DNA of 42,116 nt, taken from contig JAURWJ010000131.1 of the NCBI GenBank assembly GCA_030655015.1, positions 1 through 42,116 of the forward strand, in the 5' to 3' direction. The DNA comes from Methylotenera sp. GTDB taxonomy: Bacteria; Pseudomonadota; Gammaproteobacteria; Burkholderiales; Methylophilaceae. Shown here piece after piece: positions 1 through 42,116 of this stretch (its first letter is position 1; each line of letters starts with the position of its first letter). Below the pieces are notes generated by a model, which saw nothing but the letters and a program-made list of their open reading frames with translations, was not told the origin of the DNA and made no database searches. A program made the position numbers and the translations under genes.

Positions 1-1094
1 ATCCCCATAATCACCGCACCCGCGCCCAAGAATAGCAACGCTTTAAAAAACGCATGCGTCATCAAGTGGAATATGGCAACTGAATAGGCCGAAGCACCCA
101 GCGCCACGGTCATATAGCCTAATTGCGACAATGTTGAGTACGCGACTACGCGTTTAATATCGTTTTGAATAATGCCCAAAAATCCCATAAACAGCGCGGT
201 AATACTGCCGATAATCAACACAAATGACAGTGCCGTTGAAGATAGTTCAAACAATGGTGACATACGCGCCACCATGAAAATACCAGCTGTTACCATCGTT
301 GCCGCATGGATCAGCGCAGAAATCGGTGTTGGGCCTTCCATCGAATCAGGTAGCCAAACATGTAACGGCACCTGTGCTGATTTGCCCATTGCGCCGATAA
401 ACAGCAGAATACAGGTTACCGTCATCAGCGACCAAGATGCATTGCCTATCAAATTGATTTTAGTGTCAGCCATTTGTGGCGCCACTGAAAACACGGCAGC
501 GTAGTCTAAACTGCCAAAGTGAAATAACACCAAGCCGATACCAAGCAAAAAGCCGAAGTCACCCACACGGTTAACTAAGAAGGCTTTTAAATTAGCATAA
601 ATCGCGGTTGGGCGTGTGTACCAAAACCCAATCAACAGGTAGGAGACCAAACCCACAGCCTCCCAACCAAAGAATAACTGCATAAAATTGTTCGACATCA
701 CCAGCATCAGCATAGAGAAGGTGAACAGTGAAATATAGCTAAAGAAGCGTGCGTAACCCTTGTCATCGCGCATATAGCCGATGGTATAAATATGCACCAT
801 CAGCGACACAAACGTCACTACTACCATCATCATGGCGCTAAGACGATCAATCAAAAAACCGATTTCAAATGAAAAGTTGCCACTTTTTAGCCATGAATAT
901 ACGGTTTCGTTGTAAGGCGCGCTGGTCATTGCATCTTTAAGCACATAAACCGACAGCCCAAATGAGGCGGCAACACCGGCAATGGTTACAATATGCGCGG
1001 CGGCGCGCGGCAATTGCTTGCTAAATAAGCCAACAATAACGGCTGCGAACAAAGGCAGTAAGGGAATCGCCAAATAGATTTGCGGCATGGTCAT
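1..1094 (-). CDS. nuoL: NADH-quinone oxidoreductase subunit L (partial, 3' end cut by window edge)
   Basis: This is the antiporter-like proton-pumping membrane subunit of complex I. About 364 N-terminal residues are present and the gene runs off the left edge. The translation is strongly hydrophobic with many predicted membrane helices. It contains NuoL-typical segments: FFGWEAVGLVSYLLIGFW, NRVGDFGFLLGIG, the VPLHVWLPDSMEGPTPISA loop, and HAATMVTAGIFM with its conserved lysine/histidine context. The start is taken as ATG 1094, which has AAGGA upstream at a 12-13 nt spacing; ATG 1088 is an in-frame alternative. It begins 9 nt after the nuoK stop, so it is translated as part of the nuo operon. 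Identity is clear from sequence; only the 3' half is missing. Confidence 0.96.
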   Translation of the reverse strand, partial: MTMPQIYLAIPLLPLFAAVIVGLFSKQLPRAAAHIVTIAGVAASFGLSVYVLKDAMTSAPYNETVYSWLKSGNFSFEIGFLIDRLSAMMMVVVTFVSLMVHIYTIGYMRDDKGYARFFSYISLFTFSMLMLVMSNNFMQLFFGWEAVGLVSYLLIGFWYTRPTAIYANLKAFLVNRVGDFGFLLGIGLVLFHFGSLDYAAVFSVAPQMADTKINLIGNASWSLMTVTCILLFIGAMGKSAQVPLHVWLPDSMEGPTPISALIHAATMVTAGIFMVARMSPLFELSSTALSFVLIIGSITALFMGFLGIIQNDIKRVVAYSTLSQLGYMTVALGASAYSVAIFHLMTHAFFKALLFLGAGAVIMG

Positions 1095-1103
1095 GCTAAT
1101 TAC

Positions 1104-1409
1104 TTATCCTTTTAATGAAGCGAGATCGTCAACATTGATCGTGCGTAAGTTTCTAAACAACACCACCAATATTGCTAAACCAATTGCAGACTCAGCCGCC
1201 GCAACTGTCAAAATAAAAAACACAAACACCTGACCAGCAATATCATTTAAATAATGTGAAAAAGCGATGAAATTCAGATTTACTGCAAGTAACATCAGCT
1301 CAATGGCCATCAATAAAATAATGACATTTTTGCGGTTTAAAAAAATACCTACCACGCTAATAGCAAATAATAACGACCCTAAAATTAGGTAATGCGATAA
1401 ACCGACCAT
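1104..1409 (-). CDS. nuoK: NADH-quinone oxidoreductase subunit K
   Basis: This is a small membrane subunit (101 aa, the usual NuoK length) of the complex I proton-translocating arm. Three membrane helices are evident. The conserved glutamate-bearing helix is [18 protein letters not shown], and a second acidic helix includes [12 protein letters not shown]. Both are typical of the MrpC/NuoK family, in which buried glutamates take part in proton transfer. The start ATG overlaps the nuoJ stop by one base (TAATG arrangement), which indicates translational coupling. nuoL follows 9 nt downstream. Nothing is unusual. Confidence 0.97.
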
Positions 1410-2062
1410 TATTTAATCTCCTCAGCGCTTACTGGTGTGTCCGTATTCTCGACCACTGCGTCCATCTTCACAATGCGCAGTCTGTCAGCTTTTTTAACCA
1501 ACACTTGTTTTGCTGGGTCCATCGATTTACTCTCACGGCGTTCACGCAAGGTCAATGCAATGGCTGCTACAATCGCCACTAGTAACACCACGGATGCCAA
1601 TTCAAAAGCCAATAAGTAATCGGTATAAAGCACTCGACCTAATTCTGCCGTATTACTATAATCTGCCGGCTTTGCGGCAGGCGCTATTACTTTATCCGCA
1701 CCAAAATTACGCACACCGACAATCATCACCATTTCTACAGCCATCAAACCACCTACCGGCAGTGCCACCGGCAATGCCTTCCAAAATCCTTCGCGCAACT
1801 TATCCAGGTTAATGTCTAACATCATCACTACAAATAAGAACAGCACCATCACCGCACCTACATACACCAGCACCAAGGCAATGGCTAAAAATTCCGCCTG
1901 TAACAGCAACCAGATACCCGCTGCGGTAAAAAAAGCCAACACCAGATACAAGGCGGCATAGACTGGATTGCGCGTAGTAATCACACGCAACGCTGCAATC
2001 AGCAAAATAATTGCTAAGGTATAAAAAACAATCTCTTGAAAATGTAAGCCAAAAAATGTCAT
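1409..2062 (-). CDS. nuoJ: NADH-quinone oxidoreductase subunit J
   Basis: This is a complex I membrane subunit of 217 aa. Five hydrophobic helices are visible. The family signature lies in [22 protein letters not shown] followed by [18 protein letters not shown], which matches the NuoJ/ND6 core helix with its pi-bulge region. The C-terminal ~45 residues are hydrophilic and charged (RERRESK..., ending [10 protein letters not shown]), a variable cytoplasmic tail. The gene follows nuoI after a 51-nt spacer and overlaps nuoK by one base. Function is assigned from family knowledge plus operon position. Confidence 0.96.
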
Positions 2063-2113
2063 ATTTTTTAAATGGTTATCTGTTAAATTTACTTAAATGA
2101 TCAATAAAGTTGG

Positions 2114-2605
2114 CTATCTAAACTGTCTATCTTGCTCGCGGTCAGCTGCAATTTGTTTCTCATGCTTATCACCCACTGCCAATAACATTTCTTTGGTGTA
2201 GAGCAAATCTCCGCGCACTTCACCGTGGTAATCAAACACGCGTGTTTCTACAATTGAATCCACTGGGCATGACTCTTCGCACATGCCGCAGAAAATACAT
2301 TTGGTTAAATCAATATCATAGCGTGTGGTACGGCGCGTGTTGTCTTCACGCTGTTCAGACTCAATAGTAATGGCCAAGGCTGGACATACTGCCTCACATA
2401 ACTTACAAGCAATACAACGCTCTTCACCATTGGGATAGCGACGCAACGCATGCAGTCCACGAAAACGATTTGATTGCGGCGTACTTTCTTCGGGATATTG
2501 CACTGTAATTTTTGGCGCAAAAAAGTAGCGGCCTGTCAGCGCCATGCCTTTCAGCAATTCCCACAACATCAAACTGCCCAGTGTTTGTTTAATCGATTTA
2601 ATCAT
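2114..2605 (-). CDS. nuoI: NADH-quinone oxidoreductase subunit I, 2x[4Fe-4S] ferredoxin-type
   Basis: This peripheral-arm subunit carries electrons to the N2 cluster through two tetranuclear iron-sulfur clusters (N6a/N6b). Two canonical ferredoxin motifs are present: C64-I-A-C67-K-L-C70-E-A-V-C74-P and C103-I-F-C106-G-M-C109-E-E-S-C113-P. The N-terminal ~35 residues form the amphipathic membrane-contacting segment ([17 protein letters not shown]). Length 163 aa is standard. It lies 32 nt after nuoH and 51 nt before nuoJ on the same strand. Confidence 0.97.
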
Positions 2606-2637
2606 GTTTTTAATTTACAAAGTCTATTCGTAATAGC

Positions 2638-3666
2638 CTAATGGAATAAGTGCGCCCAAGGGGTTTGCATCATACCGCCTACAAACACAATCCAGACAAT
2701 AGTAATGGGAATAAACACTTTCCAGCCTAAACGCATGATTTGATCATAACGATAGCGTGGGAATGTTGCCCTGAACCATAAAAAAATGAACAATAAAAAG
2801 CCAACTTTAGCTAATAACCATAAGAAGCTATCAGGAATAAATGGCACGGGTGATAGCCATCCGCCCAAGAACATTAAAGCGGCCAGCATCGATACTAGAA
2901 TCATATTGGCATATTCAGCTAAAAAGAACACTGCAAACGCCATGCCAGAGTATTCAACGTGGAAGCCCGCTACAATTTCTGACTCACCTTCGGCCACATC
3001 AAATGGTGCACGGTTTGTTTCAGCGACTGCGCTAATAAAATATACGACAAATAGCGGGAACAATGGTAAGAAATACCAATGCCAAAAACCGCCCGCCTGA
3101 CCCATCACGATTTTTCCTAAGTTCAAGCTATTTGCACACATCAGCACGCCGACCAAGGCAAAGCCCATGGCAATTTCATAGGACACGATTTGTGCTGCTG
3201 AACGCATTGCGCCTAAAAATGCATATTTAGAGTTAGAGGCCCAACCCGCGATGATTACACCATAAACTGCGACAGAGGTCATCGCTAGTATGTATAACAA
3301 ACCTGCGTCAATATCCGCCAGCACCACATTCATATCAAATGGCACCACCGCCCACGCGGCAAAAGCTGGGGCAATAGCTAATACTGGACCTAATAAAAAC
3401 AAAGCCTTATTTGAAGCCGTGGGCAGAATGACTTCTTTAAATAGTAGCTTTACCCCATCGGCCAGCGGTTGCAATAAGCCAAAATAACCAACACGGTTAG
3501 GGCCAATGCGCACCTGCATATAGCCAATGACTTTACGTTCTGCCAAGGTCAGATACGCAATCGCACCCATTAGCGGCGCGACAATGGCGACAATTTTAAT
3601 CAAAGTCCAACCAGTGATTTCCACTGCCGGCCAATAACTACCAAATAGATTTGATAACCATTCCAT
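2638..3666 (-). CDS. nuoH: NADH-quinone oxidoreductase subunit H
   Basis: This is the membrane subunit that forms the quinone-access channel between the peripheral and membrane arms (342 aa). The translation has about eight hydrophobic helices. It carries NuoH/ND1 signatures: [24 protein letters not shown] near residue 40, the acidic loop [26 protein letters not shown], and [13 protein letters not shown] near the C-terminus. Its ATG overlaps the nuoG stop by one base. It precedes nuoI by 32 nt. All key acidic residues of the quinone cavity loop appear intact. Confidence 0.97.
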
Positions 3667-6101
3667 CAGGTACGCGCTTCCATAACATTTATTTTATCGA
3701 TTGAAGGCTGTTGTGGGATGAGCTTTTCAACTGTAATTTCACCCATTAAATCACCCAAGCCTACGGTGTCTTCATGTGCAGCTGCTACACGTACGCAACC
3801 CATAGCAACATGATCATCGAGGCGAACGGTTAACACTGCACTGCCTTTATCTTGTTTTACCAATACCATGTCGCCATCAACTAAACCTAGCACATCTAGT
3901 TGCTTACTACACATACGCGCCATAGGCTTGATATTGTATTTGGTTTTGTGCAGAGGTGGTGAGCGACGTACAATCGGGTCGGCTTCATATTGCGCCACTT
4001 CGCCGATACGCTGCAGACCATCATGTTTAATGTTGACCTGAATCTCTACCAACTCTCTCAAGTTATTGTTCAAACTACGCCATACGACCGCTGAAGGTTT
4101 TTCACCTGCAAAAATCGCATCTTTGACCTGCTCACTTGATTCATAATCAAAGTCATCTAGCCCCAAGGTATTGGCCAATACACGTAATACTTTCCAAGCG
4201 GGACGGCATTCACCCAACGGCTTAACCGCAGCGGCAAAACTTTGTACGCGACCTTCCATACTCATGAAGCTGCCAGAGGTTTCTGTAAAGGGTGCGATGG
4301 GTAACAAAATATCCGCATGCTCTAATGCTTGAGATTTATATGCGGTCAACGCGACGACACATTCCGCTTTTTCGATCGCCGCTTTTGCCAACGCGGCATG
4401 CTGGCAATCCAGCTCAGGCTCTATATTCAACAACAAGTAAGCCTTACGTGGCACTTCAAGCATCGCACGTGCATGCATCCCTGTACTTGATGGCATTACC
4501 CCCATCAAATGCATGCCAGTACTATTCGCAGCGGCTGGCAAGATGCCGCCTTTAGCGCCAGTAATACCGCCAATCGCTTCTGCCATACTGTACATTTCAG
4601 TAAAGCGTGGGTCACTTAATGCCATATTGCCTAAAAAGATACCGACTTTGGGTGCGATTAAATCGTAATTTTTACCATGACCGGCCAAGCTTTCCGCAAT
4701 GGCCTGCGTATTAGGTCGTACTTTAATTTCATCTAACAATTGAGTTAGCGATGGCGGCAAGCAGAGCGACAGCCGCTGCAAGCCAGACATAGCTTTCAAT
4801 ATCTGCCCCAACACGTTAACCATATCGTTAGGTCGCACAATCACTTTGTGTGCAATATCCATCAGCGGGTCATTATCCAAAGGGCTCACAATAGACAACT
4901 CCGCACCATTGGCTACGGCTCTGCGAAAACGTTTTGCTAATAGCGGATGCTCATTACGCAAATTTGAGCCAATGACAATAATGCGATCTAGTTCTTCAAT
5001 CTCGTGAATATTGCAGCCCATCCAAGGCGTGCCGAGACGCTTACCATCTAACCTAAAGTCAGTTTGGCGCAAACGATAATCAATATTGCCGCAACCCAAA
5101 CCATTGGCTAGTTTTTTAGCTAAATAGCCTTCTTCCATAGTGCTGTTTGGTGAGACCAACACACCCAAAGCTTCGCTGCCGTATTCGTTGGTAATATCTT
5201 TTAACTGACCTGCTGCAAACTCTAATGCCGTTTTCCAATCAGTTTCTACCCATGCACCATTGTGCTTAATCATCGGTACTTTTAGACGATCCGGGCTATT
5301 TAAACCTTCATAAGAGAAGCGATCACGGTCTGACAACCAGCACTCATTGATACTTTCTTTTGTCAGAGGTAATACGCGCATGACTTTATTGTCTTTAACG
5401 TGTACTTCAATGTGAGAACCCAAGCTGTCATGTGGCGCGATGCTTGGACGACGCGTAAGCTCCCAGCTGCGCGCTGAGTATCTAAAGGGTTTGCTGGTTA
5501 ATGCGCCCACTGGGCATAAATCAATAATGTTGCCAGAAAGCTCTGAGTTCACGCTTTTATCAACGTAAGCGGTAATTTCGGCATGTTCACCACGCCCCAC
5601 CATACCCAACTCTTGCATGCCGCCCACCTCTTTTAAGAAGCGTACACAGCGGGTACATTGGATGCAGCGCGTCATATCAGTACTGACTAACGGCCCAATA
5701 TTTTTATTGAAAACCACACGTTTTTCTTCGGTATAGCGCGAGCCACTCACACCGTAAGCTACTGCAATATCTTGCAAATCACACTCACCCCCTTGGTCGC
5801 AAATTGGGCAATCTAACGGGTGATTAATGAGCAGAAATTCCATCACACTTTGCTGTGCTTCAATGGCGGATTTTGAGCGCGTGAATATTTTCATGCCATC
5901 TGCAACCGGCGTAGCACAGGCGGGCAATGGTTTATTAAATTTTTCAACCTGCACCAAACACATACGGCAGTTAGCCGCGACGGATAGTTTCGGGTGATAA
6001 CAAAAACGTGGAATCGCGACGCCTGCTTTATCAGCGGCATCAATAATAGTGCTGCCCTGTTCGACCTTTAACGCCTTGCCGTCTATTTCGATATTTAACA
6101 T
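3666..6101 (-). CDS. nuoG: NADH-quinone oxidoreductase subunit G, iron-sulfur and molybdopterin-oxidoreductase-fold
   Basis: This is the largest peripheral subunit (811 aa). It relays electrons from NuoF/NuoE towards NuoI. The N-terminal ferredoxin-like domain has the N1b [2Fe-2S] ligands C34, C45, C48 and C62. It is followed by the HxxxCxxCxxxxxC cluster region ([18 protein letters not shown]) and a [4Fe-4S] set starting at [12 protein letters not shown]. The remaining ~550 residues form the molybdopterin-oxidoreductase-like domain, which has no cofactor role in complex I. The stop/start with nuoH overlaps by one base, and nuoF ends one base upstream. No interruption is seen. Confidence 0.97.
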
Positions 6102-7418
6102 TTACTTGCCATCCACCATTGATTTGCCATGCTGAATGTAATACTCAAACTCTGGCCTGAAATGCTTGATAAAACTCAACACTGGCGTTGCCGCGGCCTC
6201 ACCTAGCGCACAAATAGTGCGGCCTGCAATGTTGTTGCTAACAGAGGTTAATAAGTCCAAATCTTCCATCTTGCCTTGACCCTTTACGATACGGTCAATA
6301 ATCCGATACACCCAACCCGTACCCTCGCGGCACGGCGTGCATTGCCCACAACTTTCTTCATAGAAAAAGTAAGACAAGCGATGCAGGGTTTTTACCATAC
6401 AAGTGGTTTCGTCCATCACAATCATGGAACCGGCACCGAGGCTTGATCTCGCCTTACTCAAACCCTCGTAATCCATTGTTGCACCAAGAATAGCTGAAGC
6501 AGGCATTACCGCAGTAGAAGGACCGCCTGGTATGACCGCTTTTAACTGACGCCCTTTCCAAATACCGCCCGCCATTGCTAACAACTCAGTAAATGGCGTA
6601 CCCATTTTCACTTCATAGTTACCCGGCTTCTCTACATGGCCTGACACTGAAAATAACTTGCTGCCCCCTGAGTTCGGCACACCTAAATCTGCAAAGGCTT
6701 GTCCGCCATTTTGCATAATCCACGGAATACTGGTGTAACTTTCGGTATTATTGACATTAGTCGGTTTACCAAACACACCATAACTCGCTGGGAATGGCGG
6801 TTTAAAGCGTGGCTGACCTTTTTTGCCTTCAATTGATTCAATCAAGGCAGTTTCTTCACCACAGATATAAGCGCCGTAACCATGCACTGCATACAAATCA
6901 AAACTGAAGTTAGTGCCAAACAGGTTTTCACCTAAATAACCGGCTACTTTTGCTTCGTGCAGAGCCGCTTCAAAGGTTTCGTAATCTTGCCAGATCTCAC
7001 CGTGAATGTAGTTATAGCCAACTCGCGCACCTAACGTATAAGCAGCAATCGCCATACCTTCTATGAGCTGGTGCGGGTTATATCGAATAATATCGCGGTC
7101 TTTAAACGTACCTGGCTCACCTTCATCGGTATTACAAACCAAATACTTCACGCCATCAAAATAGCGCGGCATAAAACTCCACTTAAGACCCGTTGGAAAC
7201 CCAGCACCGCCACGACCACGCAAGCCAGAAGTTTTTACTTCTGTAATAATGTCTGTTGCTTTTACTTTTTCTGTAACGATACGTTTTAAAGCTGCATAAC
7301 CACCTAATTTAAGGTAAGTCTCTAAAGATGCAGGATTTTGTTCAGTGAGTGTACGCAACGTTACTAAGGTTTGACCCGTTAAATCCGTCATCACGACTGG
7401 TTTTTGAGAGCGCGCCAT
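6102..7418 (-). CDS. nuoF: NADH-quinone oxidoreductase subunit F, NADH- and FMN-binding
   Basis: This is the NADH dehydrogenase subunit that binds NADH, FMN and the N3 [4Fe-4S] cluster (438 aa). Visible signatures are the glycine-rich FMN/NADH loop [13 protein letters not shown] (from residue 68), [33 protein letters not shown], and the cluster motif [12 protein letters not shown] near residue 355 with a later ligand in [11 protein letters not shown]. Its ATG overlaps the nuoE stop by one base. nuoG follows immediately. The subunit would sit at the tip of the cytoplasmic arm with NuoE and NuoG. Confidence 0.97.
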
Positions 7419-7891
7419 TATTTAAGCCCCTCAATAATCGCATCAACTTTTTCTGTCGTTAAAAACTCATGCATTTCTGTGTTATTCACGTGCATCAAAG
7501 GTGCGCCACCACAGCAACCCATGCACTCACCCTCTTTAAGGCAAAACTTGCCATCGGGTGTAATTTCATTAAAACCAACCCCCAGCTTATGTTGTAAGTG
7601 ATTCACAATTTCATCTGAGCCACGCAACATACATGAAATGTTGGTGCACACTGTGACTTTGTATTTTCCAACAGGGCTTAAGTCATACATATTATAAAAA
7701 GTAGCGACTTCCATCGCGGCAATTTCAGGCATTCCCAAATACTGCGCTACCTCAGTAATACTTTCTCTGGATAACCAGCCGCGCTCGGTTTGCACAATCC
7801 GTAGTGCGCTCATCACCGCAGCTTGGCGCTGGTCAGCTGGATATTTAGTCAGCTCATAGTCTATTTTATTGATGGCTTCTGGACTTAACAT
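7418..7891 (-). CDS. nuoE: NADH-quinone oxidoreductase subunit E, [2Fe-2S] thioredoxin-like
   Basis: This peripheral-arm subunit (157 aa) carries the N1a [2Fe-2S] cluster. The cluster ligands are readable as C82-x4-C87 (in VCTNISCML) and C123-x3-C127 (in [10 protein letters not shown]), the standard spacing of the 24-kDa/NuoE family. An N-terminal helical domain precedes the thioredoxin-like fold. It overlaps nuoF by one base. Unlike every other junction in the operon, it is separated from the upstream gene nuoD by 136 bp, which are occupied by a repeat element. Confidence 0.97.
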
Positions 7892-7935
7892 ACTTATTTA
7901 TTCCTACTCCGAGGAGCGAGTATTTCAGCCTCAAT

Positions 7936-8010
7936 CGAGGCGTGAGTGCTTGAGCCACCAGAATGTACTGAAGTACATGAGGATGGCGAAAATGCGAACA
8001 ACGATGAATG
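7936..8010. repeat. Intra-operon repeat element with hairpin, between nuoD and nuoE
   Basis: The 136-bp nuoD/nuoE gap contains GAGGCGTGAGTG (7937-7948), then a hairpin TGTACT/AGTACA (7964-7969 and 7972-7977, 2-nt loop), then TGAGGA and a GA-rich tail. The same order of motifs recurs inside the 316-bp element after lnt (AAGGCGCGAGTG, an A/T hairpin, TAAGGA, then ATGAGCAACGC). I infer a family of intergenic repeats. It lies within a transcribed operon and could affect mRNA processing or stability. Borders are approximate. Confidence 0.55.
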
Positions 8011-8027
8011 AGGATGAAAGACGATGT

Positions 8028-9281
8028 TCATCGGTCGATTTCCCCGAAAACGATATCTTGCGTACCAATAATCGCCACTAAATCGGCAATCATGTGGCCT
8101 CTAGTCATTTCATCCAGCGCAGCTAAATGTGGGAAACCTGGTGCACGGATTTTAAGGCGGTAAGGTTTATTGGCACCGTCTGAAACCATGTAAATACCAA
8201 ACTCACCTTTTGGATGCTCAACTGCCGCATACGCCTCACCAGCAGGCACGTGAAAACCTTCGGTAAAGAGTTTGAAATGGTGAATCAGGTCTTCCATGTT
8301 GGTTTTCATACCTTCACGGCTTGGCGGTGCTACTTTGTTATCCGCAGTAATTACAGGGCCGGGATTTTTACGCAACCAATCTACACATTGCTTGATGATA
8401 TGGTTTGACTGCCTGAACTCTTCCATGCGCACCAAATAACGGTCATAGCAATCGCCATTTACACCAACAGGAATATCAAAGTCTAAATCAGCATACACTT
8501 CATACGGTTGCTTTTTACGCAAATCCCACTCGACACCTGAGCCGCGCAACATTGGGCCGGTCATACCTAGCGCTAAAGCACGCTCCGGGCTCACCACACC
8601 GATACCAACTGTACGCTGCTTCCAAATACGGTTATCTGTAAGCAAGGTTTCGTACTCGTCGATATAAGCAGGAAAGCGCTTAGTAAAATCCTCGATGAAG
8701 TCGAGCAATGAACCTTGACGATTTTCATTTTGCGCTTTAACTGTTTTGGCATTACGCAGTGGTGATACCGCATATTGCGGCATACTATTTGGCAAGTCGC
8801 GGTAAACACCACCTGGACGGTAATAAGCCGCATGCATACGCGCACCTGAAACCGCCTCATACACATCAAACAAATCTTCACGCTCGCGGAACGCGTATAA
8901 AAACACCGTCATCGCACCCACATCCAGCGCATGCGCACCTAGCCACAACAAATGGTTAAGCACGCGTGTAATCTCATCAAACATGACACGAATGTACTGT
9001 GCGCGAACAGGCACATCGATGCCCATCATTTTTTCAATCGCCATCACGTACGCATGCTCGTTAGACATCATAGACACGTAATCTAAGCGATCCATATACG
9101 GGATAGATTGTAAATAAGTGCGATTTTCAGCTAATTTTTCAGTCCCACGATGCAGCAAACCAATGTGTGGGTCAGCACGTTGAATGACCTCGCCATCCAG
9201 CTCCAGCACCAAGCGTAAAACGCCATGCGCCGCAGGATGCTGCGGGCCAAAGTTCATCGTGTAGTTTCTAATCTCAGCCAT
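8028..9281 (-). CDS. nuoD: NADH-quinone oxidoreductase subunit D (49-kDa, quinone site)
   Basis: This 417-aa peripheral subunit forms the quinone-binding pocket with NuoB and derives from the hydrogenase large subunit. Recognisable segments are [22 protein letters not shown] at the N-terminus with the quinone-site histidine in [57 protein letters not shown], and the conserved C-terminus DIVFGEIDR. Its ATG overlaps the nuoC stop by one base. The C-terminal codons end just before the repeat-bearing gap that separates it from nuoE. Confidence 0.97.
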
Positions 9282-9874
9282 TATGAATGTGCCCCTTCGT
9301 TACGAATTACACGTGGCACGTTATTACGCAACTCAATTGAAACCGGCTCATAAATCACTCGCTGCTGCTCTGGGTCATAACGCATTTCAACGTTACCTAT
9401 CATCGGGAAATCTTTACGGAATGGATGGCCTACGAAACCATAATCGGTCAATAAACGGCGTAAATCAGGGTGATTTTCAAACATAATGCCATACAAATCA
9501 AAAGCCTCACGTTCAAACCAATTAGCTACCGGCCACAAATCAACCAAGGTGGGTAAAACTGGGAAGTCTTCATAAATTGATAACTCGCGCAAGCGCACAC
9601 GCTGATTTAATGACACCGATAAAAAGTGGTTCACCACAGCATAACGCAAACCATCATAACCACTTTCACCATACGCTTGATAATCCACGCCGCACAGATC
9701 AATCAACTGCTCAAATTTCAAGCCAGCGTCATCTCGTAACAACTGACATACAGCAAGATAATCTTGCGCACTACATTCAACGGTCACTTCGCCAAATGCA
9801 ACAATCTGCTTGGTGATTTTTTCACCCAGCACGGCCTGCAATGTTGCTGATAGCTGATCTAATTTAGCTGACAT
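9281..9874 (-). CDS. nuoC: NADH-quinone oxidoreductase subunit C (30-kDa)
   Basis: This 197-aa peripheral subunit stabilises NuoD and NuoB in the connecting module of complex I. The family signature is [39 protein letters not shown] near the middle/C-terminus. It starts at ATG 9874, 9 nt after the nuoB stop, and overlaps nuoD by one base. Here nuoC and nuoD are separate genes, as in most betaproteobacteria, and are not fused as in E. coli. Confidence 0.96.
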
Positions 9875-9883
9875 ATTTTTTAC

Positions 9884-10360
9884 TTACCGGGCTATTGTAT
9901 TAGTACGTTTAATTTTATTTTGCAGCTGAATAAGGCCATATAGCAGCGCCTCTGCGGTTGGCGGGCAACCCGGCACGTATACATCAACTGGCACGATGCG
10001 ATCACAACCGCGTACCACTGCATAAGAATAATGATAGTAACCACCACCATTAGCACACGACCCCATTGAGATCACCCAACGCGGCTCCGCCATCTGGTCA
10101 TACACTTTACGTAGCGCTGGTGCCATTTTATTCACCAACGTGCCCGCCACTATCATCACATCTGATTGGCGAGGACTTGGGCGAAACACGATACCAAAAC
10201 GGTCTAAGTCATATCGCGAGGCACCCGCGTGCATCATTTCAACCGCGCAGCAAGCAAGCCCAAAGGTCATGGGCCACAATGAACCAGTACGGGTGTAGTT
10301 AATGACCGTATCCAGCGTGGTAGTGACAAACCCTTTTTCTAAAATACCTTCAATACTCAT
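9884..10360 (-). CDS. nuoB: NADH-quinone oxidoreductase subunit B (N2 cluster)
   Basis: This subunit carries the terminal [4Fe-4S] cluster N2 that donates electrons to quinone. With the start at ATG 10360 (158 aa, [10 protein letters not shown], the usual betaproteobacterial N-terminus), the ligands are the tandem C37-C38 in [11 protein letters not shown]102 in MGSCANGGG and C132 in [10 protein letters not shown]. The frame stays open upstream to an ATG at 10402, but that start would overlap nuoA by 20 bp and adds 14 residues not typical of the family. A GAGG lies upstream of 10360. nuoC follows after 9 nt. Confidence 0.96.
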
Positions 10361-10382
10361 GATTGAATCAACCTCATTACCA

Positions 10383-10739
10383 TCAATCCCATTCCAAGGC
10401 ACCCTTCATCCACTCATAGATAAAGCCAATCACCAACACACCCAAAAACACCATCATGGCGAGAAATCCAAACAAGCCAATTTCTTGCAACACCACTGCC
10501 CATGGAAATAAAAACGCGATTTCTAAATCAAAGAGAATAAACAGGATAGCGACCAAGTAATAGCGCACATCAAATTTCATGCGGGCATCTTCAAATGCCT
10601 CAAAACCACACTCATAGGGGGAATTTTTTGCAAAGTCAGGCTTGCTAGGAGAAACCAGTCTGGATAAAACCAAAGGACCAACGCCAACGGCTAAACCGAC
10701 GAGGATAAACAATAATATTGGAAAATAATTTTCTAGCAC
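10383..10739 (-). CDS. nuoA: NADH-quinone oxidoreductase subunit A (first gene of the nuo operon)
   Basis: This small membrane subunit (118 aa, three helices) contains the quinone-tunnel loop with [42 protein letters not shown], the hallmark of NuoA/ND3. The start codon is GTG at 10739, preceded by GGGG about 8 nt upstream. It is the most 5' gene of the operon in this window. The secG/tpiA neighbours that often precede nuoA in betaproteobacteria are absent, and a gene-free region follows. No convincing -35/-10 pair could be picked out upstream. Confidence 0.96.
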
Positions 10740-11226
10740 CGATCAGCCCCAGACTGAAATATGTAAATAGCATTCAATAAACCCAAAGCAACACCTATTT
10801 TTACATGGTTTTTTATGTGACCGCGACAAATGCAACCAGCATAACGACTTGATTCCGCATTGAACACTCAACAAAAGGTGCGATAACCCAAAAATTACAT
10901 TAAATCCAGCGCAATGGATAGACTCGAAGCCAAGCTACAATTCTTGCTATAACTAGACCCGTAAATCCCGCAACTTTATTCTGCACATTTTTTCACTTGC
11001 CTTTTGTTTTAGCTAAATTTACTAATTTTATGAACTTAATGCTCAATTCGTAAAACAGCGTAATTGTACCCTATTACCAATAAGCTTTCAAAAAATTCCG
11101 CAACTTTTACCACTTAAATAACGCACTTTCATTAAGCCCCATCCCTCAATAAACATACCGATGAAATCTTGCATCCTTCCACCCACAAGCATTAGTGTGA
11201 ATTCGTTTGCGTATACGAGAATATGA

Positions 11227-11240
11227 TAACTCATGAGTTA
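11227..11240. promoter_or_regulatory. Perfect 14-bp palindrome, candidate operator
   Basis: TAACTCATGAGTTA is perfectly self-complementary and lies in the non-coding region upstream of nuoA. A second, 8-bp palindrome (CGTATACG) lies just before it near 11212. Dyads of this size are typical of dimeric regulator sites, but the binding protein is unknown. Confidence 0.35.
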
Positions 11241-11440
11241 AGATGCGATAGATATAGAATGGCTTTTACACGTCACCTTCAGATAACTAGCCCATATCTT
11301 ATAGCTTTTAGTAGATCAACGCGCCCGTAGTTTACATTAAAATTGTTTAAGTTTTAGCACGCCTCAATCAAGTAAATAGCTTGTAAGTAATTGATATTAC
11401 AGGAAGCAACTTTCTAAATTACATGTAAAAACTTGGCTAC

Positions 11441-11626
11441 TTATACACACAACCTAAGGTTACACTTTAAAGCATAAGAAATAACTCATACAAATCAAGG
11501 CGTGAATTTCAACCCATTGATTTATATGAACTAATTAACTGGTTACTATTTATACGGTTTTTACAAAACCCTTATAAAACGGTAGGTTACGATTATATTT
11601 CACAGGTAATCACAGAGTTATCCACA
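11441..11626 (+). other. Two exact DnaA-box 9-mers in an AT-rich region
   Basis: TTATACACA at 11441-11449 and TTATCCACA at 11618-11626 both match the DnaA-box consensus TTATNCACA, on the same strand and 177 bp apart, in AT-rich non-coding DNA. Transcription points leftward to the left and mainly rightward to the right. That fits an origin-like or DnaA-titrating region, but no dnaA, dnaN, gyrB or rnpA gene lies nearby. Seen directly: the 9-mers. Replication function is inference and weak. Confidence 0.4.
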
Positions 11627-11649
11627 GATTTTGTGGAGAGTATTTTTTT
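11621..11649 (+). terminator. Weak terminator-like hairpin
   Basis: TCCACA (11621-11626) pairs with TGTGGA (11632-11637) around a 5-nt loop. It is followed by GAGTA and a run of seven T. The stem has only six pairs and overlaps the second DnaA box, and no gene ends upstream on this strand, so a real terminator is uncertain. Confidence 0.3.
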
Positions 11650-11761
11650 GTTTCAATGACTGTAAAAAAGTCAGTAATTTAAATTATTTATCATGCCTAT
11701 GAGCAATTCCCAGCATCTCTTAACTTAATTCATTAACATCAATGAGATAAGGAGTTGGATC

Positions 11762-12540
11762 ATGAAAGCAACGGAAACTGACCTACTGAATTAGTAGCAA
11801 CCGGGTGGTACGGAAGTAAGTTGTACTCAGGCCTTGGCGCAGCAAGGCTGGTCAGAAATATTCGCTACCCCAGTGGGGACATGATCACGGCAACACCATT
11901 ACGACACGCCGCAGCTACAGACGTACTCAGTGTTATCCAAGCCCCACTCACAGCAGGCACGCCACTCCTCTCCACCAACCTACCCTTTACCAAATGGTTC
12001 TAGGCAATCTACCTGATAGCTTCGGACAAGTGGCATCTCTGCCATGCGGCTTTTCAGGCCAATCAACGTATCCAAGCTCACTGCCAATCGGATACTGTGC
12101 AAGATACGTATAATATGGGCATCGTGATAGCGATTATCGCTGGCGATCTGACTGAGACTGATGATGCGTTTATCGATGGTCAACTTAGCGGCAAGCGTGG
12201 TCGCGTTGCTGAAGGTAAGCATACGGTATTGATAGCGGTTGTGAGCCATGACAGCCATGCTGGTTTTATTGCCATGCAACAAGTGCCTGCTATAACCAAG
12301 TAAGCGTTAGCAAGATTTGTGCAAAGCCGCCTGTCACCTCACCAGTCAGTGCGTAGTGATGCGTTATCCTCACTGACGTAAATCGCTAGGACTCAGCAGC
12401 ATCTCCGTGAGTTCTGCTATCCATTCAATCAACACTCATGGGAAGCGCGGCGTTGTCGCTACGTTTGTTAAACGCCTACTTGATGCATACTCAAGTGGAA
12501 CGAAGAATTGCCATGTTGTTTAATTTTGGAGGCTGTTCAG
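11762..12540 (+). pseudogene. Decayed IS1595-family (ISXO2-like) transposase
   Basis: Fragments of an IS1595-type transposase appear in order but in different frames. They are: an N-terminal piece ending TQALAQQGWSEIF from ATG 11762 (AGGAG upstream, two stops after ten codons); LTAGTPLLSTNLPFTKWF then an in-frame TAG at 12001 then AIYLIASDK; GISAMRLFRPINVSKLTANRI in another frame; DDAFIDGQLSGKRGRVAEGK with the DDE-type aspartates and the usual GKRGR-AEGK block; ALARFVQSRLSP with SVRSDALSSLT; and finally HLREFCYPFNQ. The last two are close together, so ~80-100 residues between the SDALxxF and YLAEFxYRFNRR regions appear deleted. Multiple stops and frameshifts mean it cannot be active. Terminal inverted repeats were not identified and the ends are approximate. 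Confidence 0.75.
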
Positions 12541-12590
12541 GCAACAAAGCCTTGATTGAGTAATTTAGAGCTGGATACTAATTGACTAAA

Positions 12591-13232
12591 CTATATCGAA
12601 CGTTTTTTTGCGGTGTCTGTTACCTGCTTGTTTTTGCGCTTATCAACAGGTAGCGTTTCTACCTCAAGTAACCTTTGCTGTTTTTCAGCTTCGAGTATGG
12701 CTTCCGACGCCTTTCTGCGCTCTAGTATGCGTGCTTGCGCATCTAGCAGCTCATCTAATGAAATCAGGTTGTCTTGATTAGTATCTACACTACTAAAATG
12801 TCTGGCAATTTGTGGTAATTTTTCTGTGGCCTCTTGTCGATCAAGGGTGCCATCATTGTCGTTATCGGCATCTAAAAACCGAGCTTCAATGCTTTTTTTC
12901 ATTGCGCGACGACGCTCTTCAATTTGATCGTGACTGGGGTCAACCGCGCGCGCATAATCTTCCAGCGCCTTGCGTAATCTCTCTCTATTTTCTGGGCTAA
13001 AGTTGAGCTTAAGCGTTTGCCTTAAGCCATCAGTTTGCACTTCTTCTCCTGTGCTCGCTGGATCAGCCTCTAACACACGCAGGTCTTTATCTTCTGCAGG
13101 ATTAGATTGATTGCCGCGCCCGACCGCACTCACGCTAAAAGAAAGGCCTAGCCCAACACACAAGGTTAGACATACGTGTTTGGCGACAGATAAATTGTTA
13201 TTCAGAATTAAATTCAACGACTCAACTTTCAA
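12591..13232 (-). CDS. Secreted EF-hand domain protein
   Basis: This 213-aa protein has an N-terminal hydrophobic export signal (HVCLTLCVGLGLSFSVSAVG, residues ~19-38). Two EF-hand calcium loops sit in the C-terminal half: DNDNDGTLDRQE (123-134) and DTNQDNLISLDE (150-161), each with acidic residues at loop positions 1, 3, 5 and 12. Charged, probably helical segments flank the pair, and the C-terminus is Lys/Arg-rich. It is likely periplasmic and calcium-binding; the specific role is unknown. The start is TTG 13232, as no ATG is available before the signal peptide, and the ribosome site is weak. It is transcribed divergently from the adjacent ompR-like gene, which might suggest joint control, but nothing in the sequence proves that. 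Confidence 0.75.
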   Translation of the reverse strand: MKVESLNLILNNNLSVAKHVCLTLCVGLGLSFSVSAVGRGNQSNPAEDKDLRVLEADPASTGEEVQTDGLRQTLKLNFSPENRERLRKALEDYARAVDPSHDQIEERRRAMKKSIEARFLDADNDNDGTLDRQEATEKLPQIARHFSSVDTNQDNLISLDELLDAQARILERRKASEAILEAEKQQRLLEVETLPVDKRKNKQVTDTAKKRSI

Positions 13233-13508
13233 ACGTTAGTTAGCGAGATTTAAGTCGCATAATCATGAACTGCGATTGTAAACTGAATGTTTCAGCACGT
13301 CGCCTAATTGTAAGAATTTGTAACCTAACATGATTGTACATAAGACTACAAAAAACTTTGTTAGTTTACTACTTGAGCATTTAATCTTTACCCGATTTAG
13401 CTTACACTTTGTCACGATAGAAAATTTAATTTTGACATGTAACTTTATGAGTGCAGATTAGATTAAATAAAAGCATCGCTGAGTACAATCCTGTTAGGGG
13501 AAGATATA

Positions 13509-14234
13509 ATGGTTGAACAAAAGAAAAAGATTCTAGTTGTGGATGACGATGTGCGATTGCGCGAGTTATTGCAGCGCTATCTCACAGAGCAAGGTTTTAA
13601 CGTTAAGGCCGCTGCAGATGCCAAAGAAATGGATGCGACGCTAGCCACCGACACCATTGATTTACTCGTGCTAGATTTAATGCTGCCAGGCGAGGATGGT
13701 TTATCTATTTGCCGCAGAATGCGTGGCTCTGGCGCAATGATACCTATCGTAATGCTAACCGCACGTGGCGATGAAGTTGATCGAATTATCGGACTTGAAA
13801 TGGGCGCCGATGATTATTTACCCAAACCATTTAACCCACGTGAGTTATTGGCGCGCATCAATGCAGTGCTACGTCGGCATGAACGTTTGGTTCCCAGCGC
13901 ACCGGCTAGCACCAGTGAAAATGTCACCATTGGTGATTTTATATTTAACCCCTCTACGCGCTCACTCAGTCAAAATGGTACCTCAGTTGCCATTACCAGC
14001 GGCGAGTTTGCCTTGCTCAAAGTATTTGTTGATCACCCACGCCAACCGTTGTCACGCGATAGACTCATGCAACTTGCGCGCGGGCGAGAGCTAGATGTAT
14101 TTGACCGTAGCATTGATGTGCAAGTGTCACGCTTACGTAAGCTGATTGAGCCGGACCCAGCGCACCCACGCTATTTGCAAACTATGTGGGGGTTTGGTTA
14201 TGTATTTATCCCCGATGGTGAAGCTGACCATTAG
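13509..14234 (+). CDS. ompR: OmpR-family response regulator
   Basis: This is a DNA-binding response regulator of 241 aa. The receiver domain (residues ~7-122) has the acidic pocket D12/D13, phospho-acceptor D56 in VLDLMLPGEDG, T84 in VMLTARGDE and K106 in YLPKPFNPREL. The C-terminal winged helix (~140-238) shows FALLKVFVDHPRQPLSRDRLM, and RSIDVQVSRLRKLIEPDPAHPRYLQTMWGFGYVF. The start ATG is preceded by AGGGGAAG. Upstream, TTGACA at 13432 could be a -35 box, but no good -10 follows at 17 nt. It pairs with the sensor kinase 122 bp downstream. The target regulon (porin/osmotic by analogy) is inference. Confidence 0.93.
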   Translation: MVEQKKKILVVDDDVRLRELLQRYLTEQGFNVKAAADAKEMDATLATDTIDLLVLDLMLPGEDGLSICRRMRGSGAMIPIVMLTARGDEVDRIIGLEMGADDYLPKPFNPRELLARINAVLRRHERLVPSAPASTSENVTIGDFIFNPSTRSLSQNGTSVAITSGEFALLKVFVDHPRQPLSRDRLMQLARGRELDVFDRSIDVQVSRLRKLIEPDPAHPRYLQTMWGFGYVFIPDGEADH

Positions 14235-14356
14235 TCCGATTGGACTTACTTTTAATAACATTGAGGGGTATTTAATTAACTTTTTACCTGACACCTTTGC
14301 TAATGTTACCCTGCTCTAGACACCGCTAACTCTTAACATTTAAGCTGCCATCAAAA

Positions 14357-15664
14357 TTGCGCCTTTTACCCAATACCCTTCTCGCTAGAGTGATGTTGCT
14401 CATCGCCATTTTATTGGCGGTTGGGCAAGTTGCCTCATTGCAAATCTTTGAGTATTTTGAACGCGGTCCACGTGCAGAGGCAACCGCGCTACAGGCTGTT
14501 ACCGTGGTTAACTACACCCGGGCATCACTGATTGCCTCACAAGAAAGTTTACGTTTAGCGCTACTTTCTGAACTCACCGGTAAAGAAGGCGTGCGTGTTT
14601 ATTCAGCAGACTTTATGGAAGAAATTGAGCCACTGCCAGCTGATCCGTTTATCAATATGGTGGCGGATAAAATTCGTGAGCGACTAGGGGTTGAGACGAT
14701 TATTACCGTTAATCATTACGGTATTGAGGGGCTTTGGGTGAGTTTCGGTATTGGCATGGATGACTTCTGGGTGGTTATTCCACGTATTCATGTAGATCGA
14801 CCATTCCCCTGGAAATGGCTTGGGTGGGTAGCCCTAGTACTACTACTCTCACTCGCGGGCGGCTATTTTATTGCGGCACGCATTAACCGACCACTACACT
14901 TACTCATGAATGCCGCCAACAGACTTCGTAAGGGCGAGCACCCAGAAAAACTGCCTGAGGGCAGCTTTGCTGAGCTACGTGAAGTGAACGACACTTTTAA
15001 TAAAATGGCGGATTCATTAGCCGAACTTGATGCGGAAAGAACCTTGATACTAGCTGGGGTTTCACATGACATTCGTACACCTTTGGCAAGATTAAGGCTT
15101 TCGGTAGAAATGCTACCCGATGAAAATTGCGCCAGCTTAAAAATCGGCATGATTCAAGATATCGCCGATATGGACAATATCATTCATCAGTTTTTAGATT
15201 TTGTAAAAGGTGTAGAAGGTGAGCCTACACAAATGATAGACATCAACACGCTATTGCAAGCACTACATGATCGCCAAGCGCGCGCTGGGCGTGATTTAGT
15301 GGTGCAGTTAGCGCCTACTTACGTTGTGCCAATCAAGCCGCTGGCTATGCAGCGACTATTAGATAACCTGGTTGGCAATGCCTACGCTTACGGTCATGGG
15401 CAGGTGCGCGTCGCCAGTCAGATTACGGCAGATTATATTGTGATTAGCGTATTTGACAACGGCCCTGGCATTCCTGCAAGCCATGTTAAAAAATTGCTGA
15501 AACCGTTTGAGCGGCTTGATACCGCACGCAGCAACGCAGGCGGTAGCGGGTTAGGGCTTGCCATTGCTGACCGCATTGCAAAACTGCACCATGGCAAGCT
15601 TGAGCTGATTAATCGGCCGGAAGGTGGATTAGAGGCACGCCTGAGCATTCCGATTAAGAATTAG
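14357..15664 (+). CDS. envZ: EnvZ-like sensor histidine kinase
   Basis: This is an inner-membrane histidine kinase (435 aa). TM1 is near residues 8-30 and is followed by a periplasmic sensor region of ~120 residues. TM2 (WLGWVALVLLLSLAGGYFIAA) is near residue 155-175, followed by a HAMP linker. The dimerisation/phospho-acceptor box is GVSHDIRTPLARLRLSVEML with H237. The ATPase N box is RLLDNLVGNAYAYG and the G boxes are VFDNGPGIP and GGSGLGLAIADRI. No ATG fits the N-terminus: TTG 14357 is the likely start, with GTG/ATG ~33 nt later as alternatives. It is cognate to the response regulator upstream. The 3' end overlaps the convergent cysG by 11 bp. Confidence 0.92.
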   Translation: MRLLPNTLLARVMLLIAILLAVGQVASLQIFEYFERGPRAEATALQAVTVVNYTRASLIASQESLRLALLSELTGKEGVRVYSADFMEEIEPLPADPFINMVADKIRERLGVETIITVNHYGIEGLWVSFGIGMDDFWVVIPRIHVDRPFPWKWLGWVALVLLLSLAGGYFIAARINRPLHLLMNAANRLRKGEHPEKLPEGSFAELREVNDTFNKMADSLAELDAERTLILAGVSHDIRTPLARLRLSVEMLPDENCASLKIGMIQDIADMDNIIHQFLDFVKGVEGEPTQMIDINTLLQALHDRQARAGRDLVVQLAPTYVVPIKPLAMQRLLDNLVGNAYAYGHGQVRVASQITADYIVISVFDNGPGIPASHVKKLLKPFERLDTARSNAGGSGLGLAIADRIAKLHHGKLELINRPEGGLEARLSIPIKN

Positions 15665-17060
15665 GCTCAAACCAAGCTAACTTCTCACGTAACTGCACTA
15701 CCTCACCAACAATCGTTAGGCATGGCGGCTTCAACCCTGCTGCTGCAACTTTTTCAGCCAAATCAGCCAACGTAGCAACCACCACCCTTTGCCTTTGTGT
15801 TGTGCCTTGTTGCACCACTGCCGCCGGCATATCGGCAGATACGCCATGCTCAATCAGCTTTTCACATATTTGCGCCAACCCTACCAAGCCCATATAAATC
15901 ACGACAGTTTGCCTTGGACGCGACATCGCTACCCAATCTAAATCTAACGTAAGTTCTTTTGAATTATCCCGAGCTTTTAAATGCCCGGTAATAAACAAAC
16001 AAGCTTGGGCGTAATCACGATGCGTCAGTGGAATGCCTGCATAGCTAGAAACACCATTCGCTGCGGTAATTCCTGGCACCACCTGAAACGGTACGCCCTG
16101 TGCCATTAAGGTTTCAATTTCTTCACCGCCACGGCCAAAAATAAAGGGATCACCGCCTTTTAAGCGCAACACACGCTTACCTTGCAATGCTAGCTTGGCT
16201 AAAAGTTCGTTAATTTCCTCTTGCGGCAAGGTATGCTGGTCGCGTGATTTACCCACATAAATCAGCTCGGCATCACGCCGCACCAGCGCCATCACCTCTG
16301 GGCTCACCAGCTTGTCATACACGCAAACGTCACATTGCTGCATCAAACGCAAGGCTCTAAAGGTGAGTAAATCTGGGTCGCCTGGCCCGCCGCCCACTAA
16401 AAACACCTCGCCCTTATGAACCGCAATATCCGGGTCATCAATTAAGTGCTGCAGCAACTCACGCGCCGCTTGTTCCTGCCCAGACAATACGCGCTCGACC
16501 ATCGGCCCTTGTAGCACATCCTCCCAAAAAATACGTCGTGCTTGCGTGGTTGCAAATTTCGCTTTCACTTGATCTCTGAACTCACCTGCTATTTGAGCAA
16601 TACGCCCATAGCCCGCGGGCAACATGGTCTCAATTTTGGTGCGAATATAACGTGCGAGCACGGGCGCATTACCCTCGCTAGAAACTGCAATCACCACCGG
16701 GCTACGCTCAATAATCGAACCCATGGTGAAAGTGCATAAATCTGGCGCATCTACGACATTAACAGGAATATTCAGAGCTTGTGCCTCGCGAGAAACAGCT
16801 TCGTTTACAGCCCGATTATCGGTGGCAGCAATCACTAAGCATGCACCTATGAGCTGAGATTTTTCAAAATAGGCTTTAATAAATTTAACATTTTTATCTG
16901 CAATAAGCGCTTGTATGGCATCAACCACGCTTGGCGAAACAACCGTCACATCAGCATCGGCTTTAAGTAGCATGTTGATTTTACGCGCAGCGACATCACC
17001 GCCACCAATCACAACACAATGGCGATTTTTAATATTAAAAAAAATGGGGAGTGCTTGCAT
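15654..17060 (-). CDS. cysG: Siroheme synthase CysG (dehydrogenase/ferrochelatase + uroporphyrinogen-III methyltransferase)
   Basis: This bifunctional enzyme makes siroheme for sulfite/nitrite reductases from uroporphyrinogen III (468 aa, full family length). The N-terminal Met8/CysG half has the NAD-binding loop GGGDVAARKINMLL (residues ~19-32), DAPDLCTFTMGSI, and the serine-containing SSEGNAPVLARYIRTKIE. The C-terminal SUMT half (from ~215) has VFLVGGGPGDPDLLTFRAL, YDKLVSPEVM, LKGGDPFIFGRGGEE and VVPGITAANGVSSYAGIPLTHR, which are the SAM- and substrate-binding loops. It starts at ATG 17060 and overlaps the 3' end of the sensor kinase on the other strand by 11 bp. Confidence 0.95.
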   Translation of the reverse strand: MQALPIFFNIKNRHCVVIGGGDVAARKINMLLKADADVTVVSPSVVDAIQALIADKNVKFIKAYFEKSQLIGACLVIAATDNRAVNEAVSREAQALNIPVNVVDAPDLCTFTMGSIIERSPVVIAVSSEGNAPVLARYIRTKIETMLPAGYGRIAQIAGEFRDQVKAKFATTQARRIFWEDVLQGPMVERVLSGQEQAARELLQHLIDDPDIAVHKGEVFLVGGGPGDPDLLTFRALRLMQQCDVCVYDKLVSPEVMALVRRDAELIYVGKSRDQHTLPQEEINELLAKLALQGKRVLRLKGGDPFIFGRGGEEIETLMAQGVPFQVVPGITAANGVSSYAGIPLTHRDYAQACLFITGHLKARDNSKELTLDLDWVAMSRPRQTVVIYMGLVGLAQICEKLIEHGVSADMPAAVVQQGTTQRQRVVVATLADLAEKVAAAGLKPPCLTIVGEVVQLREKLAWFEPNS

Positions 17061-17156
17061 GTGAAAGTACAGGTATTAGGATGCATCTATTTTACCTGCT
17101 ACCAAACAACTTTGTGTGTAGCTAATGACCAAATACGCTAAAATTACACTTTAAAA

Positions 17157-18515
17157 TTGAGCATCAAACCATTGAACACTCCCAAAAAATCTGTAGCTAA
17201 AAAAGTATTCATTAAAACCTTCGGTTGCCAGATGAATGAATACGACTCATCGCGCATGGCGGATATGTTGGCATCATCTGACGGCATGGTAGAAACCCTG
17301 ACGCCTGAAGATGCTGATGTGATTCTGCTTAACACTTGCTCGGTACGCGAAAAAGCTGAAGATAAAGTGTTTAGTCATTTAGGACGATTTATCCCGCTTA
17401 AAGCAAAAAACCCTAATTTAATTATTGGCGTAGGTGGTTGCGTTGCATCGCAAGAAGGTGACAACATCATCAAACGTGCGCCGTATGTCGATGTGGTATT
17501 TGGTCCGCAGACATTACACCGCTTGCCTGAGATGATTAAAAAAAGCCAAGACAGCCATGTATCGCAAGTTGATATCAGCTTTCCTGAGATTGAAAAATTT
17601 GACCACCTGCCGCCACCACGCGTAGAAGGTGTCAGCGCGTTTTTAAGCATTATGGAAGGCTGTAGCAAGTATTGCAGTTTTTGCGTAGTGCCATACACGC
17701 GCGGAGAAGAAGTTTCACGCCCGTTTGCAGATATTTTGACCGAAGCGATACAACTGGCAGAACAAGGTGTAAAAGAAATCACCTTGCTTGGGCAAAATGT
17801 AAATGCTTACCGCGCTGAGTATGATGGCGTTGAAGCAGATCTGGCCATGCTGATTGAAACCATTGCTGAAATCCCGCAAATAGAACGCATACGTTTTACC
17901 ACCAGCCACCCCAATGAAATGAATCAAAGGCTGATTGATTGTTTTGCTAACATTCCAAAATTGGCGGTGCAACTACATTTGCCCGTACAAGCGGGTTCCG
18001 ACCGTATTTTAATGGCGATGAAGCGCAATTACACCGCATTGCAATTCAAATCAATCATTCGTAAGTTGCGTGCTGCCAGCCCCAATTTAACGTTTACTTC
18101 TGATTTTATTATTGGCTTTCCTGGCGAAACAGAAAGCGATTTTGAAGCGACAGTCAAACTGATGCAAGACGTTGGTTTTGATGCCAGCTTCAGCTTTTTA
18201 TATAGCCCGCGCCCAGGCACGCCCGCAGCTTTTTTGAAAGACGACACCCCGCAAGAAGTTAAATTAGCACGCTTAACTAAACTGCAAACCCTTAACGAGG
18301 CGCAAACCAAAGCCATTTCACAAGCCATGTTAGGCACCACACAACGCGTGCTGATTGAAGGTGCATCATGGAAAGACAGTGGTTTACTGGCAGGCAAAAC
18401 AGACAACAATCGCGTGGTAGATATTGCGGGCGACGCCAGCCTGATTCATCAATTTGTACATGTAAAAATTACCGATGTATCAAACCCGCGCCGCTTATTA
18501 GGCAAAATCATTTAG
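17157..18515 (+). CDS. miaB: tRNA-2-methylthio-N6-dimethylallyladenosine synthase MiaB
   Basis: This is a radical SAM methylthiotransferase acting on i6A37 of tRNAs (452 aa). The N-terminal UPF0004 domain has its cluster cysteines in [12 protein letters not shown] (C24), [14 protein letters not shown] and VGGCVASQ. The radical SAM motif is C169-S-K-Y-C173-S-F-C176 in [20 protein letters not shown]. The C-terminal ~70 residues form the TRAM tRNA-binding domain. No ATG precedes the conserved start region, so a TTG start is required: 17157, or 17172 as alternative. It is the first gene of the miaB-phoH-psiE-ybeY-corC run. Confidence 0.95.
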
Positions 18516-18528
18516 GTCTTATTTAAAC

Positions 18529-19476
18529 ATGGAAATCACCTTACAACCTGAAGACAATATCCGCTTGGCCAACCTCTGCGGTGCCTTGGATGAAAACATC
18601 AAGCAGATTGAAACCGCACTTGAGGTGAACATCAACCGCCGTGGTGGTACATTTAAAGTAAGTGGTCAGTTAGAGAACTCGCGACAGGCTATTCAGCTGA
18701 TTGAAAACTTCTACATCCGCGCCAAAAAACCGATTGAGTTGGAAGACATACAATTGGGCTTGGTAGAAATTGATAAACTAAAACCTGAAGATGTGACAAC
18801 CTCGGCCATGCCCGTACTGATGACGCGCCGTGGTGATTTACATGGGCGCACGCCGCGCCAAGTCGCGTATTTACAACAGATTCAAGACCACGACATTACA
18901 TTTGGCATTGGCCCAGCTGGTACGGGTAAAACTTACTTAGCGGTTGCGTGTGCGGTGGATGCCATGAGCCGTGACCGCGTCAAACGTATTGTGTTGGTGC
19001 GCCCTGCGGTGGAAGCTGGCGAGAAATTAGGCTTTTTACCGGGCGATTTAAACCAGAAAGTTGATCCGTATTTACGCCCTTTGTATGATGCCTTGTACGA
19101 TTTAGCAGGTTACGACACCGTAAATAAAATGTTTGAGCGCGGCGCAATTGAAGTCGCCCCGCTCGCCTACATGCGTGGCCGTACGCTCAACCAAAGCTTT
19201 ATTATTTTGGATGAAGCACAAAACACCACGCCTGAACAAATGAAAATGTTCTTAACGCGCATTGGTTTTGGCACAAAAGCCGTCATTACGGGTGATGTAA
19301 CACAAATTGATTTACAAAAACATCAAAAAAGCGGTTTGGTAGAAGCACAAAAAGTTTTAAAAGATATCAAAGGCATCGCCATGACACATTTTTTATCCGG
19401 CGATGTGGTACGGCATCCGCTGGTACAGAAAATTGTAAATGCTTATGAAGAATATGAGCTTATAAACAAAGGTTAA
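18529..19476 (+). CDS. phoH: PhoH family ATPase (PhoH/YbeZ)
   Basis: This is a cytoplasmic PhoH-like P-loop ATPase (315 aa) associated with YbeY and RNA metabolism. Walker A is GIGPAGTGKT (residues 126-135) and Walker B is SFIILDEAQNTT (from about 222). The N-terminal ~90 residues resemble the KH-like region of the YbeZ type. The flanking genes miaB (upstream, 13 bp) and ybeY (downstream, after the psiE-like gene) match the conserved miaB-ybeZ-ybeY order. The substrate is unknown; the helicase/ATPase role is from family knowledge. Confidence 0.94.
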   Translation: MEITLQPEDNIRLANLCGALDENIKQIETALEVNINRRGGTFKVSGQLENSRQAIQLIENFYIRAKKPIELEDIQLGLVEIDKLKPEDVTTSAMPVLMTRRGDLHGRTPRQVAYLQQIQDHDITFGIGPAGTGKTYLAVACAVDAMSRDRVKRIVLVRPAVEAGEKLGFLPGDLNQKVDPYLRPLYDALYDLAGYDTVNKMFERGAIEVAPLAYMRGRTLNQSFIILDEAQNTTPEQMKMFLTRIGFGTKAVITGDVTQIDLQKHQKSGLVEAQKVLKDIKGIAMTHFLSGDVVRHPLVQKIVNAYEEYELINKG

Positions 19477-19582
19477 TGTCAGCACGTAACTGCTTAGTAT
19501 TGCTTGCTTTTATGCACAAATCCCCTCAAGATACGATCAAAATAACTAGCAAGCTCGCTTGCCGCCCCCTTCCTGTTGGGAA

Positions 19583-20002
19583 ATGAAAATGACACCTAAT
19601 CGATTTAGCAAAGTAATGCAGCGCGCCCTCGGTGTGGTGGAACAAGTCGTACTCATTGTGATTGGTTTTGCGACCATTTTTGCAGTATTTCAAGCCATTA
19701 CACACATTTGGGAGGCACGCGCGATTACCGTAGGCGACATATTGCTGCTATTTTTGTATCTTGAAGTAATGTCCATGCTCAATCACTATCTGAGCGCGGG
19801 CAACTTACCAGTGAGATACCCGCTATATATCGGCATTATTGCTTTGGCGCGCTTTCTGGTGCTCGATATCAAAGAACTCGATGCAATGACGATGTTTGCA
19901 CTATCAGGCTCAATTCTGTTAATTGCATTGGCGATTCTCATCGTACGCTTTGGTCATGTGCGCTTTCCCTATACTGATGGCACCGACTTGCAGTCAAAAT
20001 AA
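19583..20002 (+). CDS. psiE: PsiE-like phosphate-starvation-inducible membrane protein
   Basis: This 139-aa integral membrane protein has about four helices (LIVIGFATIFAVFQAI, ILLLFLYLEVMSML, YIGIIALARFLVL, SILLIALAILIV). The segment DILLLFLYLEVMSMLNHYLSAGNLPVRYPLYIGIIALARFLVLD matches the PsiE family pattern. Its biochemical function is unknown. ATG 19583 is chosen; the frame is open to a TTG at 19559. It sits 106 bp after phoH and 13 bp before ybeY, an unusual insertion into the conserved phoH-ybeY pair. Confidence 0.8.
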   Translation: MKMTPNRFSKVMQRALGVVEQVVLIVIGFATIFAVFQAITHIWEARAITVGDILLLFLYLEVMSMLNHYLSAGNLPVRYPLYIGIIALARFLVLDIKELDAMTMFALSGSILLIALAILIVRFGHVRFPYTDGTDLQSK

Positions 20003-20015
20003 CCATTAAAACTCA

Positions 20016-20453
20016 ATGCCAAAACTACACGCATCTATTCAATACGCATCAAATCAGACCAGCCTGCCTACTGCGCGTCAATTTCGTCAGTGGGCCAAAG
20101 CCGCGCTGCGTGTAGAGTCAGAAGTCACCATCCGCATCGTAGATGAAGCCGAAGGGCGCTTGCTAAACAATACTTATCGTGGCAAAGACTATGCCACCAA
20201 TGTACTCACATTTCCACTGACCGAAGAACCACACTTAATGGGTGACATTATTATTTGTGCGCCCGTGGTTGAAGCCGAGGCAAAGGCTCAAAACAAGGCA
20301 TTACACGCCCATTATGCCCATTTAACCGTACACGGCATTTTGCATTTGCATGGCTACGACCATGAAAATGAAGCGCAAGCTGAGCTGATGGAAGGGATAG
20401 AGACTGCAATTGTCACAAAATTAGGGTATCCTTCACCCTATCTCATTACATAG
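20016..20453 (+). CDS. ybeY: Endoribonuclease YbeY (rRNA maturation factor)
   Basis: This is a single-strand-specific zinc metalloendoribonuclease involved in 16S rRNA 3' maturation and ribosome quality control (145 aa). The family motif H-G-x-L-H-L-x-G-Y-D-H is exact, with zinc ligands H106, H110 and H116 in HGILHLHGYDH. The upstream segment DYATNVLTFP is the second conserved block. It ends just before corC, with stop at 20451-20453. Its context with phoH and corC matches the classical ybeZYX cluster. Confidence 0.96.
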   Translation: MPKLHASIQYASNQTSLPTARQFRQWAKAALRVESEVTIRIVDEAEGRLLNNTYRGKDYATNVLTFPLTEEPHLMGDIIICAPVVEAEAKAQNKALHAHYAHLTVHGILHLHGYDHENEAQAELMEGIETAIVTKLGYPSPYLIT

Positions 20454-20466
20454 GGTGCCTTTTAGC

Positions 20467-21312
20467 ATGGCTACCGAGTCGGAAAAACCTAGTTTATTAG
20501 AACGTTTAAGTCATTTTTTATTACGCGAACCTGAAGATCGCGAGCAGTTAGTCGAGCTACTGCATGGCGCCTACGAAAACAGCTTGATGGATGCAGACTC
20601 CCTCGCCATGATTGAAGGTGTGCTGCAAGTCAGTGAAATGCAAGTGCGCGATGTGATGATTCCGCGCTCACAAATGGATGTCATTGACATCACCGACCCG
20701 CCCGAAGTATTTATTCCCCACGTCATTGAAACCGCTCACTCGCGCTTTCCAGTCATTGAAGACAACAAAAATGACGTCATTGGCATTTTGCTCGCTAAAG
20801 ATTTACTGCGCTATTACGCAGGCGAAGACTTTGAAGTGCGCGACATGCTGCGACCTGCAGTGTTTATTCCTGAATCTAAACGCTTAAATATATTACTCAA
20901 AGAGTTTCGTAGTAACCGCAACCATATTGCCATTGTGGTGGACGAGTATGGCGGTGTGGCTGGCATGGTGACGATTGAAGATGTTTTAGAACAAATTGTC
21001 GGCGACATTGAAGATGAATACGATTACGACGAAGACGAAGACAACGTGATTCAAAATGCTGATGGTCAATATCGCGTTAAAGCGCTTACCGAAATTGCCG
21101 ATTTTAACGAAATCATTGGCACTTCATTGAGTGACGAGGAGTTTTCTACCATTGGCGGCTTAATCGTTAACCAATTTGGTCATTTACCTAAACGTAATGA
21201 CGAAATTACGTTTAGCGGGCTACATATCAAGGTGTTACGTGCTGATAGCCGTCGCCTGCACAGCATTTTGGTTGAAGTCATCTCAAAAATAACTGAAGCA
21301 AACGCGGAATAA
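20467..21312 (+). CDS. corC: CorC/YbeX-type CBS-domain protein
   Basis: This cytoplasmic protein (281 aa from ATG 20467) has two CBS domains (roughly residues 65-190, including VRDVMIPRSQMDVIDI and the AIVVDEYGGVAGMVTIEDVLEQIVGDIEDEYD hallmark). It ends in a C-terminal CorC_HlyC transporter-associated domain. Family members are implicated in Mg/Co homeostasis and adenosine-nucleotide binding. The start at 20467 is favoured because AGGGTG lies 9 nt upstream; a GTG at 20455 is in frame but touches the ybeY stop. An acidic patch (YDYDEDEDN) joins the domains. Confidence 0.93.
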   Translation: MATESEKPSLLERLSHFLLREPEDREQLVELLHGAYENSLMDADSLAMIEGVLQVSEMQVRDVMIPRSQMDVIDITDPPEVFIPHVIETAHSRFPVIEDNKNDVIGILLAKDLLRYYAGEDFEVRDMLRPAVFIPESKRLNILLKEFRSNRNHIAIVVDEYGGVAGMVTIEDVLEQIVGDIEDEYDYDEDEDNVIQNADGQYRVKALTEIADFNEIIGTSLSDEEFSTIGGLIVNQFGHLPKRNDEITFSGLHIKVLRADSRRLHSILVEVISKITEANAE

Positions 21313-21430
21313 TCGACTCGCCAGTAAAGCTTGAGCCACTTGCAAAACCAGCGGAACTAAACCAGAACTGTTTAATTCATAGGTATTACAGACCATTTAG
21401 TTGAAACCACTCACTTCGCTGGAGTTCATC

Positions 21431-21814
21431 ATGAAACATTTAGTCCTTGCTTGGCTGGCTATTGTGCAATTTTCATTCACCCAGATTGCCATTGCCGAAG
21501 GAAATGTTAACCAAAAAGCAGAGATTCCCACAGAAGAACAAGCGTTTGTAAAGGTCATCAACAGATTCACTAAAGCTGAAATTATCGAGCAGTTTGGTGA
21601 ACCCGCCAATGCCGATGATGTAAAAATCAAAGGGTCTGGCAAGGTGGTGGCTTCTATTTGGCTGTATCACTTTATTAACACGGCAGCCGATGGCACTTAT
21701 TACGAGACAACCGAGTTGGATTTTATTGATGACAAAGTCGTGATGGTCGCATTTTTAAATAACGATGGTGCAGAAGGTCCAGAAAACGGCAAGCAATACG
21801 AGTTTTCTCAATAA
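21431..21814 (+). CDS. Secreted small protein with BamE/SmpA-like fold features
   Basis: This 127-aa protein has a Sec signal peptide (MKHLVLAWLAIVQFSFTQIAIA, cleavage near AIA-EG). The mature part shows a pattern like the BamE/OmlA-type two-layer fold: a short helix (FTKAEIIEQFGEPANAD), then strands ASIWLYHFI, TTELDFIDDKVVMVAFL. There is no lipobox, unlike true BamE. The start at ATG 21431 is set by GGAG six nt upstream. It probably acts in the periplasm; function is unknown and the fold similarity is by eye. A strong hairpin terminator follows. Confidence 0.7.
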   Translation: MKHLVLAWLAIVQFSFTQIAIAEGNVNQKAEIPTEEQAFVKVINRFTKAEIIEQFGEPANADDVKIKGSGKVVASIWLYHFINTAADGTYYETTELDFIDDKVVMVAFLNNDGAEGPENGKQYEFSQ

Positions 21815-21834
21815 ACCACACCGTTCATAAAATT

Positions 21835-21857
21835 AAAAAGGGCATTAAGCCCTTTTT
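21835..21857. terminator. Bidirectional rho-independent terminator
   Basis: AAAAAGGGC (21835-21843) pairs perfectly with GCCCTTTTT (21849-21857) around a 5-nt loop. The T-run serves the plus-strand gene ending at 21814, and the A-run serves the minus-strand mscL ending at 21884. The position between convergent genes fits. Confidence 0.85.
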
Positions 21858-21883
21858 AATTTTTACGCTTTAGTTTTAATCCA

Positions 21884-22306
21884 TTACTTTTTTAAAGCGT
21901 CACGGATTTCACGCAACAACACAACATCTTCAGGTGTTGGCGCGGGCGCCGCTACTGCCTCGGCTTTTTTAAGTCGATTCATTTGTTTTACTAACATAAA
22001 AATCACAAATGCTAGAATCGTAAAGTTAATGACAATCGTTAAAAAATTACCATAAGCCAACATTGGCACACCCGCTGCTTTTAACGCGGCATAAGTGCCA
22101 GTGTTACCTTCTGGAATTGCGGCTAACGCGACAAACATGTTGGTGAAGTCAACACTGCCGATCACTTTTCCAATCAGCGGCATAATAATATCGCCCACTA
22201 ATGAATCGACAATTTTACCGAATGCGGCGCCAATAATGACACCTACGGCTAAATCCATGACATTGCCTTTTAAAGCAAATTGCTTAAATTCTGACGCGAT
22301 ACTCAT
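21884..22306 (-). CDS. mscL: Large-conductance mechanosensitive channel MscL
   Basis: This inner-membrane channel opens under hypo-osmotic membrane tension (140 aa). The N-terminal amphipathic helix is followed by TM1 ([23 protein letters not shown]), the most conserved pore-lining segment. Next come the periplasmic loop, TM2 ([22 protein letters not shown]) and the cytoplasmic helix ending [11 protein letters not shown]. The start is ATG 22306, preceded by GGGAG; an in-frame upstream start at 22336 lacks such a site. It is transcribed against its neighbours. Confidence 0.96.
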
Positions 22307-22456
22307 CCCTATCTCCCTTGATAAAATAACCCACAAGCAAACTAACGCTTTTTGCAGGCTAAATATAGGGCTTAAGCATCTAGGCTGTCAATGTTAGCGC
22401 CCTGATTTAATGTTAATTTTTGTTATCTAAACCTGTAACAAGCTACAATTGGGCCC

Positions 22457-23995
22457 ATGTCATTATTTACCACGCACAAATTGCTCAAAACATCCTCCTT
22501 ACTTCTGCTCGGCGCATTCAGCGTCTTAGGTTTTTCGCCATTTTACTTTTACCCCGCCAGTATCGTTTCGCTGATTGGTTTATGTTACTTCTGGTATGTG
22601 TCTGATAGCACCAAGCAAGCCGCTCTGGCTGGCTTTGTGTATGGGCTGGGACTATTTGGCGCAGGTATTTACTGGATCTACATTAGCTTGCACACTTTTG
22701 GTGGCATGCCAAGCCTCATGGCGGGATTTTCAACCTTTGTCCTGGCCGCCTTTATGGCGTTATTTCCTGCCGCAGTCGGCGCACTCAGTAAACGCATTTC
22801 TAACAATAGCCATGAAGCAATGATCATTGCCATCCCTGTATTCTGGGCACTATCCGACTGGGTTAGAAGCTGGATTTTTACCGGGTTCCCATGGCTCACT
22901 ATTGGTTACAGCCAAGTGCCACATAGTCCATTGGCCGGCTACATGCCAATAATAGGCGTGTATGGCGTGACGCTAATTTCCGTATTGATTGCCAGTTTGC
23001 TTGCATTCTGGTTTGCCAAAAAACCAGCCACCATGACTTGGCAACGCAACAGTATTGCCGCACTAATACTTATTATTGTTTCAGGGTATTTATTGAAACA
23101 GGTTGAATGGACTACACCGAGCGGCAAGCCTCTCAGCGTGAGTTTATTGCAAGGCAATATTGCGCAAGATATGAAATGGGATCCTGAAATCGCCAATCAA
23201 ACGCTCAATCAATACCTCACCATGGCTGAATCCAGCGAGGCTAAATTGATCATCATGCCAGAGACCGCGCTACCAGTATTATCAAGCGAGCTTCCAGCTG
23301 ATATTGGCATCCGCTTACAGCAACATGCCATCAAAAATAACGGCGATATTTTGCTTGGGCTAGTAGAACGTGAAAATGGTGAATACTTTAACAGCGTATT
23401 CAGCCTAGGTAGCTCAAAATCTGCAGTGTATCGTAAATCACACCTAGTACCATTTGGTGAATTTATACCATTTAAAATGGCGTTTGGCTGGATATACCGC
23501 GACTTACTCAACATGCCATTAAGCGATTTATCGCGCGGTAACAAGTACCAACAACCCATGTCGATTGCAGGTGAGAAAGTTGCGGTCAATATTTGCTATG
23601 AAGATGTATTTGGCGAAGAAATTATCCGCCAATTACCGGCCGCCACCCTGCTAGTAAATGTGAGCAACGATGCATGGTACGGAACCTCTTATGCGGCTGA
23701 TCAGCACATGCAGTTTTCGCAAGCACGCGCGCTCGAAACTGGGCGCATGATGTTACGCGCCACCAATACGGGCGCCACCGCCATCATCAATCACAAAGGC
23801 TATGTGCTTGCACATGCGCCACATTTCACACAAACCGCACTCAACGGCATAGCGCAAGGCTACGAAGGCACCACACCCTATGTACACTGGGGTAACTGGC
23901 CGCTGATTCTTTTTTGTTTTAGCGTGATTGCATTTGTTTGGCGACGCAACGCGATGAAACGTATTAAGGGCACCTCTATTAATTCAAGTTGCTAA
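22457..23995 (+). CDS. lnt: Apolipoprotein N-acyltransferase
   Basis: This inner-membrane enzyme adds the third acyl chain to the N-terminal cysteine of lipoproteins (512 aa). About six N-terminal helices (residues 10-210) precede a nitrilase-type domain whose catalytic triad is readable: E269 in IIMPETALPVL, K327 in YRKSHLVPFGEFIPF and C380 in NICYEDVFGE. A final helix lies near residue 485. The last ~10 residues and the stop codon are encoded by the left inverted repeat of a 316-bp element, so the native C-terminus was probably replaced. That tail lies beyond the catalytic domain and is unlikely to abolish activity. Confidence 0.95.
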   Translation: MSLFTTHKLLKTSSLLLLGAFSVLGFSPFYFYPASIVSLIGLCYFWYVSDSTKQAALAGFVYGLGLFGAGIYWIYISLHTFGGMPSLMAGFSTFVLAAFMALFPAAVGALSKRISNNSHEAMIIAIPVFWALSDWVRSWIFTGFPWLTIGYSQVPHSPLAGYMPIIGVYGVTLISVLIASLLAFWFAKKPATMTWQRNSIAALILIIVSGYLLKQVEWTTPSGKPLSVSLLQGNIAQDMKWDPEIANQTLNQYLTMAESSEAKLIIMPETALPVLSSELPADIGIRLQQHAIKNNGDILLGLVERENGEYFNSVFSLGSSKSAVYRKSHLVPFGEFIPFKMAFGWIYRDLLNMPLSDLSRGNKYQQPMSIAGEKVAVNICYEDVFGEEIIRQLPAATLLVNVSNDAWYGTSYAADQHMQFSQARALETGRMMLRATNTGATAIINHKGYVLAHAPHFTQTALNGIAQGYEGTTPYVHWGNWPLILFCFSVIAFVWRRNAMKRIKGTSINSSC

Positions 23996-24279
23996 CCGTA
24001 AGCCAGTATTTGGCTTGTCCGTGGAATATACCCGCTAAAGCGGGTTATTCACACGCCAAAGGTCATCACCACCAATCTAAGTCGCTAAAGCAACAAGATT
24101 GGCGCGATAAGCGAGACAAGGCGCGAGTGAAAAATTGTGACGCAGCATATGGTTGATATGTAAGGAATAATTTTTTATGAGCAACGCAGTATCGCGACAT
24201 ACGACTTTTCAAGCACTTTAGTGCTTAGAAAATCGGAGTGCCTGTGGTACGGAAATTGAATTAATAGAGGCGCCCTTAA
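23964..24279. mobile_element. 316-bp MITE-like element with 24-bp terminal inverted repeats
   Basis: A 24-bp sequence at 23964-23987 (starts TTAAGGGC, ends ATTAATTCAA) is repeated inverted at 24256-24279 with one mismatch. It bounds 316 bp with no coding frame. Inside are hairpins CCCGC/GCGGG near 24030 and AAGCACT/AGTGCTT near 24215. There is also a core (AAGGCGCGAGTG, then CATAT/ATATG at 24146-24160, then TAAGGA) resembling the nuoD/nuoE repeat. The left end lies within the lnt coding sequence. A TTAA or TA target duplication is possible but not provable here. This accounts for most of the lnt-glyQ gap (23996-24372). Confidence 0.7.
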
Positions 24280-24372
24280 ATCATCAAGTTAAAACCTTTG
24301 GTTTGACTGAAAAACAAAGTAAAATCCACCTTTTCGCCCATTTAGTAACCATTTAAGTTTAATCAAACCATC

Positions 24373-25311
24373 ATGGCTTTAACATTTCAACAAATTATTC
24401 TCACGCTGCAAAACTACTGGTCTGAACGCGGTTGCGCCTTGTTGCAATCGTACGACATGGAAGTCGGCGCGGGGACATCGCACACCGCTACCTTTCTACG
24501 CTCCCTCGGCCCAGAGCCATGGAGAGCCGCCTACGTACAGCCCAGCCGCCGCCCTAAAGATGGCCGTTATGGTGAAAATCCAAATCGCTTGCAGCACTAC
24601 TACCAATTTCAAGTGGTACTCAAACCAGCACCTGCTGACATTTTGGAGCTTTATTTAGGCTCCCTTGAGGCACTTGGCTTTGACTTAAAAAAGAACGATA
24701 TTCGTTTTGTAGAAGATGACTGGGAGAACCCGACCCTAGGGGCATGGGGTTTGGGCTGGGAAGTCTGGCTGAACGGCATGGAAGTCACACAATTCACCTA
24801 TTTTCAACAAGTGGGCGGCATCAACTGCAAACCGATTACGGGTGAAATTACTTACGGGTTAGAACGCTTAGCCATGTATCTGCAAGGGGTGGATAACGTT
24901 TATGATTTAACCTGGACAACGGGTTTAAATGGAGAGCGTTTAAGCTACGGCGACGTGTATCTGCAAAATGAACAAGAACAAAGTGCCTACAACTTTGAAC
25001 ATTCAGATGTCGATTTTTTGTTTACCGCATTTAACGCGCATGAAAAACAGGCACAACATTTAGTTGAAGAAAAACTAGCCCTTCCAGCTTACGAACAAGT
25101 GCTTAAAGCCGCACATACGTTTAATTTACTGGATGCACGCGGCGCGATTTCTGTGACTGAGCGCGCAGGTTATATTGGACGCCTTCGTAACCTGGCCCGC
25201 TCTGTTGCCGCAAGTTACCTGGATAGCCGCGCTAGATTGGGCTTCCCGATGGCACCAAAAGATTGGGCGGATGAAGTGTTAGCAGATTTAAAGAAAAAAG
25301 AAGCAGCGTAA
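24373..25311 (+). CDS. glyQ: Glycine--tRNA ligase alpha subunit
   Basis: This is the catalytic alpha chain of the bacterial alpha2-beta2 glycyl-tRNA synthetase (312 aa). Conserved stretches include [31 protein letters not shown] at the N-terminus, [33 protein letters not shown] (class II motif 2 area) and [14 protein letters not shown]-type motif 3 ([18 protein letters not shown]). Full length, with no interruption. It is followed by a palindromic repeat and then glyS on the same strand. Confidence 0.97.
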
Positions 25312-25314
25312 CCT

Positions 25315-25375
25315 GTAGGAGCGCAATTTATTGCGTGAATTTTTAACCGCTTCGCGCAATAAATTGCGCTCCTAC
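25315..25375. repeat. REP-like perfect inverted repeat between glyQ and glyS
   Basis: Two 21-nt arms (25315-25335 and 25355-25375) are exact reverse complements around a 19-nt loop. They start with GTAGGAGCGCAATT and end with AATTGCGCTCCTAC. The GTAGGAGCG...CGCTCCTAC form resembles REP/BIME elements mobilised by RAYT transposases. It would form a strong hairpin in the glyQS mRNA, 18 nt before the glyS start. Confidence 0.85.
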
Positions 25376-25393
25376 ATAAACCGGAATAAGAAA

Positions 25394-27505
25394 ATGTCAG
25401 AAAAAAATTTACTCGTAGAACTATTTGTAGAAGAACTGCCACCTAAAGCTTTAAATAAGCTAGATGAAGCTTTTTCCAGCGTTTTGTTCGAGTCACTTAA
25501 AGCACAAGGGTTAAGCGCGGAAAATGCTGTTGTAACAGCTTATGCTTCGCCACGCCGTTTAGCCGTGCATGCCACTCACATTCTTGAGGTGGCGCCAGAT
25601 AAAACCTCTATACAAAAACTCATGCCTGTAAGCGTAGGTTTAGATACTCATGGCAACGCTACGCCAGCACTAATTAAACGCCTAAACGGCATGGGCTTAG
25701 ATGAGACTGCCGTATCCAGACTGACCAAGCAGATGGATGGTAAAAGCGAGGCACTATTCTTAGAAGTCATACAACAAGGTGCTGTACTGAACGATGGTTT
25801 GCAAAAAGCCATGGAAGAAGCGATTCAAAAACTGCCAATTCCAAAAGTCATGACCTATCAACTGGCAGATGGCTGGAGCAGCGTTAATTTTGTACGCCCA
25901 GCACATGGCTTAGTCGCATTGCATGGTGAGAATATTGTCGCCATTAGCGTGCTTGGCTTAACCGCTGGCAATCAAACACAAGGCCACAGGTTTGAAGCCG
26001 CAAAAATGCCCGTTATTTTAAAAAATGCAGACAGCTATGCCGCGCAACTTAAAACCGAAGGCGCAGTGATTGCCAGCTTTGCTGAGCGCCGTGCCGAGAT
26101 TGAACGCCAACTCAATGCCGCAGCTACTAAGCAAGGTCTTACGCCGATTGAGGATGATGCGCTGTTAGATGAAGTCACCGCCTTGGTAGAGCGCCCAAAC
26201 GTACTACTTGGTCAGTTTGAAGAAATCTATTTAGAAGTACCGCAAGAGTGTTTGATTCTTACCATGAAGGCGAATCAAAAATACTTCCCACTACTAGACA
26301 ACGATGGCAAGCTAACCAACAAGTTTCTAATTGTTTCGAACATCAGCCCTGCTGATCCAAGCGCGGTGATTGGCGGCAATGAGCGCGTGGTACGTCCGCG
26401 CTTGGCAGATGCTAAATTTTTCTTCGACCAAGACCGTAAAAAGACCTTGGAATCACGTATTTCCAGCTTGGACAAGGTGGTTTACCACAACAAGCTTGGC
26501 TCACAAGGTGAACGAACACAAAGAGTCTGCGCTATAGCCAAAGCCATCGGTGAGCAACTTGGTGGTAAAGCATTAGCTGATAAAGCTGACTTTGCTGCAA
26601 AGTTGGCAAAAACCGATTTACTCACTGACATGGTGGGCGAGTTCCCTGAACTGCAAGGCATCATGGGGCGCTACTACGCACAACATGAAGGCTGGGAAGA
26701 TGACGTCGCCTTTGCGATTGAAGACCACTACAAACCACGTTTTGCTGGTGATGATTTACCCCGCAATCAGGTAGGTATCGCCGTAGCATTGGCAGACAAA
26801 CTGGAAACCTTGGTCGGACTATTTAGCATCGGCGAGAAACCCACTGGCGATAAAGACCCGTTTGCCCTTCGTCGCCAGGCATTAGGTATTATCCGTATGC
26901 TGATTGAAAGCAAATTGCCCTTACCATTTGAAACGCTTATTCAAAATGTACTCTCAGAATTTTCTAATGAATCTGGCAACAACACATCAACAATACAAGC
27001 CATTAAAGCGTTTTGTTTTGACCGACTAAGCGTCAACTTACGCGATCAAGGTGCAACGCCACAAGACGTAGATGCAGTGCTATCACTTGACCCCGCAATA
27101 TTAAGTGAAGTGCCTCAACGTCTTGCTGCTGTAAGTACATTCTCTGAGTTAGCCGAGGCACCTGCTCTCGCTGCTGCCAACAAGCGCATCAGCAACATTC
27201 TGAAAAAAGCAGAAGGCGAAGTGAAGGCTGAAGTGAATACTAACTTACTGCAAGAGCCTGCCGAAATTGCGCTCAACACCGCTTTGAGTCTAGTAAAACC
27301 AGAAGCGGATAAACTGTTTGAAAGCGGTGATTACACGGCCTCACTTTCAGCACTTGCCGCATTAAAAGCACCCGTAGATGATTTCTTCGACAACGTAATG
27401 GTGAATGCAGATGATCCTGCACTCAAGGCAAATCGTCTGGGTCTATTAGCGACGTTGCACCAGACCATGAACCGCGTGGCAGATTTATCTAAGTTGGCAG
27501 GTTGA
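25394..27505 (+). CDS. glyS: Glycine--tRNA ligase beta subunit
   Basis: This is the tRNA-binding beta chain of glycyl-tRNA synthetase (703 aa, normal length). N-terminal signature: LLVELFVEELPPKALNKL. Central signatures: GNERVVRPRLADAKFFFDQDRK, and DLLTDMVGEFPELQGIMGRYYA followed by GDKDPFALRRQALGIIRMLIE. The C-terminal DALR-type anticodon-binding part ends LLATLHQTMNRVADLSKL. The start is ATG 25394 (MSEKNLLVE); the frame extends upstream through the repeat to 25331, but that part is the hairpin DNA. Confidence 0.97.
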   Translation: MSEKNLLVELFVEELPPKALNKLDEAFSSVLFESLKAQGLSAENAVVTAYASPRRLAVHATHILEVAPDKTSIQKLMPVSVGLDTHGNATPALIKRLNGMGLDETAVSRLTKQMDGKSEALFLEVIQQGAVLNDGLQKAMEEAIQKLPIPKVMTYQLADGWSSVNFVRPAHGLVALHGENIVAISVLGLTAGNQTQGHRFEAAKMPVILKNADSYAAQLKTEGAVIASFAERRAEIERQLNAAATKQGLTPIEDDALLDEVTALVERPNVLLGQFEEIYLEVPQECLILTMKANQKYFPLLDNDGKLTNKFLIVSNISPADPSAVIGGNERVVRPRLADAKFFFDQDRKKTLESRISSLDKVVYHNKLGSQGERTQRVCAIAKAIGEQLGGKALADKADFAAKLAKTDLLTDMVGEFPELQGIMGRYYAQHEGWEDDVAFAIEDHYKPRFAGDDLPRNQVGIAVALADKLETLVGLFSIGEKPTGDKDPFALRRQALGIIRMLIESKLPLPFETLIQNVLSEFSNESGNNTSTIQAIKAFCFDRLSVNLRDQGATPQDVDAVLSLDPAILSEVPQRLAAVSTFSELAEAPALAAANKRISNILKKAEGEVKAEVNTNLLQEPAEIALNTALSLVKPEADKLFESGDYTASLSALAALKAPVDDFFDNVMVNADDPALKANRLGLLATLHQTMNRVADLSKLAG

Positions 27506-27523
27506 TCACTATGCCTCGATTTC

Positions 27524-27630
27524 GTCATTCCCGCTGTTCCCTGAGCCCGTCGAAGGGTGGCGGCAAATTGAACAAGAAAGTAGCTTGTCACCACCCTTCG
27601 ACAAGCTCAGGGCACGGGAATGGCAATGAC
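27524..27630. repeat. Long imperfect inverted repeat (REP-like) between glyS and gmhB
   Basis: The left arm (27524-27560: GTCATTCCCG..., CCCTGAGC, GTCGAAGGGTGG) and the right arm (27591-27630: CCACCCTTCGAC, GCTCAGGG, ...CGGGAATGGCAATGAC) pair with a few mismatches around a 30-nt loop. The core CCCTTCGAC...GCTCAGGG is a palindromic unit I recognise as widespread in proteobacterial intergenic DNA. It could act as an mRNA stability or attenuation structure at the end of glyS. Mobility is inference. Confidence 0.75.
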
Positions 27631-27641
27631 GGAGTAACCCT

Positions 27642-28184
27642 ATGAAACTCGTCATCCTCGACCGCGACGGTGTCATCAACAAAGATTCCACCAACTTCAT
27701 TAAAAATCCAAACGAGTGGATTCCAATCCCCGGAAGTCTTGAGGCGATTGCCCTGCTCAACCAGTCGGGCTTTAGAGTCGCTATTGCCACCAATCAATCT
27801 GGTATCAGCCGTGGTTTATTTGATATGGCAACACTCAATAGCATCCACGACAAAATGCACCGTGAATTAGCACTGGTAGGCGGGCGCATTGATGCTGTAT
27901 TCTACTGCCCACACTCAGCGGATGATCGCTGCGATTGCCGTAAACCGAAAATTGGCATGATTAAAGAAATTGGCAAACGATTTTCAGTGGAGTTGAATCA
28001 AGTTTTTGCGGTTGGCGATGCTTTTAGAGATTTACAAGCATTTGCCGACGCGGGTTGCCGACCAATTTTAGTGCGCACAGGCAAGGGTGAAGAAACCCTT
28101 AAAACTGGCAGCTTGCCAAAAAATACACTGATTTTTGCCGACTTAAATGAGGCGGTGCAACATATCATTTCAGAAAATACCTAA
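27642..28184 (+). CDS. gmhB: D-glycero-beta-D-manno-heptose-1,7-bisphosphate 7-phosphatase
   Basis: This is a HAD-superfamily phosphatase for ADP-heptose (LPS inner core) biosynthesis (180 aa). The catalytic motif is L6-D7-R8-D9-G10-V-I-N with nucleophile D7 and acid/base D9. Motif II is ATNQSGISRG. The zinc-binding loop FYCPHSADDRCDCRKPKIGM carries three Cys and one His, as in GmhB. Motif IV is AVGDAFRDLQA. It begins 12 bp after the repeat. plsC starts 3 bp downstream, so the two are co-transcribed. Confidence 0.94.
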   Translation: MKLVILDRDGVINKDSTNFIKNPNEWIPIPGSLEAIALLNQSGFRVAIATNQSGISRGLFDMATLNSIHDKMHRELALVGGRIDAVFYCPHSADDRCDCRKPKIGMIKEIGKRFSVELNQVFAVGDAFRDLQAFADAGCRPILVRTGKGEETLKTGSLPKNTLIFADLNEAVQHIISENT

Positions 28185-28186
28185 TC

Positions 28187-28894
28187 ATGCTGTTTTTACG
28201 CTCATTACTATTTTTATTGGGACAAATTGTTACTGCGCCTATATTCACGTTCATTGCATTACTTTCACTGCCACTTAACCCACTCACCCGCAACGTGTTA
28301 ATTTCAGGCTGGGCGCGCAGCATGCTGTGGTGGTTGCACATCACGTGCAATATTCGCCATCAAATTACCGGGCTGGAAAATATACCGACTTCCCCCAGCA
28401 TTATTCTTGCAAAACATCAGTCCGCATGGGAAACGCTAGCGTTTCAGTCCATTTTTCCAACCCAGGTTTATGTGCTCAAACGTGAATTATTACTCATTCC
28501 GATATTCGGCTGGGGCTTAGCCATGTCATCGCCGATAGCCATTGATCGCAGTGCTGGCCGTGACGCATTAAAAAAGTTGGTCGCTAACGGCAAGGCAAGG
28601 TTAGACAAAGGCTTTTGGGTAGTGATATTTCCTGAAGGGACGCGCAAAGCACCAGGTGAGCATGGCAAATATCACATCGGTGGCGCATGGTTAGCAACGC
28701 ATACCCAAACGCAAGTAGTGCCTGTCGCACACAATGCAGGGGAATATTGGGCAAAAAATTCATTTATCAAAAAACCAGGCGTCATCCAAATTCATATTGG
28801 CAAAGCCATTCAAACCACTGGCTTAAAAGCCGATGCGTTGAACAAGCAAGTTGAACATTGGATTGAAACTGAAATGGCAACATTAAACGTTTAA
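28187..28894 (+). CDS. plsC: 1-acyl-sn-glycerol-3-phosphate acyltransferase (PlsC family)
   Basis: This membrane-associated acyltransferase makes phosphatidic acid from lysophosphatidic acid (235 aa). An N-terminal hydrophobic segment (LRSLLFLLGQIVTAPIFTFIALLSL) anchors it. The catalytic box reads H77-Q-S-A-W-E82, an HX4E variant of the usual HX4D. The substrate-binding block is FPEGTRKAPGE, followed by VVPVAHNAGEYW. The position immediately after gmhB and before the ygjP-like gene is a recurrent gram-negative arrangement. The E-for-D change should still allow catalysis, but this is inference. Confidence 0.92.
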   Translation: MLFLRSLLFLLGQIVTAPIFTFIALLSLPLNPLTRNVLISGWARSMLWWLHITCNIRHQITGLENIPTSPSIILAKHQSAWETLAFQSIFPTQVYVLKRELLLIPIFGWGLAMSSPIAIDRSAGRDALKKLVANGKARLDKGFWVVIFPEGTRKAPGEHGKYHIGGAWLATHTQTQVVPVAHNAGEYWAKNSFIKKPGVIQIHIGKAIQTTGLKADALNKQVEHWIETEMATLNV

Positions 28895-28901
28895 TTAGCG
28901 T

Positions 28902-29609
28902 ATGAGCCACACCCTGACATTGCCCGGTGGGCAACAATTACATTACCAGTTAGAGCACCGCCAGCGCCGAACCGTCGGGCTGAAAATCACCGCCACCGGT
29001 TTGGTGATCCATGCGCCCAAACGTATTTCGCAATCGCACCTTGAAAGCCTCATTGTGCTGAAAGCAGACTGGATACGCAAAAAACTGGATGCGCTAAGCG
29101 CCAATAAAATCCCCGCGATGCAATGGCAACATGGCGAGCAACTATGGCTACTGGGCAACACAATCGCATTAGCGCTTCAGCATGATGTACGTTCCAGAGC
29201 CGTTGATTATGCCCCTGGCGTTTTGCAATTGGCGATGCCAAATCACAACGAGCCCAGCGCTGTGGCTCGCAAGGTGCTGCAATGGTACAAAAAGCAGGCG
29301 CTGACAGATTTTTCCAGGCGCTTGACATTATTTTCGACCAAACTAGGTGTGCCTGTGCCCACGCTATTGTTATCCAACGCACGCTCACGTTGGGGCAGTT
29401 GCAACTCAAAAAAAGAAGTGCGACTTAATTGGCGCTTGTTGCAAGCACCCCCACATATTATCAATTATGTGGTTTGCCATGAGCTGGCGCACTTAAAAGA
29501 GATGAATCATTCAGTCAGGTTTTGGGCGGTCGTAGCGAGCATTTGCCCTGATTACAAATCGGCAGAAAAAGAGTTGAAAGCTTGGTCACCCAAGCTACAT
29601 CAAATATAA
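28902..29609 (+). CDS. YgjP-like (DUF45) zinc metalloprotein
   Basis: This 235-aa protein belongs to the DUF45/YgjP family of putative zinc metallopeptidases. The hallmark is H193-E194-L-A-H197-L-K-E-M-N-H-S-x-x-F-W, a metal-binding HExxH plus downstream His. It is preceded by RSRWGSCNSKKEVRLNWRLLQAPPHIINYVVCHELAH. The N-terminal half (LKITATGLVIHAPKRISQ..., WIRKKLDAL) is also family-typical. The substrate is unknown. It lies 7 bp after plsC, in the same operon. The C-terminal codons and stop are partly duplicated just downstream (ACATCAAATATAAA twice). Confidence 0.88.
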   Translation: MSHTLTLPGGQQLHYQLEHRQRRTVGLKITATGLVIHAPKRISQSHLESLIVLKADWIRKKLDALSANKIPAMQWQHGEQLWLLGNTIALALQHDVRSRAVDYAPGVLQLAMPNHNEPSAVARKVLQWYKKQALTDFSRRLTLFSTKLGVPVPTLLLSNARSRWGSCNSKKEVRLNWRLLQAPPHIINYVVCHELAHLKEMNHSVRFWAVVASICPDYKSAEKELKAWSPKLHQI

Positions 29610-29662
29610 AGCCACATCAAATATAAAATACATATTAGCCTATAAACCTATAAAAAGCAGTT

Positions 29663-29804
29663 GTCCACGAAACTCACGAACATACACGAACATACACGAA
29701 CAAAATCAAATGGTTACACATATTTAAGCCGACACCCAATAGGTGTGTGTAGTCATTAACCTATCATTTTGTTTTATTTCGTGATTTTTGTGTTTTTCGT
29801 GGAT
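29663..29804. repeat. Imperfect ~140-bp inverted repeat with CACGAA units
   Basis: The left side begins GTCCACGAAACTCACGAA and includes a tandem CATACACGAA pair (29681-29700). The right side is a degenerate reverse complement (TTTCGTGATTTTTGTGTTTTTCGTGGAT, 29778-29805, read as two halves). The pairing extends inward through ACAAAAT and GGTTA. It fills most of the gap between the convergent ygjP-like and sco genes. It may act as a bidirectional terminator-like structure or be a dispersed repeat; copies elsewhere cannot be checked here. Confidence 0.6.
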
Positions 29805-29841
29805 GAAAAGCCGTTTTTAGGATAAAGAAACAACCTCTAAT

Positions 29842-30417
29842 TTAAAGCAACTTCTTGATATCAGCAGCAATATCGGCAGGCTTTGTTCCGTAATCAACAT
29901 ACAGCCTAATTTTTCCAGTTTTATCAAATACATAAACCCCAGCACTATGGTCTATGGTATAACCACTTTTACCTTTACTTTCGACCTTGGCAGCAAAAAT
30001 TTTGAAGTTATTTGCGGTCTCATCAATTTCCTTTGTACTTCCGTGCAATCCAATAAAGCGCGTATCAAACGCGGGCACATATTGCGCTAGTACTTCTTGC
30101 GTGTCGCGTTCAGGGTCCAGTGTAACAAAAAGTACTTGCAGCTCATCTGCCTGCGTGCCTAACAGCTTCATAGTTTGTTTAAAGTCAGCCATGGTAGTGG
30201 GGCAAACATCAGGGCAGTGCGTATAGCCAAAAAACAGGGCGACTACCTTACCGTTAAAATCCGTTAACGAACGTGGCTGACCTAAGTGATCGGTTAAACG
30301 CAATGTTTGCGCAAAATCTGCGCCCGTAATATCAGTAGCGATAAATTGGCTATTTTGAGCCGTGGGCTGACATGCACTTAATACCATCATCAATACTGCC
30401 AATAATAACTTTCGCAT
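29842..30417 (-). CDS. SCO1/SenC-family copper chaperone lipoprotein
   Basis: This is a thioredoxin-fold copper protein for cytochrome oxidase Cu-A assembly (191 aa). It has a lipoprotein signal with lipobox LSAC (MRKLLLAVLMMVLSACQPT). The copper motif is C-P-D-V-C in GYTHCPDVCPTTM, with the distal histidine in YTIDHSAGVYVFD; all three ligands are present. ATG 30417 is chosen because GAGGAG lies 5 nt upstream; GTG codons at 30423/30420 are alternatives. It is alone on this strand, divergent from ilvE. Confidence 0.93.
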   Translation of the reverse strand: MRKLLLAVLMMVLSACQPTAQNSQFIATDITGADFAQTLRLTDHLGQPRSLTDFNGKVVALFFGYTHCPDVCPTTMADFKQTMKLLGTQADELQVLFVTLDPERDTQEVLAQYVPAFDTRFIGLHGSTKEIDETANNFKIFAAKVESKGKSGYTIDHSAGVYVFDKTGKIRLYVDYGTKPADIAADIKKLL

Positions 30418-30547
30418 CACCACTCCTCAAGTAAAAGCATTTAAGCGTGTAATTTTACGCGCAAAATTGAGAATATACTGCAAAGCAAGCGCGCACTCGT
30501 TTACAATAATGTTTTTTTGCAAAACTCAAGCACTTTAAGGATAAAGC

Positions 30548-31492
30548 ATGGCGAACCCTGTAGCAACTTCTGGCGGTATGGCAGACCGCGACGGCGTAAT
30601 TTGGTACGACGGCAAAATGGTCAACTGGCGTGATGCCACTACCCATGTTTTAACCCACACCTTGCACTACGGTATGGGTGTATTTGAAGGCGTGCGCGCT
30701 TATAAAACAGACAAAGGCACCGCCATTTTCCGCTTAAAAGAACATACAGATCGACTGTTTCGTTCTGCACATATTCTTGGCATGAAGTTACCCTACACTA
30801 AAGAAGAACTCATGGCAGCGCAATTAGCAGCCGTGCGTGACAATAAGTTAGAGTCTGCTTACCTACGCCCAATGGCATTTTACGGTGCTGAAGCAATGGG
30901 CATCTCTGCAAAAACACTCTCAACCCACGTGATTGTCGCCGCATGGAAATGGGGCGCGTATATGGGGCAAGAGGCACTAGACAACGGCATTCGTGTAAAA
31001 ACCTCGTCGTTCGCGCGCCACCACGTAAATATCACCATGTGTAAAGCCAAAGCCAACGGCAACTACATGAACAGCATTTTAGCGCACCAAGAAGCAGCCG
31101 CTGATGGCTACGAAGAAGCGTTGCTACTTGATGTTGATGGTTTTGTGGCAGAAGGCTCAGGCGAAAACGTATTTATCGTACGCAATGGCAAACTCTACAC
31201 CCCAGACCTTACCAGTGCGCTAGAAGGCATCACCCGCGACACTATTGTTCAATTGGCTGGTGAGTTAGGTATTCCCGTGATTGAAAAACGCATCACACGC
31301 GATGAAGTGTATGGCGCAGATGAAGCATTCTTTACTGGTACTGCGGCTGAAGTCACGCCTATCCGCGAACTTGATCGCCGCAGCATTGGCGCAGGTACAG
31401 CTGGCCCAATTACAAAACAATTACAAAAACTGTATTTTGATGTCGTGACAGGTAAATCGACCGAACATGCAGGTTGGTTAACTTTGGTATAA
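30548..31492 (+). CDS. ilvE: Branched-chain amino acid aminotransferase
   Basis: This PLP fold-type IV aminotransferase catalyses the last step of Val/Leu/Ile synthesis (314 aa). Conserved parts are LTHTLHYGMGVFEGVRAY near residue 38, YLRPMAFYG, and the Schiff-base lysine in CKAKANGNYMNS (K168). Next come EALLLDVDGFVAEGSGENVFIV, and FFTGTAAEVTPIRELDRR at the phosphate/substrate loop. The start ATG is preceded by AAGGA. A small CHCC zinc-finger gene follows, as often seen in this clade. Confidence 0.95.
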   Translation: MANPVATSGGMADRDGVIWYDGKMVNWRDATTHVLTHTLHYGMGVFEGVRAYKTDKGTAIFRLKEHTDRLFRSAHILGMKLPYTKEELMAAQLAAVRDNKLESAYLRPMAFYGAEAMGISAKTLSTHVIVAAWKWGAYMGQEALDNGIRVKTSSFARHHVNITMCKAKANGNYMNSILAHQEAAADGYEEALLLDVDGFVAEGSGENVFIVRNGKLYTPDLTSALEGITRDTIVQLAGELGIPVIEKRITRDEVYGADEAFFTGTAAEVTPIRELDRRSIGAGTAGPITKQLQKLYFDVVTGKSTEHAGWLTLV

Positions 31493-31575
31493 CCCATGGG
31501 TAGGCGCGAATTTCAATTATTTGAGATCATAACTAGCGTTACCATTAGTACAACAATACTACGAGAAAAACTAAT

Positions 31576-31764
31576 ATGTCTACCATAAAAGAAATCGAAG
31601 TCAGCGCTAAAAACCTGCCGCTACACTGCCCGACTGACGAAGTAGCATTATGGTCATCTCATCCGCGTGTGTTTCTGGATGTTGCTAAAACCGGACATGT
31701 CGCTTGCCCTTATTGTGGGACCAAGTACAAATTAAGGGCAGGCGAGGTGGTTGGGCATCATTAA
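31576..31764 (+). CDS. CHCC-type zinc-finger domain protein (COG4391-like)
   Basis: This 62-aa protein has a single CHCC zinc finger: Cys in LHCPTDE, His in KTGHVACPYCG, and the two Cys of CPYCG, in the order C...H...CxxC. It resembles the bacterial relatives of mitochondrial NDUFS6. Placement right after ilvE and before a cold-shock fusion gene is recurrent in betaproteobacteria as I recall it. A role in complex I assembly or zinc handling is possible by homology but unproven. Confidence 0.85.
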   Translation: MSTIKEIEVSAKNLPLHCPTDEVALWSSHPRVFLDVAKTGHVACPYCGTKYKLRAGEVVGHH

Positions 31765-31805
31765 ACAATGAAGCCTGTGTCACGTTAGTTATTTCGAGCG
31801 CTCTT

Positions 31806-32426
31806 ATGCGTTATCAGGGAAAAATCATCCACTGGAAAGACAACCAAGGGTTTGGTTTTGTTATACCAAATGGCGGTGGTGAAAAAGCATTTGTGCATAT
31901 AAAAGCCTTTTCTAACCACTCGCATCGACCCAATGAGGGTGATTTAATCACCTATGCGCTTGCGACAGATGAAAAACATCGACTATCAGCACAAAACATT
32001 CGGTTCGTAGGTGAGCGCACCACTGATAACGCCATCAAAAAAACGAAGTCCTTCGATACTATCTTCACCTGTTTGTTTTGTCTTTTTCTCACATTGCTGG
32101 TGCTAACTGGTCGGTTGCCATTCACGATAATCGGTCTTTACTTGATTGTAAGCACTATCGCTTTTGTTGCGTACGCGATAGACAAAGCAGCCGCGCAAAA
32201 AAATCGCTGGAGAACTCAAGAAATCACCTTGCATTTATTTGCCTTGGTTGGAGGTTGGCCTGGCGCCTTACTGGCACAAAAAACATTGCGTCATAAGTCA
32301 AAGAAAGTAGAGTTTCAAGCCATATTTACAGCGACTGTTGCCATTAATTGCCTGGCTTTTGGTTGGCTACTTACAACAGATGGCGCTAGTTTTTTAAATG
32401 CTACTCTCAGTTTTTATAACAGTTAG
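31806..32426 (+). CDS. Cold-shock domain + DUF1294 membrane protein
   Basis: This 206-aa fusion protein has two parts. Residues ~1-62 form a cold-shock/OB fold, with RNP1-like KDNQGFGFVIP and RNP2-like KAFVHIKAF. Residues ~85-200 form a DUF1294 membrane domain with three helices (FTCLFCLFLTLLVLTGRLPF, IIGLYLIVSTIAFVAYAIDKAAAQ, AIFTATVAINCLAFGWLL). The conserved DKxxAxxxxWR and GGWPGALLAQKTLRHKS blocks are present. ATG 31806 is chosen because the open frame upstream overlaps the previous gene. A nucleic-acid-binding domain tethered to the inner membrane is implied; the role is unknown. Confidence 0.85.
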   Translation: MRYQGKIIHWKDNQGFGFVIPNGGGEKAFVHIKAFSNHSHRPNEGDLITYALATDEKHRLSAQNIRFVGERTTDNAIKKTKSFDTIFTCLFCLFLTLLVLTGRLPFTIIGLYLIVSTIAFVAYAIDKAAAQKNRWRTQEITLHLFALVGGWPGALLAQKTLRHKSKKVEFQAIFTATVAINCLAFGWLLTTDGASFLNATLSFYNS

Positions 32427-32457
32427 TTGTAAGGAATTTAAAACTGAACCGACTGAT
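32427..32457 (+). promoter_or_regulatory. Candidate ECF-sigma promoter upstream of msrBA
   Basis: TTGTAAGGAATTTAAAA (32427-32443), six nt, then CGACTGAT (32450-32457), ends 43 bp before msrB. The same arrangement with CGTCTAAT lies before the organoarsenical cluster at 38577-38607. A GTAAG-type -35 and CGWC-type -10 with 16 nt between them fits ECF sigma promoters. The sigma factor is not in the window. Confidence 0.6.
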
Positions 32458-32500
32458 GCATGACAGTATCTCAGCTTAAGAAAGCTAAATTGGAGCCATC

Positions 32501-33001
32501 ATGAATCGTCGTCAGTTTATTAGAAATTTATCTGGGCTATGGCTTGCTAGCTCATTCCCCACTTTTGCCAAGGAAGCCACCACAGTGAACCCACTCACAA
32601 AATCCAAATCAGCATGGAAAGCACTGTTATCATCAGACCGTTATAACGTGCTGTTTGAGGAGGACACCGAGCGCTCGGGCAGTAGCCCGCTGAACCATGA
32701 AAAACGCGAGGGTACTTTTATTTGCGCAGCCTGCTTGTTACCCTTATTCAAATCCAGCCATAAATTTGAGAGCGGTACTGGTTGGCCCAGCTTCTGGGAT
32801 ACGTTACCGGGAGCCGTTGCCACCAAACGTGACTTCAAATTGGTTTGGCCGAGAATGGAATATCATTGTGCGCGCTGTGGTGGTCATCAAGGGCATGTTT
32901 TCAATGATGGTCCGGCCCCTACTGGTTTGCGTTATTGCAATAATGGGCTGGCATTGGAATTTGTCCCAGAAAACAATGCATTACCTGCACTCAGGGTATA
33001 A
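32501..33001 (+). CDS. msrB: Peptide-methionine (R)-S-oxide reductase, exported
   Basis: This enzyme reduces the R-epimer of methionine sulfoxide in proteins (166 aa). The N-terminus NRRQFIRNLSGLWLASSFPTFA looks like a twin-arginine signal, so it probably acts in the periplasm. Structural zinc ligands are C75/C78 (ICAACLL) and C123/C126 (CARCGGH). The catalytic cysteine is C146 in LRYCNNGLALEF. msrA starts 7 bp after its stop, so they form an operon. A putative ECF-type promoter lies just upstream, consistent with stress induction. Confidence 0.93.
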   Translation: MNRRQFIRNLSGLWLASSFPTFAKEATTVNPLTKSKSAWKALLSSDRYNVLFEEDTERSGSSPLNHEKREGTFICAACLLPLFKSSHKFESGTGWPSFWDTLPGAVATKRDFKLVWPRMEYHCARCGGHQGHVFNDGPAPTGLRYCNNGLALEFVPENNALPALRV

Positions 33002-33008
33002 AAATATC

Positions 33009-33635
33009 ATGAAAAATTTTATTGGACTCACTGTCGGAATTGCCTCGCTCTTGTTCACTAGTTACTGTTCAGCTAGAGATGCCCTACCACCAGTAAAACC
33101 ACCATCGGCACCATTGGCAACGGCCATATTTGCTGGCGGCTGCTTTTGGTGCACAGAAGCAGATTTCGAGAAATTGACAGGGGTCGTCATGGCGGAATCT
33201 GGTTATATAGGCGGTCACCTTAAAAATCCGACTTACGAGCAAGTCAGTCAAGGCTTTACTGGCCATGCCGAAGCCGTGCGCGTGACTTATAATCCCAAAC
33301 TGGTCAATTATGAAAAATTGCTAGATTATTTCTGGCGTCATATTGATCCAACCGTTAAAGATCAGCAGTTCTGCGATGTTGGCAATCAGTACCGCAGCGC
33401 TATTTTTCATCAGGATGAAACCCAGAAAAAAGCCGCCGAAGCCAGCAAAGAAGCACTTCTGCGTAACGGTAAATTCATCAAAATTTATACTGAAATCGTC
33501 CCCGCCAGTAGATTTTATCTAGCTGAGGAATACCATCAAGACTATTACAAAAAGAACCCAATTCGCTACAAATATTACAGAAATGGTTGTGGGCGCGATG
33601 CGCGAGTGAATAAGGTGTGGGGAGCGGCGCATTGA
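33009..33635 (+). CDS. msrA: Peptide-methionine (S)-S-oxide reductase, exported
   Basis: This enzyme reduces the S-epimer of methionine sulfoxide (208 aa from ATG 33009). It has a Sec-type signal (MKNFIGLTVGIASLLFTSYCSA). The active-site motif is G-G-C-F-W-C-T-E in FAGGCFWCTEADF, and the later block is HIDPTVKDQQFCDVGNQYRSAIF. A resolving cysteine may be that in RNGCGRDAR near the C-terminus. The frame is open upstream into msrB, but 33009 gives the signal peptide. Together with msrB it forms a periplasmic protein-repair pair. Confidence 0.94.
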   Translation: MKNFIGLTVGIASLLFTSYCSARDALPPVKPPSAPLATAIFAGGCFWCTEADFEKLTGVVMAESGYIGGHLKNPTYEQVSQGFTGHAEAVRVTYNPKLVNYEKLLDYFWRHIDPTVKDQQFCDVGNQYRSAIFHQDETQKKAAEASKEALLRNGKFIKIYTEIVPASRFYLAEEYHQDYYKKNPIRYKYYRNGCGRDARVNKVWGAAH

Positions 33636-33695
33636 TTGCTGACCGAACCCGGTAAACCTTTACTTTTAAACACAATGTTACCGGAGAGTAGCCCG

Positions 33696-35171
33696 ATGTG
33701 CGAAATCAAGGCGTTACATTCACGAGGCGCTGCGTGTCTGCTACTCTTTATGCTGCTTCAGGCGGGTTGCGCCACGGTGGGAAAACATCCAGTGCTACCA
33801 GCGGGCGATGCTCTGGGTGACTGCCAAACGCTATACCGCGAAGTCGATTCCGCCGTCGAGCACGCTGGAGTACGTGACCACGGACCATCGCTAATTTCCG
33901 GCTTTCCCTATCTACGCACGACACGGCTGCTCGCCTCATTCCGTAACGAACTGAGCGATCAGCAGCAATGGTCAACATGGGTTAGGCACATGGCTGCGCT
34001 GGATGTCGAGGCGCGTACACTGGAACTGCGTAACTTGTCCGCATCGGTGGCAGATCATTCCAAGGATATGCTGCGTGACGAACTAGACCGCTGCCGCGAG
34101 CGCCTATTGACCGCTGATCTTGCGCAACCAGAGCGGCGCAGCGCTCTGGTTGTTGCCGCACGCGTGCCGGATGACTACGTCACTTGGTGGCGATTAGCCG
34201 GCCTCTATCCGCTTACGGCACCTATCGTCTCCGCTAACATAACGGCTTGGCACACACAGACCCGTAATACTTTTGCTACACCGTTGGCAGCGTTGCCGAT
34301 TGCGGGAGAGCTGGTGCGCTGGACACCTCAACCTAGAACATCATCTGTCACCCCGATAAAAGCCGTAGAGGTGAGTGAAATCTTGCGCGATTCGCTCGGT
34401 ATGCAACTGCCAGTTCCAGCTGATTTTGACCGGCTATTTGACACTTTTTCCCCAGTATGGGAAGTGGACGTGGCAGACGACGATGACCGCATCGGAAAGC
34501 TGCGCTGGGATAATGGGCCAGTAGTGGATGTGGCGCAGCCGACATTGTACCGCAAGGTCTCATATACCCGTTTTGGTGACCAAGTACTGCTACAACTCAA
34601 TTACATCGTCTGGTTCCCAGCACGCTCTGGCGATGACATTTACGCCGGACATCTCGACGGCATCAACTGGCGGGTAACGTTGGGGCCCGACGGCGAGCCG
34701 TGGCTCTTTGATGCCATCCACAACTGCGGCTGCTACCACGAGTTCTTTCCGAGCCAACATCTGCGCCTGCGTGACGATCTCCCCACCAGCTACTTCGAAC
34801 TGCCTCTGCTGCCGCAATCGGCGCCCGATCATCAGCCGCTGGTGCTACGCATTGCCCATCGCACCCACTTCATCCAGCGGGTTTATCACGACGAATCACC
34901 GCCAGAATCGCCAGCAGTAGCGCAAACGATAGCATGGGAGGAGTACGATACACTGCGCTCCCTGCCCGCCGATGGCGGTTACCACAACCTGTTCGGCGAA
35001 CATGGCCTGATTGCCGGCACGGAACGTAGTGAACGCTTCATCCTGTGGCCAATGGGCATCCGCTCGCCGGGCGCCATGCGCCAATGGGGGCGCCACGCTA
35101 CCGCCTTCGTCGGCCGCCGCCACTTTGACGATGCTTTTCTTATCGAGTCACTGTTCGAAAGGGTACCATGA
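33696..35171 (+). CDS. Putative lipoprotein of unknown function (GC-rich gene)
   Basis: This 491-aa protein starts at ATG 33696 (GGAG nine nt upstream). The N-terminal signal is LLLFMLLQAGC with a possible lipidated C25, although Q at -3 is atypical for a lipobox. I recognise no named family. Visible features are VWEVDVADDDDRIGKLRWD, a DQVLLQLNYIVWFPARSGDD segment, a conserved-looking FDAIHNCGCYHEFFP motif with two Cys and a His, and RSERFILWPMGIRSPGAM near the C-terminus. Base composition is visibly more GC-rich than the surrounding genes, suggesting acquisition. Its stop overlaps the start of the DUF3047 gene (ATGA), so the two form a pair, probably acting in the envelope. Confidence 0.75.
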   Translation: MCEIKALHSRGAACLLLFMLLQAGCATVGKHPVLPAGDALGDCQTLYREVDSAVEHAGVRDHGPSLISGFPYLRTTRLLASFRNELSDQQQWSTWVRHMAALDVEARTLELRNLSASVADHSKDMLRDELDRCRERLLTADLAQPERRSALVVAARVPDDYVTWWRLAGLYPLTAPIVSANITAWHTQTRNTFATPLAALPIAGELVRWTPQPRTSSVTPIKAVEVSEILRDSLGMQLPVPADFDRLFDTFSPVWEVDVADDDDRIGKLRWDNGPVVDVAQPTLYRKVSYTRFGDQVLLQLNYIVWFPARSGDDIYAGHLDGINWRVTLGPDGEPWLFDAIHNCGCYHEFFPSQHLRLRDDLPTSYFELPLLPQSAPDHQPLVLRIAHRTHFIQRVYHDESPPESPAVAQTIAWEEYDTLRSLPADGGYHNLFGEHGLIAGTERSERFILWPMGIRSPGAMRQWGRHATAFVGRRHFDDAFLIESLFERVP

Positions 35172-35810
35172 AAAAAATGCTGCATTGGGCAGTGCTCTGC
35201 CTACCGATCATTGCCTACACCGCCGAGGAACGTGTTGATATCGCCCGTTTTTCACAGGGAGATCTAAGCGATCTGGCAGCCTAAGGTTTTTTCTGGAAAA
35301 ACAAGCTATTCATTGGAAAGTACGGATGGGCGTACCGCTTTACGCGCTGACAGCAAGGCTGCTGCCTCGGGGCTAATTCGCAAAGTAAATGTAAACCTTA
35401 ACACAACACCCATTCTTCACTGGTCTTGGAAAGTTGACAACTTATTGGCAGGCGCAGATGAACGTAGCCGAGCCGGTGATGACTACCCTGCCCGCGTCTA
35501 TGTTGTATTTTCGGGCGGTGCCGCCTTTTGGCGTACTATCGCGATCAATTATGTATGGTCGAATAAACAACCCATCAATAGCAACTGGCGTAATGCGTTT
35601 ACTGGTAACGCGCGTATGATTGCAATGCAGTCAGGCTCCGGACGCGTTGGGGAATGGGTAGAAGAACGCCGTGACGTACTTGCCGATTATCGCCGCCTAT
35701 TTGGTGCTGAACCTGGCAACGTTGATGCCGTAGCTATCATGACAGATACCGATAATACAAGCACGGCGGCCACAGCATGGTATGGCGATATTTGGTTTGA
35801 TGCAAAATAA
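35168..35810 (+). pseudogene. DUF3047 family protein, frameshifted
   Basis: From ATG 35168 the frame encodes a signal-like start (MKKMLHWAVLCLPIIAYTA) and FSQGDLSDL, then stops at 35282. The following frame continues directly with WQPKVFSGKTSYSLESTDGR and then the full DUF3047 body (PILHWSWKVDN, GDDYPARVYVVFSGG, AMQSG, GEWVEERRDVLADYRRLFG, VAIMTDTDNT, YGDIWF). Dropping one base, the C at 35273, restores GDLSDWQPKVFSG and a 213-aa protein. So there is one extra base: either a true recent inactivation or a sequencing error. The restored protein would be periplasmic, of unknown function. Confidence 0.8.
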
Positions 35811-35831
35811 CGCCCTACACGGGCTTTAATT

Positions 35832-36179
35832 TTAATCAAACAAGATAGCTTCAAGTTTCCCGGCAACTTCTTCCATAATGAAATCAGGGGTCACTTCTTT
35901 GAACTCGGCTTTTCTAACACGCCAATCCAGTGACTTTAATTGATGGCAATGCACTCCACCTTGAGTTTCAGTACCCGAACCCATGAGTGTTACTACAGTG
36001 CCAACAGAACGCGCGTTAGCAGCTGCGCCTTGTGAAATAGGACATATCATCGCCAACCCGCTACTGTTGAAAATTTTATCACTGATGACCAAGCCATAAT
36101 GTTTACCCAGCATGTCTTTACCTGAAGCTGGATCAAAGGTTAGGTGGACAATATCCCCGCGCTTTGGCATGTACGCCAT
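35832..36179 (-). CDS. MazF/PemK-family toxin
   Basis: This is a putative mRNA-cleaving toxin of the PemK/MazF (CcdB-fold) family (115 aa). Signatures are KRGDIVHLTFDPASGKDMLGKHYGLVIS at the N-terminus, AMICPISQG, and VHCHQLKSLDWRVRKAEFKE, matching the usual R/G-containing loops and the hQ-S-D block. Its ATG overlaps the antitoxin stop by one base (antitoxin first), the classical order for translational coupling. The activity is inferred from the family; the catalytic set seems complete. Confidence 0.88.
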   Translation of the reverse strand: MAYMPKRGDIVHLTFDPASGKDMLGKHYGLVISDKIFNSSGLAMICPISQGAAANARSVGTVVTLMGSGTETQGGVHCHQLKSLDWRVRKAEFKEVTPDFIMEEVAGKLEAILFD

Positions 36180-36430
36180 TAAGTAGCTTCCAGTCCGACA
36201 GATTGCATTTCATCCCAGCCTTCAACACGTGGTAATCCATTGGGCATTTCTGCCATTAAATCTTCAATCCTGTAATGCTTTCTGTTGGGTTTTGGTGCGG
36301 TAATTGTCATCCGTTCGCCATCTAGCATCAGGTTTACTTTTGAACCTTCGTGAAGCTTGTTTTGCTCAATGAACGCCTTTGGCACGGTCATTACCAATGA
36401 GCCGCCTGCTCGTCTTAATGATTGCAACAT
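36179..36430 (-). CDS. MazE-like AbrB-type antitoxin
   Basis: This 83-aa antitoxin has an N-terminal swapped-hairpin (AbrB/MazE) DNA-binding domain: LRRAGGSLVMTVPKAFIEQNKLHEGSKVNLMLDGERMTITA. An acidic C-terminal tail (IEDLMAEMPNGLPRVEGWDEM) presumably wraps the toxin. ATG 36430 is set by AAGGAG seven nt upstream; a TTG six nt earlier is too close to that site. A palindrome overlapping its putative promoter would serve as the autoregulatory operator. Confidence 0.87.
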   Translation of the reverse strand: MLQSLRRAGGSLVMTVPKAFIEQNKLHEGSKVNLMLDGERMTITAPKPNRKHYRIEDLMAEMPNGLPRVEGWDEMQSVGLEAT

Positions 36431-36452
36431 TTCCAAGCTCCTTACAAATAAT

Positions 36453-36486
36453 ATCCTATTCTAGTAGGATTTAATTCCGCATGCAA
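36453..36486 (-). promoter_or_regulatory. Candidate promoter and operator of the toxin-antitoxin pair
   Basis: On the minus strand TTGCAT (36481-36486) and TAGAAT (36458-36463) are 17 nt apart, and they lie just upstream of the antitoxin ribosome site. The inverted repeat ATCCTA-N6-TAGGAT (36453-36470) covers the -10. It is a plausible MazE operator for autoregulation. The -35 is weak. Confidence 0.5.
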
Positions 36487-36507
36487 TAAAATTATTGAGT
36501 AATTTCA

Positions 36508-36609
36508 GGTGGTGGATTTGTGGCAAAGTGATTATCAGCCGAATGGTGGTAAATTTCTCAAATAGTGCAAAAAAAGGTGGCAATATGGGTGATGAGAAGT
36601 CAAGGTGGT
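36508..36609 (-). repeat. Iterated CCACC motifs in the nuclease/antitoxin gap
   Basis: On the minus strand CCACC cores occur near 36604, 36576, 36545 and 36508. Several sit in a TTGCCACC / TTTACCACC / AATCCACCACC context, about 28-37 bp apart. This loose spacing resembles iterated regulator sites but could be chance. It lies in the 211-bp gap between the nuclease gene end and the antitoxin. Confidence 0.3.
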
Positions 36610-36647
36610 CGGGAAACTGTGGTCCCCTATTTTTTGAGTGCAAATTG

Positions 36648-37583
36648 TTAATCCTCTCTTTTACCCTTTATTGAGGCATAGCTTGGCTCATTTGACCAAG
36701 TTGCCATTCTATTTCCATAAAGAATTGCCTGTAGCTTCGGCGCTTCTTCATCGGTTGCTTGGCGTCCGAATTTTAGAAAGAACTCATAACGCATCCTGTC
36801 CATTTGGGTGTTGCTAAACCCTTCGTTTCTTGCTCTATTGGGAGTGGGTATGTGAGTTTGAGGTCTAGTTAAGGTGTTCCGTTGCGTTTTGATTGCAGGT
36901 TTTCTGGCATGGCGCATAGCCGCCCGAACTTTGTCGATAAATATCCGCTCTGCTTCTCTTTGCTTAGGATGAAATAGCCAGCGTTTTGAGTTTATGTCAT
37001 TTTTAAGTTTGGTGTAGAGCTCTTCTCTTGATAGGATGGCGTCTACTAAATCTAAATGTATTTCAATTGCTGGTAAGCCCTGCTTTCTGATGTGTCGCAA
37101 TTTGTTTCTATCTACCTTATGAGTTACCGCTATTTCAACGAATAACCTCTTTGAGTTTGATTCTAAGGTTACGTCAGGGGTGAACCTGTCCTCCGCTTGC
37201 TCTATGAACGCCATTGATATAGGCACTTCTCCACCATTGGCTACAATCTGCTCATGTCTAACTGGAGTATAGCTGCGCTTTAATACTTTTTCTTTTTCAA
37301 ATTTGTACTGAGGCAAAACAACACTAGTTAACTCCTTGAATAGTTCTTTAGCTAATAAATGAAGTGCTGTTTCAGCTGCACCAGAGCATTCTGTATCTGC
37401 TGCATGTGCAAAGTGATCAATTCTTTCTGGGCCTTTTTTTGCAATAAGTGGTTTTCCACATGCTACACATTTACAGTCGCACGCCAATCCTCTTGTAACA
37501 ACTGAAATATGTACGAGTTGATTGTTTTTGAGGGCATAAGCCGTTTTATGCTCTTTGACTCTATAAATTTGGAAGTTACTCAT
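36648..37583 (-). CDS. CoiA-like PD-(D/E)XK nuclease-family protein
   Basis: This 311-aa protein has an N-terminal zinc-ribbon-like region (C35, C37, C39, C42 in CDCKCVACGKP, then HFAHAADTEC with H57/H60/C66). The ETALHLLAKELF helix follows, the arrangement seen in CoiA-type competence/nuclease proteins. The putative nuclease core reads T-P-D137-V ... F-V-E150-I-A-V-T-H and K161, matching PD-(D/E)XK chemistry. The C-terminal ~90 residues are Arg-rich and probably bind nucleic acid. A role in DNA processing or defence is inferred from the fold and from its place beside a toxin-antitoxin pair. It lies 12 nt downstream of the desaturase gene on the same strand. Confidence 0.72.
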   Translation of the reverse strand: MSNFQIYRVKEHKTAYALKNNQLVHISVVTRGLACDCKCVACGKPLIAKKGPERIDHFAHAADTECSGAAETALHLLAKELFKELTSVVLPQYKFEKEKVLKRSYTPVRHEQIVANGGEVPISMAFIEQAEDRFTPDVTLESNSKRLFVEIAVTHKVDRNKLRHIRKQGLPAIEIHLDLVDAILSREELYTKLKNDINSKRWLFHPKQREAERIFIDKVRAAMRHARKPAIKTQRNTLTRPQTHIPTPNRARNEGFSNTQMDRMRYEFFLKFGRQATDEEAPKLQAILYGNRMATWSNEPSYASIKGKRED

Positions 37584-37595
37584 TCTCTTATTAAG

Positions 37596-38456
37596 CTACT
37601 CATTATTCGCGTAGTTTTTGACCTCACCATCCACCACATCAGGCGACAAGCCCAAGCTGGTCGTTTGCCTTGTCACTCGAAATGGCAGCCACAGCAATTG
37701 CCACAAACCAAGACGAGATTGTTCTCGAATATAAGGTAACCCCAGCGCCACCTTTTCATGGCCTGCACTCGGAGGTGCATGATGATAAGTGCCACAGAGT
37801 CGATCCCATATCGATAGAAAAAAACCAAAATTGGTATCCATTTCATCACGACTTATTGAATGATGCACGCGGTGCATGTTGGGCGTGACGAACAACCATC
37901 GTAGTATCCAATCCAGTCGATCCGGGTAGCGAATATTAGCGTGGGTAAACACAGCGGCACCGTTAAGCGTTGCTTCAAATGCGATGACCACCCAAGGATC
38001 AATACCAAGTGCGGCGACTATCGCAGCTTTATAAATCAAAGAAATGATAATTTCTATGGGGTGAAAACGCAGCCCGCTACTGGCATCAATATCCAAATCA
38101 GCATGATGCATGCTATGTAACCGCCAGAAAACGGGCAAGGCATGGGACATCACGTGCTGTAAATAAATGGCAAAATCCAGCATCAGGAATGCAATCAACG
38201 CCTCTGCCCAGAACGGCAGATCGAGCACGCTCATTAATCCCCAGCCGTGGTCTTGTGCATAAACTGCTGTCAGATATGCGGCAGCTCCTAAGGTGAAACG
38301 CTGCACAAGAACATCAATGCCAACCAAACTGAAATTAATCACCCAACGCCCTACCCTAGGCTGCGTTGGTGGGCGTTTGGGAAATAGGAGTTCCAACCAT
38401 ACAGCAAGCAGATAAACACCCAAGAAAATACCAAATCGTAAATATGCCTCCACCAA
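37596..38456 (-). CDS. Sterol desaturase / fatty acid hydroxylase family membrane protein
   Basis: This is a non-haem di-iron membrane oxygenase (about 286 aa). The histidine boxes are complete: HVMSH, HSMHH and HRVHH (H103-H107, H116-H120 and H197-H201 counted from TTG 38462), with extra His at RFHP and THAN. Four to five hydrophobic helices are visible. There is no ATG: TTG 38456 or GTG 38453 lies at a good distance from GGAG, while TTG 38462 is too close. The substrate (lipid hydroxylation or desaturation) is unknown. It is divergent from the organoarsenical cluster across a 205-bp gap. Confidence 0.85.
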   Translation of the reverse strand: MVEAYLRFGIFLGVYLLAVWLELLFPKRPPTQPRVGRWVINFSLVGIDVLVQRFTLGAAAYLTAVYAQDHGWGLMSVLDLPFWAEALIAFLMLDFAIYLQHVMSHALPVFWRLHSMHHADLDIDASSGLRFHPIEIIISLIYKAAIVAALGIDPWVVIAFEATLNGAAVFTHANIRYPDRLDWILRWLFVTPNMHRVHHSISRDEMDTNFGFFLSIWDRLCGTYHHAPPSAGHEKVALGLPYIREQSRLGLWQLLWLPFRVTRQTTSLGLSPDVVDGEVKNYANNE

Positions 38457-38576
38457 GGACAACTCCTATCGACTAAAACCAAATATCTAAAAACTACTCC
38501 AATCACTATAATCTTTAAAGCAATCTTTGCAAAATAGTTCATCACTCAAGTAAAAGTGATTACCTGCGCATAAAAT

Positions 38577-38607
38577 TTGTAAGGAATTTAAAATACGTAC
38601 GTCTAAT
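38577..38607 (+). promoter_or_regulatory. Candidate ECF-sigma promoter upstream of the organoarsenical cluster
   Basis: TTGTAAGGAATTTAAAA (38577-38593), six nt, then CGTCTAAT (38600-38607), 54 bp before the first gene at 38662. It matches the msrBA upstream element in sequence and exact spacing (CGWCTRAT in both). This supports starting the first gene at 38662 rather than at the upstream ATG 38614, which would leave almost no leader. Confidence 0.62.
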
Positions 38608-38661
38608 CACTGTATGATTTTTTTAATTTACTTTTCATTAGTACATACTGCAAATAATAAT

Positions 38662-39381
38662 ATGACCCAGCCGACATTAGTTTTAGTATGCAAGCGACCC
38701 GCGCTAGGTGTTGGCAAACAACGTCTTGCTGCAAAAATTGGACAGGAGACTGCACTGAAAATTGCAGAGGCACTACTTGCCTGCGCAATGGAAGACGTTC
38801 TGGCTTGGTCTGGTACTGTTGTCATTGCACCAGCAGATGCTAAAGACTGCCAATGGGCGACTAATAGTTTTAAACAAACACATACCGATGTAATGGTGCT
38901 GCCCCAAGTCGGCGGCAATCTAGGCCAACGCCTGAATGCACTAGATTGTGCATTACGTAGCAGTGGCTTTAATCAGCTGATATACATCGGGAGCGATGCA
39001 CCAGATATTGGTATCACCGACTATATTGCAGCAAGCGATGCATTTTTAAATGTTGATACTATGCTCAAACCTACGATTGATGGCGGTGTCTCTATCATGG
39101 CTAGCTGCAAACCGTGGCCGGATCTTACCCATTTACCATGGAGCACTTCGCAATTGGGTGACGGCTTATCTTTACTGTGCCAACAAAATGGACATGTTAT
39201 TGGCAAGCTACCAGTGGGATTTGACGTGGATGAATTTGAAGATTTACCTTACTTGGTGGTGAAGCTCGCACAAGATCAACGCCCTGCCAGACGCGCGCTT
39301 CTAGCGTTGGCACGCCAAATTATTCAGCAAAAAACCTCTAAACAAAAGGTGATGATGCCGAGCGAAGGCAATTATGTCTAA
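38662..39381 (+). CDS. TIGR04282-type transferase (DUF2064, arsenosugar-biosynthesis-associated)
   Basis: This 239-aa nucleotidyltransferase/glycosyltransferase-fold protein belongs to the DUF2064 family. The N-terminal block LVLVCKRPALGVGKQRLAAKIG matches the family's K-P-x-x-G-x-x-K-x-R-L-A motif. LIYIGSDAPDIGITDYIAASDAF is the conserved GSDxP region, and PTIDGGVSIMASC follows. Family members are annotated as arsenosugar-biosynthesis or rSAM-associated transferases; the exact sugar donor is unknown. The next gene's ATG overlaps its 3' end by 8 bp. The ORF is open upstream to 38614, but the promoter placement favours 38662. Confidence 0.85.
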   Translation: MTQPTLVLVCKRPALGVGKQRLAAKIGQETALKIAEALLACAMEDVLAWSGTVVIAPADAKDCQWATNSFKQTHTDVMVLPQVGGNLGQRLNALDCALRSSGFNQLIYIGSDAPDIGITDYIAASDAFLNVDTMLKPTIDGGVSIMASCKPWPDLTHLPWSTSQLGDGLSLLCQQNGHVIGKLPVGFDVDEFEDLPYLVVKLAQDQRPARRALLALARQIIQQKTSKQKVMMPSEGNYV

Positions 39382-40087
39382 AGTAAGCATTATTATTCCA
39401 TGCTATAACGATGAACAAAAGCTGGCGCAACTGTTAGCGCAATTACAGCATTTGCTGCACACGCCGATTGAGGTGATTGTGGTTGATGGTGCGGCTAGCT
39501 TGGCGTGTGAAAAAATATGCAAGCAATATCAAGCACACTGGCTACCAAGCGAGCCTTGTCGCGGCAAACAGCTACTTGCAGGTGCGGCAACGGCACAAGG
39601 TGATGCACTGTGGTTTTTACATGCCGATGCACACGTGCCAACAGACCCGATAACAGTGATACAGATCGCACTCGAAAAAGGCGCGCTGGGTGGCTACTTT
39701 AAATTCAAGTTTGATGCCCCGCGCGCTTGGCCTGCATTTATTTTAGAGCCGGCTATTGCACTACGTTGCCGCTATGGTATCCCTTATGGGGACCAAGGCT
39801 TATTCATGACCAAGCAAGCTTATGTTGAAGCTGGCGGACATGCTCCCTGGCCTTTGTTTGAAGAAGTACCATTGGTTAAAAATTTACGCAAATTAGGCCA
39901 TTTTGTTGCTTTGGATGCGCCTTTATTGGTTGACCCAAGGCGCTGGCAACATGATGGCTGGTGGCATCGCACCTGGGAAAACCGCAAGCTGGCACTGGCT
40001 TTTGTACGCGGAAATGCTCCGCAGAAATTAGCAGCACGCTATCGCAGCCACATTACCAATTTTAATGACGAAAAAAACGAGGCATAA
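39374..40087 (+). CDS. TIGR04283-type GT2 glycosyltransferase (arsenosugar-biosynthesis-associated)
   Basis: This is a family-2 glycosyltransferase of 237 aa. KVSIIIPCYNDEQKLAQLLAQL and EVIVVDGAAS form the nucleotide-binding N-terminus. FLHADAHVP supplies the DxD-like metal site, and YGIPYGDQGLFMTKQAYVEAGG with PLFEEVPLVKNLRKLG are strongly family-specific for TIGR04283. A GAAGG ribosome site lies within the preceding gene, and the start overlaps it by 8 bp, indicating coupling. It ends 1 nt before the arsM-like start. A role in attaching sugar to an organoarsenical is inferred from known family neighbourhoods. Confidence 0.88.
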   Translation: MSKVSIIIPCYNDEQKLAQLLAQLQHLLHTPIEVIVVDGAASLACEKICKQYQAHWLPSEPCRGKQLLAGAATAQGDALWFLHADAHVPTDPITVIQIALEKGALGGYFKFKFDAPRAWPAFILEPAIALRCRYGIPYGDQGLFMTKQAYVEAGGHAPWPLFEEVPLVKNLRKLGHFVALDAPLLVDPRRWQHDGWWHRTWENRKLALAFVRGNAPQKLAARYRSHITNFNDEKNEA

Positions 40088-40088
40088 C

Positions 40089-41168
40089 ATGCAAGAAACC
40101 ATAATAAAAAAAGGTCAAGCCGAGATACAGGATAATGTACGCCAGTATTATGGCGAAACACTGACAGGCTCGGTGGATTTACAAACTAACGCCTGTTGCA
40201 CGGATGCGGGGCTGCCTAATTATGTGAAGCCTATACTATCGCAAGTGCATGATGAGGTGCTGATGCGTTACTACGGTTGCGGCTTGGTACTGCCAGAACT
40301 GCTGGATGGCCTAACTATACTTGATCTCGGCTGCGGTGCCGGGCGTGACGTTTATGTGCTATCTAAATTAGTCGGTGAACAAGGTCGTGTCATTGGTGTA
40401 GATATGACTGAAGAACAGTTGGCCGTGGCACGTCAGCATCAAGACCATCACCGTCAGGTATTTGGTCATGCGGAGAGCAACGTACTATTTTTACATGGCT
40501 ATATTGAGCGTTTGCACGAATTAGATTTGGACGACAACAGTGTAGATATTATCGTGTCCAATTGTGTCATTAACTTGGCCGTGGATAAAGCCGCAGTGCT
40601 AAGTGAGGCATTCCGCGTACTCAAATCTGGTGGCGAGCTGTATTTTTCAGACGTATATGCAGATAGGCGCATCCCGAAAGCACTCACACTTGACCCTGTT
40701 TTATATGGTGAATGCCTAAGTGGTGCACTGTACTGGAATGACTTTCACAATCTGGCAAAAGCGCATGGCTTTGATGATCCACGCTTGGTGGTCGACCGCC
40801 CGATTACCATTGGCAATAGTGAGTTAGCGGCGCGTACCGGCAATATCAAGTTTTTCTCAGCGACTTATCGCTTATTCAAATTGGCAGGCTTAGAGCCAGC
40901 TTGCGAGGACTACGGGCAATCGGTTGTATATCGCGGCACCATCCAGCATCATCCGCATGCTTTTATTTTAGATAAACATCACTTTATTGAAACCGGCAAA
41001 CACTTCCCTGTATGCGGCAATACTTGGCGCATGCTGCACGACACACGCTTTGCCAAGCATTTTGATTTTTATGGCAATTTTGACAAACACTTTGGCATTT
41101 TTGAAGGTTGCGGTGCAGCTCTTCCTTATGATGGCAATGCCAGCGATCAAACAGGTGGGTGCTGCTAA
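40089..41168 (+). CDS. arsM: ArsM-like arsenite S-adenosylmethionine methyltransferase
   Basis: This 359-aa class I methyltransferase has SAM motif I LTILDLGCGAGRDVYVLSKLVG and post-I VIGVDMTEEQL. The arsenic-binding cysteines of ArsM are all placed: C36/C37 in TNACCTD, C64 in YYGCGLVLPE, C159 in SNCVINL and C209 in GECLSGAL. They correspond to the four-Cys set known in ArsM/AS3MT. The C-terminus ends GGCC (vicinal Cys). ATG 40089 has CGAGG seven nt upstream; an in-frame start at 40065 would overlap the glycosyltransferase. It methylates As(III) stepwise; here the product probably feeds arsenosugar or a related compound made by the neighbours. Confidence 0.92.
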   Translation: MQETIIKKGQAEIQDNVRQYYGETLTGSVDLQTNACCTDAGLPNYVKPILSQVHDEVLMRYYGCGLVLPELLDGLTILDLGCGAGRDVYVLSKLVGEQGRVIGVDMTEEQLAVARQHQDHHRQVFGHAESNVLFLHGYIERLHELDLDDNSVDIIVSNCVINLAVDKAAVLSEAFRVLKSGGELYFSDVYADRRIPKALTLDPVLYGECLSGALYWNDFHNLAKAHGFDDPRLVVDRPITIGNSELAARTGNIKFFSATYRLFKLAGLEPACEDYGQSVVYRGTIQHHPHAFILDKHHFIETGKHFPVCGNTWRMLHDTRFAKHFDFYGNFDKHFGIFEGCGAALPYDGNASDQTGGCC

Positions 41169-41193
41169 TTGCGGCAGCGTATAAAAGTGGACA

Positions 41194-42116
41194 TGAAAGT
41201 TATTCCTATTCAAGTAGCACCGCTAGCAAAGTCGCCAGCTTGGTATCAAACTCCAGCTGGTGAGCCGCGCGGCTTTATACAGCCTCACGCGTTAGATGAG
41301 CTTTGGTTTCATACTGGCACAGCCTGCAACCTTGCTTGCCCGTTTTGCCTGGAAGGCTCGAAACCTAGCGACACACGCTTGCAATTGCTACGTTTAGCCG
41401 ATGCTAAACCATTTATAGATGAAGCGCTCACCTTAGGCGTGAAGCAGTTTTCATTTACAGGTGGTGAGCCGTTTATTGCAAAAGATATGGTAAAAATTCT
41501 CGATTACGCCTTGCAGTTTCGTCCATGCCACGTGCTCACCAACGCTACTGAACCGCTTATCAAACGCTTAAAACAGCTTAAGCCTTTGCTACAGCATCAA
41601 AATAAACTGCACTTTCGTGTCAGTTTAGACCACTTTGAAGCGTCTAAGCATGACATAGGACGTGGTGCTGGCATGTTTGATTTAGCGTTGCAAGGTTTGC
41701 GGGCATTGCAAGAGATGGGGTTTTCGGTCTCTGTTGCCAATCAAATGCTGATAGACAGCACACCAGAAGAAACTGCACGACAATTTAAAACGGTTTTTAA
41801 AATGGCTGGCTTACCAGAAGATTTACACCGTGTGGAGTTCCCCGATTTTCATCCACCTGGCTTGAATGTAGCAACGCCACAAATCAGCGCCAACTGCATG
41901 GTGACTTACCAAACTAAAGACTCGCGCCGTGCCTATATGTGCGCTTTTAGCAAAATGGTGATTAAAGAACAAGGCAAAATGCGCGTATATGCTTGCTCGC
42001 TGGTGGATGACGATGCTGATTATGGCCTGGCTGACACGCTCACTGAAAGTATGCAGCAGGCCGTGAGCATGAAGCACCACCGCTGCTATAGTTGCTTCAA
42101 ATATGGGGCTTCTTGC
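41194..42116 (+). CDS. Radical SAM protein of the organoarsenical cluster (partial, 3' end cut)
   Basis: 307 residues are present and the frame is still open at the window edge. The radical SAM cluster motif is C45-N-L-A-C49-P-F-C52 in HTGTACNLACPFCLEG, followed by FTGGEPF (from 88), HVLTNATEP, and HFRVSLDHFEASKHD. The C-terminal part has many further cysteines (SANCMV, AYMCAF, VYACSLV, and RCYSCFKYGASC at the very end), which could ligate an auxiliary cluster. ATG 41194 is 25 bp after arsM; an in-frame GTG at 41188 is possible. In arsenosugar pathways a radical SAM enzyme transfers a 5'-deoxyadenosyl group to methylated arsenic, so this is the likely counterpart. I cannot equate it with ArsS by eye. 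Confidence 0.82.

Follow-up and report, generated by a model that had tools for sequence, protein, structure and literature searches.

To our knowledge, only a few enzymes form C–As bonds. ArsS transfers a 5'-deoxyadenosyl group to dimethylarsenite, and ArsL transfers a 3-amino-3-carboxypropyl group. The ArsM–ArsS arsenosugar pathway was reportedly described by Cheng et al. in 2021. A passage of PMC8552651 places this pathway in Synechocystis and the ArsQML arsinothricin cluster in Burkholderia gladioli, the latter also pairing ArsM and a radical SAM protein that bears the canonical CX3CX2C motif. As makers of C–As bonds, a passage of PMC12159101 names methyltransferases, two radical SAM enzymes, and a proposed SAM-independent route for bisenarsan.

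The window (the whole stretch of 42,116 nucleotides that was analysed) is a Methylotenera-like contig, and four plus-strand ORFs in a row occupy its far end (38662–42116). Together with a divergent neighbour, they are as follows:

37596..38462, minus strand, FA_hydroxylase membrane protein (PF04116, Pfam), divergent from the operon
38662..39381, plus strand, gene 1, TIGR04282-like (DUF2064) transferase, 239 aa
39374..40087, plus strand, gene 2, TIGR04283 family-2 glycosyltransferase, 237 aa
40089..41168, plus strand, gene 3, ArsM As(III) S-adenosylmethionine methyltransferase, 359 aa, four conserved Cys
41193..42116, plus strand, gene 4, radical SAM protein (RSAM), 308 aa, 3' end cut by the contig end

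The coordinates agree with the sequence-only reading, which had described four consecutive, overlapping or closely spaced plus-strand genes. Genes 1 and 2 overlap by 8 nt, a 1-nt gap separates gene 2 from arsM, and a 24-nt gap separates arsM from the RSAM gene. The RSAM ORF has no stop, position 42116 being the last of the contig, and comparison with close relatives showed that about three codons and the stop are all that is missing. Looking past 42116, we found the fifth gene of the operon beyond the contig break, with its 3' part at the start of contig C4 of the same genome; it encodes a fusion protein that joins a VTT membrane domain and a flavoprotein resembling mercuric reductase. The gene order of the window operon recurs in Methylophilaceae and Nitrosomonadaceae, and none of the 20 control loci (~15 kb each) matched any of ten family models. 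The co-location of the four genes is therefore not due to chance. The FA_hydroxylase protein is a possible accessory, its family being found at 6/20 ArsS loci, 6/47 RSAM loci, and 0/20 controls. Compared with ArsQML, the window operon has glycosyltransferases, and no arsQ-like gene was noted among the adjacent window ORFs, which were scanned without a model search.

Gene 2 scored 198.4 bits against the NCBIfam model TIGR04283 (cut-off 182), as the TIGR04283-type assignment predicted. Gene 1 covered the whole TIGR04282 profile (1–189 of 189 positions) and passed the Pfam DUF2064 cut-off, but its 96.1 bits fell under the curated TIGR04282 cut-off of 134, so the proposed TIGR04282 type holds for profile coverage and not for score; judged by these matches, the protein is a divergent relative of TIGR04282. 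Gene 3 matched the solved ArsM chains 5evj (E = 1.4e-101) and 4kw7 (E = 7.8e-90), and its four Cys line up with theirs, which we take to be the As-binding residues. These alignments support its naming as an ArsM with four Cys. Among the matches listed (best 25 of 44), gene 3 reached none of the NCBIfam cut-offs for ArsM, that of AsSugarArsM (NF038099; 91.8 bits, cut-off 400) included.

The sequence-only reading implied a radical SAM protein of the arsenosugar kind, to be checked against TIGR04167/ArsS, and here the assignment failed. RSAM scored 44.4 bits against TIGR04167 (cut-off 300) over positions 3–153 of 303, i.e., the barrel only, and a profile search of the draft genome gave no TIGR04167 match over the cut-off; on both grounds ArsS was rejected as its identity. 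Its best NCBIfam match was Rv1681 (NF049973), with 99 bits, far under the cut-off of 380 and mainly on the barrel; this model gave 89–114 bits for the window RSAM and three relatives. We know of no arsenic link for the Rv1681-family radical SAM protein. By its profile scores, RSAM is a member of a family that has no NCBIfam model, and 43 relatives were found in five phyla. The radical SAM motif CX3CX2C (C45/C49/C52) was invariant in 44/44 sequences, as were nine Cys in all; six of the conserved Cys are C-terminal. The C-terminal consensus of 22 aligned ArsS sequences (HCYGCTAGxGSSCGG) is not that of RSAM, which reads HHRCYSCFxYGASCSE. A C-terminal domain common to both proteins was tempting by eye and was rejected: in hhalign only the barrels aligned, and the C-terminal halves scored 20.7, with 2/60 permuted controls higher (maximum 21.4). 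By HMM scores, RSAM is at least as far from ArsS as from several other radical SAM families. Searches of open-licence literature turned up no description of the RSAM family, which is weak evidence that the family is new to the literature.

The distribution of RSAM and ArsS was compared in three sets of genomes, many of the surveyed genomes being incomplete drafts. In 61 relatives, RSAM, ArsS, and TIGR04283 were sought by three separate searches of the same genomes. RSAM was found in six, ArsS in 11, and TIGR04283 over its cut-off in 17; these 17 coincide with the six and the 11 combined, and none held both. A single genus accounts for five of the six genomes with RSAM here, and four of them are also within the set of 43 described next. 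Among these 43 RSAM-holding genomes, ArsS (E ≤ 1e-30) gave no match in 42, the one genome with both being G375 (locus L058), and TIGR04283 was over the cut-off in 35. In 321 genomes of the class (TIGR04283 at E ≤ 1e-48, ArsS at E ≤ 1e-50), 152 of the 165 TIGR04283 genomes also have ArsS, which bears out TIGR04283 as a companion of the arsenosugar radical SAM protein; six ArsS genomes lacked TIGR04283 at the threshold used. ArsS occurred in 0/6 RSAM genomes of the class. RSAM was present in 4 of the 13 TIGR04283 genomes without ArsS and in 0/152 with it, and nine of the 13 had neither. The RSAM sequence of one genome, G579, deviates from the family in several motifs, so the figures are also given without it. 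The count of four then becomes 3/13, the p value for RSAM versus ArsS alone changes from 0.03 to 0.06, and among genomes that lack ArsS, RSAM is associated with TIGR04283 at p = 0.004 (0.028 when the window's genome is left out).

Partner genes were counted at E ≤ 1e-10, a threshold that included weak matches (flavoprotein 38 and 167 bits, VTT 49, FNR 56). At RSAM loci, ArsS loci, and controls, respectively, ArsM was found at 37/47, 8/20, and 0/20; TIGR04282 at 34/47, 18/20, and 0/20; TIGR04283 at 33/47, 17/20, and 0/20; VTT at 29/47, 7/20, and 0/20; flavoprotein at 28/47, 8/20, and 0/20; and DUF547 at 6/47, 2/20, and 0/20, where the RSAM-locus counts arise partly by construction because the partner models derive from the RSAM loci themselves. 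The ArsS model was built from 14/30 loci, those on the plus strand. The RSAM model matched nine ArsS loci at 38–50 bits and the ArsS model matched locus L048 at 39 bits; we took these as superfamily cross-hits. The RSAM system resembles the ArsM–ArsS pathway in TIGR04282 and TIGR04283 and, at some of the 20 ArsS loci, in ArsM, VTT, flavoprotein, DUF547, and FA_hydroxylase; it differs in a radical SAM protein of another family and in a TIGR04283 protein of a separate clade. By its own test, the claim of an arsenosugar-type cluster would fall with a radical SAM protein of another family, which is what was found, but the exclusion pattern and the partners common to both suggest that RSAM substitutes for ArsS. 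An arsenosugar-type cluster is still the best reading, with the radical SAM protein not being ArsS: the operon probably makes an arsenosugar-type compound, the C–As bond step falling to another radical SAM family in the ArsS position.

RSAM may instead form a C–As bond unlike that of ArsS, transferring 3-amino-3-carboxypropyl (as ArsL does) or another radical-derived carbon, so that the product would be a different glycosylated or lipid-linked organoarsenical. We consider this unlikely, though it draws on several observations. In the trees, all of them quick and with SH-aLRT as the only support, the window TIGR04283 protein sits among RSAM-linked TIGR04283 proteins, which form a clade of their own on a long branch; the product may therefore differ. 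TIGR04283 was absent beside RSAM at 14/47 loci, including all five Desulfuromonadales/Deltaproteobacteria loci and those of Verrucomicrobiota, Lentisphaerota, and Fibrobacterota, and in other phyla the ArsM–RSAM pair persists without adjacent glycosyltransferases. That RSAM lies no nearer ArsS than other radical SAM families also fits. Against it, ArsS and RSAM are exactly complementary in the 61-genome set, and no ArsL-named model was among the matches listed for the window (best 25 of 44 NCBIfam). Moreover, G517 (L124) and G360 (L125) carry a TIGR04283/TIGR04282 pair of the ArsS-linked type and RSAM at a different locus, with no ArsS match. The arsenosugar-type reading also draws on L106, where ArsS (467 bits) has beside it an ArsM and a VTT-flavoprotein, both grouping with RSAM-linked ones and closely related to those of the window operon. 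RSAM-linked and ArsS-linked ArsMs otherwise differ in score; the ArsM tree has two ArsS-linked rows, since the others fell under the bit or length filter, one (L115) on an unreliable long branch and L106 on a branch also flagged as long.

It is improbable that RSAM forms no C–As bond and serves instead to mature or repair a different component, or to modify an arsenosugar that another enzyme has made. Peptide maturases do appear among its weak NCBIfam matches, but genomes with TIGR04283 and RSAM should then still need ArsS, which 42 of the 43 RSAM genomes did not show, and no precursor-peptide gene came to notice in passing. A pathway unrelated to arsenic, with ArsM and RSAM acting on another element or substrate, is highly improbable: the substrate assignments come from homology, but ArsM matches solved As(III) methyltransferases (E = 1e-101) with four Cys present, and the partners also occur with ArsS.

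In the favoured arsenosugar-type route, ArsM would convert arsenite to dimethylarsenite, as its homology implies. RSAM would then cleave SAM at the barrel cluster and transfer 5'-deoxyadenosyl to dimethylarsenite, by its genetic equivalence with ArsS; its six C-terminal Cys could hold auxiliary Fe–S clusters or handle the arsenical. Some further enzyme would remove adenine. The TIGR04282 and TIGR04283 proteins would activate the arsenoribose and either pass it on to an acceptor or couple the acceptor to it, giving a dimethylarsinoyl-ribose derivative that bears a further group. The VTT-flavoprotein fusion, with its MerA-like domains, may provide membrane-linked NAD(P)H-dependent reduction of a thiol or arsenical.

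We thus lean towards a second radical SAM family, apart from ArsS/ArsL, that forms C–As bonds and has displaced ArsS in arsenosugar-type operons that are otherwise alike, in methylotrophs and ammonia oxidisers as well as in bacteria from four further phyla. Some RSAM carriers have strain names, e.g., Nitrosovibrio tenuis Nv1 and Desulfuromusa kysingii DSM 7343, so the prediction is probably testable in culture. If it is true, one more C–As-bond-forming family would offer a new enzyme to test, and surveys based on ArsS only would overlook arsenosugar-type capacity, for example in Nitrosospira, Nitrosomonas, and Methylotenera.

Contig C12 is 42,116 bases long and forms the entire window; its draft genome (2.34 Mb) is 85% complete and 5.6% contaminated. 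The closest named relatives are Methylotenera, with 97% identity for the radical SAM protein. The features observed towards the contig end were:

38662-42116 (+), operon of four genes: TIGR04282-like transferase, TIGR04283 glycosyltransferase, ArsM, and a radical SAM protein whose family is here called RSAM
37596-38462 (-), membrane protein of the FA_hydroxylase family, oriented divergently to the operon
36648-37583 (-), CoiA N-terminal domain protein
35832-36436 (-), MazE/PemK-like antitoxin-toxin pair

The RSAM gene showed no stop at 42116 because the contig ends there; the proteins of close relatives are only 3 or 4 residues longer. In Methylotenera and Nitrosomonadaceae, the next gene (about 710 codons) encodes a fusion of a VTT domain (PF09335) with a mercuric reductase-like pyridine nucleotide-disulphide oxidoreductase. 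Bases 1-1296 of contig C4 of the same genome encode residues 279-710 of this VTT-flavoprotein, with 96% identity to the protein of relative G016. This 3' part at the start of C4 makes it very probable that the operon continues there across the assembly gap.

Against the NCBIfam models, the TIGR04283 protein passed the cut-off (198 bits, cut-off 182), and the TIGR04282-like protein covered the entire profile but stayed below it (96 bits, cut-off 134). The ArsM protein was under the cut-offs of the ArsM models among the matches listed. It aligned with the solved ArsM chain 5evj over residues 7-353 of 359 (E = 1.4e-101), and its four cysteines, which we take to be the As-binding ones, lined up with those of solved ArsM chains.

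RSAM was rejected as a member of ArsS (TIGR04167), the known arsenosugar radical SAM protein, as it gave only 44 bits against a cut-off of 300, over the barrel. Its top model was Rv1681 (99 bits, cut-off 380), and none of the best 25 of 44 NCBIfam matches reached its cut-off. Nine cysteines were invariant in 44 RSAM sequences: the CX3CX2C motif supplies three, and the other six lie in the C-terminal part. In profile comparison with 22 ArsS sequences, the alignment was confined to the barrel (columns 30-205, probability 98); for the C-terminal halves the score fell inside the range of permuted controls.

Among 61 genomes of relatives, RSAM was found in 6 (E ≤ 1e-20), ArsS in 11 and TIGR04283 above its cut-off in 17, with one extra weak TIGR04283 match in G050 (77 bits). 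The TIGR04283 genomes with RSAM were G000, G016, G024, G030, G033 and G051; those with ArsS were G019, which belongs to the genus of the window's genome, G038, G039, G041, G046, G048, G052, G054, G056, G058 and G059. Random placement gave P = 2e-4 for all six RSAM genomes falling inside the 17 and 8e-5 for disjointness given the 17, values which overstate independence because five of the six share one genus.

In 321 genomes of the class, ArsS was present in 158 (E ≤ 1e-50), TIGR04283 in 165 (E ≤ 1e-48) and RSAM in 6 (E ≤ 1e-40), and at these ArsS and RSAM thresholds no genome held both. Within the 165, RSAM occurred in 4/13 without ArsS vs 0/152 with it (Fisher p = 2e-5; 3e-4 leaving out the window's genome). 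Leaving out G579 gave 3/13 (p = 4e-4; 0.005 also without the window's genome), and p = 0.06 for RSAM vs ArsS alone in the class sample. G579 carries a divergent RSAM relative (L122:7856-8749 (-), 220 bits) with another CX3CX2C context and C-terminus; TIGR04283 is present in this genome and an ArsS match was not found at the search thresholds. Two counts speak against replacement: 9 of the 13 ArsS-less TIGR04283 genomes (10 without G579) had neither RSAM nor ArsS, and TIGR04283 was missing at E ≤ 1e-48 in 6 ArsS genomes of the class.

A scan of genome contigs located 43 RSAM relatives in five phyla: Pseudomonadota (Methylophilaceae, Nitrosomonadaceae, gammaproteobacteria), Verrucomicrobiota, Lentisphaerota, Fibrobacterota (Chitinivibrionales) and Thermodesulfobacteriota (Desulfuromonadales). 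RSAM is rare, at 3/300 genomes of the order, 6/321 of the class and 5/37 of the genus, each including the window's genome. The set of 43 overlaps the 61-genome set, four RSAM genomes being identical contigs. TIGR04283 was above cut-off in 35/43 and at E ≤ 1e-20 in 41/43, and ArsS at E ≤ 1e-30 was not found in 42/43. The exception, G375 (L058; also entered under L062), has an ArsS match with one in-frame TGA, which is consistent with selenocysteine.

Locus L106 (G587) carries ArsS (467 bits), and its ArsM and VTT-flavoprotein group among RSAM-linked ones. In quick trees, this ArsM lay within a group of SH-aLRT 100, beside L119 (84), on a branch flagged as long, and the flavoprotein within a group of SH-aLRT 98. 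L106 looks like a swap of the radical SAM gene, in either direction, inside one operon kind. RSAM-linked TIGR04283 proteins formed a single clade on a long branch (34 rows, SH-aLRT 100), which fits specialisation; the product may also differ. G517 and G360 carry a TIGR04283/TIGR04282 pair of the ArsS-linked type, RSAM lies at a separate locus, and ArsS was not found. In G367, G369 and G373 (Desulfuromonadales), TIGR04283 lies away from RSAM and groups with two ArsS-linked ones; ArsS was not found. ArsM, RSAM and a flavin-reductase-like protein (PF00970/PF00175, domain scan of L048 only) make up the core at L048, L051, L054 and L055 (Lentisphaerota, Verrucomicrobiota, Fibrobacterota); TIGR04282/04283 did not lie beside RSAM, and TIGR04283 matches elsewhere in these genomes were under the cut-off.

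Partner genes were compared at 47 RSAM loci (46 distinct, L060 and L118 being identical in sequence; window excluded), 20 ArsS loci hand-picked, non-randomly, from the upper part of the ArsS score list, and 20 control loci taken elsewhere in the genomes, 16 of them ArsS genomes and 4 RSAM genomes. Partner models were derived from the RSAM loci, and the ArsS model from 14 ArsS sequences.

Partner genes at RSAM, ArsS and control loci
ArsM: RSAM 37/47, ArsS 8/20, control 0/20
TIGR04282: RSAM 34/47, ArsS 18/20, control 0/20
TIGR04283: RSAM 33/47, ArsS 17/20, control 0/20
VTT: RSAM 29/47, ArsS 7/20, control 0/20
Flavoprotein: RSAM 28/47, ArsS 8/20, control 0/20
DUF547: RSAM 6/47, ArsS 2/20, control 0/20
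FA_hydroxylase: RSAM 6/47, ArsS 6/20, control 0/20
Flavin-reductase-like gene: RSAM 7/47, ArsS 0/20, control 0/20

As the FA_hydroxylase family recurs at ArsS loci, we speculate that an arsenic-containing lipid may be the substrate of the window's FA_hydroxylase protein. Some loci also encode an ECF sigma factor and, as its partner, a zf-HC2 anti-sigma-like protein, e.g., L024:3612-4441 and L098:4999-5863 (only these two scanned); sequence clusters containing these proteins occurred at 6/20 ArsS loci, and at RSAM loci in 5/47 (sigma) and 2/47 (partner), the count covering these two sets of loci. Methylotenera and Nitrosomonas also have, close to the operon, a DinB-FGE-sulfatase-methyltransferase fusion adjoining a class I/II aminotransferase (L158:3771-7075 on the window genome's own contig C4, L014/L019, L026, L037 and L059). 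Identity is 70-94% among the fusions and 67-69% among the aminotransferases; the architecture matches that of ovothiol synthesis (OvoA/OvoB).

Same-strand phosphate-transporter-like genes lie beside or within the operon in 14 locus ids (13 distinct). They come after the VTT-flavoprotein in L016/L025, L027, L030-L034, L038, L040, L053 and L061, as in Nitrosospira-type loci, and between RSAM and the VTT-flavoprotein, inside the operon, in L037 and L059 (Nitrosomonas). The kinds are a periplasmic binding protein, permeases and an ATPase (visible in 12/14 ids), with families assigned from the proteins of L031 only. Since arsenate enters cells through phosphate transporters, these neighbours fit arsenic handling, without proving it.

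Radical SAM enzymes are described in PMC12159101 and PMC8552651 as catalysing arsenic adenosylation in arsenosugar synthesis and aminocarboxypropyl transfer in arsinothricin synthesis. The available text of the open-licence literature searched, a body outside which the ArsS papers themselves fall, held no account of a second radical SAM family of this kind. In the proposed pathway, ArsM would, by homology, yield dimethylarsenite, which RSAM, judging from its genetic position, would adenosylate. The TIGR04282 protein, from a family named after CofC, is a possible nucleotidyltransferase activating the sugar, and the TIGR04283 protein and flavoprotein are putative further participants. From gene content and homology, we lean towards reading this as an arsenosugar-type operon in which the key enzyme has been exchanged.
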